This document shows, one piece after another, positions 1 through 64,000 of a stretch of DNA of 64,000 nt (position 1 is its first letter; every line of letters starts with the position of its first letter). Position numbers and translations under genes: made by a program. Where the stretch lies: contig NZ_JAERVJ010000007.1 of the NCBI RefSeq assembly GCF_016745395.1, positions 1-64,000 on the forward strand. Reading direction: 5' to 3'. The DNA comes from Methylocystis sp. Sn-Cys (GTDB lineage Bacteria; Pseudomonadota; Alphaproteobacteria; Rhizobiales; Beijerinckiaceae). The notes under the pieces were generated by a model. It saw only the letters and a list, made by a program, of their open reading frames with translations, was not told the origin of the DNA and did not search any database.

Positions 1-128
1 AACCGACCCCGCCGGCGCCGCCGACCCTGACGACGCCCCTGCAAGTTGGCGAGGCCGGGGCAGGATAAAAGAGGTTTGGGGGGGTGGGGATAGATTCCAG
101 GTCGATTTTCGATGAAGACCGCAGTCAG
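1..128. other. Left edge, no gene recognised
   Basis: This GC-rich stretch contains a G-run near position 80 and no reading frame with recognisable protein features. It lies downstream of rplS, which is read leftward, so it is probably intergenic or the margin of a gene outside the window. Confidence 0.4.
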
Positions 129-282
129 CCCCTCTCCCCGCGCACAGCGCGGGGAGAGGTTGGGTGAGGGGCTTGGGGATGAGTGGAAACGAAAAACGTG
201 GGAGAGCGCTCGTTTTCGGAATGCACGCCCGGGCTCCTCCCCCGGCCCCTCACCTAACCTCTCCCCGCAAGCGGGGAGAGGG
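129..282. repeat. Inverted pair of dispersed repeat elements
   Basis: Positions 129-172 and 245-282 are near-inverted copies of one element with the core CGGGGAGAGGTT-GGTGAGGGGC. Each also contains its own short hairpin around CTCCCCGC/GCGGGGAG. This kind of element is common between genes in GC-rich proteobacteria; it is seen here and no coding role is inferred. Confidence 0.75.
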
Positions 283-287
283 ACCAC

Positions 288-323
288 AAAACAAAACCGC
301 CCGGGCCTCTCGGCGCCGGGCGG
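288..323 (-). terminator. Intrinsic terminator of rplS
   Basis: On the minus strand an 8-bp stem CCGCCCGG/CCGGGCGG (316-323 with 297-304, 11-nt loop) is followed by the T-rich run TTTTGTTTTG. It lies about 30 bp beyond the rplS stop codon, so it fits termination of that gene. Confidence 0.75.
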
Positions 324-351
324 CGGAAAATAGTCTCGTAATCCGTAAGGA

Positions 352-735
352 TTACTCGCTCGCGGCCTTGGGCTTGGTCTCGACGCGCTCGGCGATGCGG
401 GCGGACTTGCCGCGACGGTCGCGCAGATAATAGAGCTTGGCGCGGCGGACCTTGCCGCGGCGGACCACCTTGATCGAATCGATCAGGGGCGCATGGACCG
501 GGAAGACGCGCTCGACGCCCTCGCCGTAGGAAATCTTGCGGACGGTGAAGCTCTCATTGAGGCCGCCGCCGTTGCGGGCGATCACGACGCCCTCATAGGC
601 CTGCACGCGGCTGCGGTCGCCTTCCTTCACCTTCACGTTCACGATGACCGTGTCGCCGGGACGAAAGTCGGGGATCGCCTTCCCTTCGATGAGCTTGGCG
701 GCCTGTTCGGCCTCGAGCTGCTCGATGATGTTCAT
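352..735 (-). CDS. rplS: 50S ribosomal protein L19
   Basis: Ribosomal protein L19 sits at the 30S-50S interface of the ribosome. The 127-aa product begins [11 protein letters not shown] and shows the typical L19 core, including [16 protein letters not shown], the [11 protein letters not shown] turn and the basic segment [19 protein letters not shown]. The length matches the family, with the extra charged C-terminal tail often seen in alphaproteobacteria. A ribosome-binding site (GGAG) precedes the ATG. The usual upstream partner trmD is not present here; a phasin-like gene is divergent instead. A strong hairpin terminator follows the stop. Confidence 0.97.
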
Positions 736-971
736 AAAAAACTCCTGCCGTTTCGTCTGTAGCCTTTCGGCCGACGAGCGTTTCGGAACGCTGTTTTAGT
801 TGAGGCTGCTCCCCTTACAGCAGGGGGCGGCGTTTGTCGAGTGCGCATGCGCGAAAGAACCCTCCCGCGCCGCAAAAGAAAGTGGCGCGCCGGGGAGGCT
901 CCTTATGGCGCCCGACCTATATAGCCTTGCCGGGGCGGCTGGCCATGAAAACTCGAGAACGGGAGCGCAAA

Positions 972-1349
972 ATGACCCAGCAAGAGGAGCGCCGGGGAGA
1001 ACGCGGCGGCGCCACGAGGGCGGCTTCGGACATTATGAGCGAGGGACGGCAACGGATCGAGGATTTTACCGACGCCCAGACTCAGTTCTGGGACCGCATT
1101 CAGGACTCCAACCGCAAATGGCTCGACCGGATGCAGAGCGAGGCTTCCATCGCCGCCGACTTCGCCAATAAGCTCACCGCGGCCAAATCTTTCACGGAAA
1201 CCGCCAACATTTTCCAGAATTGGACGGTCAAACATATGGAAATGGCCACCGAAGACGCACGCCGCATGCTCTCCGACACGCAGGAAATCATTGCCGCGGG
1301 CACGCGCTTTTGGACGAATATCGGCAATGGCAAGAGCCGCGGGCATTAA
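972..1349 (+). CDS. Phasin-family protein
   Basis: Phasins coat polyhydroxyalkanoate granules or act as related small helical proteins. The 125-aa product is almost wholly alpha-helical and amphipathic, with the phasin-like stretches QTQFWDRIQDSNRKWLDRM, AKSFTETANIFQNWTVKHM and a C-terminal ARRMLSDTQEIIAAGTRFW. I chose the ATG at 972 because GGGAG lies 7-10 bp upstream; an in-frame ATG at 945 would add nine basic residues. The gene stands alone, divergent from rplS. PHB granules fit the proposed host, but the assignment rests on pattern rather than on a catalytic motif. Confidence 0.75.
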   Translation: MTQQEERRGERGGATRAASDIMSEGRQRIEDFTDAQTQFWDRIQDSNRKWLDRMQSEASIAADFANKLTAAKSFTETANIFQNWTVKHMEMATEDARRMLSDTQEIIAAGTRFWTNIGNGKSRGH

Positions 1350-1403
1350 CGCGGCGTTTTGCGACATTCATACCATTTTCGTTTGAACGCTCTTATGGAG
1401 CTT

Positions 1404-1506
1404 CGTCATTCCCGGCGGGCCGAAGGCCCGACCGGGAATCCAGAGCCATCGTAGCTCGTGTCGCTCTGGATTCCCGATCGCTCGCTGCGCGAGCGTCGGG
1501 AATGAC
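1404..1506. repeat. Dispersed palindromic repeat, family B (GTCATTCCCG type)
   Basis: The element begins CGTCATTCCCGG and ends with CGGGAATGAC, its inverted counterpart, with GGGAATCCAGAGCC and GGCTCTGGATTCCC-like arms inside. It can fold into a long hairpin. Related copies lie at 17524-17622, 32504-32580 and 47989-48090. Confidence 0.8.
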
Positions 1507-1554
1507 ACTGAGCAAAGCAAGCGGATCTCTTCGAAGGCCCGCACGCCCAGAGCC

Positions 1555-1621
1555 CGTCATTGCGAGCGAAGCGAAGCAATCCAGTGCGTCCCTGGATTGC
1601 TTCGTCGGCTCCGCCTCTTCC
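1555..1621. repeat. Dispersed palindromic repeat, family A, partly degraded copy
   Basis: The left arm CGTCATTGCGAGCGAAGCGA and the centre (AAGCAATCCAG..CTGGATTGCTTCG) are intact, but the right arm is lost after about position 1612 and runs into unrelated sequence. With the family B copy it fills the 318-bp gap between the phasin and dodecin genes, where I see nothing else. Confidence 0.75.
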
Positions 1622-1667
1622 TGTGTGTCCAAGCGGCGCGGGCGTCGGGGATGACGCCGAACCAATA

Positions 1668-1886
1668 TTATTCGGTCTCGCGGTCGTGCGTGAAGCCGAC
1701 CTTTATCGTCACCTGATATGTCTCCACATTGCCCTTGTCGATGCGGCCGCGGATCTGCACGACCTCGAACCATTGGAGATTGCGCAAGGTCAATCCGGCG
1801 CGCTGTATCGCCGTGCCGATCGCCCCTTCGACGCTGTCTGGCGAGGTGCCGACGAGTTCGACAATTTTGTAGACCGAACTTTCCAT
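1668..1886 (-). CDS. Dodecin family flavin-binding protein
   Basis: Dodecins are tiny proteins that assemble into hollow dodecamers binding flavins (or CoA), thought to buffer or store flavin. The 72-aa product has the family's length and pattern: [18 protein letters not shown], the helix with [10 protein letters not shown], then the strand [16 protein letters not shown] containing the conserved Trp of the flavin stack, and the final strand [12 protein letters not shown]. It is read toward the repeats, 80 bp downstream of the nifA stop on the same strand, so co-transcription with nifA is possible but not shown. Confidence 0.9.
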
Positions 1887-1966
1887 GAAACGCCCCTGCC
1901 GCTCGAACTGAACGTGAATGTAGAGCGGAGCGGCTTTAGGTCATCGGCCGCGGTTGTGACGACGCG

Positions 1967-3694
1967 CTAGAACTTCTTGACCTCTATCCCATGCTTCTGC
2001 AGCGCATAGCCGATCTGGCGCGGCGTGAGGCCGAGAAGACGCGCCGCCTTCGCCTTCACCCAGCCGGCGCGCTCCATGGCGTCGACGAGCTTCTCGTAAT
2101 CGGTGCGCGGGTCTTTCTCGATCACCGTGCAGTTCTCGGCGCCGGGACAGGTGTCGCCGGGAGCCGGCGCGCAAGCGCTCGGCGCCTCGGCGGGCGGCGG
2201 CGCGGGCGGGCGCACCGGCTGCGGCGCGACGATCGGCAGCGGCGTCACCCCCGTCGGCCATTTCGACGACGAGCCGCTCCAGAGGATGGAGGAAAGACAG
2301 CCGTCCTTTCGGCAGGAGAAATCCTTGTCGATGATGATGTCGCCATGGGCGAGCGTCGCCGTGCGATAGATGCAGTTCTCGAGCTCGCGAATATTGCCGG
2401 GGAAGCCGCATTCGTTGAGCACGCTCATCGCGGATTCCGAGAGTTTCAGCTTGCCGCCCTGCTCCGTGTTGAAGCGGCGCAGGAACTCATTGGCCAGAAG
2501 ATCGAGGTCGCCCTTTCGGTCGCGCAGCGGCGGCAGGAAGATCGGCACGACGCTGATGCGGTAGTAAAGGTCGGCGCGGAATTCGCCGCGCTGCACCGCT
2601 TCTTCGAGATTGCGGTTGGTCGCGCAGACCAGACGAACGTCGACTTTCAGCGTGCGCGCGCCGCCGACGCGCTCGAATTCGCCCTCCTGCAGCACGCGCA
2701 GAAGCTTTGCCTGAAAGGCCGGCGTGATCTCGCCGATCTCATCGAGAAACAGCGTGCCGCCATCGGCAAGCTCGAAGCGGCCCTTGCGCATATTGGCCGC
2801 GCCGGTGAAGGCTCCGCGCTCATGGCCGAAAAGCTCGGATTCGAGCACGCTCTCGGGCAAGGCCGCGCAATTGAGCTTGACGAAGGGCTTGTTGCGCCGT
2901 GGCGACTGATCGTGGATCGCGGCGGCGAACAGCTCCTTGCCAGTGCCGGATTCGCCGCGCAGCAGAACCGTCGATTTGGCTTTGGCGACGATGCGGATTT
3001 TCTCGACCACGGCGCGCACGGCGGGACTGTCGCCGACGATGCCCTTGAGGCCTTCCGCCTTCACTTCCGGCGGAATGGCCGACTTTTCGCGCCAGGCGCT
3101 TTCGATCATCAGCCTTTCGCGATCGCGCGCGATGAGCTTGTGAAGCCGCAGCGTCTGCCCGACCAGATTGGCGATCATGGTGAGAAAGCGCACGTCGTGA
3201 TCGAAGAGCACGGACGAGCGCGTGTTGCGCGCCCGATCGACTGTCAGCGTGCCGACCACGGCGTCGCCATCCTTGATCGGCACGCCGATCATCGAGAAGG
3301 ACTGACCGTCTTCATTCCCCCAGTCGGCGAGGTCCATCCCTTCGAAGAGCGGCGACGTCGCGACGTCATCGACGACGACCGGCATTTTCGTTGCAACGAT
3401 CTGCCCGACGGCGCGTTCGGGCAGCCGATCGAAAAACACTTTCGCCGCGCCCTCGCTCCACCCCGAGCCGACGACAACCTCGGGCGCGCCTTTTGAATCG
3501 AGCAGCGCGATCAGCCCATGCCGCATGTCGAGAAAGCTGGAGAGAAGCGTCAAGACGCCCGCGAGCACATTCTCCAACCGGTTCGGCGAAGCGAGCAGTT
3601 TCGAGATTTCGTAGATACCGACCAGCGCGGTTTCGCCGGAAACCATCGTGCGCGGGGGAGGGGCGCCAATGGAGCCGCCGAGTTCAAGACCCAT
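1967..3694 (-). CDS. nifA: Nif-specific transcriptional activator NifA
   Basis: NifA activates sigma-54 RNA polymerase at nif promoters. An N-terminal GAF domain (about residues 20-185) is followed by an AAA+ domain with Walker A GESGTGKE, the sigma-54 contact loop GAFTGA and LDEIGE. A Pro-rich linker and a C-terminal Fis-type helix-turn-helix ([18 protein letters not shown]) complete it. Cysteines at 429, 441, 461 and 466 give C-X11-C-X19-C-X4-C, the pattern of oxygen-sensitive alphaproteobacterial NifA. The ATG at 3694 (575 aa) is chosen because TGAGG lies 6 nt upstream; in-frame starts at 3724 (ATG) and 3736 (TTG) are possible. It is divergent from nifB and a sigma-54-like element lies just upstream. 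Confidence 0.96.
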
Positions 3695-3736
3695 GGGAGC
3701 CTCATGACAGGCGTTGTTGTGCATCACGTCATACAA

Positions 3737-3751
3737 GCAAGCATCACGCCA
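3737..3751 (-). promoter_or_regulatory. Candidate sigma-54 promoter of nifA
   Basis: Read on the minus strand the sequence is TGGCGTGATGCTTGC, which keeps the GG-N10-GC spacing and the TTGC of the -12 element. The predicted start near 3725 leaves a leader of about 30 nt to the ATG at 3694. This suggests NifA-dependent autoactivation; it is weaker than the nifB and nifH elements. Confidence 0.5.
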
Positions 3752-3908
3752 ACGCCGAAATCATCGATAAGACATGGAAGATCAAGCTATTGCAAAAAGC
3801 CGCCTAGTCATTGGAACGATTATAAAAACAAAGAAGGCGCCGCGAAATTGTCCCTGGCGCCGCTTCCGTTGGCGCCCATTTCGAGTGCATGTGACGCGCT
3901 CGATTGAA

Positions 3909-3924
3909 TGTCGCCTTGCGAACA
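3909..3924. promoter_or_regulatory. NifA upstream activator sequence (TGT-N10-ACA)
   Basis: The sequence TGTCGCCTTGCGAACA exactly matches TGT-N10-ACA. It lies 102 bp before the -24 box of nifB and about 158 bp before the candidate nifA -24 box. The site is palindromic, so it may act in both directions. Apart from the promoters, the 437-bp nifA-nifB gap holds nothing else I can identify. Confidence 0.8.
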
Positions 3925-4025
3925 TTTGTCCGAAGGCTTTGCGACAACTCGCCGCGCCTTTCCGAGGCGGCCAGCCAAACCTTCTACGACAGCATTTCCA
4001 ATTAGTTACTGCAGATATTTACCCA

Positions 4026-4040
4026 TGGCACGCTTGTTGC
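4026..4040 (+). promoter_or_regulatory. Sigma-54 promoter of the nifB operon
   Basis: TGGCACGCTTGTTGC matches the -24/-12 consensus TGGCACG-N4-TTGC perfectly. Transcription should begin near 4052, leaving a leader of about 80 nt before nifB. Confidence 0.92.
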
Positions 4041-4131
4041 GGTCAAACCGCCAACGCCAACGGCCGACATTGGAATTGTTCCAGACGCCCCCTCAGGGGG
4101 ACCACAACAAAATGCTTGAGAGGATTACGCA

Positions 4132-5706
4132 ATGGACGACTCTCGCTCTTTCGAAACCTATGAAGCCGAACCCACTTCCGCGCCCGCGCAGCTCGACGAC
4201 ATCATGCAGAAGATGGCCGAGCACAAAGGCTGCGGCACGTCGGGCGGCAGCGGCAAAGCTAGCTGCGGCACCGGCGCGGGCGAAAACGACATGCCCACCG
4301 AAATCTGGGAGAAAGTCAAGAACCACCCCTGCTACAGCGAAGAAGCCCACCATCACTATGCGCGCATGCATGTCGCCGTCGCGCCGGCCTGCAACATTCA
4401 GTGCAACTATTGTAACCGCAAATATGACTGCGCCAATGAATCGCGTCCCGGCGTCGTCTCCGAGAAGCTGAGCCCCGAGCAAGCCGCCAAGAAAGTGCTC
4501 GCGGTCGCCTCCGCCATTCCGCAGATGACGGTGCTCGGCATCGCCGGCCCCGGCGACCCGCTCGCCAATCCCGGCAAGACGTTCAAGACCTTCGAGCTGA
4601 TCTCGGAAGCGGCTCCGGACATCAAGCTCTGCCTCTCGACCAATGGCCTCTCGCTGCCCGACCATGTCGAGACGATCAAGAAGTTCAACGTCGATCACGT
4701 CACGATCACGATCAACATGACGGACCCGGACATCGGCGCTGAGATCTACCCCTGGGTGTTCTGGAAGCATAAGCGCGTCACGGGCAAGGAAGCTGCGAAG
4801 ATCCTCACCGATCGTCAGTTGAAGGGCCTCGAGATGCTGACGGCCAACGGCATCCTCTGCAAGGTCAACTCGGTGATGATCCCGGGCATCAACGACGACC
4901 ACCTCGTGACGGTGAACAGAGAGGTGAAATCGCGCGGCGCCTTCCTGCACAACATCATGCCGCTCATCTCGTCGCCCGAGCATGGCACGGTCTTCGGCCT
5001 CAACGGCCAGCGCGGCCCGTCCGCGCAGGAGCTGAAGGCGCTGCAGGATAGCTGCGAAGGCGAGATGAACATGATGCGCCATTGCCGCCAGTGCCGCGCC
5101 GACGCGGTGGGCCTGCTCGGCGAAGACCGCAGCGCGGAATTCACGACCGACAAGATCATGGAGATGGACGTCAATTACGACCTCTCCGCGCGTCAGGCCT
5201 ATCAGGAGAAGGTCGAGGAAGAGCGCCAGGCGAAAGTCGCCGCGCGCAACGCCGAGCTGGAAACGCTCGCTGGCGAAAACGCGGATCTCAAGATCCTCGT
5301 CGCCGTCGCGACCAAGGGCTCGGGCCGCATCAACGAGCATTTCGGCCATGCCGACGAGTTCCAGATTTACGAACTCTCCAGCAATGGCGCGAAATTCGTC
5401 GGCCATCGCCGCGTCGACCTCTACTGCCAGGGCGGCTATGGCGAGGAAGAGGCGCTCGAGACGGTCATCCGCGCGATCAACGACTGCACCGCGGTCTTCG
5501 TCGCCAAGATCGGCCACTGCCCGAAGGAAGATCTGCTGAAGGCCGGCATCGAACCCGTGGATCAATACGCCTACGAGTTCATCGAGCAGTCGGCGATCGC
5601 CTACTTCAAAGACTACCTCGCCAAGATCAAGAGCGGCGAGATCACCCATGTCACACGCGGCGACGCCACGATCCGTCAGGGCGCCTTCGTCTCCGTGGAC
5701 GCGTAG
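4132..5706 (+). CDS. nifB: FeMo-cofactor biosynthesis protein NifB
   Basis: NifB is a radical-SAM enzyme that fuses two [4Fe-4S] clusters with an interstitial carbon to form NifB-co, the 8Fe core of FeMo-co. In this 524-aa protein the SAM-cluster motif CNIQCNYC lies at residues 87-94, preceded by [17 protein letters not shown] that helps bind the substrate clusters. A C-terminal NifX/NafY-like domain (from about residue 385, [21 protein letters not shown]) completes the long NifB form. GAGAGG precedes the ATG. It heads a long operon behind a clear sigma-54 promoter and is followed by fdxN, the usual order. Confidence 0.98.
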
Positions 5707-5714
5707 CGCGCTTC

Positions 5715-5739
5715 CGATCGGGCGGAAAACGCCCGATCG
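5715..5739 (+). promoter_or_regulatory. Perfect hairpin between nifB and fdxN
   Basis: A 10-bp stem CGATCGGGCG/CGCCCGATCG with loop GAAAA lies nine bases after the nifB stop. No T-run follows, so it is more likely an mRNA-stabilising or processing hairpin than a full terminator. Confidence 0.6.
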
Positions 5740-5819
5740 ACAACAAATCGCGCTTTATCGAGATGTCGGAGCAAGTTCTCGAGGAGCTTGCTCCGAAGCC
5801 AAGCAAAGGAGCTCAGGTC

Positions 5820-6044
5820 ATGACTTACAAGATTGTCGCTTCTCAATGCACGTCGTGCTCGGCTTGCGAGGCGGAATGCCCGAACGTCGCCATCTCCGAG
5901 AAGAACGGCACCTTCGTGATCAATCCGAAAAAATGCACGGAATGCATCGGCTATTTCGACGTTCCGCAATGCGTCGCCGTCTGCCCGGTGGACGACACCT
6001 GCGTCATCGACACCTCCCTCCCCCGCTACCAGCCGAGCGCCTAA
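5820..6044 (+). CDS. fdxN: 2[4Fe-4S] ferredoxin FdxN
   Basis: FdxN is a small bacterial-type ferredoxin that supplies electrons to NifB and/or nitrogenase. The 74-aa product has a first cluster motif C10-X2-C13-X2-C16-X3-C20-P and a second C39-X2-C42-X8-C51-X3-C55-P; the eight-residue spacing in the second motif is typical of FdxN-type ferredoxins. The start at 5820 is supported by AAAGGAG eight bases upstream. Its stop overlaps the next start (TAATG), which suggests translational coupling to the A-type carrier. Confidence 0.95.
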
Positions 6045-6388
6045 TGAATATCGCCTTCACCCCCGCCGCTGAAAAATTCATCCGCCGTCTTGTCATGTTC
6101 GACGGCGGCCCGGGCTATGGCCTTCGTCTCCTCGTGTCGCCGGGCGGCTGCTCGGGCATGTCGGCGGAATTCTCCGTCGAGCCCGCGCCGAAAGAAGGCG
6201 AGCAGGTTTTCCAGCATGCGCAGTTCAAGATGTTCTTGCCCGCGCAAAGCCGCCTGCTGCTCGACGGCGTGACGATCGACTTCAAGGAAACGGCGACCTC
6301 CACGGGCTTCGCCTTCATCGATCCCAAGGCGAAGAGCTGCGGTTGCTCATCCAAGACCGAAGCTCCCGCCTTCGAGGAAACGGCGTGA
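6044..6388 (+). CDS. nif-associated A-type Fe-S carrier (HesB/IscA family)
   Basis: A-type carriers bind and deliver Fe-S clusters during maturation. The 114-aa product has the three signature cysteines, C36 in the PGGCSGMSAEF segment and C99/C101 in SCGCS near the C-terminus. Its ATG overlaps the fdxN stop codon by one base. It is one of two such genes in the window, the other being the first gene before nifU at 23031. Its place right after nifB and fdxN suggests cluster supply to NifB or to the ferredoxin; the exact client is not shown by sequence. Confidence 0.92.
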   Translation: MNIAFTPAAEKFIRRLVMFDGGPGYGLRLLVSPGGCSGMSAEFSVEPAPKEGEQVFQHAQFKMFLPAQSRLLLDGVTIDFKETATSTGFAFIDPKAKSCGCSSKTEAPAFEETA

Positions 6389-6397
6389 GAGTGTGAC

Positions 6398-6931
6398 ATG
6401 ACGCGTGACGCGGCAGTGCAAACAGGCGCGGCGGAGCAGGACTTTCTTGCTTCCATCGTCCTCGGAGAGGGGCTCCCGGAAGAGGTCGAACGCCTTTTGC
6501 ACGCCGCGGCCTTGTCTTACGATCAGGATGACGTGGCGCATAAATATCTGATGGAGGCGCGCGCGCTCGCGCCGACCCATCCGGCCACGCTGATCGGCCT
6601 CTACCGCTTCTACTTCTACAAGGGCCGCCTCAGGGAGTGCCTCGGCGTCGCCGAATCCTGCCTGACCCGCGCAGCGATCGACAATTCGCTGCCGCTCGAC
6701 TGGCGGCAAGTCACGGCGCAAGACGCCGCTTTCGGCGACTACGACGCCATCGCCCCGCGCTTCTTCATGTTCTCGCTGAAAGGCTACGCCTATCTCAGCA
6801 TGCGCCTCGGCGATTTCGAGGAAAGCGCCGCGGCGATCGACAAGCTTCTGGAGCTCGACCCGGCGGACAAGATCGGCGCGAAAGTGCTGCTCGGCGTCCT
6901 CGAACGCAGAGGGCTGGAAGATGTCGACTGA
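6398..6931 (+). CDS. nif-operon tetratricopeptide-like protein
   Basis: This 177-aa, mostly helical protein has TPR-like helix pairs, for example YLMEARALAPTHPATLIGLYRFYFYKGRLRECL-type spacing around residues 50-85 (helix, short loop, helix with small and aromatic residues) and YAYLSMRLGDFEESAAAIDK near residues 130-150. TPR folds mediate protein contacts; no catalytic residues are visible and there is no signal peptide. It lies 9 bp after the A-type carrier, and its end overlaps the LRV gene by 11 bp. A scaffold role in nitrogenase maturation is inference from context only. Confidence 0.75.
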   Translation: MTRDAAVQTGAAEQDFLASIVLGEGLPEEVERLLHAAALSYDQDDVAHKYLMEARALAPTHPATLIGLYRFYFYKGRLRECLGVAESCLTRAAIDNSLPLDWRQVTAQDAAFGDYDAIAPRFFMFSLKGYAYLSMRLGDFEESAAAIDKLLELDPADKIGAKVLLGVLERRGLEDVD

Positions 6932-7721
6932 CGATATCGACGAAGCAATCGACTGGCAGGGAAACGCCGTCGATTGCGCGGACTGTGACCATCAAGATCG
7001 CCTGAACGCCGAGCGCTGCAAGCCGCTGCGCGCCTGCGTGCACGATCGCTACGCCCGGCGCATCGACCGTTTCTTCGACTGGAATCCCGATCTCGCGCGC
7101 AATTATCTCACCCACGGCTATTTCGAGGTGCGGGCCTGCGCGTCGAAGGCGGCGGAGATCTTTCTGCTGCCCGCGATGCTCGACGATCCGGAGGAGGCGG
7201 TTCGCTGGAGCGCGGCGCGCCGCCTGCCCAACCGCTACATTCTGCGCCTGCGTAACGATCCGCACCGCGAGGTGCGCATCCGCATCGCGCTCCGCCTCGA
7301 GGGCACCGACCTGCTGCCGATGATCAACGACGAAGATTATGCGGTGCGACAGGCCGTCGCGAAAAAGCTGCCGCCGGACCTTCTCGTTCTGATGATCAAT
7401 GACGAAGACGCAGGCGTGCGCCGAGTCATTGCGAGCCGCATCGCGCAAGAGGCGCTCATGCGCCTGACGAGAGACCACGATCCGGTCGTGCGTCTCGAAG
7501 CCGCCAAGCGCCTCGAAGCGGGTGACCTCGAAACGCTGATCAAAGACGCCGATTGGCGCATTCGTTACGAAGTGGCGCAAAGAGCCGACGTCAACTTTAT
7601 CGGCGCGCTGGTCGACGACGACGATCCGCTCGTGCGCGAATGCGCAAGGGATCGGCGCAAGGCGGCCGGATTGGAAACATCCCCCAATGTCATCATGACG
7701 CAGAAGCGGAGTGATCAATGA
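6921..7721 (+). CDS. Leucine-rich-variant (LRV) repeat protein with N-terminal [4Fe-4S] module
   Basis: The 266-aa product resembles the nif-linked LRV protein of Azotobacter. An N-terminal cysteine cluster C19-X2-C22-X10-C33-X5-C39 would hold a [4Fe-4S] cluster. It is followed by roughly eight short helical repeats of about 24 residues with the pattern D-x-x-x-V-R-x-x-x-A-x-R-L (for example DPHREVRIRIALRLEG, DEDYAVRQAVAKKLPP, DHDPVVRLEAAKRLEA). Such repeats form a curved solenoid for protein binding. Its function is not established. It overlaps the TPR gene upstream and nifZ downstream (ATGA), so the products are probably translated together. Confidence 0.88.
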   Translation: MSTDDIDEAIDWQGNAVDCADCDHQDRLNAERCKPLRACVHDRYARRIDRFFDWNPDLARNYLTHGYFEVRACASKAAEIFLLPAMLDDPEEAVRWSAARRLPNRYILRLRNDPHREVRIRIALRLEGTDLLPMINDEDYAVRQAVAKKLPPDLLVLMINDEDAGVRRVIASRIAQEALMRLTRDHDPVVRLEAAKRLEAGDLETLIKDADWRIRYEVAQRADVNFIGALVDDDDPLVRECARDRRKAAGLETSPNVIMTQKRSDQ

Positions 7722-8011
7722 CAAATATCAGCAGAGACAGCGATCACGTCGAAGTCGATGGCCCGCCCTATTTCGACTATGGCGACAAGGTGCGCGCGAA
7801 ACGCACGATCCGTAACGACGGCACTTTCCCCGGCAAGGACATTGGCGAAGTTCTCGCGAAGAAGGGCGAGATTGGCTACATCGTCAATATCGGCACCTTT
7901 CTGCAGCAGTTCTACATCTATGGCGTAGAATTTGAATCTACCGGCAATCGCGTGGGTATGAAACGCAAAGAGCTGGAAATGGTCGAGATCGACAGAGAGG
8001 ATGACCGATGA
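7718..8011 (+). CDS. nifZ: Nitrogen fixation protein NifZ (first copy)
   Basis: NifZ is needed for maturation of the P-clusters of the MoFe protein. The 97-aa product has the NifZ core FDYGDKVRAKRTIRNDGTFP, followed by GEVLAKKGEIGYIVNIGTFLQQFYIYGVEF. Its ATG overlaps the LRV stop (ATGA) and its own stop overlaps the second nifZ (ATGA), so the three are translationally coupled. It is about 20 residues longer than the second copy because of extensions at both ends. Confidence 0.93.
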   Translation: MTNISRDSDHVEVDGPPYFDYGDKVRAKRTIRNDGTFPGKDIGEVLAKKGEIGYIVNIGTFLQQFYIYGVEFESTGNRVGMKRKELEMVEIDREDDR

Positions 8012-8235
8012 GCGCGAGATATGACTGGGGCCAGCGTGTGCGCGCCGCCACCGACCTCGTCAATGATGGCTCGTACCCGGATCGCGCCCTGGACGAGCTG
8101 CTGGTCAAGAATGGCGACTTGGGTGAGATCGTGAATATCGGAACCCATGTCGATACGGAGATGGTCATCTATCTCGTCGAATTTTCGCCGCAGCTCGTCA
8201 TCGGTTGCCTGGAGGACGAAATCGAGCCTGCCTGA
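8008..8235 (+). CDS. nifZ: NifZ family protein (second copy)
   Basis: This 75-aa protein has the same fold pattern as its neighbour: YDWGQRVRAATDLVNDGSYP, then DELLVKNGDLGEIVNIGTHV and a final acidic strand. The two copies are clearly divergent paralogues, not a recent duplication. Tandem nifZ genes are known in other alphaproteobacterial nif clusters. Whether the two act as a pair or serve different steps of P-cluster maturation cannot be told from the sequence. Confidence 0.9.
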   Translation: MSARYDWGQRVRAATDLVNDGSYPDRALDELLVKNGDLGEIVNIGTHVDTEMVIYLVEFSPQLVIGCLEDEIEPA

Positions 8236-8283
8236 GCCAGCCTGATTAATCTCTTTGCAACCCGCCAACGAAAGAGGCGCAAC

Positions 8284-8496
8284 GTGAAAGTCATGATCCG
8301 CAGAGACGCAGAAGGCAGCCTCTCGGCCTATGTTCCAAAGAAGGATCTCGAGGAACCGATCGTCGAGGTCGAGAGGCCCGAACTGTGGGGCGGCTCTGTC
8401 ACGCTTGCGAATGGCTGGGTGCTCAAACTTCCGGAAATGGCGGCCGGCACCTCTCTCCCGATCACCGTCGAAGCGAAAAAGATCGGAGGAGAATAA
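8284..8496 (+). CDS. nifT: Nitrogen fixation protein NifT/FixU
   Basis: NifT is a small conserved nif protein of unclear function. The 70-aa product starts MKVMIRRDAEGSLSAYVPKK and has the conserved centre E-x-P-E-LWGGSVTLANGW. The start is GTG at 8284, preceded by AGAGG; the in-frame ATG at 8293 would remove the conserved first residues. It follows the second nifZ by 48 bp and precedes a 90-aa unknown by one base. Confidence 0.93.
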   Translation: MKVMIRRDAEGSLSAYVPKKDLEEPIVEVERPELWGGSVTLANGWVLKLPEMAAGTSLPITVEAKKIGGE

Positions 8497-8497
8497 G

Positions 8498-8770
8498 ATG
8501 ACTCTCGCCCCTGCGCAGGTTGCACAAATTGACGCGGCGCTCGTGAAAGCCAGCGCCGACTCGCAGACGCTCGCGTCCATTCGCCAGCTTGCGCCGGGGC
8601 TGATGGTCACGCGCTGCGACGCGCTCGACATGCGCGAGGAGACTCCCTTCCGCATCTACGAGAACTGCTCGCTCTATCTCGTCGACGGGCGCGATCACTG
8701 CTGGAAAATCACCCAGGATCCAGGCTGCGCGACGGGCATCGCCCTCGCCCCCAATGGAGGCGCCGCATGA
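8498..8770 (+). CDS. Small nif-cluster protein of unknown function
   Basis: The 90-aa product (MTLAPAQVAQIDAALVKASA...) has a helical N-terminal half and a C-terminal half containing MVTRCDALDMREETPFRIYENCSLY and DGRDHCWKITQDPGCATGIALA. It has four cysteines, but not in a standard Fe-S motif. Small proteins of this kind occur in nif operons next to nifT; the DUF6129 family may be the right label, from memory and unverified. GGAGGAG precedes the ATG, and the stop overlaps the start of the DegT-fold gene (ATGA). Its function is unknown. Confidence 0.75.
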   Translation: MTLAPAQVAQIDAALVKASADSQTLASIRQLAPGLMVTRCDALDMREETPFRIYENCSLYLVDGRDHCWKITQDPGCATGIALAPNGGAA

Positions 8771-9918
8771 AGACTACTCTTCTGCCGTTGAACGATCCGG
8801 ATCTTGCGCAAACCGATCTCGAGGCGGTTCTCGGCGTTCTTCAATCCGCGCGCGTCTCGCAGGGCGGCGTCGTCGATCAATTCGAGGAAGAGTTCGCCCG
8901 CTACATCGGCCGCAAACATGCTGTCTGCGTTTCCAGCGGCACGATCGGCCTGCTGCTGATCCTGCGCGCGATCGGCGTCGGCGCCGGCGACGAGGTGATC
9001 GCTTCCTCCTACTCCTTCTGCGAGACCGCGCATGCGATCACGCTCTGTGGCGCCCGTCCGGTCTTCGCCGACATCGACTACTGGGCCGGCACGCTCGATC
9101 CGGAAAAGGCGCGCAAAGCGATCACGGAAAAGACCCGCGCCATTGTCGCCGGCAACACCAACGGCCATCCGGCGCCCTGGGGTCCGCTGCGGGAGATCGC
9201 GACCGCGCATAATCTCGCGCTGATCGAGGATTCGACCGAGGCGATCGGATCGATCTACCAAGGCAAGATTGTCGGTTCCTTCGGCGATTGTTCGTTGTTC
9301 GACTTCTCACAACCCGGCGGACTGATCTCCGGCGAAGGCGCGATGATCGTCACGGACAATGATGATACCGCCACCATGCTGCGCCGGCTGCGCAATCGCA
9401 AGATCGAGGAGCGCTCCTCGGTCGTGCTCGGCGCCTGGCCGCCCTTGCAGGCTGGTCTGTCGGACATTGCCGCCGCGCTCGGCCTGGCGCAACTGCGCCG
9501 CATCGAGCTGCTGCTGGCGCGCCGCAAGCGCGTCGAGCGCTACTTCCTCGAATATGTGCGTTCCTTCGAGGGCATCAAGGATCCCTATATCGCGCCCGAG
9601 GTCGATCAGGTTCACTGGTTCCTTTACGTCGTGCATCTTGGGACGCGCTTCTCGCGCTCCAGCCGCGATTCGATCATCGACGATTTGCGTCAGGAAAATG
9701 TCGAGGCGGCCGCCTTTTCGAGCCCGTTGCATCTGCAACGTCACTACTTCGATCTCGGCTATCGGCGCGGCGATTTGTTCGTGACCGAAAAAGTCGCGGA
9801 CCGCGCCGTCGCCCTGCCCTTCCACGCCCACCTCTCCGAAGACCAGGTCGCGTTCATCGTGGGCACGATGAAGGACGCGTCGATCAATGTCGGCGCCGGA
9901 ACCGCCATCTACCTTTAA
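8767..9918 (+). CDS. DegT/DnrJ/EryC1/StrS-fold protein lacking the PLP lysine
   Basis: The 383-aa protein has the length and layout of the DegT/StrS sugar aminotransferases: SSGTIGLLLILRA near residue 58, a GAGDEVIASSYSF strand, ALIEDSTEAIGS with the Asp that contacts the pyridine nitrogen, and LSDIAAALGLAQL. At the PLP site, however, where the family reads K-x-L-x-T-G-E-G, this protein reads G184-G-L-I-S-G-E-G, with no lysine in the loop (residues 179-191 are DFSQPGGLISGEG). Normal transaminase chemistry is therefore doubtful. It sits mid-operon, overlapping the upstream gene, so a nif role is likely but undefined. Confidence 0.85.
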   Translation: MKTTLLPLNDPDLAQTDLEAVLGVLQSARVSQGGVVDQFEEEFARYIGRKHAVCVSSGTIGLLLILRAIGVGAGDEVIASSYSFCETAHAITLCGARPVFADIDYWAGTLDPEKARKAITEKTRAIVAGNTNGHPAPWGPLREIATAHNLALIEDSTEAIGSIYQGKIVGSFGDCSLFDFSQPGGLISGEGAMIVTDNDDTATMLRRLRNRKIEERSSVVLGAWPPLQAGLSDIAAALGLAQLRRIELLLARRKRVERYFLEYVRSFEGIKDPYIAPEVDQVHWFLYVVHLGTRFSRSSRDSIIDDLRQENVEAAAFSSPLHLQRHYFDLGYRRGDLFVTEKVADRAVALPFHAHLSEDQVAFIVGTMKDASINVGAGTAIYL

Positions 9919-9957
9919 CGGCCGCAATTGGCCCCAACACGCAAGGAGCGTAACAAA

Positions 9958-10263
9958 ATGCCTACCGTGACCATTCTTCCCTCGGGCAAGACCGTCGAAG
10001 CCGCGACCGGCAGCCGTCTGCTCGACGCCATTCTCGCGGCAGGCGAACCGATCGTCAGCAAATGCGGCGGCGAAGCGAAATGCGGCGCGTGCCATCTCTT
10101 CGTGCAGGAAGGCAGGAAGAGCCTGTCGAAAACCACGCGCGCTGAAAATGAGAAGCTCGACTCCATTGTCGGCGTCGGCTCGAAATCACGTCTCGCCTGT
10201 CAGGCCATGCTCGGCGCCGAAAATGTAACGGTGGAGTTGCTGGGCTTCGGCTCCGGCTTTTAG
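9958..10263 (+). CDS. [2Fe-2S] ferredoxin, nif-associated
   Basis: This 101-aa ferredoxin has the cluster motif C-X5-C-X2-C (KCGGEAKCGAC) and a fourth cysteine in RLACQAM, within a beta-grasp pattern starting MPTVTILPSGKTVEAATG. It would carry electrons in the cytoplasm, perhaps to nitrogenase or cofactor assembly. The start at 9958 is chosen because AAGGAG lies upstream; an ATG at 9928 lacks such a site. It is one of six ferredoxin-like genes in the nif/fix region. Confidence 0.92.
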   Translation: MPTVTILPSGKTVEAATGSRLLDAILAAGEPIVSKCGGEAKCGACHLFVQEGRKSLSKTTRAENEKLDSIVGVGSKSRLACQAMLGAENVTVELLGFGSGF

Positions 10264-10282
10264 TCCGACAAAGGAGACAAAA

Positions 10283-10495
10283 ATGACAGACACAGTCCTG
10301 ATCCACGTCCGTTTCAACAATGACGGCAGCGTGCTCGAGATCCAGGATCGTCCGACGAGCCTCACGCCCGAGCAATGGTTCACCAAGCTCTCGGAGAAAG
10401 CCGCGAACAGCTTCCAGGCGCTCACCGGCGGTCGCGGCGTGTTCCGCGTTTCGTCCGACGACGTCACGGCGCTGAAGGCGGCTGTTCTGCAGTAA
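10283..10495 (+). CDS. Conserved-looking 70-aa protein of the nifB operon
   Basis: The product begins MTDTVLIHVRFNNDGSVLEI, continues DRPTSLTPEQWFTKLSEKAA and ends with a short strand-helix GRGVFRVSSDDVTALKAAVL. No cysteines, signal peptide or membrane segment are present. A strong AAAGGAGA site precedes the ATG, and codon use matches the neighbours, so it is probably real. It lies between the [2Fe-2S] ferredoxin and the SIR2-like gene. I do not recognise the family; a beta-alpha fold of partner-binding type is only a guess. Confidence 0.7.
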   Translation: MTDTVLIHVRFNNDGSVLEIQDRPTSLTPEQWFTKLSEKAANSFQALTGGRGVFRVSSDDVTALKAAVLQ

Positions 10496-10532
10496 GGCTC
10501 AACGTCGATCGCTTGGCGAGAGGATTTGAAAC

Positions 10533-11417
10533 ATGCTCAGTGAAATCGTAACGGCCTTTCGTCGAGGCGACGTGATTCCTTATCTGGGGCCGGGCGTGAC
10601 CGGCCTCCCCGGGGAGGCGGCGCCACCGTCGCTTCCCGAAATTCTCGTGCAGCAACTCGTCGCTGGCGCGACGGTGCCGCATAAAATCCGCAACAATCTC
10701 ACAGCGGCTTCGCAATATATCGAGAATTTCAAACATCGCAAGACGCTGACCTGTCTGATGGCCAAGGCCTTTGCAGTCGAGTGTGAGCCGAGCGCCTTTC
10801 ACAAGTGGCTCGCGACGCAAGAGCAACTGCCGTTGATCGTGCACGCCTGGTACGACGATCTCGTCGTCAAATCCATGGCGGCGCGGAGCGATTGGGGTCT
10901 TGTTCAGGGCGTGACGCAAAGCGAACATTTCGGCGACTGGGTGAATTGGTTCCGCGCCGACCTCTCCGCCGTCCCGACGAAGGAATTCATCCGCGACGGC
11001 TCGGGCGCCAAGGCGCCTGCGGAAGCGCCGGACGAGACGCTCAAATGGCGCACGCTCGTCTATGAACCGCTTGGCGCCGTGACGCCTGCGTCGAACTTCA
11101 TCGTGTCCGACTCCGACTATGTCGAAGTGCTGACGGAGATCGACATCCAAACACCGATCCCCGACTCGGTGCAGACCATCCGCAAGGGACGCAACTTCCT
11201 CTTCCTCGGCTGTCGCTTCACCAACCAGTTGGAGCGCAGCTTCGCGCGCCAGATCATGAAGCGCTCCTCGGACACGCATTGGGCTTTGATCGAGGGCGAG
11301 CTGACGCGCAACGAGGAGAAATTCCTGCGCGAGCAAAATATCCAGCGCATCGACGCCAAGCTTGCGGATTTTGCCGCCGAGCTGGCCCAATCCAATCTCG
11401 CCGCCGTCGCCGCTTGA
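10533..11417 (+). CDS. SIR2-like domain protein lacking the catalytic histidine
   Basis: SIR2-type domains bind NAD and in active members deacylate or hydrolyse it. The 294-aa product has the N-terminal nucleotide-binding signature GDVIPYLGPGVTGLPGEAAP, and near the C-terminus RNFLFLGCRFTNQLERSFARQI, the usual 'FLGYSLSD' region. The segment that normally reads Y-K-L-H-G, giving the catalytic His, here reads Y177-E-P-L180-G, so His is replaced by Leu. The acceptor region FIVSDSDYVEVL is otherwise conserved. GAGAGG precedes the ATG. Its place inside the nifB operon suggests NAD sensing or a structural role; activity is doubtful. Confidence 0.82.
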   Translation: MLSEIVTAFRRGDVIPYLGPGVTGLPGEAAPPSLPEILVQQLVAGATVPHKIRNNLTAASQYIENFKHRKTLTCLMAKAFAVECEPSAFHKWLATQEQLPLIVHAWYDDLVVKSMAARSDWGLVQGVTQSEHFGDWVNWFRADLSAVPTKEFIRDGSGAKAPAEAPDETLKWRTLVYEPLGAVTPASNFIVSDSDYVEVLTEIDIQTPIPDSVQTIRKGRNFLFLGCRFTNQLERSFARQIMKRSSDTHWALIEGELTRNEEKFLREQNIQRIDAKLADFAAELAQSNLAAVAA

Positions 11418-11431
11418 GTGAAAGAGAGAGA

Positions 11432-11764
11432 ATGATCGAGGATCTTCCGCAAGTCTTCAAATACCACGTCTTCACTTGCTTTCAGCAGCGCCCGACGGGA
11501 CATCCGCGCGGCAGTTGCATGACCTCCGGCGGAAAGCCCTTGTGGGACCGCCTGCAGGCAAAGCTCAATGTGCAGCCCAACCCCGATATTTCCGTGACGG
11601 CGACCGGTTGCCTCGGCTTTTGCCGCGCGGGCCCGCTGATGGTCGTTTACCCGGAGGGCGTTTGGTATACGCCGCGCACGGAAGCCGACATCGACGAAAT
11701 CTTCCAATCGCATTTCACCGAGGGCAAGCCGGTCGAGCGGTTGATTATCGTGCCGCAGCTTTGA
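11432..11764 (+). CDS. Thioredoxin-fold [2Fe-2S] ferredoxin (Shethna-I/Aquifex Fd type)
   Basis: The 110-aa protein matches the thioredoxin-like [2Fe-2S] ferredoxins linked to nif genes in Azotobacter. Cluster ligands are C16, C29, C60 and C64 in the pattern C-X12-C...TGCLGFCRAGP. The core YHVFTCFQQRPTGHPRGSC and VVYPEGVWYTPRTEADIDEI is typical. AGAGAGA precedes the ATG, 14 bp after the SIR2-like gene. It is the last gene of the nifB operon and is followed by a strong intrinsic terminator. Its partner is unknown; protective or electron-transfer roles are discussed for the family. Confidence 0.93.
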   Translation: MIEDLPQVFKYHVFTCFQQRPTGHPRGSCMTSGGKPLWDRLQAKLNVQPNPDISVTATGCLGFCRAGPLMVVYPEGVWYTPRTEADIDEIFQSHFTEGKPVERLIIVPQL

Positions 11765-11789
11765 GATCGAGCATCGCATAAGAAAAGAA

Positions 11790-11816
11790 GCCGCCGGCAA
11801 AACCGGCGGCTTTTTT
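11790..11816 (+). terminator. Intrinsic terminator of the nifB operon
   Basis: An 8-bp GC-rich stem GCCGCCGG/CCGGCGGC with loop CAAAA is followed directly by six T residues, 25 bp after the last stop codon. Confidence 0.92.
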
Positions 11817-11830
11817 CATTGTCGTAGAGC

Positions 11831-12170
11831 CGTCATTGCGAGGAGTGGAGCGACGAAGCGATCCAGGGTCGTCGTAGCTGCCTGGATTGCTTCGCTCCGC
11901 TCGCAATGACGAGGTTAGCGTTGGGCCCGAACCCGGCAGGGCGCGGACAAACTCAGAGCCGTCATTGCGAGGAGCGAAGCGACGAAGCAATCCAGGGCCG
12001 TCGTAGCTGCTCTGGATTGCTTCGCTTCGCTCGCAATGACGAGGTAGCGCTGGACCTCAACCCGGCACGGCGCGGACAAACTCAGAGCCGTCATTGCGAG
12101 GAGCGAAGCGACGAAGCAATCCAGGGCCGCCGTAGCTGCCCTGGATTGCTTCGCTCCGCTCGCAATGACG
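11831..12170. repeat. Three-copy tandem array of family A palindromic repeats (129-bp period)
   Basis: Copies at 11831-11911, 11960-12041 and 12089-12170 each begin CGTCATTGCGAGGAG and end with the inverted CTCGCAATGACG. The 48-bp spacers are also alike (both end GCGGACAAACTCAGAGC), so the real repeat unit is 129 bp. The array fills most of the 413-bp gap between the nifB operon and the globin gene; I see no gene there. Confidence 0.9.
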
Positions 12171-12177
12171 GAGTTGC

Positions 12178-12597
12178 TTACACCGGTTCCTTCGACGGGT
12201 TCCCCTCCGCGTCCTTGAATGGAAACAACCCCGACTGGAAACATTGCGTCATATGTTCCGCCCGAGCGATTGCGGCCGAGGCCAGCTCCTCGGGCATCGT
12301 CTCTTTCGCAGCCTCGGTGAAAAGCGACAACCAGCGGGGAAAATGTTCGACTTCGATCGGCAGCTTCACATGAACGCCGAAGGGCGTGCCCTGATAGCGC
12401 GTCGTTCCCAGAAGCGCATGCGACCAGAAATTCGAAACGATCTCCAGATGCGGCTCCAGCTCGGCGATCGTCTTTTCGAAGACGGGACCAAGCAAGGGAT
12501 CGGCGCCGCCTTTCTCGTAGAAGCGCGTGACGCAGGCGCGAATGGCCGCTTCTGCGCTGGCATTGTCCGCTTTGGCCTCCTCAACCGCCGTTTCCAT
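12178..12597 (-). CDS. Group III truncated haemoglobin
   Basis: This 139-aa globin has the group III pattern: FYEKGGADPLLGPVFEKTI, then NFWSHALLGTTRYQGTP, the H-x-x-L-P segment and EHFPRWLSLF with the likely proximal His. Such globins bind O2 or NO. The ATG at 12597 follows GAGGAGGCGAC; upstream in-frame starts would run through the next gene's end. It lies 17 bp after the receiver gene on the same strand, so the two form an operon divergent from nifH. A role in guarding nitrogenase from O2 or NO is inference from location. Confidence 0.9.
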   Translation of the reverse strand: METAVEEAKADNASAEAAIRACVTRFYEKGGADPLLGPVFEKTIAELEPHLEIVSNFWSHALLGTTRYQGTPFGVHVKLPIEVEHFPRWLSLFTEAAKETMPEELASAAIARAEHMTQCFQSGLFPFKDAEGNPSKEPV

Positions 12598-12614
12598 TGT
12601 CGCCTCCTCGTCGC

Positions 12615-13052
12615 TCAGCGCACATTGAGCACGGTCAGCGGAATTGTCACGCCGCCCGTGCCGCGGCCAAGCATCGCGTCCACCTTCTGACGAACGAATT
12701 CCACCTTCAGAGGCTTGGCGATAAAGCCATGAGCGCCGGCCGCAACGCATTCCTTGCCGAAGGCATTGTTATTCGGCTCGACCACGATCAGAATTTTCGC
12801 CTGAGGCTGCTCCTGCCGAAATTTGCCCAGAAGCGCCAATCCCTCTGCCTGCGGCAGAGTTTCCGCGAGAAGAATGAGATCCGGCGGCTGCGTCTTACCC
12901 TTTTCGAAAGCGATCGCCGTGCTCGCCACTTCATGCGCCTCGAATTCGTCGTGCAACATGAACTGAAGCGCCGCGCGAAAGATCTCATTGTCGTCGACAA
13001 TGAACACCCGCTTGTTCTCCAGCGCCTTCGACATTTCCACGCCGATCTGCAT
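12615..13052 (-). CDS. Receiver-domain protein without the phospho-acceptor Asp
   Basis: The 145-aa product is a single CheY-like receiver with no output domain. The acidic pair is present (RVFIVDDNEIFRAAL, D20-D21), as is the conserved lysine (GFIAKPL, K113). The phosphorylation site, normally PDLVLLDxxLP, reads PDLILLAETLP, with Ala63 in place of Asp, and the Thr/Ser switch position is also lost (LIVVEPN). It is therefore probably a pseudo-receiver. The ATG at 13052 is chosen for AGGTAAGGGA upstream; a GTG at 13070 is in frame. It precedes the globin gene and is divergent from nifH, with a sigma-54-like element upstream. Confidence 0.82.
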   Translation of the reverse strand: MQIGVEMSKALENKRVFIVDDNEIFRAALQFMLHDEFEAHEVASTAIAFEKGKTQPPDLILLAETLPQAEGLALLGKFRQEQPQAKILIVVEPNNNAFGKECVAAGAHGFIAKPLKVEFVRQKVDAMLGRGTGGVTIPLTVLNVR

Positions 13053-13091
13053 TTCCCTTACCTCGTTCACGTTGCGATTGCCCGTTTTTCA

Positions 13092-13107
13092 AGCAAGCGA
13101 CATGCCG
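13092..13107 (-). promoter_or_regulatory. Candidate sigma-54 promoter of the receiver-globin pair
   Basis: On the minus strand the sequence CGGCATGTCGCTTGCT has the GG-N10-GC spacing and matches TGGCACG-N4-TTGCW except for two positions. The predicted start near 13081 leaves a leader of about 29 nt to the chosen ATG. It shares the intergenic NifA site at 13163 with nifH. Confidence 0.6.
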
Positions 13108-13162
13108 AGGCGCTTGTGGGAAGCTGAGCTTTGGCGTTTGTCAGTTCGCTTGCGAACATCAC

Positions 13163-13178
13163 TGTCGGCTTTGACACA
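13163..13178. promoter_or_regulatory. NifA upstream activator sequence between the receiver gene and nifH
   Basis: TGTCGGCTTTGACACA is an exact TGT-N10-ACA. It lies 70 bp before the nifH -24 box and about 55 bp before the opposite-facing candidate -24 box, so it could serve both. The rest of the 359-bp gap holds only the two promoters and the nifH leader. Confidence 0.8.
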
Positions 13179-13248
13179 CGTGCCCGAGCGCCTCCCGAGC
13201 CGACCCTAACTCAAGCAAATCCAATATCTTAAGCATTTGTTACCGAGC

Positions 13249-13263
13249 TGGCACGCCCTTTGC
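13249..13263 (+). promoter_or_regulatory. Sigma-54 promoter of nifHDK
   Basis: TGGCACGCCCTTTGC matches the -24/-12 consensus exactly. The expected start is near 13275, giving a nifH leader of about 137 nt. Confidence 0.95.
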
Positions 13264-13351
13264 GCAATACCCCACGCAAGGCTTTTGGCTGCCGGTTCAA
13301 ATAGTCAATTGGGAAACGCCGGTCGCCCGCGCCTCGTCGCAGAGTGAGTGA

Positions 13352-14293
<942 letters not shown>

Positions 14294-14305
14294 ATTTCGC
14301 CAACT

Positions 14306-14329
14306 GCCCGGCTCTTTCGAGAGCCGGGC
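14306..14329 (+). promoter_or_regulatory. UUCG-capped hairpin between nifH and nifD
   Basis: A perfect 10-bp stem GCCCGGCTCT/AGAGCCGGGC is closed by the extra-stable tetraloop TTCG. It starts 12 bases after the nifH stop and is not followed by a T-run. It likely protects the 3' end of a nifH transcript or partly attenuates readthrough, which would raise the NifH:NifDK ratio (inference). Confidence 0.75.
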
Positions 14330-14356
14330 CTACCATCCTCTAGAAAGGCCTCCGTC

Positions 14357-15823
14357 ATGAGTGTGGCGCAAGCTGAATCCATCGAAGACATCAAGGCCCG
14401 CAATAAGGAACTCATTCAGGAAGTCCTGAAGGTTTATCCGGAAAAGACCGCCAAGCGTCGCGCCAAGCACCTCGGCACGTTCGAAGACGGTAAGCCGGAT
14501 TGCGGCGTCAAGTCGAACATCAAATCCATTCCGGGCGTCATGACCATTCGTGGCTGCGCCTACGCCGGTTCGAAGGGCGTTGTGTGGGGTCCGATCAAGG
14601 ACATGATCCACATTTCGCACGGCCCGGTCGGCTGCGGCCAATATTCCTGGGCGTCGCGCCGCAATTATTACATCGGCACGACCGGCATCGACACTTTCGG
14701 CACGATGCAGTTCACCTCCGACTTCCAGGAGAAGGACATCGTGTTCGGCGGCGACAAGAAGCTCGCCCAGATCATGGACGAAATTCAGGTCCTCTTCCCG
14801 CTGAACAAGGGCATCACCGTTCAGTCCGAATGCCCGATCGGCCTCATCGGCGACGATATCGAAGCCGTCTCCAAGGCCAAGTCGAAGGAATATGAAGGCA
14901 AGACGATCGTCCCGGTCCGCTGCGAAGGTTTCCGCGGCGTGTCGCAGTCGCTCGGCCACCATATCGCCAACGACGCGGTTCGCGATTGGGTGTTCGACAA
15001 GATGGACGGCAAGCCCGCCCGCTTCGAGGCTACGCCTTATGACGTCGCGATCATCGGCGACTACAACATCGGCGGCGACGCCTGGTCTTCGCGCATTCTG
15101 CTCGAAGAAATGGGCCTGCGCGTCGTTGCGCAGTGGTCCGGCGACGGCACCATCGCGGAGCTCGAAGCGACGCCGAAGGCGAAGCTGAATGTTCTGCACT
15201 GCTACCGTTCGATGAACTACATCTCCCGCCACATGGAAGAGAAATACGGTATTCCGTGGTGCGAGTACAACTTCTTTGGCCCCTCCAAGATCGAAGAGTC
15301 GCTGCGCAAGATCGCGTCGCACTTCGACGACAAGATCAAGGAAGGCGCCGAGCGCGTCATCGCGAAATATCGTCCGCTGATGGACGCCGTCATCGCGAAG
15401 TATCGTCCGCGCCTCGAAGGCAAGAAGGTCATGCTGTTCGTCGGCGGCCTGCGTCCGCGCCACGTCATCGGCGCTTACGAAGACCTCGGCATGGAAGTCG
15501 TGGGCACGGGCTATGAGTTCGGCCACAACGACGACTATCAGCGCACGTCCCACTATGTGAAGGACGGCACGCTGATCTACGACGACGTCACGGGCTTCGA
15601 GTTCGAGAAGTTCGTCGAGAAGATCCAGCCGGATCTCGTCGGCTCGGGCATCAAGGAGAAGTACGTCTTCCAGAAGATGGGCGTGCCCTTCCGTCAGATG
15701 CATAGCTGGGACTACTCGGGCCCCTACCACGGCTACGACGGCTTCGCGATCTTCGCGCGCGACATGGACATGGCGATCAACTCGCCGGTCTGGAAGATGG
15801 CCAAGGCTCCCTGGGCCGCCTGA
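14357..15823 (+). CDS. nifD: Nitrogenase MoFe protein alpha chain
   Basis: NifD holds the FeMo-cofactor and half of each P-cluster. The 488-aa protein shows P-cluster ligands C67, C93 and C159, the FeMo-co ligands C282 ([10 protein letters not shown]) and H449 ([17 protein letters not shown]), and the substrate-site residues [12 protein letters not shown] and [12 protein letters not shown]. Length and motifs are those of molybdenum nitrogenase; the alternative V/Fe enzymes are excluded by the absence of a delta-subunit gene and by these features. AAAGGCCTCC lies before the ATG. It follows nifH by 63 bp. Confidence 0.99.
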
Positions 15824-15838
15824 TCTCCGTAACAAAAA

Positions 15839-15867
15839 GGTCTCGCCTCTCCCCTGGGGGCGAGACC
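15839..15867 (+). promoter_or_regulatory. Hairpin between nifD and nifK
   Basis: A 9-bp stem GGTCTCGCC/GGCGAGACC surrounds an 11-nt loop, 15 bases after the nifD stop. No T-run follows. With the hairpins after nifH and nifK it suggests segment-wise control of nifHDK mRNA stability. Confidence 0.6.
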
Positions 15868-15894
15868 GGCTAGCGGAAACGAGAGGAACTCCGA

Positions 15895-17454
15895 ATGCCA
15901 CAGAATGCTGACAACGTTCTCGACCACTTTAATTTGTTCCGCCAGCCGGAATACAAGGAGATGTTCGAGAACAAGAAGAAGAACTTCGAAAACCCCGTGG
16001 CGGACGCCGAGCTCGAGCGCGTTCGCGAGTGGACCAAGACCGAAGAATATAAGGAAAAGAACTTCGCCCGCGAAGCGCTGACCGTCAATCCGGCCAAGGC
16101 CTGCCAGCCGCTCGGCGCCGTCTTCGCGGCCGTCGGCTTCGAAAGCACCCTGCCCTTCGTCCATGGCTCGCAGGGCTGCGTCGCTTACTATCGTTCGCAC
16201 TTCTCGCGTCACTTCAAGGAGCCGACCTCCTGCGTCTCCTCCTCCATGACGGAAGACGCGGCGGTGTTCGGCGGCCTCAACAATATGATCGACGGCCTGG
16301 CGAACGCCTACAATATGTATAAGCCGAAGATGATCTCCGTCTCCACCACCTGCATGGCGGAAGTCATCGGCGACGACCTCAACGCCTTCATCAAGACCTC
16401 GAAGGAAAAGGGCTCGGTTCCGCAGGAGTTCGACGTCCCCTTCGCGCATACCCCGGCTTTCGTCGGCAGCCACATCACCGGCTACGACAATGTCATCAAG
16501 GGCGTGCTGGAGCATTTCTGGGACGGCAAGGCTGGCACGGCCCCGGCTCTGGAGCGCAAGCCGAACAACAGCATCAACTTCCTCGGCGGCTTCGACGGCT
16601 ACACGGTCGGCAATATGCGCGAAGTGAAGCGCATCTTCGAGTCCATGGGCGTCGAATATACGCTGCTCGGCGACAACAGCGACGTGTGGGACACGCCGAC
16701 CGACGGCGAATTCCGCATGTATGACGGCGGCACCAAGCTCGAGGACGTCGCCAACGCGCTGCACGCCAAGGCGACCATCTCGATGCAGGAGTTCTGCACC
16801 GAAAAGACCCTGCCCTATATCGCCACCAAGGGCCAGGAAGTCGTCGCTCTGAACCATCCGGTCGGCGTCGCCGCGACCGACAAGTTCCTCATGGAGATCT
16901 CCCGCATCACGGGCAAGCCGATCTCCGCGGAGCTGACCAAGGAGCGTGGCCGTCTCGTCGACGCCATCGCCGACTCTTCCGCCCACATCCACGGCAAGAA
17001 GTTTGCGATCTACGGCGATCCGGACCTGTGCTACGGCCTCGCGGCCTTCCTGCTGGAGCTCGGCGGCGAGCCGGTTCACGTCCTCGCCACCAATGGCGGC
17101 AAGGCCTGGGCGGAGAAGGTGCAGGCGCTGTTCGACTCGTCGCCCTTCGGCAAGAACTGCCACGTGTATCCGAACAAGGATCTGTGGCACATGCGCTCGC
17201 TGCTCTTCACGGAGCCGGTCGACTTCCTCATCGGCAACACTTACGGCAAGTATCTCGACCGCGATACGGGCACGCCGCTCATCCGCATCGGCTTCCCGAT
17301 CTTCGATCGCCACCACAAGCACCGTTATCCGGTGTGGGGCTATCAGGGCTCGATGAACGTCCTGGTGTGGATCCTCGACGCGATCTTCGAGGACATCGAC
17401 CGCAACACCAATGTCGTGGCGAAGTCGGACTACTCCTTCGACATCATTCGCTAA
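15895..17454 (+). CDS. nifK: Nitrogenase MoFe protein beta chain
   Basis: NifK completes the P-cluster and the alpha2-beta2 tetramer. The 519-aa product has the P-cluster cysteines C70 ([10 protein letters not shown]), C95 ([14 protein letters not shown]) and C153 ([12 protein letters not shown]), in the same numbering as the Azotobacter protein. The N-terminal extension and the C-terminal [20 protein letters not shown] segment are typical. GAGAGGAAC precedes the ATG. It lies 71 bp after nifD, with a hairpin between them. Confidence 0.99.
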
Positions 17455-17464
17455 GCAAGACAAT

Positions 17465-17490
17465 TTCGCCGGGCCAATTGGCCCGGCGAA
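17465..17490 (+). promoter_or_regulatory. Perfect hairpin after nifK
   Basis: An 11-bp perfect stem TTCGCCGGGCC/GGCCCGGCGAA with loop AATT begins 11 bases after the nifK stop. There is only a short T-poor tail, so it may be an mRNA 3'-end protector or a weak terminator between nifHDK and nifEN. Confidence 0.7.
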
Positions 17491-17523
17491 TGCTTCTCTA
17501 AGCGTAAGTTCAGTTAGTTTGCT

Positions 17524-17622
17524 GTCACTCCCGCGCTCGGAACGAGCGATCCGGCATCCAGAGCAAAGCTGGCGCGATTTTGGCTCTGGATTCCCGAACG
17601 ATCATTCAGCGCCTCGGGGATG
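17524..17622. repeat. Dispersed palindromic repeat, family B, degraded copy
   Basis: It begins GTCACTCCCGCGCTCGGAAC, has the GGCATCCAGAGC and GGCTCTGGATTCCCG arms and ends with CTCGGGGATGAGC, so both outer arms have diverged from the 1404 and 47989 copies. It occupies most of the nifK-nifE gap. Confidence 0.7.
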
Positions 17623-17702
17623 AGCAACCCACCCTGAAGCGCTCGAGCGGAACGGCATCAAGGCGCGACGAACGCGCGACGCAGTCAGCAGGAGGCATTT
17701 GA

Positions 17703-19370
17703 ATGGCGAGTCTGTCGGAAAAAATCCAGGACGTCTTCAACGAGCCGGGCTGCGATAAAAACCAAGGCAAATCCGAAAAAGAACGCAAAAAGGGCTGCAC
17801 CAAGCAGCTCGCGCCCGGAGCCGCCGCCGGCGGTTGCGCCTTCGATGGCGCGAAGATCGCCCTGCAACCCATTACCGACGTCGCCCATCTCGTGCATGGC
17901 CCGATCGCCTGCGAAGGCAATAGCTGGGACAATCGCGGGGCCAAGACGTCCGGCTCCTCGCTCTATCGCACCGGCTTCACGACCGACATCGCCGAGAACG
18001 ATGTCGTGTTCGGCGGCGAGAAACGGCTCTATCGGTCGATCAAGGAAATCATCGACAAATATGATCCTCCGGCGGTCTTCGTCTATCAGACCTGCGTGCC
18101 GGCGATGACCGGCGACGACATCGAAGCGGTGTGCAAGGCGGCTGCGGCGAAGTTCAACAAGCCGGTGATCCCGGTGATCTCGCCCGGTTTCGTCGGCCCG
18201 AAAAATTTGGGCAATAAGCTCGCGGGCGAGGCAATCCTCGACCATGTGATCGGCACGCAAGAGCCCGAATACACCACCCCCTACGACATCAACATCATCG
18301 GCGAATATAATCTCGCCGGCGAATTGTGGCAGGTGAAGCCGCTGCTCGACGAGCTGGGCATCCGAATTCTCGCCTGCATCTCGGGCGACGCGAAATATCA
18401 TGAGGTCGCTTCGTCGCACCGCGCCCGCGCGGCGATGATGGTCTGCTCCAAGGCGATGATCAATGTCGCGCGCAAGATGGAGGAGCGCTACGACATCCCC
18501 TTCTTCGAGGGCTCCTTCTACGGCATCGGCGATATGAGCGACAGCTTGCGCGAGATCGCGCGGCTGCTGATTGAGCGCGGCGCGCCCGCGGAGCTGATGG
18601 ATCGCACGGAAGCGGTCATCGCCCGAGAAGAGGCGAAGGCCTGGGCGCGCATCGCGCCTTATCGCAAACGCCTTGAGGGCAAGCGCGTGCTGCTCATCAC
18701 CGGCGGCGTGAAAAGCTGGTCGGTTGTCGCGGCGTTGCAGGAGGCCGGTCTCGAACTCGTCGGCACAAGCGTCAAGAAATCGACGAAGGAAGACAAGGAG
18801 CGCATCAAGGAGCTGATGGGCCAGGACGCCCATATGATCGACGACATGACTCCGCGCGAGATGTACAAAATGCTTCGCGAAGCGCGCGCCGAAATCATGC
18901 TCTCCGGCGGCCGCTCACAGTTCATTGCGCTGAAGGCGAAAATGCCCTGGCTGGACATCAACCAGGAGCGCCATCACGCCTATGCCGGTTACGAGGGCAT
19001 GGTCGAGCTCGTCCATGAGATCGACAAGGCGCTTTACAACCCGGTGTGGGAGCAGGTGCGTCGTCCGGCGCCTTGGGAAGAAAAGAGCTGGGAACAGCGC
19101 GCCGACGAAGCGATCGCTGCTGAGGCAGCCGCCCTTGCCGCCGATCCGGTAGCTGCCGAAGCGGCGCGGCGCGACAAGCAGGTTTGCTCCTGCAATCTCA
19201 TCTCGGTTGGCGCGATCGAAGACGCGATCCGCGACGGCGCCAATGACGTCGCCGCTGTCGGAAAAGCGACGGCCGCAGGCACGGGCTGCGGTGGTTGTCA
19301 GGAACGCATCGCCGCCTTGCTCGAGGCGGCGTCCAACGCGAGCGCGGTCGCCGCGCCGCAAGCGGCTTGA
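17703..19370 (+). CDS. nifE: FeMo-cofactor scaffold NifE with fused Bfd-like [2Fe-2S] domain
   Basis: NifE, with NifN, forms the scaffold on which NifB-co is converted to FeMo-co. Residues 1 to about 460 are a NifD-like scaffold subunit ([35 protein letters not shown]). After an Ala-rich linker the C-terminus carries C495-X-C497-X31-C529-X2-C532 ([16 protein letters not shown]...GTGCGGC), a Bfd-type [2Fe-2S] domain like the central part of NifU. At 555 aa it is clearly longer than usual NifE (about 470 aa). CAGGAGGC precedes the ATG. It is followed 8 bp later by nifN. Confidence 0.96.
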
Positions 19371-19378
19371 GGCTCGAT

Positions 19379-20770
19379 ATGGCGCGCGTCACCGTCTCCA
19401 AGAAATCCTGCGCGGTAAATCCGCTGAAAATGAGCCAGCCGATCGGCGGCGCCCTCGCCTTCATGGGCGTCTCAGGCTGCATGCCGGTGCTGCATGGCTC
19501 GCAGGGCTGCACCTCCTTCGGTCTCGTGCTCTTCGTTCGGCACTTCAAGGAAGCCATCCCGCTGCAAACCACGGCGATGAATGAAGTCGCGACGGTTTTG
19601 GGCGGCCTCGAAAACATCGAGCAGGCGATCCTCAACATCGTGAAACGCGCCAAGCCGCAGGTCATCGGCATTTGCTCGACCGGCGTGACGGAAACCAAGG
19701 GCGACGATGTCGACGGCTATCTGCAGTTGGTGCGCAAGCGCCACCCGGAACTCGACGACATCGGCATGGTCTATGTCTCGACCCCCGATTTCAAGGATGC
19801 GTTCCAGGACGGGTTCGGCAAGACCGTCACCAAGCTGATCGAAACCTTTGTGCCCGACGAAATCCCCTCGCGGCGTGCGCCGCAGCGCGTGAATGTGCTT
19901 GCCGGCTGCCATCTCACGCCCGGCGACATCGACGAGCTGCGCGACATCATCGAAGCCTTTGGATTGGAGCCGACCTTCCTGCCGGATCTCTCCGGCTCGC
20001 TCGACGGGCATATTCCCGACGACTTCACGCCGACGACGCTGGGCGGCGTCACCAAGGAAGACATCGCCGCCATGGGCAGCGCGGCCTGGACGATCGCCGT
20101 CGGCGAGCAGATGCGCGCCGCTGCGGAATTGCTGCAAAAGCGCGCCGGCGTGCGCTACGAGCTGTTCGAGCGGCTCACTGGCCTCGCGCCCAATGACGAA
20201 CTCATCGGCCTGCTGTCACGGATCAGCGGTCGTCCGGTTCCGATCAAATTCAGGCGCCAAAGGGGTCAGCTTGTCGACGCCATGCTGGACGGGCACTTTC
20301 ACTTCGGCGGAAAGCGCATCGCCATCGGCGCCGAGCCCGATCTTTTGTTCGCGATCAGCCAATGGCTGACGGAAATGGGCGCGGAAGTGACGGCGGCCGT
20401 GACCACGACACACTCGCCGGTGCTCGAAAAGATCATGACCGAAGAGGTGCTGATCGGCGACCTCGAGGATTTGGAGAACCGCCTTGCCGGCTGCGATCTG
20501 ATGATCACCCATTCCCACGGGCGCCAAGCCTCCGAACGCAGCGGCGTGCCGCTCTATCGCATGGGCCTGCCGATGTTCGATCGCATCGGCGCGGCGCATG
20601 AGCTGTCTGTCGGATACCGCGGCACGCGCGATCTCATCTTCAAGCTCGGCAATTTGTTCATCGACCAGGTTCCGGAGCCCACCACCGAGACGTGGCGCGG
20701 GGAAAGCGCGGAACACGACGGCACGACGCTTGCGTCGGAGAATGACATCGCGCCGATCAGCGCTCACTGA
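19379..20770 (+). CDS. nifN: FeMo-cofactor scaffold protein NifN
   Basis: NifN is the NifK-like partner of NifE in the cofactor assembly scaffold. The 463-aa product begins MARVTVSKKSCAVNPLKMSQPIGG and retains GSQGCTSFGLVLFVRHFKEA and CSTGVTETKGDDVDGYL, as expected for NifN rather than NifK. I chose the ATG at 19379 because of homologous start position and GAGG upstream; the longer frame begins inside nifE. It is followed 16 bp later by nifX, so nifENX is one transcription unit. Confidence 0.97.
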   Translation: MARVTVSKKSCAVNPLKMSQPIGGALAFMGVSGCMPVLHGSQGCTSFGLVLFVRHFKEAIPLQTTAMNEVATVLGGLENIEQAILNIVKRAKPQVIGICSTGVTETKGDDVDGYLQLVRKRHPELDDIGMVYVSTPDFKDAFQDGFGKTVTKLIETFVPDEIPSRRAPQRVNVLAGCHLTPGDIDELRDIIEAFGLEPTFLPDLSGSLDGHIPDDFTPTTLGGVTKEDIAAMGSAAWTIAVGEQMRAAAELLQKRAGVRYELFERLTGLAPNDELIGLLSRISGRPVPIKFRRQRGQLVDAMLDGHFHFGGKRIAIGAEPDLLFAISQWLTEMGAEVTAAVTTTHSPVLEKIMTEEVLIGDLEDLENRLAGCDLMITHSHGRQASERSGVPLYRMGLPMFDRIGAAHELSVGYRGTRDLIFKLGNLFIDQVPEPTTETWRGESAEHDGTTLASENDIAPISAH

Positions 20771-20786
20771 CGACATAGGAGGCGTC

Positions 20787-21197
20787 ATGAAAGTCGCATT
20801 CGCCACCCAAGACCTCGAAAGGGTCGACGCCCATTTCGGCTGGGCCAAGAACATCGCGATCTACGATCTCTCGCCCGACTCCTACACTTTCGTCGAGGCC
20901 GTCGCTTTTTCCGGCGACCTTCAGGAAGACGGCAACGAGGATAAGCTGCAGCCGAAGCTCGAAGCGATCAAGGATTGCGCGATCCTCTATGTGGCCGCGA
21001 TCGGCGGCTCGGGCGCCGCGCGCGTCGTTGCATCGAACATTCACCCGATGAAGGTCAAAGAGCCCGAAAAGATCACCGATCTGATCGAGAAGCTCCAGGT
21101 CGTGCTGCGCGGAAATCCGCCCCCATGGCTGCGTAAGGTTTTGTCGAAGAGCGGCGACCGCAACTTCGATTTCGAGGAGGAGACCGAAAATGTCTGA
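20787..21197 (+). CDS. nifX: FeMo-cofactor carrier NifX
   Basis: NifX binds NifB-co and the VK-cluster and passes precursors to NifEN. The 136-aa product starts [20 protein letters not shown], the typical first strand and His-containing turn shared with NafY and the NifB C-terminal domain, and ends with [20 protein letters not shown] precedes the ATG. Its last codons overlap the DUF269 gene by 8 bp. Confidence 0.96.
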
Positions 21198-21660
21198 AGC
21201 CGCCGCCGTAGAAGCCGCATCGAAGCCCGAGGACAGCATCTTCCTCAAGGAGCTGATCAAGGTCTGGCGCGCGCAGGACACGCATGGAACCTGGGAGAAG
21301 AAGACCGACCTCAGCCTCCTCGATCCCTATATCGTCACCAAGGAGCAGCGCAAGGAAATCCCGATCATCGGCGATCCGGACCCTGAGATGCTCTGGCGTC
21401 TCGAGCTGTTTTACAACGCTGTCGGCCTCGCCATCGAGCGCCGCACGGGCTGCATGGTGCAGCCGATGATGAAGATGAGCCATGAGGGCTTCGGCCGCAT
21501 GATCCTGACCACCGGCCGTCTCATCGTCGTGAACAAGCAGTTGCGCGACGTGCATCGTTTCGGCTTCGAGTCGTTCGAGAAGCTTGCGTCGGAAGGCGAG
21601 AAGTTCGTCGACGCCGGCGTCGAGATGATCGAGAAATTCCCCGAAGTGGCCAAGTTCTGA
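21190..21660 (+). CDS. NifX-associated nitrogen fixation protein (DUF269)
   Basis: This 156-aa protein belongs to the family regularly found after nifX. It shows [21 protein letters not shown] near the N-terminus and the [20 protein letters not shown] segment with the Arg/Gly-rich turn, then [18 protein letters not shown]. It is soluble, without cysteine motifs. Its function is not established beyond co-occurrence with FeMo-co assembly. Its ATG lies within the end of nifX (8-bp overlap), so translation is coupled. Confidence 0.94.
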
Positions 21661-21675
21661 TCGGAGGCGCGGAGA

Positions 21676-21876
21676 ATGAGCAGCGTCGATGAATTGAAGG
21701 CGGAGATCAAAAAGCTCTCGGCCAAAGCGATGAACATGAAAATGAACCTGCACGACCTCTCGGAGGAGCTGCCGGTCAATTGGACTACCATCATGTCGAT
21801 TGCGCAGGAGACTCATGACGCCTATGCGGCGTTGGAGGCGGCGCGCAAAAAACTCAAGGAACTCGAGGCTGCCTAA
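21676..21876 (+). CDS. CCE_0567-family (DUF683) nif protein
   Basis: The 66-aa, two-helix protein (MSSVDELKAEIKKLSAKAMNM... then EETHDAYAALEAARKKLKELE-like helix, with M/H-rich positions) fits the small nif-linked family named after CCE_0567, reported to bind metal. The conserved centre LHDLSEELPVNW is present. GGAGGCG precedes the ATG. Its stop codon is immediately followed by the ATG of the ferredoxin gene. Confidence 0.92.
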   Translation: MSSVDELKAEIKKLSAKAMNMKMNLHDLSEELPVNWTTIMSIAQETHDAYAALEAARKKLKELEAA

Positions 21877-22194
21877 ATGAGCGAGTTCAAGACGCGAGAC
21901 GGCTCGCCTTATACGCCGCTCTATCTCACCGACATCAACGCCGAGACCTGCATCGGCTGCGGACGTTGCTTCAAGGTCTGCCCGCAAAGCGTGATGGCGC
22001 TTTACGGCGTCAATGACGAGGGTGAAATCCTCGGCATTGTCACCGAGGACGACGACGATGATTTCGACGGCGATCTCAACCGCAAGATCATGAAGGTGGA
22101 GCACGCCGGCGCCTGCATCGGCTGCAACGCCTGCTCGAGGGTCTGTCCGAAAAACTGCCAGACCCATTTGCCCGCGGAAGAGATCGCGGCCTGA
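21877..22194 (+). CDS. fdxB: Nif-specific ferredoxin III (2[4Fe-4S])
   Basis: The 105-aa ferredoxin holds two clusters: C25-X2-C28-X2-C31-X3-C35-P and C80-X2-C83-X2-C86-X3-C90-P. An acidic insert of about 45 residues (EDDDDDFDGD) lies between them, the hallmark of the nif-specific ferredoxin III family. It likely gives electrons to cofactor assembly or nitrogenase. Translation starts at the base after the previous stop codon. nifQ follows 3 bp downstream. Confidence 0.93.
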   Translation: MSEFKTRDGSPYTPLYLTDINAETCIGCGRCFKVCPQSVMALYGVNDEGEILGIVTEDDDDDFDGDLNRKIMKVEHAGACIGCNACSRVCPKNCQTHLPAEEIAA

Positions 22195-22197
22195 CCG

Positions 22198-22857
22198 ATG
22201 AATATGCTCGCGCCCCCCCATCGACAAATGGCGGGCGCGCGCCCTTTACCAACGGCCGAGCAGATTTACTGCGCCATCCGCGCAGACGCCACCAATCTTG
22301 CCGCAGCCGATCCTTTTACCGCGCATGTCCTCGGCTGCGCGCTGACCATCGGCCTTTCCGAGGCGCTGGAACGTGGAGATACGCTCTCTTCCGGTCTCGG
22401 GCTCGACCGCGCCAGCCTCGAAGCTTTGACAACGCAATGGGCTCCGGGCGCGCGGCAATTTTTCGACCTTCAAGCCGAACCGGAAAAACTCGATCTCGAC
22501 GAGGAAGAGACACAGCTTCACGAGCTGCTCGCCCGCTTCAAATCGGACACCACGCCGCTCTGCGCCTGGATGATCTCGATCGTCGCGCGTCGCGCCATGT
22601 CGCCGCGCCACCTTTGGCAAGATCTCGGCCTGATCGAGCGCAGCGAGCTCACCAAGCTGATGGCGCAGTGGTTTCCGGCGCTTGCGGCGGCCAATGTCGA
22701 CAATATGAAATGGAAGAAATTTTTCTACCGCAAGCTTTGTGAGCTCGAGGGCTTTTCGCTCTGCGCGGCGCCAACCTGCCGCGAATGCGGCGATTTCGAC
22801 AATTGTTTCGGCGCGGAAGATGGCGCGAGCGTGCTCGCGCGTCTGTCACAGCGCTGA
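22198..22857 (+). CDS. nifQ: Molybdenum donor protein NifQ
   Basis: NifQ carries a Mo-Fe-S cluster and supplies Mo to NifEN/NifH for FeMo-co. The 219-aa product has the C-terminal signature C-X4-C-X2-C-X5-C (CAAPTCRECGDFDNC) and the preceding NMKWKKFFYRKLCE helix typical of NifQ. The N-terminus may begin at this ATG or at the Met two codons later. It is the last gene of the nifHDK-nifENX run; no clear intrinsic terminator follows. Confidence 0.95.
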   Translation: MNMLAPPHRQMAGARPLPTAEQIYCAIRADATNLAAADPFTAHVLGCALTIGLSEALERGDTLSSGLGLDRASLEALTTQWAPGARQFFDLQAEPEKLDLDEEETQLHELLARFKSDTTPLCAWMISIVARRAMSPRHLWQDLGLIERSELTKLMAQWFPALAAANVDNMKWKKFFYRKLCELEGFSLCAAPTCRECGDFDNCFGAEDGASVLARLSQR

Positions 22858-22897
22858 TCCTCCCCCGACGCATTCCGCCGAGCGCCTGAAACAGCTT

Positions 22898-22931
22898 TGT
22901 CAGTTCTCTGACAATGTCTGCATTACAGACA
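22898..22931. promoter_or_regulatory. Tandem NifA sites upstream of iscA-nifU
   Basis: TGTCAGTTCTCTGACA (22898-22913) is an exact TGT-N10-ACA and also a near-perfect palindrome. One base later TGTCTGCATTACAGACA (22915-22931) gives TGT-N11-ACA. The first lies 62 bp before the -24 box. Confidence 0.8.
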
Positions 22932-22975
22932 AGCAAGGTCATAAAGACCCTTTGGATTTCCATAAGATTCCGCGC

Positions 22976-22990
22976 TGGCACATCGGTTGC
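22976..22990 (+). promoter_or_regulatory. Sigma-54 promoter of the iscA-nifUSV-fix operon
   Basis: TGGCACATCGGTTGC matches TGGCAC-N5-TTGC with correct GG-N10-GC spacing. The expected start near 23002 leaves a leader of about 29 nt with CGAGGGAG before the ATG at 23031. Confidence 0.92.
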
Positions 22991-23030
22991 TTTTCCCTTG
23001 TCAGACAATCTTAACGAGGGAGCTGTCGCG

Positions 23031-23351
23031 ATGATCGAGCTGACGGATAGCGCGGTGACGGCGGTAAGGTCGGCTATTGCCGGCGCCGGCCAGGAAGTTG
23101 AAGGCCTGCGTATCATGGTGGAGGCCGGCGGCTGTGCGGGCCTGAAATACTCAATGGGTCTCGTCAATGAAGCGGACCCCAACGACCATATCTTCGAGAA
23201 TGACGGCGTGAAGGTCTATGTCGAGGAAGGTTCGCTCGTCTATCTCGACGGCACCAAGATCGACTTCGTCATCGGCCTCGAAGGCTCTGGTTTCACCTTC
23301 GACAATCCGCAAGCCAAATCGAGCTGCTCCTGCGGCAAGTCGTTCGGCTGA
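23031..23351 (+). CDS. A-type Fe-S carrier (nif IscA)
   Basis: This 106-aa carrier has C35 ([10 protein letters not shown]) and the C-terminal pair C99/C101 ([10 protein letters not shown]), the three ligands of A-type Fe-S proteins. It is the first gene behind the third sigma-54 promoter and precedes nifU by 56 bp, the arrangement of 'nif-IscA' in other diazotrophs. It probably passes [4Fe-4S] clusters from NifU/NifS to apo-proteins under the low-oxygen conditions of nitrogen fixation. It is only distantly similar to the copy after fdxN. Confidence 0.94.
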
Positions 23352-23407
23352 ACCCACGACATCTCGACGGTTCAGACGCGACGCGGGAAGCGCCCAGGAG
23401 GCTGGCG

Positions 23408-24403
23408 ATGTGGGATTATTCTGACAAGGTCAAGGATTACTTCTTCAATCCGAAGAACGCCGGCGTTCTGGGCGAGGCCAATGCTGTCGGCGAAGTCGGC
23501 GCAATCTCTTGCGGCGACGCGCTGAAGCTGATGCTGAAAGTGGACCCGGAAACGGAAATCATTCAGGACGCGAAGTTCCAGACCTTCGGATGTGGTTCCG
23601 CCATCGCCTCCTCCTCTGCGCTTACCGAGCTCGTCATCGGCAAGACTCTGGAAGAGGCCGTCTCCATCACCAACCAGGACATTGCGGATTTTTTGGGCGG
23701 CCTGCCGCCGGAAAAGATGCATTGCTCGGTGATGGGCTATGAGGCGCTGCAGGCGGCCATCGCCAATTTCCGCGGCGAGGAATGGCACGACGACCATGAG
23801 GAAGGCGCCCTCGTCTGCAAATGCTTCGGCGTCGACGAAGGCGTCATCGAACGCGCCATCCGCATGAACAAGCTGACCTCGATCGAGCAGGTCACGGATT
23901 ACACCAAGGCCGGCGGCGGCTGCCTCACCTGCTTCGACAAGCTCGAAGAGCTTCTCGCCAAGGTGAATGGCGAACTCGTCGCGGAGGGTCTTCTTGCCGA
24001 ACATGCGGCCTATCGCATCGGCGGCTCCGACGCCGCCGAACTCAAGGCTAAAGCGAAGGCGAAAAAGGAAGCAGAAAAGGCCCCCGTGCGGGAAGTCGCC
24101 GCTCAAGCGACGTCTCCGATCGCGCCCTCTTCTCCCCTGCCGCCGCCTTCCGCCGGCATGACCAACCTCAAGAAGATCCGGCTGATCGAAGAGGCGATCG
24201 AGGAGCTTCGGCCGTATCTCAAAAAGGACGGCGGCGACTGCGAGCTGATCGACGTCGACGGCAATAATGTGATGGTCAATCTCAAGGGCGCCTGCATGGG
24301 CTGCCAGATGGCGAGCGTCACCATCTCCGGCATTCAGGAACGCCTGATCGCCAAGCTCGGCATGCCGATCCGCATCATTCCCGTGAAGAACAACACTCAT
24401 TGA
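23408..24403 (+). CDS. nifU: Fe-S cluster assembly scaffold NifU
   Basis: NifU assembles Fe-S clusters from sulfur provided by NifS. The 331-aa product has the full three-domain form. It has an IscU-like domain ([34 protein letters not shown]), a central [2Fe-2S] Bfd-like domain with C-X-C...C-X2-C ([14 protein letters not shown]), and a C-terminal NifU domain with [13 protein letters not shown], joined by a Lys/Ala/Pro-rich linker. CAGGAGG precedes the ATG. The product ends a few bases before nifS. Confidence 0.98.
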
Positions 24404-24414
24404 GGGGGAAGACC

Positions 24415-25617
24415 ATGCGTCCAGTCTATCTCGACAATAATGCGACGACGCGGGTCGATCCGGTGGTCGTCGACGCCATGCTCCCCTTCTTCACGGAGCA
24501 GTTCGGCAATCCGTCGTCGATCCACTCTTTCGGCGCGAGCGTCGGCGTGTCTGTGAAGAAGGCGCGCCAGCAATTGCAGCAATTGCTCGGCGCGGAGCAT
24601 GATCACGAGATCATCTATACGGCGAGCGGCACGGAAGCCGACAATACCGCCATTTTGTCGGCGCTGGAGGCCATGCCCGGCCGTGACGAGATCGTCACCA
24701 GCGCGGTGGAGCACCCGGCCGTTCTCGCGCTCTGCCAGCATCTGGAAAAGATCGGCCGCGCCAAGGTTCATTATATCGGCGTTGACTCGCTCGGGCGGCT
24801 CGACATCGAAGCCTATCGCAACGCGCTTTCCGACAAGGTCGCTCTCGTCACGCTGATGTGGGCGAACAATGAGACCGGAACGCTCTTCCCGGTGGAGGGG
24901 CTCGCGGAGCTGGCCAAGGAGCATGGCGCGCTGTTTCATACCGACGCTGTGCAGGCCGTCGGCAAAGTGCCGATCGTCCTCAAAGGCAGCGCCATCGACA
25001 TGCTGTCGCTTTCCGGCCACAAGCTGCACGCGCCCAAGGGCATTGGCGCGCTCTATGTCAAGCGGGGCACGCGCTTCAAACCGCTGCTGCGCGGCGGCCA
25101 TCAGGAGCGCGGGCGCCGCGCGGGCACGGAGAATGCGCCCGGCATCATCGGCCTCGGCAAGGCGGCGGAACTGGCCATTGAACATATGGTCGACGAGCAG
25201 ACGCGCGTGAAGGAGCTGCGCGACCGTCTCGAAAAGGCGATCCTGCAGCGCATTCCCAATTGCTTCGTCAATGGCGACCCGCGCGAACGCCTGCCGAACA
25301 CGAGCAATATCGCCTTCGAATATGTTGAAGGCGAAGCGATCCTGCTGCATCTGACCCGCCAGGGCATCGCCGCCTCGTCGGGCTCGGCTTGCACCTCGGG
25401 TTCGCTGGAGCCTTCGCATGTGATGAAGGCGATGAATGTGCCGTTCACGGCGGCGCATGGCTCCATCCGCTTCTCGCTCTCGCGCGACAATGTGCCGGAG
25501 GATGTCGATCAGGTGATCGAGGCGCTGCCGAAGATCCTCGAAAAGCTGCGCGAGCTCTCGCCCTTCTGGGACGGCGCGAACAAGGACCCCAAAGATTTCA
25601 AACCCGTCTATGCGTGA
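24415..25617 (+). CDS. nifS: Cysteine desulfurase NifS
   Basis: NifS uses PLP to release sulfur from cysteine for NifU. The 400-aa product begins MRPVYLDNNATTRVDPVV. The PLP lysine lies in LSGHKLHAPKGIGALYV and the persulfide cysteine in SSGSACTSGSLEPSHV. GAGGGGGAAG precedes the chosen ATG; an ATG five codons upstream would overlap the end of nifU by 4 bp. It forms nifUS with its neighbour and precedes nifV. Confidence 0.98.
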   Translation: MRPVYLDNNATTRVDPVVVDAMLPFFTEQFGNPSSIHSFGASVGVSVKKARQQLQQLLGAEHDHEIIYTASGTEADNTAILSALEAMPGRDEIVTSAVEHPAVLALCQHLEKIGRAKVHYIGVDSLGRLDIEAYRNALSDKVALVTLMWANNETGTLFPVEGLAELAKEHGALFHTDAVQAVGKVPIVLKGSAIDMLSLSGHKLHAPKGIGALYVKRGTRFKPLLRGGHQERGRRAGTENAPGIIGLGKAAELAIEHMVDEQTRVKELRDRLEKAILQRIPNCFVNGDPRERLPNTSNIAFEYVEGEAILLHLTRQGIAASSGSACTSGSLEPSHVMKAMNVPFTAAHGSIRFSLSRDNVPEDVDQVIEALPKILEKLRELSPFWDGANKDPKDFKPVYA

Positions 25618-25626
25618 GTTGAAGCC

Positions 25627-26766
25627 GTGAACGTCGACCACCCCCGCATTTTTATCAATGACACGACGCTCCGCGACGGCGAGCAGGCGCCGCGCGTCGC
25701 CTTCACGGCGCGCGACAAGGTTGCGATTGCGAAAGCGCTCGCAGCCGCGGGGGTGGATGAAATCGAAGCCGGCACGCCGGCCATGGGACGCGACGAAATC
25801 GACGCCATCGGCGGCGTTGTGGCCGAAGGTCTTCGCTGCCGCGTGATGGCCTGGTGCCGGTTGAATAAGAGTGACGTCGATGCGGCTTTGTCGGCCGGCG
25901 TCTCGCATGTGAATATCTCCGCGCCCATGTCGCGGCTGCAGATCGGCGTCAAGCTCGGCGTCGATGTCGCAACCGTGGCCGAACGTGTGCGCGCGGTCGT
26001 TTCTTACGCTTGTGAGCGGGGTCTCACTGTGGCGCTCGGCGGCGAGGATTCGTCCCGCGCCGATCCGCGCGACATCGGCGTCATTCTCCGCGCCGCACAG
26101 CAAGCCGGCGCCTGGCGCTATCGCTTCGCCGACACGCTCGGCCTGCTTGACCCGTTCTCCGCCTTCGAGGCGATTTCCAATGTCCGGGCGGAGACCGATT
26201 TGCCGATCGAATTCCACGGCCATGACGACGTTGGCCTTGCGACCGCCAATACGCTCGCGGCCATCCGCGCCGGCGCCACGCATGCCTCGGTCACCGTGCT
26301 CGGTCTTGGCGAACGCGCCGGCAACGCCGCTCTGGAAGAGATCGCTGTCGCGCTCGGCCATGTCGCGCGGGGCCGCACCAATATCGCCGCCGATCAGCTC
26401 CCTGGGCTGGCGAAGCTCGTTGCCCGCGCCGCGCGCCGGCGCATCGGCCGCTCGAAGGCGATCGTCGGCGCCGACGTCTTTACCCATGAGTCGGGCATTC
26501 ATGTCGCCGCGCTCTTGAAAGACGCGCGCACCTATCAGGGGATCGACCCTGCGCTGCTCGGCCGGCGCAACACTGTCGTGCTGGCCAAGCACTCGGGCGT
26601 CGCGGCGCTGAAAAGCAAGGGCGCGGAACTGGGTTTCGACATCGACCGCGATCTGGCGAATGCGCTTCTCGCACAAATCCGCCAGCGCGCGAACGAGAAG
26701 GCGGCGCCAATGACGAAGCGTGAGTTGAAGAATCTCTTCAAGAGCGCATGCGGAGGCGCGCCATGA
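25627..26766 (+). CDS. nifV: Homocitrate synthase NifV
   Basis: NifV condenses acetyl-CoA and 2-oxoglutarate to homocitrate, the organic ligand of FeMo-co. The 379-aa product has the DRE-TIM metallolyase start [17 protein letters not shown], the metal-binding [10 protein letters not shown] and [13 protein letters not shown]. The length fits NifV rather than the longer 2-isopropylmalate synthase. The start is GTG at 25627. Its stop overlaps the cysE start (ATGA). Confidence 0.96.
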
Positions 26767-27506
26767 GTCTCGCCGCCTCAGCTCCGCTGACAACCGCCAC
26801 AACACCGACGCTTTTCGTCAAATTGCGCGGCGACGTCTCCTGCGTTCTGAGCAGAGATCCCGCGGCGCGCAATTCGCTCGAAGTTGCCCTGCTCTATCCG
26901 GGCGTTCATGCGATCCTGTTTTATCGCATCGCCAACAGCCTTTGGCGCCGCGGCGTCAAATTCCCGGCGCGATTCCTCTCCTGGTTCGCGCGGCTGATCA
27001 CTAATATCGACATCCATCCCGGCGCGACGATCGGCGAGCGTCTCTTCATCGATCACGGCGCGGGCGTGGTGATTGGCGAGACGGCGGTCATCGGCGACGA
27101 CGTCACGCTCTATCACGGCGTCACCCTCGGCGGCACGTCATGGGCGCCGGGCAAGCGTCATCCGACGATCGAAAGCGGCGTGCTCGTCGGCGCCGGCGCT
27201 AAAATCCTCGGCCCGATCACCGTCGGCGCGCGCTCCCGCATCGGCGCCAATTCGGTCGTCATAGAGGACATTCCGCCAGAGATGACGGTCGTCGGCATTC
27301 CCGGCCGCATCGTGAAAGTGGAGCGGCGCCGCTCGGGGCCGGACGGTCGCATCGACCTCGAACATCATCTCATTCCCGATCCGGTCGGCGACGCCATTTC
27401 GGTGCTGATCGACCGGCTCGACTTCCTCGAAACGCGCCTCGCGCATCTGCAGGCGCGCAAGAACGAAACCCTTTCGAAGACCATTGAAAAGGAGACGACG
27501 CCATGA
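26763..27506 (+). CDS. cysE: nif-linked serine O-acetyltransferase (CysE/NifP)
   Basis: This enzyme acetylates serine to make O-acetylserine, the direct cysteine precursor, and so supplies sulfur for NifS. The 247-aa product has the CysE pattern: a helical N-terminal part, then left-handed beta-helix hexapeptides with [41 protein letters not shown] and [21 protein letters not shown]. Overlaps with nifV (ATGA) and nifW (ATGA) show it is part of the operon; this placement is known as nifP in Azotobacter. Confidence 0.94.
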
Positions 27507-27838
27507 GCGTGTTCGACGAATTGCGGAAGCTTCACTCCGCCGAGGATTTCTTCGAAGCGCTCGGCGTCGATTACGACCCGGCCGTGGTGCGCGTCGCGCG
27601 CCTCCATATTCTGCGCCGCATGGCGGAATATCTCTCCAAGAACGACTTCGACGGCGTCCCCGACGAAGAAACGCGCGCCGCCTGCAAAGAGACGCTCACC
27701 AAAGCCTATGAGGATTTCGCGGCCTCTTCGCCCATCGCCGAGCGCGTCTTCAAGGTCCACAAGGACGCCGTGAAGCCGAAAGAAGAACCGGCGAAGCCCT
27801 TCGTTCCCTTGACCACGCTGACCGTCGCCCGCAGCTGA
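27503..27838 (+). CDS. nifW: Nitrogenase-stabilising protein NifW
   Basis: NifW helps maturation or oxygen protection of the MoFe protein. The 111-aa product shows the family pattern [38 protein letters not shown] and a C-terminal [10 protein letters not shown]. Its ATG overlaps the cysE stop by 4 bp. fixA follows after 16 bp, so the fix genes are probably on the same transcript. Confidence 0.96.
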
Positions 27839-27854
27839 GCCAGGAAAAGACAAA

Positions 27855-28706
27855 ATGAAAATCCTCGTCTGCATCAAGCAGGTTCCGGATAGCGCGCAAA
27901 TCCGCGTTCATCCCGTGACCAACACGATCATGCGGCAGGGCGTGCCGACGATCATCAATCCTTATGATCTCTTCTCGCTGGAAGAGGCGCTGCGCCTGCG
28001 CGACAAATTCGGCGGCGAAGTCACCGTGTTGACCATGGGCCCGCCCATGGCCTCGGAGTCGCTGCGCAAGGCTTTGGCGATCGGCGCCGACCGCGCCGTG
28101 CTGCTCACCGACCGCTTTTTTGCGGGCTCCGACACGCTGGCCACCACCTATGCGCTCGCGCAGGCGATCCGCAAGATCGAGCAGACCTTCGGCAAGCAGG
28201 ACATCGTCTTCACCGGCAAGCAGACGATCGACGGCGATACGGCGCAGGTCGGTCCTGGCATCGCCAAGCGCCTGAACCTTTTGCAGCTCACTTACATCTC
28301 CAAGCTCGTCGACTGCGATCCCGAGAAGGGCGAAGTCGTCGTCGAGCGCCGCGCCGAGGGCGGCGTGCAGGTTCTCAAGACCGCCATGCCCTGCCTCATC
28401 ACCATGATCGAGGGCTCCAATGAAGTGCGCCGCGGCGCCTTCAACGACGCGCTGCGCGCCGCCCGCGCCGAGATCGTCACCTGGAGCGCCAAGGACGCGG
28501 AGATCGAGGATCTCACGAAATGCGGTCTCAAGGGCTCGCCGACCATCGTGAAGAAGGTCTTCGCGCCGGCGCCGCGATCAGAGAAGGCCGCTTTTGTCGA
28601 GCCCGGCAAGACGGCGGGCGATTCCGCCGAGGCGCTGATCGCCTCCATCTTCGGGCGCCATCCGGCGCTCGAAGCCGACATGACCAAACTCGCTTCCGGA
28701 CTCTAG
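27855..28706 (+). CDS. fixA: Electron transfer flavoprotein beta subunit FixA
   Basis: FixA pairs with FixB in the FixABCX complex, which uses electron bifurcation from NADH to quinone and to ferredoxin/flavodoxin for nitrogenase. The 283-aa product begins MKILVCIKQVPDSAQIRVHP and contains the ETF beta features GGEVTVLTMGP, FTGKQTIDGDTAQVGPGIA and a domain closing with FGRHPALEADMTKL. CAGGAAAAG precedes the ATG. It is followed by a short repeat-like palindrome and then fixB. Confidence 0.97.
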   Translation: MKILVCIKQVPDSAQIRVHPVTNTIMRQGVPTIINPYDLFSLEEALRLRDKFGGEVTVLTMGPPMASESLRKALAIGADRAVLLTDRFFAGSDTLATTYALAQAIRKIEQTFGKQDIVFTGKQTIDGDTAQVGPGIAKRLNLLQLTYISKLVDCDPEKGEVVVERRAEGGVQVLKTAMPCLITMIEGSNEVRRGAFNDALRAARAEIVTWSAKDAEIEDLTKCGLKGSPTIVKKVFAPAPRSEKAAFVEPGKTAGDSAEALIASIFGRHPALEADMTKLASGL

Positions 28707-28758
28707 AGCGCGTGGCGAAAAAGTGGAAACCGGTTTTTTGCGCGAAGCGCGCTCGAAA
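28704..28758. repeat. Rhizobiales-type palindromic repeat between fixA and fixB
   Basis: The gap carries AGAGCGCGTGGCGAAAAAGT followed by GGAAACCGGTTTTTTGCGCG and AAGCGCGCT, an imperfect palindrome (AGCGCG...CGCGCT around AAACCGGTTT). Very similar intergenic elements are widespread in Rhizobiales, from general knowledge. It could also act as a hairpin in the fix transcript. Confidence 0.65.
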
Positions 28759-28778
28759 ATTCGAAACAGGAGCTGACG

Positions 28779-29873
28779 ATGTCCCCCACGCCGCCGCCCG
28801 CCACTCGCGCTAGCGCAAAAAAAGAGCTGCCGGAGCATTTCCGCGGTTACAAGCATGTTTGGGTCTGCGTTGAACAGGAGCGCGGTGACGTTCACCCCGT
28901 CTCCTGGGAGCTTCTCGGCGAAGGCCGCAAGCTTGCCGACAAACTCGGCGTCGAGCTCGGCGCCGTCGTGCTCGGCGGCCCCGGAGAGGGCACCAAGGAA
29001 GCGGCGGCCGAGGCCTTCCGCTACGGCGCGGATGTCGCCTATCTCGTCGAGCATCCGGTGCTGACGGACTATCGCAACGAGTCTTACGCCAAGGCGGTGA
29101 CTCAGCTCGTCAACGCCTATAAGCCGGAAATCCTGCTGCTGGGCGCGACGAATCTCGGCCGCGACCTTGCGGGTTCGGTAGCGACGACGCTGCTCACCGG
29201 CCTCACCGCCGACTGCACCGAGTTGGCGGTCGACGCCGATGGCTCGCTCGCCGCGACGCGCCCGACCTTCGGCGGCTCGCTGCTCTGCACGATCTACACG
29301 CTGAATTATCGCCCGCAGATGGCGACCGTGCGTCCGCGCGTGATGCCGATGCCGGAGCGCGTCGCCGATCGCGTCGGCCGCATCGTGCCCTTCACGCCCG
29401 AGCTCGACGAAGACTCGATCATCACCAAGCTGCTGCGCTTCATTCCCGATCGCGACTCCAACAAGAGCAATCTCGCCTTCGCGGATGTGGTCGTCGCCGG
29501 CGGCATGGGCCTGCAGAGCGCCGAGAACTTCCAGCTCGTGAAGAACCTCGCCTCCGTGCTCGGCGCCGAATATGGCTGCTCGCGTCCGGTCGTGCAGAAA
29601 GGCTGGGTCCCGGCCGAGCGCCAGATTGGTCAGACCGGCAAGACGATCCGGCCGAAGCTCTATATCGCCGCCGGCATCTCGGGCGCGATTCAGCATCGCG
29701 TCGGCGTCGAAGGCGCGGATTGCATCGTCGCGATCAACACCGACAAGAATGCGCCGATCTTCGACTTCGCGCATATCGGCATCGCGACCGACGCCATCCG
29801 CCTGCTGCCGGCGCTCACCGAAGCCTTCCGCGCAAGACTGTCGCCCCATCAGCGTGATCGGCTCGCGGGCTAA
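28779..29873 (+). CDS. fixB: Electron transfer flavoprotein alpha subunit FixB
   Basis: FixB is the FAD-binding alpha subunit of the FixAB flavoprotein. The 364-aa product has an N-terminal Rossmann-like domain ([18 protein letters not shown]) and the FAD domain with [37 protein letters not shown], the [20 protein letters not shown] segment and [27 protein letters not shown] precedes the ATG. The start could also be the Met further in, but length and RBS support this one. Confidence 0.97.
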
Positions 29874-29928
29874 TGAACACTTCGAAATTATCCGGCGTGG
29901 CGCCGGTTGCATGTGAATGGAGACTGCC

Positions 29929-31236
29929 ATGATCGAAGAAAGATTCGACGCGATCGTGATCGGCGCCGGAATGGCCGGCAACGCCGCGGCGCACACCATG
30001 GCGTCCCGCGGCCTCAAGGTACTGCAGCTCGAGCGCGGCGAGTATCCGGGCTCGAAGAATGTTCAGGGCGCGATCCTCTACGCCGATATGGTCGAGAAGA
30101 TCATCCCGAACTTCCGCGAGGAGGCGCCGCTCGAGCGCCATCTCGTCGAACAGCGTTTCTGGATGATGGGCGATCGCTCCCACACCGCCATCCAATATCG
30201 CAACGACGACTTCAACGAAGACAAGCCGAACCGCTACACGATTGTTCGTTCGCAGTTCGACCGCTGGTTCTCCAAGGAAGTGCAGGCGCAGGGCGCGATC
30301 GTCATCTGCGAAACGACGGTGATGGAGCTGGTGAGCGACGCTTACGGCAAGGTCATCGGCGTGCGCACGGATCGGCGCGGCGGGACCATCTTCGCCGATG
30401 TCGTCGTGCTGTGCGAAGGCGTCAATGGCCTACTTGGCACGCGCGCTGGCCTGCGTCCGTCGCCGAAGCCCGAGCATGTCGCGCTGGCTGTGAAGGAAAT
30501 GCACTTCCTGCCGCGCGAAACGATCGAAGCGCGCTTCAATCTCCATGGCGACGAAGGCGTCGTCGTCGAGGCGGCCGGCGTCATCTCCAAGGGCATGACG
30601 GGCATGGGCTTCGTCTATACCAACAAGGAGAGCATTTCGGTCGGCATGGGTTGTCTGGTTTCGGACTTTGCTGAAAATAAAGATACGCCCTACGGCCTGT
30701 TGGAGGCGTTCAAGAACCACCCCTCGATCAAGCCGCTGCTCGAAGGCTCGGAAGTGAAGGAATATGCCGCCCATCTGATCCCCGAGGGCGGGTACAACAC
30801 AATTCCGGAGCTTTTCGGCGATGGTTGGGTGGTTTGTGGCGACGCCGCGCAACTCAACAACGCCATTCACCGCGAAGGCTCCAATCTCGCGCTGACATCG
30901 GGCCGTCTTGCGGGCGAAGCGATCTTCCAGATCAAGTCGCGCAAAGACGCTATGACGAAGCAGAATCTGGCGCTTTACAAAAAGCTCCTCGACGACAGCT
31001 TCGTTATGAAGGACCTCAAGAAATACAAGGATATGCCGGCGCTTCTGCACGCCAATTCGCAAAATTACTTCCTGGCTTATCCGCAGCTCGTCTCGAAGGC
31101 CATGGAGAATTTCCTGCGCGTCGACGGCACGCCGAAGTTGGACAAGGAGAAGGCCACCATCGGCGCCTTTATAAAGGAACGCAAATGGTCGGGTCTCTTT
31201 GGCGACGCTTGGAAGCTTGCGCGCGCCTGGCGCTGA
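29929..31236 (+). CDS. fixC: FAD-dependent quinone oxidoreductase FixC
   Basis: FixC is the ETF:quinone oxidoreductase-like, membrane-associated subunit of FixABCX. The 435-aa product begins [20 protein letters not shown] with the dinucleotide-binding GxGxxG, continues [15 protein letters not shown] and has a second FAD motif [20 protein letters not shown], as in the family. I chose the ATG at 29929 (GGAGA upstream) rather than the ATG at 29917, which lacks a good site. fixX follows after 62 bp. Confidence 0.96.
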
Positions 31237-31298
31237 CGCATCGAGTTGGCGTTGTTCTTGCGTAATCGAGGAAAGAACATTCCGAGAGGAGAAATCCT

Positions 31299-31589
31299 AT
31301 GTCCCTCGCCGCCCGAGTTGAGGAAAAACTCTACCAAAATCGCTATCTCGTGGACGCAGGCAAGCCGCATATCGCCATTCGTCCGCACGAAAAACCCTCT
31401 GAAAATCTCCTGGCGATGACTCACATCTGCCCGGCGGGCTGCTATTCTGAAACCAGTTCGGGACAGGTCGAAATCACGCCGGACGGCTGTCTCGAATGCG
31501 GCACCTGTCGGGTGTTGTGCGAAGCGTCCGGCGACATCACCTGGAACTACCCGCGCGGCGGTTTCGGCGTGCTGTTCAAGTTCGGATAG
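31299..31589 (+). CDS. fixX: Ferredoxin-like protein FixX
   Basis: FixX is the small ferredoxin-like partner of FixC. The 96-aa product has the family start and the C-terminal motif [11 protein letters not shown]...[14 protein letters not shown] with the cysteines for a [4Fe-4S] cluster, closing with [23 protein letters not shown] precedes the ATG. With FixABC it completes the bifurcating complex. Confidence 0.96.
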
Positions 31590-31597
31590 GAAACGCC

Positions 31598-31963
31598 ATG
31601 CCCAATGTCACTTTCCAGTCGCCCTTGTTGCATAAGAATGTCACTGTTTATGCGATCGCGGGCGATACGTCGACGATCCTCTCCGTCGCCGATGCGAACA
31701 AGATTGCGGTCCCGCATGATTGTCGCGACGGCGAATGCGGCTCCTGCCTGATCGAGGTGGTCACGCTGTCGGGAAAGACCATGGGCTCGCTTCTGACCGA
31801 GAAGGAAAAGGCCCAGCTCAAATCACTCGGCAAAATCACCGCCGAGGAAATCCGCTTGGCCGAAGTGGAAGATGTGGCGCCAAAATATCGCCTTGCGTGT
31901 CAGTATATTGTCCGTGACCAAGATATTCTGGTGAAGTTCAGCGGCGAGCCGGGCGGCGCCTGA
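31598..31963 (+). CDS. [2Fe-2S] ferredoxin after fixX
   Basis: This 121-aa plant-type ferredoxin has C-X4-C-X2-C (HDCRDGECGSC) and a last ligand in RLACQYI, in a beta-grasp pattern starting MPNVTFQSPLLHKNVTVYA. It begins 8 bp after fixX, so it is co-transcribed and may receive electrons from FixABCX or pass them to NifH. It is distinct from the [2Fe-2S] ferredoxin at 9958, whose first spacing is X5. It is the last gene before a strong terminator. Confidence 0.93.
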   Translation: MPNVTFQSPLLHKNVTVYAIAGDTSTILSVADANKIAVPHDCRDGECGSCLIEVVTLSGKTMGSLLTEKEKAQLKSLGKITAEEIRLAEVEDVAPKYRLACQYIVRDQDILVKFSGEPGGA

Positions 31964-31991
31964 CGCTCGAAGCGCCGAGAAGCTTCACGAG

Positions 31992-32019
31992 CCGGCGGTC
32001 ACGCGACCGCCGGTTTTTT
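31992..32019 (+). terminator. Intrinsic terminator of the fix operon
   Basis: A 9-bp stem CCGGCGGTC/GACCGCCGG with loop ACGC is followed by six T residues, 28 bp after the last ferredoxin stop codon. Confidence 0.93.
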
Positions 32020-32065
32020 GTTGGTGAACGCGCGTCGGGCAAAAGCATATAAACGTAGGCCGCCC

Positions 32066-32466
32066 CGTCATTGCGAGGAGCGCAGCGGCGAAGCAATCCA
32101 GAGCCGCGATGACGCCCTGGATTGCTTCGCTGCGCTCGCAATGACGAGAGACGCCCGGGACAACGCTCCGAGTTTCGTCGCCGTTGTCGGAGGCGGGTAG
32201 GAACCATCTACAAAGACCGCCACCGTCATTGCGAGGAGCGCAGCGACGAAGCAATCCAGAGCCGCTGTAGCTGCCGTGGATTGCTTCGCTGCGCTCGCAA
32301 TGACGGTGAGAGGCGCACGGGAACAACGCTCCGAGCTTTGTCGCCGTCGCCGGAGGCGGGTAGGAAGCATCTACAAAGCCTGCCCCGTCATTGCGAGGAG
32401 CGTAGCGACGAAGCAATCCAGAGCCACGTAGCTGCCCTGGATTGCTTCGCTCCGCTCGCAATGACG
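32066..32466. repeat. Three-copy tandem array of family A repeats (about 160-bp period)
   Basis: Copies lie at 32066-32146, 32224-32305 and 32386-32466. Each starts CGTCATTGCGAGGAGCG and ends CTCGCAATGACG. The two spacers are alike too (ending GAGGCGGGTAGGAA plus CATCTACAAAG), so the unit is about 158-162 bp. The spacer differs from that of the 11831 array. With the next entry it fills most of the 667-bp gap before the ycjX-like gene; I see no gene there. Confidence 0.9.
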
Positions 32467-32503
32467 GAGTTGTTTTTTATCGGGTCCGCTTAGATTGGGT
32501 CGG

Positions 32504-32580
32504 CGTCATGCCCGACGCTCGCGTAGCGAGCGATCGGGAATCCAGAGCAACCCGCGCTTTTGTGGCTCTGGATTCGACGC
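32504..32580. repeat. Dispersed palindromic repeat, family B, partial copy
   Basis: It carries CGTCATGCCCGACGCTCGCG, GATCGGGAATCCAGAGC and GGCTCTGGATTCG, then stops, so the right outer arm is missing compared with the copy at 47989-48090. Confidence 0.7.
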
Positions 32581-32630
32581 GAGCTGTTCAAAAGGAGGTA
32601 TCAAACGGCCCCGCGCAAACTCCCGCAGCT

Positions 32631-34127
32631 TCAAACCAGCTTGTCGCCGACCAGGAACTCCATCGCGCGATCGAGCCTGATATGCGGAAGCGGCAAAGGC
32701 TCGCGGTCTTTTGCGACCTTGGCGACCGGCGGACGAAATTTCAGGAAGCGGAACTCGGCTTCCTCCTCGTCGAGCGCCAAAGCGTCTCCGCGAAACACCG
32801 CTTTCGGATCGGCGGGCAATTCGCCGGGAAAGATCGCGCCTTCCGCGACGCCATCGAAAACATCGTCGCCGATGCGCTCGCCCTCGATCGGCGTCCCGAC
32901 GATCGCCGACAGCTTCTCACCTTCGTGGCGCACGACGGCTTCGCGCGTCGCCCGCACCGCGGCCATGGCGATCACGTCGATCTCCGCGCCGACCCCTTCC
33001 GCCCGGGCAATGGCGCGGCCCGTCAGATGGCGCAGGATCGCCTCCAGCCGGTCGTGGCTCGTATGGTGCAAATGATCGGCCTTTGTCGCCGCAAACAGGA
33101 TGCGGTCGATCTTCGGGCGGAAGATGGTCGAGAGCAAATTGGAACGACCGGTGCGGAAAGCGTTCAGCACGTCGGTGAGCGCGTTTTCAAGATCGCGCAC
33201 CGCCGCCGGGCCGGAGTTCAGCGCCGCCAGCGCGTCGACCAGCACGATCTGCCGGTCGAGGCGGGCGAAATGGTCGCGAAAGAACGGCTTTACGACATGG
33301 GTCTTATAGGCTTCGTAGCGGCGCTCCATCTCCCGCCCGAGGCTGCGATAGGGCAGCTCCTCGCCCTCCTCCACCGGCAGCGGCGCGAAGGTGAGCGCGG
33401 GCGAGCCTTCGAGATCGCCGGGCATCAGAAAACGCCCCGGCGGCAGGGTCGAGAGCGCGAAGCGCTCGGTCTTGGCGAGACGCAGATATTCGGTAAAGAG
33501 CCGCGCCAGCTTCTGGGCGGACTGCTCCGCGTAACGCCCCTTGGGATCGACGCCGACGGTTGCGCCGCGCCATTCGGCGGCGATCGGGGCGCGCGCGGCC
33601 GCGCTCGCCGCCTCCAGCGTCTCATGCGACCATTGCGCATAGGATTTGCCGAGCAAGGGCAGATCGAGCAGCCATTCTCCGGGGTAATCGACGATGTCTA
33701 TGTCGAGATGCGCCGTCTCCTGGCCGATATGACGCAGCGACCAGGCGTTGGATTTGAATTCGATGGCGACGCGCAGCTCGGAAATGCGGCGCGTCGATTG
33801 CGGCCAATGGCGCTCATCGCCGCTCGTCAGCGCCTCGAGATGCTCCTCATAGGCGAAGCGCGGCACGTTGAAATCCGGCTGCGGATCGAGATGGGCCGAA
33901 ACGATGCGGCCTTCCGCCAGCGCGCGAAAAACCGGCAGATGCGCCTTGCGCCCGGCCGCCAGCGCGCGCGTCAGATGATGCACGAGAGAGGTGATGAAGA
34001 CCGTCTTGCCTGAGCGTGACAGGCCGGTGACGCCGAGCCGCAGACGGGCGCCCGAGACGAAATCGGCGAGGCTCTCGGCGGCGACCCGGGTCTCGAACCA
34101 AAGATCGGACATTTGCGAGGAAGGCAC
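32631..34127 (-). CDS. YcjX-family P-loop protein
   Basis: This 498-aa protein belongs to the YcjX/DUF463 family of predicted nucleotide-binding proteins, often linked to stress regulons and to an adjacent YcjF membrane protein (not seen here). The P-loop is LGVTGLSRSGKTVFITSLVHH (near residue 35), and a G3-like DYPGEWLLDLPLL and KADHLHHTSHDRL are conserved. The GTG at 34127 is preceded by GGAGCC; the ATG at 34112 has no such site. It lies 128 bp downstream of gltA on the same strand, separated by a family C repeat. Confidence 0.9.
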   Translation of the reverse strand: MPSSQMSDLWFETRVAAESLADFVSGARLRLGVTGLSRSGKTVFITSLVHHLTRALAAGRKAHLPVFRALAEGRIVSAHLDPQPDFNVPRFAYEEHLEALTSGDERHWPQSTRRISELRVAIEFKSNAWSLRHIGQETAHLDIDIVDYPGEWLLDLPLLGKSYAQWSHETLEAASAAARAPIAAEWRGATVGVDPKGRYAEQSAQKLARLFTEYLRLAKTERFALSTLPPGRFLMPGDLEGSPALTFAPLPVEEGEELPYRSLGREMERRYEAYKTHVVKPFFRDHFARLDRQIVLVDALAALNSGPAAVRDLENALTDVLNAFRTGRSNLLSTIFRPKIDRILFAATKADHLHHTSHDRLEAILRHLTGRAIARAEGVGAEIDVIAMAAVRATREAVVRHEGEKLSAIVGTPIEGERIGDDVFDGVAEGAIFPGELPADPKAVFRGDALALDEEEAEFRFLKFRPPVAKVAKDREPLPLPHIRLDRAMEFLVGDKLV

Positions 34128-34191
34128 GGCGGCTCCGGGAAGAGACGAGACGGAACCTCATCTAATCCAAGAGCCGCCAATTTGGGAGAGC

Positions 34192-34247
34192 GGACCGCGA
34201 GCCTTCAGGCTCGCATAGCCAAGAGCGAGCCTGAAGGCTCGCGGTCC
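34192..34247. repeat. Palindromic repeat, family C (GGACCGCG type)
   Basis: It runs from GGACCGCGAGCCTTCAGGCT to the inverted AGCCTGAAGGCTCGCGGTCC, enough for a long hairpin just after the gltA stop, where it could act as a terminator for that gene. Confidence 0.8.
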
Positions 34248-34255
34248 ATAAGCTC

Positions 34256-35542
34256 TTACCGCTTCGACATCGGCACATAATCGCGCCGTTTCTCGCCCGT
34301 GTAGAGCTGGCGCGGGCGGCCGATCTTGGAGCCGGAATCCTCGATCATCTCCTTCCACTGGGCGATCCAGCCGACCGTGCGCGCCACGGCGAAGAGCACG
34401 GTGAACATGGCGACCGGGAAGTTCATCGCCTTCAGCGTGATGCCCGAATAGAAGTCGATGTTCGGATAGAGCTTCTTTTCGATGAAATAGTCGTCCGACA
34501 GCGCAATGCGCTCGAGCTCCAGCGCGACGTCGAGGAGCGCGTCCTTGACGCCCAGCTCGTTCAGAACCTCGCGCGTCGTGCGCTGCATGATCTTCGCGCG
34601 CGGATCATAGTTCTTATAGACGCGGTGGCCGAAGCCCATCAGGCGGAAGGGATCGTTCTTGTCCTTGGCGCGGGCGATGAACTGCGGAATGCGGTCCGGC
34701 GTGCCGATCTCGGAGAGCATCTTCAGCACGGCCTCATTGGCGCCGCCATGCGCCGGGCCCCACAGCGAGGCGATGCCGGCCGCGATGCAGGCGAAGGGAT
34801 TGGCGCCCGAGGAGCCGGAGAGACGCACCGTCGAGGTCGAGGCGTTCTGCTCGTGATCGGCGTGCAGGATGAAGATGCGGTCGAGCGCGCGGGAGAGGAC
34901 CGGATTGACCTTATATTCCTCGCAAGGCACGGCGAAGCACATGCGCAGGAAGTTCGACGTGTAGTCGAGGTCGTTCTTGGGATAAACGAAGGGCTGGCCG
35001 ATCGAATATTTATAGGCCATCGCCGCCAGCGTCGGGATCTTGGCGATCATGCGCGTCGAGGCGACCATGCGCTCGACCGGATCGGCGATATTGGTCGAGT
35101 CGTGATAGAAGGCCGAAAGCGCGCCGACGGACGCCACCATGACCGCCATCGGATGCGCGTCGCGGCGGAAGCCCTGGAAGAAGCGCGCCATCTGCTCATG
35201 CACCATGGTGTGGCGCGTGATGCGATAGTCGAAATCGGCCTTTTGCGCGCCCGTCGGCAATTCGCCATAGAGCAGCAGATAGCAAGTCTCGAGAAAGTCG
35301 CCGTGCTCGGCGAGCTGCTCGATCGGATAACCACGATAGAGCAACACGCCCTCGTCGCCGTCGATGAAAGTGATCTTCGACTCGCAAGAGGCGGTGGAGG
35401 TGAAGCCGGGATCAAAGGTGAACATCTCCGTCTCGGCGTAGAGACTGCGGATGTCCATAACGGACGGTCCCATCGTGCCTTCCATGACGGGAAGGTCGAT
35501 GGTTTTGCCGCCCACTGAGAAAGAAGCCTTGTTGTCGGCCAT
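34256..35542 (-). CDS. gltA: Citrate synthase (type II)
   Basis: Citrate synthase condenses oxaloacetate and acetyl-CoA at the entry of the TCA cycle. The 428-aa product has the type II features, [41 protein letters not shown], the catalytic [10 protein letters not shown] region, the second His in [14 protein letters not shown] and a closing [22 protein letters not shown] precedes the ATG. It lies downstream of gltX on the same strand with a 265-bp gap, so it probably has its own promoter. Confidence 0.98.
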
Positions 35543-35735
35543 TGCGCACCCTCGTTAGTCGGCCCGGACGCGCAGCGGCGCCGTGCCCCAGCCGCCGCGA
35601 CGTTCTCTTATAAATACGTCGCGATGCCGGCAGGCCTTTGGTTTTTTGCACATCTAGGGCGGGGACGACCTCTTGTGCAGCGCAAAAAGGTTACCGCTAC
35701 CGCGAAGACTGTCAAGCTTTGAAGCTCTTGGGAAA

Positions 35736-35788
35736 GGACCGCGGGCCTTCAGGCCCGCATTTCGAGCGCGCCTGAAGGCGCGCGGTCC
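35736..35788. repeat. Palindromic repeat, family C
   Basis: GGACCGCGGGCCTTCAGGCC is matched by the inverted CGCGCCTGAAGGCGCGCGGT, with a short unpaired centre. It lies about 20 bp after the gltX stop and could act as a terminator. The rest of the gltX-gltA gap (35543-35735) shows only a T-rich leader for gltA. Confidence 0.8.
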
Positions 35789-35807
35789 ATACCGTCAGTC
35801 CCTGCCG

Positions 35808-37226
35808 TCACGCACTCTGATCAGCGATGCGCGCGAGGCTCTCGTCGCGCCCGAGAATGTCGAGCACGTCGAAAATGCCGGGCGAGGTCGCGCGGCCGGT
35901 GAGCGCGGCGCGCAAGGGCTGCGCGAGGTCGCCGAGCTTCACGCCGAGTTCGACCGAAAGATCGCGCACGACGCCTTCCGTCGCAGCGGCGCTCCATTCG
36001 GTCAACGCCGCAAGCTTCGGCCCCAGCGCGGCAAGGCGCGATTTCGCTTCCGGCGAAAGGAGCTTTTGCGCCTTCTCGTCCATCGGCAGCGGACGCTGGA
36101 CAAAGAGGAAGCCGGCGCCGTCGACAAGCTCGTTGAGCGTCTTGGCGCGCGCCTTCAGGCCCGGAAGCGCCGCGCGGAGCTGGGCGCGCTTATGATCGTC
36201 GAGCGCCGCCAGCACCGCCTCGCCGCCCTGGAGATAAGGCAGCGTGTCGACCAAAATCTGGAACAGCTCGTCGTCGGGCGTATCGCGCAGATAATGCCCG
36301 TTCATATTTTCGAGCTTCACGAAGTCGAAGCGCGCCGGCGAGCGATGCACCTGGGAGAGATCGAACGCCTCGATCATCTCCTCTTGCGTGAAGAACTCCT
36401 TGTCGCCCTGACTCCAGCCCAGACGCACGAGATAGTTGCGCAGCGCCGCCGGCACATAGCCCATGGCGCGATAGGCGTCGACGCCGAGCGCGCCATGGCG
36501 CTTGGAAAGCTTGGCGCCGTCCGGCCCGTGAATGAGCGGAATATGGGCGAAAGCCGGCGTCTCCCAGCCCATCGCCTCATAGATGTGCTTCTGCCGCGCC
36601 GCGTTGGTGAGATGGTCGTCGCCGCGGATGATTTGCGTCACGCCCATATCGTGGTCGTCGACGACGACGGCGAGCATATAGGTCGGCGTGCCGTCGGAGC
36701 GCAGCAGGATGAAATCGTCGAGGTCCTTATTGGGGAAGACCACCCTGCCCTGCACGGCGTCCTCGATCACTGTCTCGCCCGCCTCGGGCGCCTTGATGCG
36801 CACGACGAAAGGCGCGCCGGCGGGCGCCTCGGCGGCATCGCGGTCGCGCCAGCGGCCGTCGTAGCGCGGCGGGCGCTTTTCGGCGCGCGCCTTCTCGCGC
36901 ATCTCCTCGAGCTCCTGCGGCGTCGCATAGCAACGATAGGCCAGGCCTTTCGCCAGCAGCTCATGCGCCACCTCGGCGTGGCGCGCGGCGCGCGAAAACT
37001 GGTAGATGGCGTCGCCGTCCCAATCGAGGCCGAGCCATTTCATGCCGTCGAGAATGGCCTCGATCGCCGCCTCGGTGGAGCGCTCGCGGTCGGTGTCCTC
37101 GATGCGCAGCAGCATCCGCCCGCCATGGCGCCTCGCGTAGAGCCAATTGAACAAAGCCGTGCGCGCGCTGCCGATATGCAGGAAGCCGGTGGGCGACGGG
37201 GCGAAGCGGGTAACGACCTCGGACAT
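35808..37226 (-). CDS. gltX: Glutamyl-tRNA synthetase
   Basis: GltX attaches glutamate to tRNA-Glu (and, in organisms with GatCAB, to tRNA-Gln). The 472-aa class I enzyme has the HIGH-type motif [18 protein letters not shown], a Cys-containing zinc-like region replaced by [12 protein letters not shown], and the KMSKS-type motif [11 protein letters not shown]. The start ATG follows a GC-rich leader. It is separated from gltA by a family C repeat. Confidence 0.97.
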
Positions 37227-37257
37227 GGGGCGGCGATGATCCAGCGGAGCGAGCGCC

Positions 37258-37339
37258 CGTCATTGCGAGGAGCGAAGCGACGAAGCATTCCAGAGCGGCC
37301 ATCACGGCCCTGGATTGCTTCGCTCCGCTCGCAATGACG
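37258..37339. repeat. Dispersed palindromic repeat, family A
   Basis: A full copy starts CGTCATTGCGAGGAGCGAAG and ends CTCGCAATGACG, with a single T replacing A in the AAGCATTCCAGAG arm. It is in the upstream region of gltX. Confidence 0.85.
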
Positions 37340-37390
37340 GCGGGTCGCGAATTTCGAGAGCGCCCGTCTAGCACGCGCGTTCTTGCAATG

Positions 37391-37446
37391 CGAGCCTGAA
37401 GGCTCGCGGTCCAAAGCCCCCCGGACCGCGGGGCTTTCAGGCCCGC
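37391..37446. repeat. Palindromic repeat, family C, two half-elements
   Basis: GCGAGCCTGAAGGCTCGCGG TCC is followed after a short gap by GGACCGCGGGGCTTTCAGGC, so two arms meet in inverted order. Together with the family A copy this fills much of the 392-bp gap; from 37447 to 37618 I see no gene, only lower-GC sequence with TTTTCTCTAGTGGGAAAAA-like palindrome near 37495. Confidence 0.7.
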
Positions 37447-37618
37447 ACAGGCTGCTGACAAATTGGCGTCTTTGCTGACCCGAGATTAATTTTCTCTAGT
37501 GGGAAAAATCAGACGGAAGGTCCTCCCGAATGTTGCCGTCGCCGGCGCGCTTCCATCGCTGCCGGGGAGACCGTAGGAAGGTCGGCGCCGTGGGGGAAAA
37601 TCGCCGCTAGAGGAAGTC

Positions 37619-38929
37619 GTGTCAGAATTTCAAAAGTCGGACCTGCAAAGTCTTCGTCGCGGCGACCTCGCCGGCATACGCGAGCTTCGTTTGCCGGGGC
37701 TGACCGAATTCCCGCGGGAGATCTTTGGCTTGGCTGATACGCTCGAGGTCTTGGACCTCAGCGGTGGCCGGCTTACTGAACTCCCCAATGACATGAGCCG
37801 CCTTCATCGGCTGCGCGTATTATTTTGCTCAGGCAATAACTTCGAGCGACTTCCCTCGGCGCTTGGGGATTGCCGCTCCTTGAGCCAGATCGGTTTCCGG
37901 GCGTCCGGGCTACGAGAAGTTCCCGAAGAAGCTCTGCCGCCAAAATTGCGCTGGCTGATCCTCACTGAAAACCGCATTGAGCAGCTCCCCGAAGCTCTTG
38001 GCGAGCGACCGCATTTACAGAAGTTGATGCTGGCGGGGAATCGGCTCCGCATTCTTCCGAGCAGTCTGGCCGATGCGTCGTCTCTGGAGCTGGTGCGGCT
38101 GAGCTCCAACCGCTTTGATGCGCTTCCACCGTGGCTTGTGCAGCTTCCCAGCCTCGCCTGGATTTCCTGGAACGGAAATCCTCTGCAGCGCGATTTGCCG
38201 CCCGCAGTCGCTGCGCCCGTTTTTTGGGCGGATCTCGACATCGGAGCGCGTCTTGGCCGAGGCGCCTCCGGAGAAGTGCACCACGGGCTTTGGCGAGTAG
38301 AGAAAGCCAGTGAGCCGATCTCTGTGGCGGTGAAACTTTTCCTGGGCGCCATGACGAGCGACGGTTCCCCTCTAAGTGAAATAACGACGTGCCTGGCTGC
38401 GGGGGAACATCCTAACCTTACGGCGGCTTTGGGTCGTTTGGTGGATCACCCCGAGGGGAGAGATGGGCTATTGATGCCGCTGCTACCGGCTCATTGGCGC
38501 CCGCTCGCGGCCCCTCCAAACCTCACGACCTGTAGCCGTGACGTGTATTCCTCCGAATTGCGTCTAACACCGACGGCTGCCCTTCAGCTAGCGCGTGGCG
38601 TCGCGTCGGCCACTGCTCATCTGCATGCGAGGGGGTTACTGCATGGCGATCTTTACGCTCATAATGTTCTTTGGGACGGGCAAAACGGCGACGCGGCGCT
38701 TAGCGATTTCGGCGCGGCGTGTGTGCTTCCGGTCGGTGAAGAAGGGAGTCTTTGGCAACGAACCGAAGTCCGTGCCTGGGGTCTGCTTCTTGGCGAATTG
38801 CTAGAGCGGTGTACGGCTGCGCCTACAGAGCTGCTTAAACTGCAAGAGCTGGTCCACGCTTGCGTGCAACCACACACAGCGAGCCGCCCATCAATTGCGG
38901 ATGTTGCTGAGTTCCTGAGCGACATGTGA
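37619..38929 (+). CDS. Leucine-rich-repeat protein kinase
   Basis: The 436-aa protein joins an LRR domain (residues 20-190; repeats such as LRVLFCSGNNFERLPSAL and LQKLMLAGNRLRILPSSL) to a Ser/Thr-kinase-like domain. The kinase motifs are intact: Gly loop LGRGASGEV (212-220), VAVKLF with K239, catalytic HGDLYAHN (342-349) and DFG (363-365). It is soluble, without a membrane segment. The start is GTG after AGAGGAAG. Codon use is less GC-biased than in the neighbours, so recent acquisition is possible. It is the only such kinase in the window; its substrate is unknown. Confidence 0.88.
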   Translation: MSEFQKSDLQSLRRGDLAGIRELRLPGLTEFPREIFGLADTLEVLDLSGGRLTELPNDMSRLHRLRVLFCSGNNFERLPSALGDCRSLSQIGFRASGLREVPEEALPPKLRWLILTENRIEQLPEALGERPHLQKLMLAGNRLRILPSSLADASSLELVRLSSNRFDALPPWLVQLPSLAWISWNGNPLQRDLPPAVAAPVFWADLDIGARLGRGASGEVHHGLWRVEKASEPISVAVKLFLGAMTSDGSPLSEITTCLAAGEHPNLTAALGRLVDHPEGRDGLLMPLLPAHWRPLAAPPNLTTCSRDVYSSELRLTPTAALQLARGVASATAHLHARGLLHGDLYAHNVLWDGQNGDAALSDFGAACVLPVGEEGSLWQRTEVRAWGLLLGELLERCTAAPTELLKLQELVHACVQPHTASRPSIADVAEFLSDM

Positions 38930-38984
38930 CGCGATGGAATGGTCAGCACCACCGACTAATGGAAGGCCCCAAACCGCAGACCGA

Positions 38985-40109
38985 TCAATACTTGGCGAGA
39001 ACCGGAGCCGGCGGAGCGAACCAATTGAAGTGATAGTTCACGCCAGCGCGGGCGATGACGCCATCGTATTTGATGCGAGTCACAGGCGCGTTAGCAGTCA
39101 GTAATTGGCCGGCTGAAACATTGACGCCGCCAAGGTTGATCGTAAATGGTGACACGAGGCTCACTGGGGTAGAGTAGAGTGCCGCGCTCCCAAGATTGTA
39201 ATAAAGCGCCTCAACTTTCAGACTCCAATTGGGCATGAACATCCATTCCACGCCGCCGCCGGCTATCCATCCGACCTGTGTGTTGGAGTAACTGACTGCT
39301 CCCGGTATGTTTGGAAGAGTATATGTGCCATTAAATTGCGCATAATTAAATGGCACTGGAAAAGCAGAGGCATTCAGCCCTGTCAGGACGGCCTGCGTTA
39401 CACCGCCGTGAGTCGACGACCCATGAACGCCGCCAAAGGCGAGACCGCCCGTACCATAAATCAGCATGGTGGGCGTGAAGAGATAGCCAAGACGACCACG
39501 AACGGTGCCCATCCAGTCCACGCCCGCGGTGACTTGTCCGAAGCCCAGCGCGCTGCGGGTAAGGTTGCAGCCAGCCCAGCAGGGCCCAGCGTTCGTAAGA
39601 GGGACCCCGCCGACAACAACAATGGGAGGGATACCAATCGGGTCTCGCCAAGCTATGTGGTCCTGCGACGCGCCGGTGTATGACCCGCTCCCTCGGATGG
39701 TGGATCCTTGAATATCGGCTTCAAGGCCGGCGACAATGTTCTGGCCCCACTGGTAGTTGTAACCGATTTGGCCGCCGCCGACGAAGCCGCTCTGATTCAC
39801 GTTGGCGACGCCGCTATTTGCTAGCGCAGTGCTCCCATTAATGAGGCCGGTCCCTGGAAGCTGGTTCTTGGGGTCAAGATTATTAGCGGCGAAAGCCACA
39901 GCATCAAGCAGCGGTGCGCTAACAGTGGTCGCATTATTCGTGGCGCCCCAGCCTCCGCCAGCGTTCAAGCCAGCATAGAACCCCGTCCAAAGAGCAGGGG
40001 GTGGCGGCGGGGCTAAGGGCGGAGCCTTTGCGCTGGGGAGGTCGGCGGCGAAGCCTGAAGTGGCGACTGCGAAGCTGAGGGCGGTCGCCGAAATCAGTGG
40101 TTTTGCCAT
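38985..40109 (-). CDS. Outer-membrane beta-barrel protein (Omp25/31-like)
   Basis: The 374-aa product has a signal peptide (MAKPLISATALSFAVATSGF, then AADLPS) and a mature start with the Pro-rich PPLAPPPPPALWTGFYAGLN that is common in alphaproteobacterial immunogenic outer-membrane proteins. Alternating hydrophobic beta strands with Gly/Asn-rich turns follow, including WMGTVRGRLGYLFTPTMLIYGTGGLAFGG and a last strand VIARAGVNYHFNWF. It is lower in GC than its neighbours and faces the LRR-kinase gene tail to tail. A surface barrel is clear; the substrate is unknown. Confidence 0.88.
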   Translation of the reverse strand: MAKPLISATALSFAVATSGFAADLPSAKAPPLAPPPPPALWTGFYAGLNAGGGWGATNNATTVSAPLLDAVAFAANNLDPKNQLPGTGLINGSTALANSGVANVNQSGFVGGGQIGYNYQWGQNIVAGLEADIQGSTIRGSGSYTGASQDHIAWRDPIGIPPIVVVGGVPLTNAGPCWAGCNLTRSALGFGQVTAGVDWMGTVRGRLGYLFTPTMLIYGTGGLAFGGVHGSSTHGGVTQAVLTGLNASAFPVPFNYAQFNGTYTLPNIPGAVSYSNTQVGWIAGGGVEWMFMPNWSLKVEALYYNLGSAALYSTPVSLVSPFTINLGGVNVSAGQLLTANAPVTRIKYDGVIARAGVNYHFNWFAPPAPVLAKY

Positions 40110-40335
40110 CGGATTATCCTTTAAGCGGATGAGCTAAGAACGCATCCCCTAAACAAAGACGTCTTCCGACCGGGACAGTCCAGGCAAAAACTATGCTAAG
40201 TTAAAGCCGCAGCAGCCGTTTCTAGCGCAGTGTGACAAACCCGCCACGTCGTATTTTGCTCCAAACAACCCAGGCGATTTGGTCAATGGCCGATTTAGGG
40301 TCATAAGCGGAAATTCTGCCTGACGAACTAACCCA
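40110..40335. other. Intergenic gap upstream of the outer-membrane protein gene
   Basis: The 226-bp, lower-GC gap holds the promoter region of the minus-strand outer-membrane protein and the 3' side of the MscS gene. I see no repeat of the families above and no RNA gene. Confidence 0.4.
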
Positions 40336-43053
40336 TTAAGCGTCCACCTTATCGCTCTCCCTCTCCTCCGCCACCGCCTGGTCCACCGAGGAATCGTCCG
40401 GAGACGAAAGCTGCACGATCCCCGCCTCGATCGCGAGCGCGCTTGCCGCGGCGGCGGCGGCGAGCTTGTCGAGCTCGGGAAGCTGCAGGATCGTCTTCGC
40501 CGGCGGCGCTGGCTCGGCTGCGATCTTTATGCCCGCCTCGCTGAGCCGGCGATACAGGTCGAAATGCAGATCGCTGCGCACGCGCGAGGATTTCTCGACG
40601 TCCTCGACATAGCACCAAAGCTCGAATTTGAAGGCGGTCGTCTCCATGCCGAGGAACATCACCTGCGGCGCGGGGATGCGCAGCACGCCCTCCTGCGCGC
40701 GGGCGGCGGCGATCATGATGTCGCGCATCTGCTCGGGATCGACGCCCGGATGCGGAGAGAGCGCCACCTTGATGCGCCCCACCCGATCGCCGCGCAGCCA
40801 GTTCTTCACGACGCCGGTGACGAGGTTGGAGTTCGGCACCACCATCGTGGCGCGGTCGAAGGTCTCGATCTCTGTCGAGCGCACATTGATGCGACGCACA
40901 TAGCCCTGCTCGTCGCCGACCACGACCCAGTCGCCGACGCGGATGGCGCGCTCCCAGAGCAGGATCAGCCCCGAGACGAAATTATTGACGATGGATTGCA
41001 GGCCGAAACCGATGCCGACCGACAGCGCGCCGGCGACGATGGCGAGCTTCTCGACGCCGATGCCGATGCTCGACAAGGAGGTCATCACCGCCGCAATGAC
41101 GCCGGCATAGCCGAGCGTGGCGCTGATCGAGCTGCGCAGGCCGGTGTCGAGCCGGGTCAGCGGCAGAAGGCGGGTGTCGAGCCAGCGCCGCAACCCCTGC
41201 GCCGCCGCCAGCACCAAGAGGAACAGCGAAACCGCCGTCAGCGCCGCCGAAGGCGAGATGGTGACGTCGCCGATCTTGAAGGAAACGAAGGAGCTCCAGA
41301 GATTGGCGAGGATGTCATTGGACGAATAGCCGAAAGGCGCGATGGCGAGCAGCGCGGCGGCGCCCCAGGCGACCAGGGTCACAATGCCGGCGAGCAGCAC
41401 GCCGACCGGCGCGAGCTGCTCCCGCTTGAGGCCCAACGCCTCGATCATGCCGCGGCCGAGCAGCCCTTCGGCGGAGAAGGCATGCTCCACCCCGCCAGCC
41501 GCCAGGACGACCGAGACATAGAGAACGAAGGCGACCGCCGCGATCCAACTGGCGTGAAGGATCATGAAATTGGCGAAGGTCACATAGCCGGCGACGCAGG
41601 CGCCGAGGATGACAACGAGCATTAAGGCGCCCGACAGACGCAAGGCGACGAGCCAGTCGCGCGTCTTTCCAGCGCCCGCCGAGGCTTCCCCTTCTCGCGG
41701 CGCGAGCGCGACGAGCCCCCAGAGCAGCAGGCCCGCGTGGATCATGACGCTCGTCCCAAGCGTCACGATGACGACGGGCATGCTCGCCTGCACGGTCTCC
41801 TCGACCTGCTCGAAGATCCGCGTAACGGAAAGGACGGCCGCCCCCAAGACGAAGAGACGAACGAACAATCTGGCGAGTCGGTCGCCGAGATCGATCACCC
41901 GCCAATCGGGATGCCCTGGCGCGAAAACGGCGCGGGCGACGCCATAGACGAAGGCGATGCGCGCGACCCCCTCAAAGAGCCGCTCGGCCAGGGGCTCAAG
42001 AGTTGAATCGAGCAGATCATAGGCTTCGAGGACCGAACCCAAAGCCGCCACGGCGGCGATCGGCGCGGCGGCAGCGACGAGAGCGGTCCAGCCGGCCGCC
42101 GCGGCGCGCCGCATGGGCGTCACTTTCACGCCGTCGTGATTGCGCCTCAGCACCCGGCGCGCGAGCAGGAGCGCAGGCGGCAGGGCCAGCAGGATCGCCA
42201 GAACGAAGGCGATCAACGGCAGGCGACGCCCATCCGTGCGGGCGATGAAATTGGCGGAGCGGTCGCGCAGAAAGGCTTCCGCCGCGCCGAAGACGCCGGG
42301 CGCGTCCCGGACCGCCTCCCGCCACAAATCCACCGAGAAGAGGCTCTTCGTGCGCAGGAAAACCGTCTTGGCGAAAAGCGCGCGCTGCCGCGCGACGATG
42401 GCGACCGTGAGCTGACGGGTTTCGAGCAGCAGGGCGCGGGCGCGCTTCAGCGTCGCGTCCGTGGCGTCATGGAGCTTGCGCTGCTCGTCGAGCTCGGCGT
42501 TCGCGCTCGCTTCCGCCGAGGCGACCGGCTGCTCCGGCGCGGTCACAACGGGCGGCGGCTGCGATTTGACCGCGTCGGGCTTGGGCTGTTGGTTCGGCGC
42601 GCCAGACCGGGTGGCGGGCGGCGGGGCCGGCGCCTTCGTTTGCGCCGCCGGGGGCGGAGCGGCCTGTGGGGCGGCTTGCGGCGGCGCAGCCTGCATCTGG
42701 GCAGGCTGAATTTGAGGCTGCGCCTTGGCTGGCGCCGGCGACTCGGCCGCCTTGGTTTCCGTCGGCGCCAGCTCCTTGAGCCGCGCGTCGATCGCGGCGA
42801 GACGCGGCGTGAGCGCCTCGATAATATCCTCGAACTCCTGGCGCAGCGGCTCCGTCCGGTCGCGCAACTGGCGCAGGGCCCGGTCGTTCAGCGCCGGATC
42901 TTCCATGCTCTTTTGCGCGCTCTCCAAACTGGCGTGGGCGCGGTCGAGCCGGGCGTTGTAATGCTCGATGGTCGTCGCGGATTCATCGGCGCGCGCCATC
43001 GCCAAAGCGAGGGCGCTGAAACACAGCACAAGAATAAGCGTCAGTCTGCGCAA
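40336..43053 (-). CDS. Large MscS-family mechanosensitive channel (DUF3772 type)
   Basis: MscS-type channels release solutes on hypo-osmotic shock. The 905-aa product has a signal peptide (MRRLTLILVLCFSALALAMA), a periplasmic coiled-coil/Pro-Ala-Gln-rich region (residues about 25-190), about ten membrane segments and the MscS core near the C-terminus. The core holds the pore helix IVAGALSVGIGFGLQSIVNN followed by FVSGLILLWERAIRVGDWVVVGDEQGYV and RSTEIETFDRATMVVPNSNLV. Its length places it with the KefA/DUF3772 group rather than the small MscS. The C-terminal tail is charged. Confidence 0.93.
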   Translation of the reverse strand: MRRLTLILVLCFSALALAMARADESATTIEHYNARLDRAHASLESAQKSMEDPALNDRALRQLRDRTEPLRQEFEDIIEALTPRLAAIDARLKELAPTETKAAESPAPAKAQPQIQPAQMQAAPPQAAPQAAPPPAAQTKAPAPPPATRSGAPNQQPKPDAVKSQPPPVVTAPEQPVASAEASANAELDEQRKLHDATDATLKRARALLLETRQLTVAIVARQRALFAKTVFLRTKSLFSVDLWREAVRDAPGVFGAAEAFLRDRSANFIARTDGRRLPLIAFVLAILLALPPALLLARRVLRRNHDGVKVTPMRRAAAAGWTALVAAAAPIAAVAALGSVLEAYDLLDSTLEPLAERLFEGVARIAFVYGVARAVFAPGHPDWRVIDLGDRLARLFVRLFVLGAAVLSVTRIFEQVEETVQASMPVVIVTLGTSVMIHAGLLLWGLVALAPREGEASAGAGKTRDWLVALRLSGALMLVVILGACVAGYVTFANFMILHASWIAAVAFVLYVSVVLAAGGVEHAFSAEGLLGRGMIEALGLKREQLAPVGVLLAGIVTLVAWGAAALLAIAPFGYSSNDILANLWSSFVSFKIGDVTISPSAALTAVSLFLLVLAAAQGLRRWLDTRLLPLTRLDTGLRSSISATLGYAGVIAAVMTSLSSIGIGVEKLAIVAGALSVGIGFGLQSIVNNFVSGLILLWERAIRVGDWVVVGDEQGYVRRINVRSTEIETFDRATMVVPNSNLVTGVVKNWLRGDRVGRIKVALSPHPGVDPEQMRDIMIAAARAQEGVLRIPAPQVMFLGMETTAFKFELWCYVEDVEKSSRVRSDLHFDLYRRLSEAGIKIAAEPAPPAKTILQLPELDKLAAAAAASALAIEAGIVQLSSPDDSSVDQAVAEERESDKVDA

Positions 43054-43115
43054 CGCATCTCTCCAGAAGGCGAAACCGCGACAAAGCGCCGAATCGCGAC
43101 AATCTTGAGGCGATC

Positions 43116-44189
43116 TTAGAGATCGTCGCGATAGAGATGCAGGCGCCCTGCCCGATCAGCGACGCGCCAGCCCCCCGCCCCGTCCGGCTCCAACGCCGAG
43201 ACGGGAATTTTCCCGAAGCCGCCAGGAATATCGAGCACATAGGAAGGAAGACCTATCCCGGTGATGCGGCGCGCCAGCTCGGCGTGAAGGACCTTGCCGG
43301 CCGCAATGCTCGAGCGGAAATGGCCAGTGCCGGGCGCGAGGTCGGGATGATGCAGGTAATAGGGCTTGACGCCCTGAGCAAGAAGCGCGCGCATGAGCTG
43401 CTCGAGGATCGCGACGTCGTCGTTGACGCCGGCGAGCAGCACGGTCTGCGACAGGAGCGTCGCGCCCGCCGCGCGCAAGCGCGCGATGGCCGCGCAGGCG
43501 CCCGCCGAAAGCTCGCGCGCATGATTGATATGCAAGGCGACATAAAGCGCCTTGCCGCTCTCCCGCAGCGCCGCGAGCCGCTCTGGCGTCACGAGGTCGG
43601 GCGCGGCGGTCGGCGCGCGCGTGTGAACCCTCAGGACGGCGACATGCGGGATCGCCGCCAGCCGCCGCGCGACTTGCGCCAGACGCCGGGCGGAGAGCAT
43701 CAGCGGATCGCCGCCCGTGAGAATGACCTCGAAGATTTGCGGGTTGGCGGCGATGTAATCCAGCGCCGCCTCGACCTCGGCCTCGCCGAGCAGATCGCCC
43801 TTGCCGCGCCCGACGCTCTCGCGGCGAAAGCAGAAGCGGCAATAGACCGGGCAGACCGTGAGAAGCTTGAGCAGCACGCGGTCGGGGTAGCGGTGCACGA
43901 TTCCCGGCACGGGACTGCGCGCTGTGTCGCCGATGGGGTCGGTTAATTCCTGCGGCAGAGTCACGATTTCGCGCGCGTCGGGCAGGAATTGCCGCGCGAT
44001 CGGGTCGGCGGGATCAGATGGATCGATCAGCCCCGCGATCTCAGGCGTGACAGCGACGCTGTAGCGGGACTCAACCTCGGCCAGCGCCGCGGCGCGCCTC
44101 GCGGGGATAAGCCCAGCGGACGCGAGATCGGCGCTCGACGCCAATGTCCTTGCGGGCAGCGCCGGCCGCGGATCGTGTTGTAACGCCAT
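43116..44189 (-). CDS. epmB: EF-P beta-lysylation protein EpmB (lysine 2,3-aminomutase family)
   Basis: EpmB converts alpha-lysine to (R)-beta-lysine used to modify elongation factor P. The 357-aa radical-SAM protein has the SAM motif C-X3-C-X2-C (CPVYCRFCFRRE), the PLP-linked ILTGGDPLMLSARRL and the family's VLLAGVNDDVAILEQL. The ATG at 44189 starts at the conserved N-terminus; the much longer frame to 45230 runs antisense through the next gene and is not real. The partner genes epmA (46226) and efp (47414) lie close by, which supports EpmB over a catabolic aminomutase. Confidence 0.9.
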   Translation of the reverse strand: MALQHDPRPALPARTLASSADLASAGLIPARRAAALAEVESRYSVAVTPEIAGLIDPSDPADPIARQFLPDAREIVTLPQELTDPIGDTARSPVPGIVHRYPDRVLLKLLTVCPVYCRFCFRRESVGRGKGDLLGEAEVEAALDYIAANPQIFEVILTGGDPLMLSARRLAQVARRLAAIPHVAVLRVHTRAPTAAPDLVTPERLAALRESGKALYVALHINHARELSAGACAAIARLRAAGATLLSQTVLLAGVNDDVAILEQLMRALLAQGVKPYYLHHPDLAPGTGHFRSSIAAGKVLHAELARRITGIGLPSYVLDIPGGFGKIPVSALEPDGAGGWRVADRAGRLHLYRDDL

Positions 44190-44233
44190 AGCGGCCGGAT
44201 TAAGCGCCGCGACGCCGTTCCGCAATAGTCGCT

Positions 44234-44287
44234 GGACCGCGCGCCTTCGGGCGCGCTCAAAAATGCTGGCCTGAAGGCCCGCGGTCC
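44234..44287. repeat. Palindromic repeat, family C
   Basis: GGACCGCGCGCCTTCGGGCG is matched by TGAAGGCCCGCGGTCC, giving a hairpin in the gap between the divergent epmB and the 526-aa gene. Confidence 0.75.
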
Positions 44288-44379
44288 GCGAGGCACCTCT
44301 ACTTCGATGGGGAAAAGCCATCCGCAAGGTTGCGGGGCCCTTCCGCCGGCGGGACATTAGGCTTCCACGGAGAAAGCCG

Positions 44380-45960
44380 ATGAGCCGCAAGAAGAAAGCC
44401 GCTGGCGCGCCCAAGAACAAGGAAAGCGCGCCAGACAAGTCCGCGCAGTTGCAGGAACTGCTGAACAGCGTCAACCCGGAGGACCTCGCCGCTTTCCTCG
44501 AGGCGGCTGGCGGCGCTACCCGTGGCCCCGAGGACGCAGCCGATCTTTTCGACGAGTTCATCTCCGCCTGCGTCGAAGGGGACATGGACGACGCCGAAAG
44601 GGAGGATTTCTCGCATTCGCTCATCGACGCTCTCGTCGATGTGCGCATCCAGGCAAATGGCGGAGACCGGGCCGCCCGCCGCGAATTGCAGGAGATCCGC
44701 GAACTTGTCGAGGGCGCCGTGGAGGTGGAGGATCTGGCGGTCGACGACCTGATGCTCCTCGGGCGCGTCATGATCGAGGCGGAGCTGGAGGCGCCTGACG
44801 CGCTGAAGCAGGCGGTCGTCGCGAAATTGCAGGACCAGCCGGCAGTCGGCGCAGTCACGGCCCTGGGAGCCGGCCTCGCCGAGCTGGTGGAGAAATCCGG
44901 TCTCGATCTTTTCGGCGCGCATGAGCAATTGCGCAAGACTTTCGCGCTTTTCCCCTCGGAGGACGCCCTGCGCTGCCTGAGCGAAATTGCGTCTATCGGC
45001 CTACCGGTCATGGGGGGCGCGATCGCGGGCTTCGCCCTCCACAAGGACACAGCGCTCGCGCAAGCGGCGCTCGGCAATCTTGCCGGACGGGCGCAAGACA
45101 AGAGCCGGGACCGGCTGCTCGCGCGCATGCGCCCTTGGCTCCCGCCGCAGCGGCAGGAGTGGGTCGATGCGGCGATGAAGACCGCGCCCGAGATCGGCGG
45201 CGCCGCCAAGACCAAAGTGAAGCTGCACAAATGCTACGCCTCGGTCTGCGACGCGACAGGCGCGCGCACGCTGGTCGCGGCGAAGAAGGAAGGCGCCAAA
45301 TTTCAGGCGGCGCTCTTCATGCTGAGCGAAAAGGGCGTGGCCAACGTCATCGTGTCGGACCCCATGAGCAAGCACGAGCTGGATTTGCTGCTTCACGGCG
45401 CGTCGCTCGCGGCGCATCTGTCGGAAGTAAAACTCCCACTGCTGCTGCGGATTCTGTCACTGGCGCTGGCGGAAAATCTCAAGGCGGGAACCCTGCCGCC
45501 TTTCGAGCTGGCCCATGCGGCCGAGACTTTCGATTTCCCGCCGCTGGCGCCGGAGGCGAGCACGCCGGCCGAGATCATCGATCGCCTGCTTTCTGAGTTT
45601 CCAGCAACCGGCTCCGGGCGGGACGCCCTGGCTGCGGCGGACGCCCTCGCAGCGGCCTCTGACTACACGCAAGACTGGTTCGAGGCCGGGCCTGACATCG
45701 ACGACATCTTCGCGAAGGTGAAAGGCAAGAAGCGCCGCGCCGAGGCCGTTCTGAAATCCTATCTGCCGGGCCGGCGCGATTTTTGGGCGCGCCAATGCGC
45801 GCTCACCGCTCTGTCGCTGCATGCGGAGAATCCGGTCGATCCGGTCTGGCGCGCGCTGGCGGTCATCGGCCGGAACCTCGCCAGCGGCGCGCCGCTCGAC
45901 GAAATCCCGCTGATGCGGATCATCGCGGAGCAAACGGTCGAAAATTACGTGGCCACTTGA
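44380..45960 (+). CDS. Uncharacterised 526-aa protein
   Basis: I do not recognise this protein. The N-terminus is very basic and Lys-rich (MSRKKKAAGAPKNKESAPDK), then largely helical, with acidic stretches such as FDEFISACVEGDMDDAERED and LVEGAVEVEDLAVDDLM. A central part (about 280-360) has CYASVCDATGARTLVAAKKEG and FMLSEKGVANVIVSDPMSK. No signal peptide, membrane span or metal motif is clear. Codon use is normal for the genome and GGAGAAAG precedes the ATG. It lies between epmB and epmA, but facing the other way from both. Confidence 0.8.
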   Translation: MSRKKKAAGAPKNKESAPDKSAQLQELLNSVNPEDLAAFLEAAGGATRGPEDAADLFDEFISACVEGDMDDAEREDFSHSLIDALVDVRIQANGGDRAARRELQEIRELVEGAVEVEDLAVDDLMLLGRVMIEAELEAPDALKQAVVAKLQDQPAVGAVTALGAGLAELVEKSGLDLFGAHEQLRKTFALFPSEDALRCLSEIASIGLPVMGGAIAGFALHKDTALAQAALGNLAGRAQDKSRDRLLARMRPWLPPQRQEWVDAAMKTAPEIGGAAKTKVKLHKCYASVCDATGARTLVAAKKEGAKFQAALFMLSEKGVANVIVSDPMSKHELDLLLHGASLAAHLSEVKLPLLLRILSLALAENLKAGTLPPFELAHAAETFDFPPLAPEASTPAEIIDRLLSEFPATGSGRDALAAADALAAASDYTQDWFEAGPDIDDIFAKVKGKKRRAEAVLKSYLPGRRDFWARQCALTALSLHAENPVDPVWRALAVIGRNLASGAPLDEIPLMRIIAEQTVENYVAT

Positions 45961-45968
45961 GAAAAACC

Positions 45969-45992
45969 GGACCGCGCGCCTTCAGGCGCGCA
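45969..45992. repeat. Half-copy of palindromic repeat, family C
   Basis: GGACCGCGCGCCTTCAGGCG followed by CGCAG is one arm only, placed directly after the stop of the 526-aa gene, where it could terminate transcription. Confidence 0.6.
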
Positions 45993-46016
45993 GACTTCTG
46001 ACAAAGTGGCGATGAC

Positions 46017-46150
46017 GCCCCTCATGCTTCGAGACGCCTGCTGCGCAGGCTCCTCAGCATGAGGAGCTTCTGCAACTTCGTCAAACACTTAGGCCTCATC
46101 CTGAGGAGCGAGCGACGCTCGCGTCTCGAAGGACGAGGCCGCCTCGGAGG
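46017..46150. repeat. Dispersed repeat, family D
   Basis: It starts CCCCTCATGCTTCGAGACGC and contains CCTCAGCATGAGGAG and, after a short spacer, CCTCATCCTGAGGAGCGAGC and CGAAGGACGAGGCCGCCT. An inverted copy lies at 49031-49160. Confidence 0.8.
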
Positions 46151-46162
46151 TTTATCGACAAA

Positions 46163-46214
46163 CGCGCGCGCCTTCCGGCGCGCTTAAAAGTGCGGGCCTG
46201 AAGGCCCGCGGTCC
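46163..46214. repeat. Palindromic repeat, family C, right-arm copy
   Basis: CGCGCGCGCCTTCCGGCGCG leads to GCGGGCCTGAAGGCCCGCGG TCC; the outer GGACC of the left arm has been lost. It lies after the epmA stop codon. Confidence 0.7.
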
Positions 46215-46225
46215 GTAGGGGAGCG

Positions 46226-47266
46226 TCACGCCGTTCCCTGCGCCGCCACAGGCGTCCACAGCACCTGCTCGATCCTCTCCGCTCCCGTCGCGAGCATTAC
46301 GAGGCGATCGAAGCCGAGCGCCACGCCCGAGGCCGGCGGCATCTGGCCGAGGGCGGCCAAAAAGTCCTCGTCGATCGGATAGCGCTCGCCGTAGATCCGC
46401 GCTTTTTCCGCCATCTGCGCTTCGAAACGCGCCCGCTGCTCGGCCGGATCGGTCAGCTCCGCGAAGCCATTCGCAAGCTCCACCCCGCACACATAAAGCT
46501 CGAAACGGTCGGCAAAGCGCGGGTCGTCCGCGCGCGTGCAAGCGAGCGCAGCCTCGCTGGCGGGATAATCGGTCAGGATCGTCGGCCGCTCACTCCCGAG
46601 CTTCTCCTCGATCTTCTCGGACAAAATCTTGCTGAAGAGGTCCGACCATGTGTCGTCCTCGGCCACCCGAATGCCGTCCCGCGCGGCGGCCTTCGCCAAT
46701 CCGTCGCGGTCGCCGAGCAGCTTTTCAAGATCGATGCTGGCGTGAGTCGCAAAGGCCTCGCAGACGGTGACGATCTCCGGCTCCGCGAAGGGGTCGGAGA
46801 CCCGGCCGCGCCACGAGAAATCGCGCGTCCCGGCCGCCCGCGCCGCCGCCGCCATCAGCCCGGCGCAGTCCTCATAAATACGCAAGGTCGGCGCGCCGGC
46901 GCGATACCATTCGAGCATGGTGAACTCTGGATGGTGCAGGGCCGAGCGCTCGCGATTGCGGAACACCCGCGCCAAGGTGAAAATCCGCTCCTCACCCGCG
47001 GCCAGCAGCTTCTTGCAGGCGAATTCGGGAGAGGTATGGAGATAGAGCTGCGAACGCGCGCCGTCCTGCCCGATCATCTGCGTGGCGAAAGCGGTCAGAT
47101 GGGTCTCATTGCCGCCCGAAACCTGCAGCGCGGCGGTTTCGACCTCGGCAAAGCCCTCCCCTTCAAAAAAACGCCGCGTCGCAGCCGTTATTGCGCCGCG
47201 CGCCTTGAGAAATGGCTTGCGATCGGCGTAAACATCCCGAGCCCACCAGGGCGAAACGCGCGTCAT
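46226..47266 (-). CDS. epmA: EF-P lysine aminoacylase EpmA (GenX)
   Basis: EpmA, a truncated LysRS paralogue without the anticodon-binding domain, attaches beta-lysine to EF-P Lys34. The 346-aa class II catalytic domain shows LHTSPEFACKKLLAAGEERIF, RVFRNRERSALHHPEFTMLEW (motif 2) and GVALGFDRLVMLATGAERIE (motif 3). The ATG at 47266 is chosen because the class II domain begins shortly after it; the frame open to 47920 is antisense to efp. It is divergent from efp. Confidence 0.94.
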   Translation of the reverse strand: MTRVSPWWARDVYADRKPFLKARGAITAATRRFFEGEGFAEVETAALQVSGGNETHLTAFATQMIGQDGARSQLYLHTSPEFACKKLLAAGEERIFTLARVFRNRERSALHHPEFTMLEWYRAGAPTLRIYEDCAGLMAAAARAAGTRDFSWRGRVSDPFAEPEIVTVCEAFATHASIDLEKLLGDRDGLAKAAARDGIRVAEDDTWSDLFSKILSEKIEEKLGSERPTILTDYPASEAALACTRADDPRFADRFELYVCGVELANGFAELTDPAEQRARFEAQMAEKARIYGERYPIDEDFLAALGQMPPASGVALGFDRLVMLATGAERIEQVLWTPVAAQGTA

Positions 47267-47413
47267 GAGGGCTCCGTTTGAAGGGGACCACGCGATCCGG
47301 CGGACAGATTTGCCGACGCGCGCGAAATATGGTCTTACCCCGTTCATAGACCAGCCCGGCCGAGGCCGGCAATGAACGCGAGCCGGCGCGCCGGCAATGA
47401 AGGAACCGAACCT

Positions 47414-47983
47414 GTGAAAGTCATCGCCAGCTCGATTCGCAAGGGCAATATCATTGAGCGTGAGGACGGCAATCTCTATGTCGTGCTGACCGCAGAAAGC
47501 TTTTTCCCCGGCAAGGGCACGCCCACGACGCAGATCGATATGCGCCGCCTCTCCGATGGCGTGAAGGTTTCCGACCGTTACAAGACCACAGAGCAGGTCG
47601 AGCGCGCTTTCGTCGAGGATCAGGACTTCAGCTTCCTCTACAATGACGACGACGGCTATCACTTCATGAATCAGGAGAGCTATGAGCAGATCGCCGTGCC
47701 GGGCGACGTCATTGGCGATCAGGCCCAGTGGCTGCAGGAAGGCATGCAGTGCATCCTCTCCATGTTCAACGGCCTGTGCGTCGCGATCCAACTGCCGCAG
47801 CGCGTGACGCTCGAGATCGTCGAAACCGAGCCGGCGATGAAGGGCCAGACGGCGTCGTCCTCTTATAAGCCCGCCAAGCTCTCCAACGGCGCCCGCGTGA
47901 TGGTGCCGCCGCACATTCAATCCGGCACGCGCGTCGTCATCCAGACGGAAGACGGCACCTACGTCGAGCGCGCGAAGGACTGA
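47414..47983 (+). CDS. efp: Elongation factor P
   Basis: EF-P rescues ribosomes stalled at polyproline stretches. The 189-aa protein begins [17 protein letters not shown] and has K34 in [11 protein letters not shown], the site modified by EpmA/EpmB, and the OB domains to [19 protein letters not shown]. The GTG at 47414 is chosen because it matches the usual N-terminus; GAAGGA lies upstream. An upstream ATG at 47372 would add 14 residues. Its divergence from epmA gives a compact modification locus. Confidence 0.97.
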
Positions 47984-47988
47984 TAACT

Positions 47989-48090
47989 GTCATTCCCGAC
48001 GCTCGCGAAGCGAGCGATCGGGAATCCAGAGCCGAGCCGGCTATTTTTGCCCTGGATTCCCGATCGGGCCTTCGGCCCGTCGGGAATGAC
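47989..48090. repeat. Dispersed palindromic repeat, family B, full copy
   Basis: It starts GTCATTCCCGACGCTCGCG and ends CGTCGGGAATGAC, with GGGAATCCAGAGCC and CCTGGATTCCCGATCGGG in between. It lies directly after the efp stop and could act as a terminator hairpin. Confidence 0.85.
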
Positions 48091-48111
48091 AAGCGTTCGA
48101 GAGCGCGGCTT

Positions 48112-48423
48112 TTACGGCCGCTCGGCGCTCTTCGCCAGCAGCGCCGAGGTCATCGCCGCCATGATCTCCGCCTTGGCCGCGTTTGCGCTCTGCTGCTCCG
48201 CCGCCACAGGAGCGGCCTGCGCTAAGGCGTCGACAAAAACGCCCTTCCCCGAATTCATGGCTGAAATCGCCTCGCCGGCGCTCGCCGCCGCGACCTCGTA
48301 AATCTGCGAGCGGTCCGTGGGCGCGCCTTTGGCGACGGCGGCGCGCGCGATGGCGGCCGAGAACTGCGCATAGGCCGTCGGGATCTGGTTGATGCCGAAC
48401 CGCGTCGAGGAAACGATGAACAT
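48112..48423 (-). CDS. Small Ala-rich protein of unknown function
   Basis: The 103-aa product (MFIVSSTRFGINQIPTAYAQ...) is Ala-rich and helical, with conserved-looking segments AAASAGEAISAMNSGKGVFV and AEQQSANAAKAEIMAAMTSA. It has no signal peptide or cysteine. The ribosome-binding site is weak and I do not recognise a family, although the frame shows normal codon use, so it may be a real small gene. It lies between efp and vsr. Confidence 0.5.
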   Translation of the reverse strand: MFIVSSTRFGINQIPTAYAQFSAAIARAAVAKGAPTDRSQIYEVAAASAGEAISAMNSGKGVFVDALAQAAPVAAEQQSANAAKAEIMAAMTSALLAKSAERP

Positions 48424-48543
48424 GGCGTCTGCCTGCGCTTGGTTTTCCCAAAGAGTATACTGTCAATCCGACATTTTCCGACGGGGTCGTGAAGATGCGC
48501 ACAACAAATTCGCTAGAGTTCGAGCATTGGCGGGTGAAGGCGG

Positions 48544-48963
48544 TCATGTCTCGGCGCCGAAGAGAAAAGCCCGCAGCTTTTGCTCCAACGCGGCTTTGTC
48601 CTTGATCTCGCATTCCCACACGATGAGCGCCCGCCAGCCCTGTTCGGTCAGGCGCTCACGATGCGCGGCGTCGCGCGCGACATTGCGCGCGATTTTCGCG
48701 CGCCAATAGTCGGCGTTGGCCTTGGGCATACGGGCGCCGCGCGCGCAATCATGCCCGTGCCAGAAACAGCCATGAACGAAGATCGCCTGCTTGCGGCCGA
48801 CATAAGCGATGTCGGGATTGCCGGGGATGTCTTTGCGATGCAGGCGGTAGCCCGGCGCTAAGCCTCGCAGCAAGGCGCGGACTTTCAGCTCGGGAGTCGT
48901 GTCGCGCGATTTGACCGCGCGCATGATGGCGGAGCGTTGGGCGGGGGATTCGGGTTTGCTCAC
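48544..48963 (-). CDS. vsr: Very short patch repair endonuclease Vsr
   Basis: Vsr nicks DNA at T:G mismatches formed by deamination of 5-methylcytosine. The 139-aa product has the family features: MRAVKSRDTTPELKVRALLRG, the metal-site GNPDIAYVGRKQAIFVHGCF followed by WHGHDC, and EQGWRALIVWECEIKD. It lies downstream of the cytosine methyltransferase at 49175 on the same strand, the typical pairing, with a family D repeat between them. Confidence 0.95.
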   Translation of the reverse strand: MSKPESPAQRSAIMRAVKSRDTTPELKVRALLRGLAPGYRLHRKDIPGNPDIAYVGRKQAIFVHGCFWHGHDCARGARMPKANADYWRAKIARNVARDAAHRERLTEQGWRALIVWECEIKDKAALEQKLRAFLFGAET

Positions 48964-49030
48964 ATACTATCCCGCTTGTCATCGCGCTTAGGCAGGATAA
49001 GCGGCTTATAGGTCGTTGACAAACTTCCAA

Positions 49031-49160
49031 GGCGGCCTCGTCCTTCGAGACGCGAGCTTCGCTCGCTCCTCAGGATGAGGCCTAAGTGTTTGGCGCAGAT
49101 GCTAAAGCCCCTCATGCTGAGGAGCTTGCGCAGCAGGCGTCTCGAAGCACGAGGGGCGTC
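49031..49160. repeat. Dispersed repeat, family D, inverted copy
   Basis: It is the reverse-orientation counterpart of 46017-46150: GGCGGCCTCGTCCTTCGAGA, then CTCCTCAGGATGAGGCCTAA and, at the end, CCCCTCATGCTGAGGAGC and CGTCTCGAAGCACGAGGGG. It fills the gap between vsr and the methyltransferase gene. Confidence 0.8.
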
Positions 49161-49174
49161 GACAAAGCGGTCTA

Positions 49175-50416
49175 CTAAGCCGCTTCCCGCAAAACGCCCG
49201 CATTCAGCAACGGCTCGATGAGATGCGCCGCAATGTGCCTGACCACTGGCGCGACCACGCCATCGCCCGTCAAGTGATAGGCCTCATTATACTTCTGCGG
49301 CAGCACATAATCATCCGGCAGCCCCATCAGCCGCGCCGTCTCCCGCGCCGACATCAGCCGCGAGCGCACCAAGCCGTTCTCGACGACCAGCACAAATTGG
49401 CGGCTGGAGCCGCCGGCCGGCGTGCGTAGACAGCCGGCGACATCATCGAACCGCGCTTCGGCCCGCTGGATTTTCGCACCCTTCTCATAGCGCGTGCGGC
49501 GGTAGAGCGTGCCGACCATTTTGCGGCCGGCGCGTCTGGCCTCCTCGACTTTCGCGAGATTGGCGTCGCTCATCATGTCGATCAGTCGCCGCGTCTCCTC
49601 CGGCCTGTGCCACGCCACATCGGGCGGCGCGTCCTCGATGATCTGAGACAAGGCAGCGTTGCGCGCCAGCGGCTGAGGGAGCCGCCACCAAAGCCATTTG
49701 GCCTGCAGAGCAGGCGGCAAATGCTCGAAGGCGGCGATCAATGTGCGCGTGAAAAACGGCGGCTCCCCCGTCATTGCGAGCGAAGCGAAGCAATCCAGGG
49801 CCGCGCCGGGGTTGCTGGATTGCTTCGTCGGCTTCGCCTCCTCGCAATGACGGGCAGCGAGGGCGCTGGAAACCGCTACATCCTCCCGCACGGCGACGAT
49901 GAACAACCGCGGTCGCGATTGCGGCAGAAACAGCGCCGCGTCGATCACCAGCGCGCCGAAGCGATAACCCTCGCCCGCGAGCGCCTTGCAGATCGACTCG
50001 AAATCCTTGCCGCCATGCGAGGTCAGCGCGCCGCAGACATTTTCGAGAACGATCGTCGCCGGGGCCCGGCCCTCGGCGCGCAGGGCTTTCATCAGCGACC
50101 AGAAGGACCAGAAGGTTCCCGAACGCTTTCCCTCGAGCCCCGCGCCGGCGCCCGCGAGCGACAAATCCTGGCAGGGAAAGGAGGCCCAGACGAGATCGGC
50201 GCGGCCCGGCAGTTGCGCGGTCGTCACTTTCGCCACGTCGCCGACAAAGAGTTCCTCGCCGCCCCAATTGCGTCGATAGCTTTCGGCTTTCTTGGCGTCG
50301 AAATCATTGGCGAAGAGGCAGGTCCAGCCCGCGCCCAGCCCCGCGCGCGCCATGCCGCCGCCGGCGAAGAATTCGTAATAGCTCGGCTTGCTGCTTGTGC
50401 CCGACTCGCGCGTCAT
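49175..50416 (-). CDS. DNA (cytosine-5-)-methyltransferase with in-frame repeat insertion
   Basis: The 413-aa enzyme methylates cytosine at C5. Motif I is FFAGGGMARAGLGAGW (residues 16-31), the catalytic Pro-Cys is FPCQDLSLAGAG (C82), motif VI is LENV (125-128) and motif VIII QSRPRLFIVAVR. Residues 189-217 (RHCEEAKPTKQSS... to LAMTG) are encoded by a complete family A repeat, inserted in frame just before the target-recognition part. The C-terminal motif with GDGVVAPVVRHIAAHL is intact. No restriction endonuclease is adjacent; vsr follows on the same strand. Confidence 0.92.
   Translation of the reverse strand: MTRESGTSSKPSYYEFFAGGGMARAGLGAGWTCLFANDFDAKKAESYRRNWGGEELFVGDVAKVTTAQLPGRADLVWASFPCQDLSLAGAGAGLEGKRSGTFWSFWSLMKALRAEGRAPATIVLENVCGALTSHGGKDFESICKALAGEGYRFGALVIDAALFLPQSRPRLFIVAVREDVAVSSALAARHCEEAKPTKQSSNPGAALDCFASLAMTGEPPFFTRTLIAAFEHLPPALQAKWLWWRLPQPLARNAALSQIIEDAPPDVAWHRPEETRRLIDMMSDANLAKVEEARRAGRKMVGTLYRRTRYEKGAKIQRAEARFDDVAGCLRTPAGGSSRQFVLVVENGLVRSRLMSARETARLMGLPDDYVLPQKYNEAYHLTGDGVVAPVVRHIAAHLIEPLLNAGVLREAA
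49769..49853. repeat. Family A palindromic repeat inside the methyltransferase gene
   Basis: The element runs CGTCATTGCGAGCGAAGCG to CCTCGCAATGACGGG. It adds about 28 codons without a stop in the methyltransferase frame. Confidence 0.9.
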
Positions 50417-50444
50417 AGGAGCAGCTTACCTTGTCCGCCCGAGC

Positions 50445-51284
50445 CTAGCGAGCGCCGAGGCGGCTGATGGCCTGGGCGGCGAGCCTCAGCCCCGCCGCCG
50501 CGGCCGATTTCGGATCGGCGCCCGACCGCAAAGCGGCGATGACGCCGGCGTTGAACGCGTCGCCGCCGCCGGTGCGGTCGATGGCTTCGACGGGCGTCGC
50601 GGTCACCGTCTCGACTTGTCCTGCGCCGATGACCGTCGCGCCTTCTTCGCCCCGCGTGACGAACCAGATCGCGGGGCTATCGCCATGCCGCTCGGTGAGG
50701 AAGCCGATCGGATCGCTTGTATCGAGGACACGCGCCAGCTCGTCGCAATTGGTGAAGAGATAATCCGCCACAAAAGCGAAAGCCGGATCGTAACGGCCGT
50801 CCAGTTCGAGCGAGAGGATCGGCCTGCCGCCCGCGCGTCTGGCTTGCCGCAGAAAGGCGGCGTCGCAGACGGTCGTATGCAGCCAGTCGACGTCCTGGCC
50901 GAGTTCGCCGATGTCATAAGGCGTCCAGGGCGCATCGATGATCGGGCTCGTGATGATCCGCTTGTCTTGCGGCGTCGCGAGGCAAATGGCCAGCGGCGAC
51001 GGCGCGGCGAGCACTTTGACGCCTTGGGTATCGACGCCATTGAGTTGGAGCTCGCGTAGCGCGAGCGCGCCGAGCGGATCGTCTCCGACCCAGCCGAGCA
51101 TGCGCACGCTCACGCCTTGCCGCGCAATCCAGACCGCCGTGTTGGCCGCCGAGCCGCCGCCGCTGACGGCGGTCTCTCTGGCCATCAGTTTTTCATGCTG
51201 ATCGGGAAGACGATCGAGCCGCAGGGTGACGTCGACGTTGATGCTCCCCAGACAACAAACGCATCCCCGCATCTTCCGCCTCAT
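50445..51284 (-). CDS. PfkB-family carbohydrate/nucleoside kinase
   Basis: PfkB kinases phosphorylate sugars or nucleosides. The 279-aa product starts with CVCCLGSINVDVTLRLDRLP, has the GGGSAANTAVWIARQG substrate segment and the ATP/anion-hole signature DRTGGGDAFNAGVIAAL. The substrate cannot be told. The ATG at 51284 is chosen over 51272 (four codons later, with GAGGCGG close upstream) and over the frame to 51407, which lacks a start with a site. It is divergent from the metallophosphoesterase. Confidence 0.88.
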   Translation of the reverse strand: MRRKMRGCVCCLGSINVDVTLRLDRLPDQHEKLMARETAVSGGGSAANTAVWIARQGVSVRMLGWVGDDPLGALALRELQLNGVDTQGVKVLAAPSPLAICLATPQDKRIITSPIIDAPWTPYDIGELGQDVDWLHTTVCDAAFLRQARRAGGRPILSLELDGRYDPAFAFVADYLFTNCDELARVLDTSDPIGFLTERHGDSPAIWFVTRGEEGATVIGAGQVETVTATPVEAIDRTGGGDAFNAGVIAALRSGADPKSAAAAGLRLAAQAISRLGAR

Positions 51285-51397
51285 TAAAATCTCATCGTGG
51301 GAGATACAGCCCCCAAGCAGCCGACGCCACCCGATGTCTCGCTGGCGTCGTCTTTGGGCCGCATCTTCGAGCGGTCGCCCTCGCGTGGAGATTCGGC

Positions 51398-52555
51398 GTG
51401 GATGCAAAGGCTAGGGGTTCAGCTTTCGCAAAACCGGCGCCCGAGATCGGGCATCCTGTCACGAATTTTCCCGACGACCCGCGCTTCCACCCTCTACCGC
51501 ATGCCCCCGAAGCCGATTTCAGCCTGTCGTTGGAGGCAATTCTTCCCGGCGTGACCGAAGCGGCGGAACAGGCGGGCGCGCTCGCCTTTCACGCGCTGGG
51601 CGATACCGGCGGCATCCATGGCGCCGAAACGCAGAACGCCGTCGCGGCGGCGATGCAGGAGCAGATCGCCAAATCGCAAGGAGGGGAGCGGCCGCGATTT
51701 CTGTTCCACCTCGGCGACGTCGTCTATCTGAGCGGCGAAAGCAGCCAATATGTCGCGCAGTTCTATGAGCCCTACCAATATTACGACGCCCCCATTTTCG
51801 CGATCCCCGGAAACCACGACGGCGAGACGACAGCGGAGACGCGCTGCGGGCTGGAGGGCGAAACTGCGCTGCTCGGTTTTATGCAGAATTTTTGCAGCGC
51901 GTCGCCGAGGCGGCTTTTCAAGCACCGCTCGACGATGACGCAGCCCTATTGCTATTGGCGGCTCGCCGCGCCTTTCGTGCATGTGATCGGGCTCTATTCG
52001 AACATCGACGGGCAATTGGACCGACGCGGCGAGAGCCGGCAGCAGGAATGGTTCATCGAGCAATTGCGATCGGCGCCCGACGATAAATGGCTCATCGTCG
52101 CGGCGCACCACCCGTGTTTCTCCCTCGACGAGACGCATGGCGGCTATGTGGAGATCATGTCGGCGATGGACGCGGCTTTCCGCGAAAGCGGCCGCACGCC
52201 CGATCTCATTCTATCGGGGCATGTCCACGCTTATCAAAGGTTCTCCCGCGATCTTTCGGGAAAGGCGCTGCCCTATATCGTCGCCGGCAATGGCGGCTTC
52301 GCGAATTCCTCCCGCTCGCTCCACAAGATGCAGAGGGGCCTTGTTATCGAGCGGCTACCGTTCCAGACGGCGCTGCCGGCGGTTCGGCTCGAAAGCTATG
52401 ATGTGATGAACGCAGGCTTTGTGCGTGTGACGGCGGGATCGGACTGCCTCACTGTGGATTACTTCTCGGTGTCTTTCGACGATCCGCCGGCGGTTTCGAG
52501 AGAGCCGCGGGATTCGGTGACTGTTCGAAGCGCCGGGATGAAGACGGCCCGCTGA
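51398..52555 (+). CDS. Metallophosphoesterase
   Basis: The 385-aa product has all calcineurin-type metallophosphatase motifs: HALGDTGG, FHLGDVVY, IPGNHDGE, AAHHPCF and LSGHVHAYQRF. It has no clear signal peptide, so it is probably cytoplasmic. The substrate is unknown. The start is GTG at 51398, with GTGGAG upstream; there is no better ATG nearby. It is divergent from the PfkB kinase. Confidence 0.9.
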   Translation: MDAKARGSAFAKPAPEIGHPVTNFPDDPRFHPLPHAPEADFSLSLEAILPGVTEAAEQAGALAFHALGDTGGIHGAETQNAVAAAMQEQIAKSQGGERPRFLFHLGDVVYLSGESSQYVAQFYEPYQYYDAPIFAIPGNHDGETTAETRCGLEGETALLGFMQNFCSASPRRLFKHRSTMTQPYCYWRLAAPFVHVIGLYSNIDGQLDRRGESRQQEWFIEQLRSAPDDKWLIVAAHHPCFSLDETHGGYVEIMSAMDAAFRESGRTPDLILSGHVHAYQRFSRDLSGKALPYIVAGNGGFANSSRSLHKMQRGLVIERLPFQTALPAVRLESYDVMNAGFVRVTAGSDCLTVDYFSVSFDDPPAVSREPRDSVTVRSAGMKTAR

Positions 52556-52564
52556 CGCCTAGCG

Positions 52565-52645
52565 CGTCATTGCGAGCGAAGCGAAGCAATCCAGAGCCGC
52601 TGCCGGGCTCTGGATTGCTTCGTCGCTTTGCTCCTCGCAATGACG
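52565..52645. repeat. Dispersed palindromic repeat, family A
   Basis: A full copy (CGTCATTGCGAGCGAAGCG to CCTCGCAATGACG) lies between the metallophosphoesterase and rnj, which converge here; it could act as a two-way terminator. Confidence 0.85.
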
Positions 52646-52660
52646 GGGGCGGTCATAAGC

Positions 52661-54334
52661 CTAAGCCGACACCACCATCACATGCACGATGGGCTTCTTG
52701 CCCCAGATCGAATAGATGGCCCCGCGCAGCGAGCGTTCGATGGCCGTAGACACCGTATCGGGATCGCGACGGCGGGCGCGCGGCAGGCCGTCGAAAGTCG
52801 CAAACAGCGCCTCGTCGATGACTTCGCCCATGTCTTCCCCGAACTTGCCCTTCTTCGGCACGCCCGCGAAGACGACGTCGGGATCGCCGACGAGATCGCC
52901 TTTTTTGTCCACGGCGAGGGCCACAGACACGACGCCCGCGAAAGCGAGCTTATTGCGCTCGCGCACGGTCCCGTCCTCCTCGCTGAGGACGACGTCGCCG
53001 TCTTTCAGCAGGCGGCCGTGCGGCAGGCGGTTGACGATGGTCGGCGGCCCGGGAAGCAATTGAACCATGTCGCCGTCGCGCGCCGACAGCGCATGCTCAA
53101 CGCCGCGCGACTTGGCGAAGGCCACATGCTGCGTGAGATGATGCGCCTCGCCATGCACGGGAACGGCGCTCTTCGGCCGCACCCACTCATACATTTGCGC
53201 AACCTCGCCGCGCCGCGGATGGCCGGAGCAATGCACGAGATGATCGTGATCCGTGATCACCTCCACCCCGAGATTGCAGAGATTGTTGATGACGCGATGG
53301 ACCTCGCGCGCATTGCCCGGAATGGCTCGGGAGGAAAAGATGACGCGATCGCCGGGACCGAGCTTGATCGAGGGATGATCATTCTGCGAGGCGCGCATCA
53401 TCGCCGCGCGCGGCTCGCCCTGGCTGCCGGTGGCGATGACCACAGTCTTGTCGCGCGGCAGATTGGGCAGCATCTCCGGCGAGTGGAAGCCGGGAACCCC
53501 GTCGAGATAGCCGCATTCGCGCGCCACCTGAACCACGCGATCCATCGCGCGTCCGGCGACGACGACCGTGCGGCCGCAGGCCTGCGCCGCCTCCGCAATG
53601 GCGCGCAGCCGCGCGACATTGGAGGCGAAGGTCGTTATCACCACGCGTCCGCTCGCCTCCGCGATGAGCGGCTGCAGCACGCGCGCGACGTCGCTCTCGG
53701 AGAAACTGTCGCCCTCGCGCAGAATATTGGTCGAGTCGCAGATGAGGACGTCGACGCCCTCCTCGCCGAGCGCCCGCAGCCGGGCTTCATCGATACGATT
53801 GCCGACGCCGGGCTCGGGATCGATCTTCCAATCGCCCGTATGCACCACCCTGCCGAGCGGCGTTGTGATGGCGAGCGCATTGGCTTCGGGGATCGAATGG
53901 GCGACGGCGACATATTCGACCGTGAAGGGATCGAGATCGAGCACCGCGCCCGCGTGCACGGGCCGAATGTCGATGCTCGGCGCGCCGGGCTCGTTGAGGC
54001 GCTTGACTTCCAGCAGCCCGGCCGCGAAGGGCGTCGCATAGACCCTGCATTTAAGCTTCGGCCAGAGCGTCACCAACGCGCCGATGTGATCCTCATGCGC
54101 ATGGGTGATGCAGATCGCGACGACGTCCTTGGCGATCTTCTCCACGAAGGCGATGTCGGGATAGACGACGTCGATGCCAGGAAGCTCCGAGCCGGGAAAG
54201 CCCAGGCCGCAATCGACCATCAGCCATTTGCGCGCGCGCGGCGGGCCATAGCCGTAAAGCGCGAGATTCATACCGATCTCGCCGACGCCGCCGAATGGAA
54301 CGAAGACGAGATCCGTGTTCGGCGTGCTTGTCAT
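52661..54334 (-). CDS. rnj: Ribonuclease J
   Basis: RNase J is a beta-CASP metallo-beta-lactamase ribonuclease for mRNA and rRNA processing. The 557-aa product has the metal motif CITHAHEDHIGALVTLW (H-x-H-x-D-H), an N-terminal VFVPFGGVGEIGMNLALYGY, and the beta-CASP segment ATGSQGEPRAAMMRASQNDH and HVSGHP-like VHCSGHPRRGEVAQM. Its start overlaps birA by 4 bp (ATGA), so the two are translated together downstream of nuoN, the usual Rhizobiales order. Confidence 0.97.
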   Translation of the reverse strand: MTSTPNTDLVFVPFGGVGEIGMNLALYGYGPPRARKWLMVDCGLGFPGSELPGIDVVYPDIAFVEKIAKDVVAICITHAHEDHIGALVTLWPKLKCRVYATPFAAGLLEVKRLNEPGAPSIDIRPVHAGAVLDLDPFTVEYVAVAHSIPEANALAITTPLGRVVHTGDWKIDPEPGVGNRIDEARLRALGEEGVDVLICDSTNILREGDSFSESDVARVLQPLIAEASGRVVITTFASNVARLRAIAEAAQACGRTVVVAGRAMDRVVQVARECGYLDGVPGFHSPEMLPNLPRDKTVVIATGSQGEPRAAMMRASQNDHPSIKLGPGDRVIFSSRAIPGNAREVHRVINNLCNLGVEVITDHDHLVHCSGHPRRGEVAQMYEWVRPKSAVPVHGEAHHLTQHVAFAKSRGVEHALSARDGDMVQLLPGPPTIVNRLPHGRLLKDGDVVLSEEDGTVRERNKLAFAGVVSVALAVDKKGDLVGDPDVVFAGVPKKGKFGEDMGEVIDEALFATFDGLPRARRRDPDTVSTAIERSLRGAIYSIWGKKPIVHVMVVSA

Positions 54335-55110
54335 GCCAGCGCCCCTCCGGTTGCGCGCGGGCCAATGAGCACGTCGCCAGCTTCAATGGTGCGTCGGCCG
54401 TCCGTCGTTTCGAGAACCAGCCGCCCGGAGGCGTCGATGGTCTCGAAGCGCCCTTCGAGCTTTTCGTGGCTCAGCACGACGGTTATGTCCTGTCCGAGCC
54501 CGGCGGCGGAAGCCAGCCATTCCTGCCGGATCTGCGCAAAGCCTTCGCCGCCGTTCCAGAGTTCGAGCGCCTCCGCCATAGCGTCAGAAAAATGCGCAAA
54601 GAACGCCTCCCGCGAGGGGGCTGAAAGCGCCTCGCAGAGCGCGCGCGCCGGATAGGGCGTATCAATGGGCGCATCTACGAGATTGACGCCGACGCCGATG
54701 ATTGCGACCGGCGCCGTCGAGGCGTTCATACATTCGAGGAGAATGCCGCCGAGTTTCGCGCCGTCGAGTAAAAGATCATTCGGCCATTTGAGCTGGAAAG
54801 CGCCATGCTCCGCTAGCGCGCGCAAGGCGCGCATCGCCGCCACCCCGGTAACGAAACCGAGCTCAGGAGCAACGCGCACTTCAGAAAACTCGCCAAAAAC
54901 GAAGCTCGCGTAGAAATTGCCGGGCCGAGAAATCCACTCTCGCCCGAGGCGCCCGCGCCCTTTCGTCTGGCGCGCGGCCACGATCCACAGCGGGCCGCGC
55001 TCGCCGGTCTCGATCAACCGCCGCGCTTCGTCATTGGTCGAGTCGATCTCATCCAGTGAGAGGAGGCGGACGCCTCTTGCGCGCGCAATCGATCCTAACT
55101 GCACGCGCAA
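54331..55110 (-). CDS. birA: Biotin-[acetyl-CoA-carboxylase] ligase
   Basis: BirA biotinylates acetyl-CoA carboxylase. The 259-aa product lacks an N-terminal DNA-binding domain, so it is the class I (non-repressor) form. It shows LLSLDEIDSTNDEARRL, the biotinyl-AMP loop KGRGRLGREWISRPGNFYAS, LKWPNDLLLDGAKLGGILLE and a C-terminal SH3-like segment FETIDASGRLVLETTDGRR. It lies 6 bp after nuoN and overlaps rnj. No ribosome-binding site problem is seen. Confidence 0.96.
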   Translation of the reverse strand: MRVQLGSIARARGVRLLSLDEIDSTNDEARRLIETGERGPLWIVAARQTKGRGRLGREWISRPGNFYASFVFGEFSEVRVAPELGFVTGVAAMRALRALAEHGAFQLKWPNDLLLDGAKLGGILLECMNASTAPVAIIGVGVNLVDAPIDTPYPARALCEALSAPSREAFFAHFSDAMAEALELWNGGEGFAQIRQEWLASAAGLGQDITVVLSHEKLEGRFETIDASGRLVLETTDGRRTIEAGDVLIGPRATGGALA

Positions 55111-55116
55111 GACCTC

Positions 55117-56553
55117 TTAGAAGAGCGATTTTGCGGCGGCGGTCGCCGCATCCATGATCGGCGCCGGATAGACCCAGAAGCCGAGCACCGCGACCGTCGA
55201 CAGCGCAAGCACTGCGCGGACCGCGAGCGGCGAGCGATCGAAGCCGGGAGCCGGCTCGTCGAAATACATGACCTTGACGACGCGCAGATAGTAGAAGGCC
55301 GCAACCGCGGAGGTCAGCACGCCGGTGACGGCGAGCGGATAGAGACCCGCATCCACGGCCGCGAGGAACACATAATATTTCGCGAAGAAGCCGGCGAGCG
55401 GCGGGATGCCCGCGAGCGAGAACATCAGCATCGCGAAGAAGAAGGCCATCAGGCCGTTGGTGCGCGAGAGACCCGCGAGATCCGAGATATTCTCGACGTT
55501 CCGGCCGTTGATCCGCATGGCGAGGATCGCGGCGAAGGAGCCGAGCGTCATCACGAGATAGACCGCGAGATAAACGATCACGCCCTTGACGCCCGCCTCA
55601 CTGCCCGCCGCAAGGCCGATCAGAGCGAAGCCCATATGGCCGATCGACGAATAGGCCATCAGACGCTTGATGTTGTTCTGGCCAATCGCTGCAAAGGAGC
55701 CGAGCAGCGTCGAGGCGATGGCGAGGAAGATGATGATCTGACGCCACTGGGACGTGATCGCCGGGAAGGCCGTAATCACAAAGCGCGCGGTGATGGCGAA
55801 GGCCGCCATTTTGGCCGAAGACGCGAAGAAGGTCGTGACCGGCGTCGGCGCGCCCTCATAGACGTCCGGGGTCCACATATGGAAAGGCGCGGCCGAAATC
55901 TTGAAGGCGAGGCCGGCCAGGACGAAGACGAGGCCGAAGATCACGCCAACCGGCGGCTGCTCGGTAACGGCCTGGGCGATGCCCGCGAAAGACACCGTGC
56001 CGGAGAAGCCATAGAGCAGCGACGAACCGTAAAGCATCATGCCGGACGACAAAGCGCCGAGCACGAAATACTTCAGGCCCGCTTCCGACGCCCGGCCATC
56101 GTCACGCGCGAAGGCCGCCATGACGTAGAGCGCGAGCGACATCAGCTCGAGCCCAAGATAGAGCGCGATCAGATTGTCGGCGGAGATCAGCAGCATCATG
56201 CCCAGCGTCGAGAGCATGACGAGGACGGGATATTCGAATTTCTCGAGCCCATTGCGCTGCAGCCAATCGACCGACAGCAGGATCGACGCCATGGCGCCGA
56301 CGAGCGTGAGGACCTTCAGAAAGCGCGAGAAGGCGTCGTCGATGAAGGCGCCGTCAAAAACGGTCACGTCCACCTGCTTGCTCGACAACAGGATGACGAC
56401 GATGGCGAGGCCGAGGATGCCGACAGCCATCTCGTCGACGAGGCTGAAACCCTTCTCGCCGCGAAAGGCGCCGATCAGGATCAACAGCATCACGCCGATG
56501 GCCAGGATGACCTCGGGAAGGAAGTGATGCGTGAGTTCTGCGAAGAAGGGCAT
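55117..56553 (-). CDS. nuoN: NADH-quinone oxidoreductase subunit N
   Basis: NuoN is one of three antiporter-like proton-pumping subunits of complex I. The 478-aa protein has about fourteen membrane segments and the conserved MSLALYVMAAFARDDGRASEAGLKYFVLGALSSGMMLYG, discontinuous-helix KISAAPFHMWTPDVYEGAPT and KRLMAYSSIGHMGFALIG-type motifs, each within its usual place. It is followed by birA 6 bp downstream. Confidence 0.97.
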   Translation of the reverse strand: MPFFAELTHHFLPEVILAIGVMLLILIGAFRGEKGFSLVDEMAVGILGLAIVVILLSSKQVDVTVFDGAFIDDAFSRFLKVLTLVGAMASILLSVDWLQRNGLEKFEYPVLVMLSTLGMMLLISADNLIALYLGLELMSLALYVMAAFARDDGRASEAGLKYFVLGALSSGMMLYGSSLLYGFSGTVSFAGIAQAVTEQPPVGVIFGLVFVLAGLAFKISAAPFHMWTPDVYEGAPTPVTTFFASSAKMAAFAITARFVITAFPAITSQWRQIIIFLAIASTLLGSFAAIGQNNIKRLMAYSSIGHMGFALIGLAAGSEAGVKGVIVYLAVYLVMTLGSFAAILAMRINGRNVENISDLAGLSRTNGLMAFFFAMLMFSLAGIPPLAGFFAKYYVFLAAVDAGLYPLAVTGVLTSAVAAFYYLRVVKVMYFDEPAPGFDRSPLAVRAVLALSTVAVLGFWVYPAPIMDAATAAAKSLF

Positions 56554-56565
56554 ATGAACAGTCCG

Positions 56566-58074
56566 TCAGTGGCCGGCGGCGGCGAGCTTCACCGCGTCGA
56601 GCAGCGCCGTATGGGATTGGATGAGATGATCGACCGAGGCCTGCGTCGAGGCGAGGATCTGCCCCGGCAGCACGCCGTAATAGATCGTCAGAACGACTAG
56701 CGGCGCAAAGATCAGCATCTCGCGCGGCGACAGATCGACGAGGTCCTTGAGGCTCGCCTTCTCCAGCGCGCCGAAGACGACCCGGCGATAGAGATAGAGC
56801 GCATAGGCCGCAGAGAAGATCACGCCGGTCGCCGCGAAGAGCGCCACCCAGCTATTGGCCTTGAAGGCGCCGGCGAGCGTCAGGAATTCGCCGATGAAGC
56901 CCGTGGTGCCCGGCAGGCCGACATTGGCCATGGTGAAGAGCATGAACACGAAGGCGTAAACCGGCATGCGGTTCACGATGCCGCCATAGGCCGCGATCTC
57001 GCGCGTATGCATGCGATCGTAGATGACGCCGACGCAAAGGAAGAGCGCGCCCGCGACCAGGCCGTGCGAGATCATCTGGAACATCGCGCCCTGCACGCCC
57101 TGCGGGTTCAGCGTGAAGAGGCCCATCGTCACATAGCCCATATGGGCGACGGAGGAGTAAGCGATGAGCTTCTTGATGTCCTCCTGCACCAGCGCGACGA
57201 GCGAGGTGTAGATGATCGCGATGATCGACATCGCATAGATGAGCGGCGCGAAATAGACCGAAGCGTCGGGGAACATCGGCAGCGAGAAGCGGATGAAGCC
57301 GTAGCCGCCCATCTTCAGAAGGATCGCCGCCAGAATGACCGAACCCGCCGTCGGCGCCTCGACGTGGGCGTCGGGCAGCCAGGTATGAACCGGCCACATC
57401 GGCATCTTCACCGCGAAAGAGGCGAAGAAGGCCAGCCACAGCCAGGTCTGCATGTTCTTCGGGAAATCGGTCTTCAACAGCACCGTGATGTCGGTCGTAT
57501 GCGCGTGATTATACATCGCGAGGATCGCGACCAGCATCAGCAGCGAACCGGCGAGCGTGTAGAGGAAGAATTTGAAGCTCGCGTAGACGCGCCGCTTGCC
57601 GCCCCAAATGCCGATGATCAGGAACATCGGAATGAGGCCGCCCTCGAAGAAGAGATAGAAGAGGACGAGGTCCAGCGCGCAGAAGACGCCGATCATGAGC
57701 GTCTCGAGCACGAGGAAGGCGAGCATATATTCCCGCACCCGCTTCGTGACCGACTCGAAGGAAGCCAGGATCGAGAACGGCATGATGAAGGTGGTGAGCA
57801 GGACGAGCGGCATCGAAATGCCGTCGACGCCGAGCTTGTAGATCAGGCCCGAGCCGAACCAGTTCTTTTCCTCGACGAACTGAAAGCCCGGGTTCGACGT
57901 ATCGAAGCCCGCCCAAATGTAGAGCGACAGGGCGAAGGTGACGAGCGTCGTCAGCAGCGTCGCCCAGCGGATGTTGCGCAGGCTCGCCTCGTCGTCGCCC
58001 TTCTGCGTCAGCAGAAAGGCTGCGCCCACCAGCGGTAGAAACGTAAGGCCGGTAAGAATGCCGAACCCAAACAT
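56566..58074 (-). CDS. nuoM: NADH-quinone oxidoreductase subunit M
   Basis: NuoM is an antiporter-like subunit of complex I. The 502-aa product has about fourteen membrane segments, the conserved Glu in [20 protein letters not shown], the Lys-bearing [20 protein letters not shown] and [18 protein letters not shown]. Its start overlaps the nuoL stop by one base (TGATG), so the two are translationally coupled. Confidence 0.97.
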
Positions 58075-60086
58075 CAGCGCAGCCCTCCGGCGACGAAATA
58101 AGTGACGATAGCGGCGACGCCGATGAGCATGGCGAAGGCGTAGTTGTAGATGAAGCCGGTCTGCAGACGGACGGCGATCTTGGCGCCGTCGGCGACGCGC
58201 GCGGCCACGCCGTCCGGGCCCAGCCCGTCGATGATGGCGCCGTCGCCGCCCTTCCAGAACAGACGGCCGATCACGAAGGCCGGCTTCACGAAGATCGCGT
58301 CATAGAGCTCGTCGAAATACCACTTGTTGAGCAGGAACTGGTAGAGGCGCGGGAAAGCGCCCGCGAGTTGCTGCGCGGTTCCGGGCTTCAGCACATAGAC
58401 GTAGAGCGCCACGAGGAAGCCCAGCACCATCATTGCCGTGGGCGAATAGCCGGCCCAGGCGGGGATGCTGTGCATCTCGTGCAGCACCTCATTGTGCTCG
58501 CTCGTGAACAGCGCGCCCTTCCAGAATTCGCCGTAAGCATGGCCGGCGAAATAGGGCTCGAAGATGTAGCCCGCGCCAATCGCTCCGACGGCGAGAACCG
58601 CAAGCGGGATCAGCATGACGATCGGCGACTCATGCGGCGCATGATGCCCATGCCCGTGATCGTCGTGACCATGCGCGTGATCGTCGTGAGCGGCGGTCTC
58701 CGCGTCATGCGTGTGATGCGGCGCCTCATGCCCCGCGCGATGACCGAAGAAGGTCATGAACACCAGGCGCCAGGAGTAGAAGGAGGTCAGACCCGCCGCA
58801 ACCACCGTCGAGACAAAGCCGAGCATCGCAGCCGTGCTGTGGCCGCTCGCCGCAAAGGCCGCCTCGATGATGCCGTCCTTGGAGAAGTAGCCCGCGGTCA
58901 AGGGGAAGCCCGTCAGCGCCAACGTGCCGATGGTCATCATGGCGAAGGTGAAGGGAATGTCCTTCCGCAGCCCGCCCATGTTGCGCATGTCCTGCTCGTG
59001 ATGCATCGCATGGATGACCGAGCCGGCGCCCAAGAAGAGCAGCGCCTTGAAGAAGGCGTGCGTGAAGAGGTGGAACACGCCGAGCGAATAGGCGCCGACG
59101 CCCTCGGCGACGAACATATAGCCGAGCTGCGAACAGGTCGAATAAGCGATGACGCGCTTGATGTCGTTTTGGACCAGACCGACCGTCGCGGCGAAGAAGG
59201 CGGTGACGGCGCCGATGACCGTCACGAACGCGAGGGCGGCCGGCGCATGCTCGAAGATCGGCGACAGACGCGCGACCATGAAGACGCCGGCGGTGACCAT
59301 GGTGGCGGCGTGGATGAGCGCCGAGACCGGGGTCGGGCCTTCCATGGCGTCCGGCAGCCAGGTGTGCAGGAAGAACTGCGCCGACTTGCCCATCGCGCCG
59401 ACGAAGAGAAGGAAGGCGGCGATCGTCAGCGCATCGACGTCGAGACCGAACACATGGATCGGCTTGCCGGCGAGGCCGGGCACAGCGGCGAAGACCTCGT
59501 TGAAGGTCAGCGACTGGGTGAGCTGGAAGATCAGGAAGATCCCGAGCGCAAAACCGAAATCGCCGACGCGGTTGACGACGAAGGCTTTGATGGCGGCGGC
59601 GCAGGCCGAGGGCTTCTCATACCAGAAGCCGATCAGCAGGTAAGACGCGAGACCCACGCCTTCCCAGCCGAAGAACATCTGCACGAGATTGTCGGCCGTC
59701 ACCAGCGTGAGCATGGCGAAGGTGAAGAGCGACAGATAGGCGAAGAAGCGCGGACGCGACGGATCCTCATGCATATAGCCGATCGAATAAAGGTGCACGA
59801 GGCTCGACACGGTGGTCACGACGACGAGCATCACCGCTGTCAGCGTATCGACGCGCAGCGCCCAATCGACCTTCAGCGCCCCGACCGTCATCCAGTTCGC
59901 GAGCACCGGCGTGAAGCCGTGGTTATGGCCGAGCGCGACGTCGACGAAGGTGATCCACGACATGGCCGCGGAGGCGAACAGCAAGCCCGTGGTGACGAGC
60001 TCCGAAGGGCGCGGCCCGATCTTGCGCCCGAAGACGCCGGCGATCAGGAAGCCGAGCAGCGGCAGGAAGACGATTGCTTGGATCAT
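58074..60086 (-). CDS. nuoL: NADH-quinone oxidoreductase subunit L
   Basis: NuoL is the largest antiporter-like subunit, with the long lateral helix at its C-terminus. The 670-aa product has [40 protein letters not shown] and [19 protein letters not shown] His/Asp-rich insert (about residues 445-480, [20 protein letters not shown] then GHGHHAPH) interrupts the late loop, a frequent and variable feature in alphaproteobacteria that could bind metal. nuoK precedes it by 9 bp. Confidence 0.97.
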
Positions 60087-60095
60087 CGCTCTAGA

Positions 60096-60404
60096 TCAGC
60101 CCTTCAAGGAATTGATGTCTTCGACCGCGATGGTGCCGCGGTTGCGATAGAAGGCGACGAGGATCGCGAGGCCGATCGCGGCCTCCGCCGCCGCCACGGT
60201 GAGCACGAAGAGCGCGAACACCTGGCCGACGAGGTCGCCGAGCGACTGCGAGAAGGCCACGAAATTCAGATTCACCGACAAGAGGATCAGCTCCACCGAC
60301 ATCAGAATGACGATGATGTTCTTGCGGTTGAGAATGATGCCCGCGACGCCGAGCGTGAACAGGATCGCAGCGACGACGAGGTAATGTGTCAGGCCGATGG
60401 TCAT
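60096..60404 (-). CDS. nuoK: NADH-quinone oxidoreductase subunit K
   Basis: NuoK is a three-helix membrane subunit of complex I. The 102-aa product begins [20 protein letters not shown] and has the conserved Glu in [17 protein letters not shown] and [20 protein letters not shown]. Length is typical. It lies between nuoJ and nuoL, 12 bp and 9 bp away. Confidence 0.97.
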
Positions 60405-60416
60405 GGTCTTTCCTCG

Positions 60417-61019
60417 TTAGACGCCCGTCCGGAACGGAACCTTCTTGACTTCAATGACATTCTTCGCGTTGCGCGCGTTCTGCGCCGCGATGTTCTGCCG
60501 CTTGACGTTCGGCTTGTGATGCAGCGTCAGAACGATCGCGCCGATCATGGCCGTGAGCAGCACCAGCGCCGACGCCTGGAAGAAGATCACATATTTTGTG
60601 TAGAGCACCTGCCCCAGCGCGGCGGTGTTCGAGACATTGGCGGCGATCGGCGTCTCGAGGAGATTTTTCGAAGCGCTCGACGGCTGCCAGCCCACGGCGA
60701 CCATGCCGAGCTCGGCGAGCACGACGACGCCGACAGCCGCGCCGACTGGCAGATATTTCGAGAAGCCCTGCTTCAACTCCGCGAAGTCGACGTCGAGCAT
60801 CATGACGACGAAGAGGAAGAGCACCGCCACCGCGCCGACATAGACCACGATCAGCAGCATCGCGAGGAATTCGGCGCCCGCCAGCAGGAAGAGTCCCGCG
60901 CCGTTGCAGAAGGCGAGGATCAGGAACAGCACCGAAATCACCGGATTGCGGGCGAAGATCACCACGCAGGCCGACGCGATCATGATCGTCGCGAAGAGGT
61001 AGAAAAATACAGCCGCCAC
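60417..61019 (-). CDS. nuoJ: NADH-quinone oxidoreductase subunit J
   Basis: NuoJ is a five-helix membrane subunit. The 200-aa product begins MAAVFFYLFATIMIASACVV, has FLLAGAEFLAMLLIVVYVGAVAVLFLFVVMM, where the pi-bulge helix lies, and a C-terminal basic cytoplasmic tail (KNVIEVKKVPFRTGV). It is followed 12 bp later by nuoK and preceded by nuoI. Confidence 0.97.
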   Translation of the reverse strand: MAAVFFYLFATIMIASACVVIFARNPVISVLFLILAFCNGAGLFLLAGAEFLAMLLIVVYVGAVAVLFLFVVMMLDVDFAELKQGFSKYLPVGAAVGVVVLAELGMVAVGWQPSSASKNLLETPIAANVSNTAALGQVLYTKYVIFFQASALVLLTAMIGAIVLTLHHKPNVKRQNIAAQNARNAKNVIEVKKVPFRTGV

Positions 61020-61067
61020 GGCCTCATCCTCTCATCAAGAGCCGCGCGAGGCGGCTCGTATCGTTCC

Positions 61068-61556
61068 TTACCGGTAGGGCGCGTCCAGCGCGATGTTGCG
61101 CGCGAGCTCGCGTTCCCAACGGGCGCCGTTCTCGAGCAGGCGCTCCTTGGTGTAGTAGAGCTCCTCGCGCGTCTCGGTCGCGAATTCCTGGTTCGGCCCC
61201 TCGACGATGGCGTCGACCGGGCAGGCTTCCTGGCAGAAGCCGCAATAGATGCACTTCACCATGTCGATGTCGTAGCGCGTCGTGCGGCGGGTGCCGTCGT
61301 TGCGGCGCGGGCCGGCCTCGATGGTGATGGCCTGGGCGGGGCAGATCGCCTCGCAGAGCTTGCAGGCGATGCAGCGCTCTTCGCCATTGGGGTAGCGTCG
61401 CAGCGCGTGCTCGCCGCGGAAGCGTGGCGAAATCGGGTTGCGCTCATGCGGATAGTTGATGGTCGCCTTCGGCTTGAAGAAGTAGCGCATCGACAGCAGG
61501 AAGGCGCCGACGAACTCGGAGAGGAAGAGCGACTTTGCGGCTGTGTCCAGTCTCAT
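61068..61556 (-). CDS. nuoI: NADH-quinone oxidoreductase subunit I
   Basis: NuoI carries the N6a and N6b [4Fe-4S] clusters. The 162-aa product has both motifs, [16 protein letters not shown] and [16 protein letters not shown], the N-terminal amphipathic helix and the [18 protein letters not shown] linker. It lies 3 bp after nuoH and 48 bp before nuoJ. Confidence 0.97.
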
Positions 61557-61559
61557 GAC

Positions 61560-62606
61560 TTAGCTCGCGATCAGGCCGGGGCCGAATTGAAGGGCCGCAG
61601 CGACGACGATGACCATGACGAGCGAGATCGGCAGGAAGACTTTCCAACCGAGGCGCATGAGCTGATCGTACCGGTAACGCGGCACGAAAGCCTTCACCAT
61701 GGCGAAGAAGAAGAAGAAGAAGCTGACCTTCAGGATGAACCAGATCACGCCCGGCACGAGGGTGAAAGGCGCGATGTTCACCGGCGGCAGCCAGCCTCCG
61801 AAGAAGAGGATCGTCAGCAGCGCGCACATGGTCACGATCGCCACGTATTCGGCGAGCATGAACAGCACGTAGGGCGTCGCCGAATATTCGATCATGAAGC
61901 CCGCAACGAGCTCCGACTCGGCTTCGACGAGGTCGAAAGGCGGGCGGTTCGTTTCAGCCAGCGCCGAGACGAAGAAGATGATGAACATCGGGAAGAGACG
62001 CAGCCAATACCAGCCGGCCATGCCGTAGGACGTGTCCTGCGCGCGGACGATGTCGGTCAGGTTCAGCGAGCCGGCGCAGAGCAGCACGGTGATGATGACG
62101 AAGCCGATCGAGACTTCGTAGGACACCATCTGCGCGGCGGAGCGCAGCGCCGACAGGAAGGGATATTTCGAGTTCGACGCCCAGCCGCCCATGATCACGC
62201 CATAGACGCCCAGCGACGACAGCGCGAAGATGTAGAGGATGCCGACATTGATGTCGCCGACGACCCAGCCGCCGTCCGACACAGGGATAACCGCCCAGGC
62301 GGCGATGGACAGCGTCGCCATGATGAAGGGCGCGAACAGGAACACGCCCTTGTTCGCCGTATCCGGGATCACCGGCTCCTTGAGCGCGAATTTGATGAAA
62401 TCCGCGAAGCTCTGCAGCAGGCCCCAGGGACCGACGACGTTCGGGCCGCGACGCAACTGCACCGCCGCCCAGATCTTGCGGTCGGCGAGAATGACATAGG
62501 CGACATAGATCAAGAGCACGACGGCAATGAGCACGCTCTTGATGAGCGCGAGCAGAACCGGGCTCTCGGCGAGATAGGCAGTGATGGCGTTCATCCAATC
62601 GCTCAC
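61560..62606 (-). CDS. nuoH: NADH-quinone oxidoreductase subunit H
   Basis: NuoH forms the quinone-binding membrane subunit next to the peripheral arm. The 348-aa product has eight or nine membrane segments, the conserved [19 protein letters not shown] loop and [20 protein letters not shown]. It lies 10 bp after nuoG and 3 bp before nuoI, as usual. Confidence 0.97.
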
Positions 62607-62616
62607 GTCTTCGCTC

Positions 62617-64000
62617 CTATTCCGCCGCTTGGGCCTGCCGGCCCTGCGCGAGAGCCGAACAATCCGCCATGACCGCCGAGGCGCGCGCGATCGGATTGGT
62701 GAGGTAGAAATCGCCGATCGCGGGGACGAAAGCGTCCTTCATTGCGACGGCCGCATGGCCGGCGAGCTTGACGACATCGCCCGGATTGCCGGCCTCGATC
62801 TGGTCGATGCGGGCAAAATGCGGATGCGCCTCGACGAGCTTCTTGCGTAGCTGCGCCAGCGAGTCGAAGGGCAGCGCATGCCCGACCACCGCCGACAAAG
62901 CGCGCAGGACCGCCCAATCCTCGCGGGCTTCGCCCGGCGGGAAGACGACGCGCGAGGCAAGCTGCACGCGGCCCTCTGTGTTCACATAGAGACCGGATTT
63001 TTCCGTATAGGCGGCGCCCGGCAGGATCACGTCGGCGCGATGCGCGCCACGGTCGCCATGCGTGCCGATATAGACGACGAAGGCGCCCGGATCGACCGCG
63101 ATTTCATCCGCGCCCAGCAGGAACAGCAGGTCCATCGCGCCGGCCTTGGCCATCGCCTGCGCATCGAGGCCGCCCTGAGCCGGCGTGAAGCCGAGATCGA
63201 GCGCGCCGACGCGCGAGGCTGCGGTATGCAGCACCGAGAAACCGTTCCAGCCTTCCGCGCTGCTGAGCTTCTGCGCCGCCTGGGCCGAGAGCGCGAGGAT
63301 GGCGTCGCCGTCGGGACGCGACAGAGCGCCCTGCCCCACGATCACCAGAAGCTTGCCGACCGGCTTCGCCTCCTGGATGAAGCGCAGCAGCGAATCCGGG
63401 CCGGCGCCGATATAGTCGTAGTCATAGGTGAGATCGGCCTTCTCGCCGACCACCGAGATCTTGAGATCGCCCTTCAGCCAGCGCTTGCGGATGCGGGCGT
63501 TGAGAACCGGCGATTCCTTGCGCGGGTTGGAGCCCACGATGAGCAGCGCGTCCGCCTGATCGATGCCGGCGATCGTCGAATTGAAGATGTAGGAGCCGCG
63601 GCCGAATTTCGGATCGAGCTTGGCGCCGTCCTGGCGGCAGTCGAAATTCGGCGAGCCGAGCTGCTGCATCAGCAGCTTTAGCGCGAAAACCTCTTCAGCG
63701 GCGGCAAGGTCGCCCGCGATCGCGCCAGTGCGGCCCGGCGCGCTCGCCTTGCGCTTGGCGGAAATCAGCTCGAAGGCTTCCTTCCAGCTCGCAGGGCGCA
63801 GTCGGCCGTTCTCGCGCACATAGGGGCGATCGAGGCGCTGCGTCTTCAGGCCGTCGACGATCTGGCGGGTCTTGTCGGAGATCCACTCCTCATTCACCGC
63901 GTCATTGACGCGCGGCAGGATGCGGATGACCTCGCGGCCGCGCGAGTCGACGCGGATCGCCGAGCCCAGCGCATCCATGACGTCGATCGTCTCGGTCTTC
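62617..64000 (-). CDS. nuoG: NADH-quinone oxidoreductase subunit G (N-terminus beyond window)
   Basis: NuoG is the large Fe-S subunit of the complex I peripheral arm. The visible part is the C-terminal molybdopterin-oxidoreductase-like domain, including [40 protein letters not shown] and [20 protein letters not shown]. The frame is open to the window end, so the N-terminal [2Fe-2S]/[4Fe-4S] domain lies outside. The last Met in the window (63978) is internal, not the start. It heads the visible nuo run and precedes nuoH by 10 bp. Confidence 0.96.

Follow-up and report, generated by a model that had tools for sequence, protein, structure and literature searches.

Can a protein built like a sugar aminotransferase still be one when the lysine that should hold its cofactor is missing, and what would such a protein do among nitrogen fixation genes? 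This question is raised by an open reading frame at positions 8767-9918 (plus strand, ATG to TAA, 383 amino acids) of the window, that is, the whole stretch of 64,000 nucleotides analysed here. Public annotation calls its homologues "DegT/DnrJ/EryC1/StrS family aminotransferase". The closest named relatives of the locus belong to Methylocystis and Methylosinus (among the best 80 of 242 encoding stretches) and the genome encodes a gene of the AMO/pMMO family (PF02461, E-value 2.9e-109); a methanotroph of the Methylocystis/Methylosinus group is therefore the probable host.

Both homology and fold place the protein in the DegT/DnrJ/EryC1/StrS family, as a preliminary description of the locus had proposed from its layout. 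The PF01041 profile matches residues 13-368 (E-value 1.3e-86, 291.5 bits against a cut-off of 19.8), and the AlphaFold monomer model (65 sequences, mean pLDDT 83.9, pTM 0.87) has GDP-perosamine synthase 3bn1 as its top Foldseek match (TM 0.86/0.90). None of the NCBIfam sugar aminotransferase equivalogs (PseC, ArnB, DesI, WecE and others) reached its cut-off among the 21 families listed, the best score being that of PseC (222.5 bits against 423.5). In its own genome, a search with the sequence of the reading frame at an E-value of 1e-5 returned no match beyond itself; the PF01041 profile found 12 matches, of which this reading frame is by far the best (1.2e-86, the next being 1.4e-26).

The gene is located within a co-directional run extending from nifB (starting at 4132) to a SIR2-like gene (ending at 11417), with nifA divergent upstream. 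The run lies behind sigma-54-like and NifA-type sites, which bears out the location in a nifB operon given in the preliminary description. Its features, all on the plus strand, are as follows.

3909-3924, plus strand: NifA-type upstream site TGT-N10-ACA (motif scan)
4026-4041, plus strand: sigma-54-type promoter site upstream of nifB (one mismatch)
4132-5706, plus strand: nifB (TIGR01290, 2.8e-204)
5820-6044, plus strand: FdxN-type ferredoxin (assigned from its reading frame and its similarity to a gene annotated in locus L128)
6044-6388, plus strand: HesB/IscA-type protein (TIGR00049, 1.8e-19), within a longer open reading frame, 5648-6388
6398-6931, plus strand: TPR-like nif-operon protein (weak TPR matches; 66 of 84 loci)
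6921-7721, plus strand: LRV protein with FeS4 domain (PF05484, 8.3e-25)
7718-8011, plus strand: first NifZ (PF04319, 5.9e-32)
8008-8235, plus strand: second NifZ (PF04319, 1.3e-26)
8284-8496, plus strand: NifT (PF06988, 7.9e-31)
8498-8770, plus strand: DUF6129-type protein, 90 amino acids (relatives match PF19624; 83 of 84 loci)
8767-9918, plus strand: lysine-less DegT/StrS-fold protein, 383 amino acids (PF01041, AlphaFold, Foldseek)
9298-9345, plus strand: cofactor-loop codons, residues 178-193, with D179 for Ser and G184 for Lys (alignments)
9883-9915, plus strand: C-terminal tail, codons 373-383 (conserved, unordered in the monomer model)
9958-10263, plus strand: plant-type 2Fe-2S ferredoxin (PF00111, 1.8e-10; 75 of 84 loci)
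10283-10495, plus strand: small conserved nif-operon protein, 70 amino acids (69 of 84 loci; no Pfam or NCBIfam match)
10533-11417, plus strand: SIR2-like protein (PF13289, 3.4e-18; 75 of 84 loci)

Three sigma-54-type sites were found in the window for 0.90 expected (6 of 100 shuffles reach three), and each of them has a NifA-type site 78-117 bases upstream; NifA-type sites themselves number four for 3.28 expected, a number that proves nothing. The ATG of the DegT gene is overlapped by the stop codon TGA (8768-8770) of the preceding DUF6129-type gene, a 4-nt overlap, and the proposed translational coupling inside the operon was thereby confirmed in the reading of the frames. The SIR2-like gene is followed by a thioredoxin-like 2Fe-2S ferredoxin (11432-11764; PF01257, 6.6e-6), the second 2Fe-2S protein of the run. 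Beyond it, direct repeats with steps of 129-130 nt occupy positions 11826-12175 (56-nt and 36-nt units in three copies each, the copies being 91-94% identical to the first); they contain a palindrome-like element whose translation reads HCEERSDEAIQ, and a 155-amino acid open reading frame lying over them (11906-12373) is probably not a gene. On the minus strand, the interval between the nifB and nifH operons encodes a globin of bacterial type (PF01152) at 12178-12750 and a response-regulator receiver (PF00072) at 12615-13070.

The preliminary description had also stated that the cofactor loop contains no lysine, and we found this to be correct: residues 178-193 read FDFSQPGGLISGEGAM, Gly184 stands at the position of the PLP lysine and residues 176-196 are free of lysine. 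In the alignment with PDB entries, Gly184 is paired with the residue that was replaced in 3dr4, a GDP-perosamine synthase carrying K186A according to the entry title. Homologues of the same nif-linked type were detected in 29 of 101 relative genomes. The 80 loci compared are the best 80 of 242 encoding stretches and lean to close relatives (at least 61% identity there), and four plasmid loci exceed 50% identity among the matches listed. The 113 proteins retained (L001-L110 and L128-L130) amount to 101 distinct sequences, hereafter referred to as nif-type; a frameshifted plasmid copy (L131), which has Leu at position 184, is excluded from the 101.

The Schiff-base lysine of DegT/StrS PLP aminotransferases is absent from position 184 in all 101 distinct nif-type sequences (55 Gly, 32 Ser, 6 Leu, 5 Phe and one each of Ala, Met and Val), and none of them carries a lysine anywhere in residues 176-196. 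In a joint alignment of 67 DegT proteins, the same column holds lysine in all 30 canonical proteins and in none of the 37 nif-type ones; 24 of the canonical proteins (L139-L162) are represented by their locally aligned part only. Pairwise alignments made the lysine seem absent, through a gap, from five canonical rows (L140, L142, L145, L147, and L157); the multiple alignment shows it in all 30, these five included. The phylum search added four nif-type proteins, whose residues at position 184 are L, G, S and Q (Q in L138), and no nif-linked homologue with lysine was found among those examined. A displacement of the lysine by one residue was considered and rejected, as the 101 nif-type rows lack lysine throughout 176-196. 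A glycine fixed in nif-linked members, which the preliminary description had envisaged, was rejected as well: the residue is variable (Gly in 55 of 101, with S, L, F, A, M and V in the others and Q in L138). The histidine of ColD, which it had mentioned as an alternative residue, was never found at this position, either in the 101 sequences or in L138.

Lysine-bearing homologues in nif clusters, or an active-site lysine supplied from elsewhere, had been named as findings that would weaken a pseudoenzyme reading, and the alignments revealed neither. A working aminotransferase taking its Schiff-base lysine from elsewhere in the protein, or from the neighbouring subunit, could make use of lysines 114, 271, 342, and 369, which are nearly invariant in the nif-type set. 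None of these four, however, is located in the segments aligned with the cofactor-binding loops, where the 101 sequences have no conserved lysine at all, and the phosphate serine is lost too, so that we regard such an enzyme as very improbable. The missing lysine alone cannot prove that the cofactor was lost, since lysine mutants of ArnB (K188A, 4oca) and WbpE (K185A, 3nys) were crystallised with PLP (PDB entry titles).

Could the gene simply be a decaying remnant, or its sequence an artefact? One relative does carry a frameshifted copy, at positions 7829-8951 of a plasmid locus of Bradyrhizobium sp. BWA-3-5 from a peanut nodule (L131), and the gene is perhaps dispensable in symbiosis. Against decay, there are 101 distinct homologues forming one clade with constant neighbours, and dN/dS ratios between the window gene and nine relatives are low (0.076-0.188; in four of the nine comparisons dS exceeds 1 and is rough). 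The DegT gene is under purifying selection, and the pseudogene reading was rejected on account of the constant neighbours, low dN/dS and single clade; that decay or an error lies behind the missing lysine can hardly be believed.

The clade is sharply delimited. In the phylum search, nif-type proteins scored 6.6e-111 or better and the next best match 1.6e-61, and the 24 next-best proteins (L139-L162) all bear the lysine. In a tree of the 37 nif-type and 30 canonical proteins, the nif-type proteins stand on one branch with 100/100 support, and a single change accounts for the distribution of the lysine. The stem of this branch is long (1.04 changes per column), and long branches beside and within the clade (L126, L138) leave the exact sister group unsure.

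What remains of the cofactor site? Aspartate 155, the partner of the pyridine N1, is kept in 101 of 101 nif-type sequences, as are Glu158 and Gly191, while Thr59 is found in 94, an aromatic residue at position 84 in 100, and Glu190 in 93 of the 101. Some of a B6 site thus remains, since Asp155, Glu158, Thr59, the aromatic residue and the GEG turn have for the most part been retained. In Spr1654, according to the accessible text of its structural description (PMC5936713), the PLP phosphate is hydrogen-bonded by Thr59 and by Ser194, five residues before Lys199, while Asp170 holds N1 and Tyr84 contacts the ring. By spacing and motifs, position 179 would correspond to this phosphate serine. Its occupant is Asp in 101 of 101 nif-type sequences versus Ser in 29 of 30 canonical ones, so that the serine of the phosphate cup is gone from the whole set. 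We consider that this replacement says more about the cofactor site than the lysine position does: an invariant carboxylate at this place would not easily be reconciled with PLP, and Asp179 probably disfavours binding of its phosphate.

Other positions have changed as well. Residue 130 is Asn in 101 of 101 nif-type sequences versus His in 27 of 30 canonical ones; position 85 is occupied by Arg or His in 100 of 101, versus Val, Ile, Ala, Cys or Pro; and position 86 is Glu or Gln in 101 of 101, versus Ala, Ser or Gly. Similarly, nif-type proteins mostly have Ser at 181, where canonical ones show Tyr, His, Phe, Gln or Cys; Gln at 228, where 28 of the 30 canonical proteins have Asn or Lys; and small residues at 230, where 29 of the 30 have Arg or Asn. 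The only well conserved Cys column is at 188 (94 of 101). The window protein itself has Cys85, where the other 100 have Arg or His, and is one of two with Ser at 188, possibly a compensated swap.

These residues bear on the main enzymatic rival, namely that the protein is a B6 enzyme of another type, holding PMP or PLP non-covalently, relying on an acid/base group that is not lysine, as ColD or E1/SpnQ do, and fed by the 2Fe-2S ferredoxin encoded next to it. Those proteins are relatives in fold and have another residue in place of the lysine; ferredoxin/ferredoxin reductase can serve SpnQ, and both E1 and SpnQ carry a 2Fe-2S cluster, as stated in the accessible text of a published account (PMC8987622). 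Asp155 is kept here, and a 2Fe-2S ferredoxin gene, located just downstream in the window, occurs in 75 of 84 loci. On the other hand, His184 occurs in 0 of 101 sequences, the single well conserved Cys column of the 101 (Ser188 in the window protein) leaves no four-Cys 2Fe-2S cluster like that of E1 and SpnQ, Asp179 opposes the phosphate, and no nucleotide-sugar gene is annotated adjoining the DegT gene in the four loci L128-L131. Chemistry of this kind thus appears improbable, if less so than a lysine from elsewhere.

The main non-enzymatic rival is a pure structural scaffold, whose pocket would be empty, solvent-filled or self-plugged and whose pocket residues would merely hold the fold and the dimer. 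Position 184 is variable (entropy 1.66 bits) although invariant residues lie nearby, as might be expected if it no longer had a role. In the monomer model, moreover, two stretches besides the N-terminus are of low confidence, residues 213-225 and residues 373-383 (pLDDT below 50 for the latter), even though both include invariant residues (R216 and S218 in the former stretch; N374, G376, A377, G378, and I381 in the tail), as would be expected for partner contacts. The tail motif N-x-GAG (N374, G376-A377-G378) is present in 101 of 101 nif-type sequences versus 0 of 6 canonical proteins, a comparison limited to the six full-length ones, of which three extend into this part of the alignment but lack the motif. 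The active site of Spr1654 is built by both subunits, and its flexible stretch 235-248 is thought to be involved in substrate binding (PMC5936713, accessible text). By analogy with these two features, and given the invariant residues in question, 213-225 and 373-383 may become ordered upon dimerisation or partner binding. What speaks against a plain scaffold is the pocket: positions 130, 155, 158, and 179 are invariant, and two of them, 130 and 179, have become fixed for a residue that differs from the canonical one, a pattern that points to selection for a function more than to simple persistence. We therefore consider this explanation rather unlikely, while giving it more weight than the enzymatic ones.

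The setting of the gene is constant. At all 84 loci its neighbours are nif-cluster genes: NifZ2 and DUF6129 at 83 each, NifZ1 at 82, NifT, the 2Fe-2S ferredoxin and SIR2 at 75 each, NifB and DUF3024 at 70 each, the small protein at 69, LRV-FeS4 and the TPR protein at 66 each, and a NifS-like protein at 63. Of the 14 loci without nifB in view, eight are on contigs starting inside the cluster (L037, L040, L050, L051, L054, L060, L064, and L102); at six Methylocystis-type loci (L071, L080, L090, L092, L093, and L097), nifB is not within 8 kb upstream, so the DegT gene is tied to the nif cluster and not strictly to the nifB operon. Methylocystis-type loci show a compact arrangement, nifB-nifZ-nifZ-DUF3024-DUF6129-DegT (L048, L056, L076, L101, and L166), and a second one, HesB-NifS-NifT-SIR2-nifZ-nifZ-DUF3024-DUF6129-DegT, with nifB not within 8 kb upstream; two genomes (G029 and G032) have two copies of the DegT gene. 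In Methylococcus, the NifS-like neighbour has retained its SGHK lysine motif and, at the C-terminus, a Cys motif, so lysine loss is not general to the B6 folds of the operon.

Co-occurrence with NifB, a check proposed in the preliminary description, followed the same pattern. Among the 101 relative genomes, 37 have NifB above cut-off and 27 of these also have the DegT protein; of the two carriers without NifB above cut-off, one is a genome only 59% complete that has a fragment of nifB, and in the other a contig ends inside nifB. In 398 sampled genomes of the phylum, all six carriers are among the 43 with NifB. Conversely, 10 of the 37 and 37 of the 43 NifB-bearing genomes lack the DegT gene (at most four first-look candidates were scored per genome in the phylum surveys, so copies may be missed). 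The protein is a dependent but optional companion of NifB, and its absence from many NifB genomes indicates that it is not essential to nitrogenase in general.

The DUF6129-type protein is its most regular neighbour together with NifZ2. In 24 of 83 loci its stop codon and the DegT start share 4 nt, and in three they share 1 nt (start codons being script-chosen for this count). At an E-value of 0.01, 33 of 46 aligned relatives match PF19624, and the window copy gave no match. DUF6129 was found in nine of the 398 phylum genomes, all with NifB; as four of these nine lack the DegT protein, we rejected it as an obligate partner, and no copy was seen next to L163, the most divergent homologue. Its AlphaFold model is confident (pLDDT 89.7) and had no significant Foldseek match in the PDB (best E-value 0.6). 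It looks like a separate unnamed nif protein.

We propose, as a reading that may equally well prove right or wrong, that the DegT protein is a nif-specific pseudo-aminotransferase, dead as a transaminase, with a remodelled pocket, acting as an accessory factor in nitrogenase maturation. Transamination would have been lost once, at the base of the clade, the DegT/StrS fold and its interfacial pocket being kept for another purpose. The protein is probably a homodimer like its relatives, and the altered pocket would hold a partner other than PLP, which might be a small ligand or else a peptide (for instance its own conserved GAG-x-AIY tail, or a segment of an operon partner). The dimer might then serve as a docking or stabilising factor in Fe-S/FeMo-cofactor maturation, together with NifZ, NifT, HesB, the ferredoxins and DUF6129. 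More tentatively, and with considerable doubt on our part, the ancestral B6 pocket could have become a binding site for a molecule of nitrogenase maturation, be it an organic acid, a precursor of a metal site or cluster, or a partner's peptide. Some diazotrophs would then possess a Nif factor that has so far gone without a name and that acts at a stage between NifB and the completed enzyme.

Under the pseudo-aminotransferase reading, the aminotransferase annotation is very likely wrong for the whole nif-linked clade. The protein becomes a candidate unnamed accessory factor, of relevance for moving nitrogen fixation into new hosts, and the clade would clearly illustrate how the fold of an enzyme can be put to new use once its catalytic residue has been lost in one event. 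Our literature searches (DegT with nif terms, and nif-operon terms, with subscription journals mostly outside their reach) found no description of the DegT protein among the matches listed, and searches on nifZ, nifT and DUF6129 found no use of the name DUF6129 among the matches listed.

Among described operons, that of Rhodobacter capsulatus, nifB1-rcc03265-nifZT-rcc03262, is NifA-dependent and shares nifB, nifZ, nifT and a SIR2 family gene (Rcc03262, also NifA-dependent) with the window operon; unlike the latter, it has no DegT gene listed in the accessible text (PMC6925177), from which it seems that operons of the nifB-nifZT-SIR2 type can do without one. Similarly, an acid-mine fosmid carries nifB-orf3-nifZ-nifS-orf4, with no mention of DegT in the accessible part of its description (PMC3912193). 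Among lysine-less proteins, the sugar 3-dehydratases ColD, E1 and SpnQ likewise have an aminotransferase-type fold without the catalytic lysine, but, as far as their accessible descriptions go, they have His in its place and bind PMP, and E1 and SpnQ add four Cys for a 2Fe-2S cluster, neither the His nor the four Cys being seen in nif-type proteins. The nucleotide-sugar aminotransferases (GDP-perosamine synthase 3bn1/3dr4 and ArnB 1mdo) share with the nif-type proteins the whole fold, about 33% identity, the pyridine Asp and the GEG turn. In contrast to them, the nif-type proteins have no lysine, an Asp for the Ser of the phosphate cup, charged residues at positions 85/86, an invariant C-terminal N-x-GAG tail and a setting in nif clusters.
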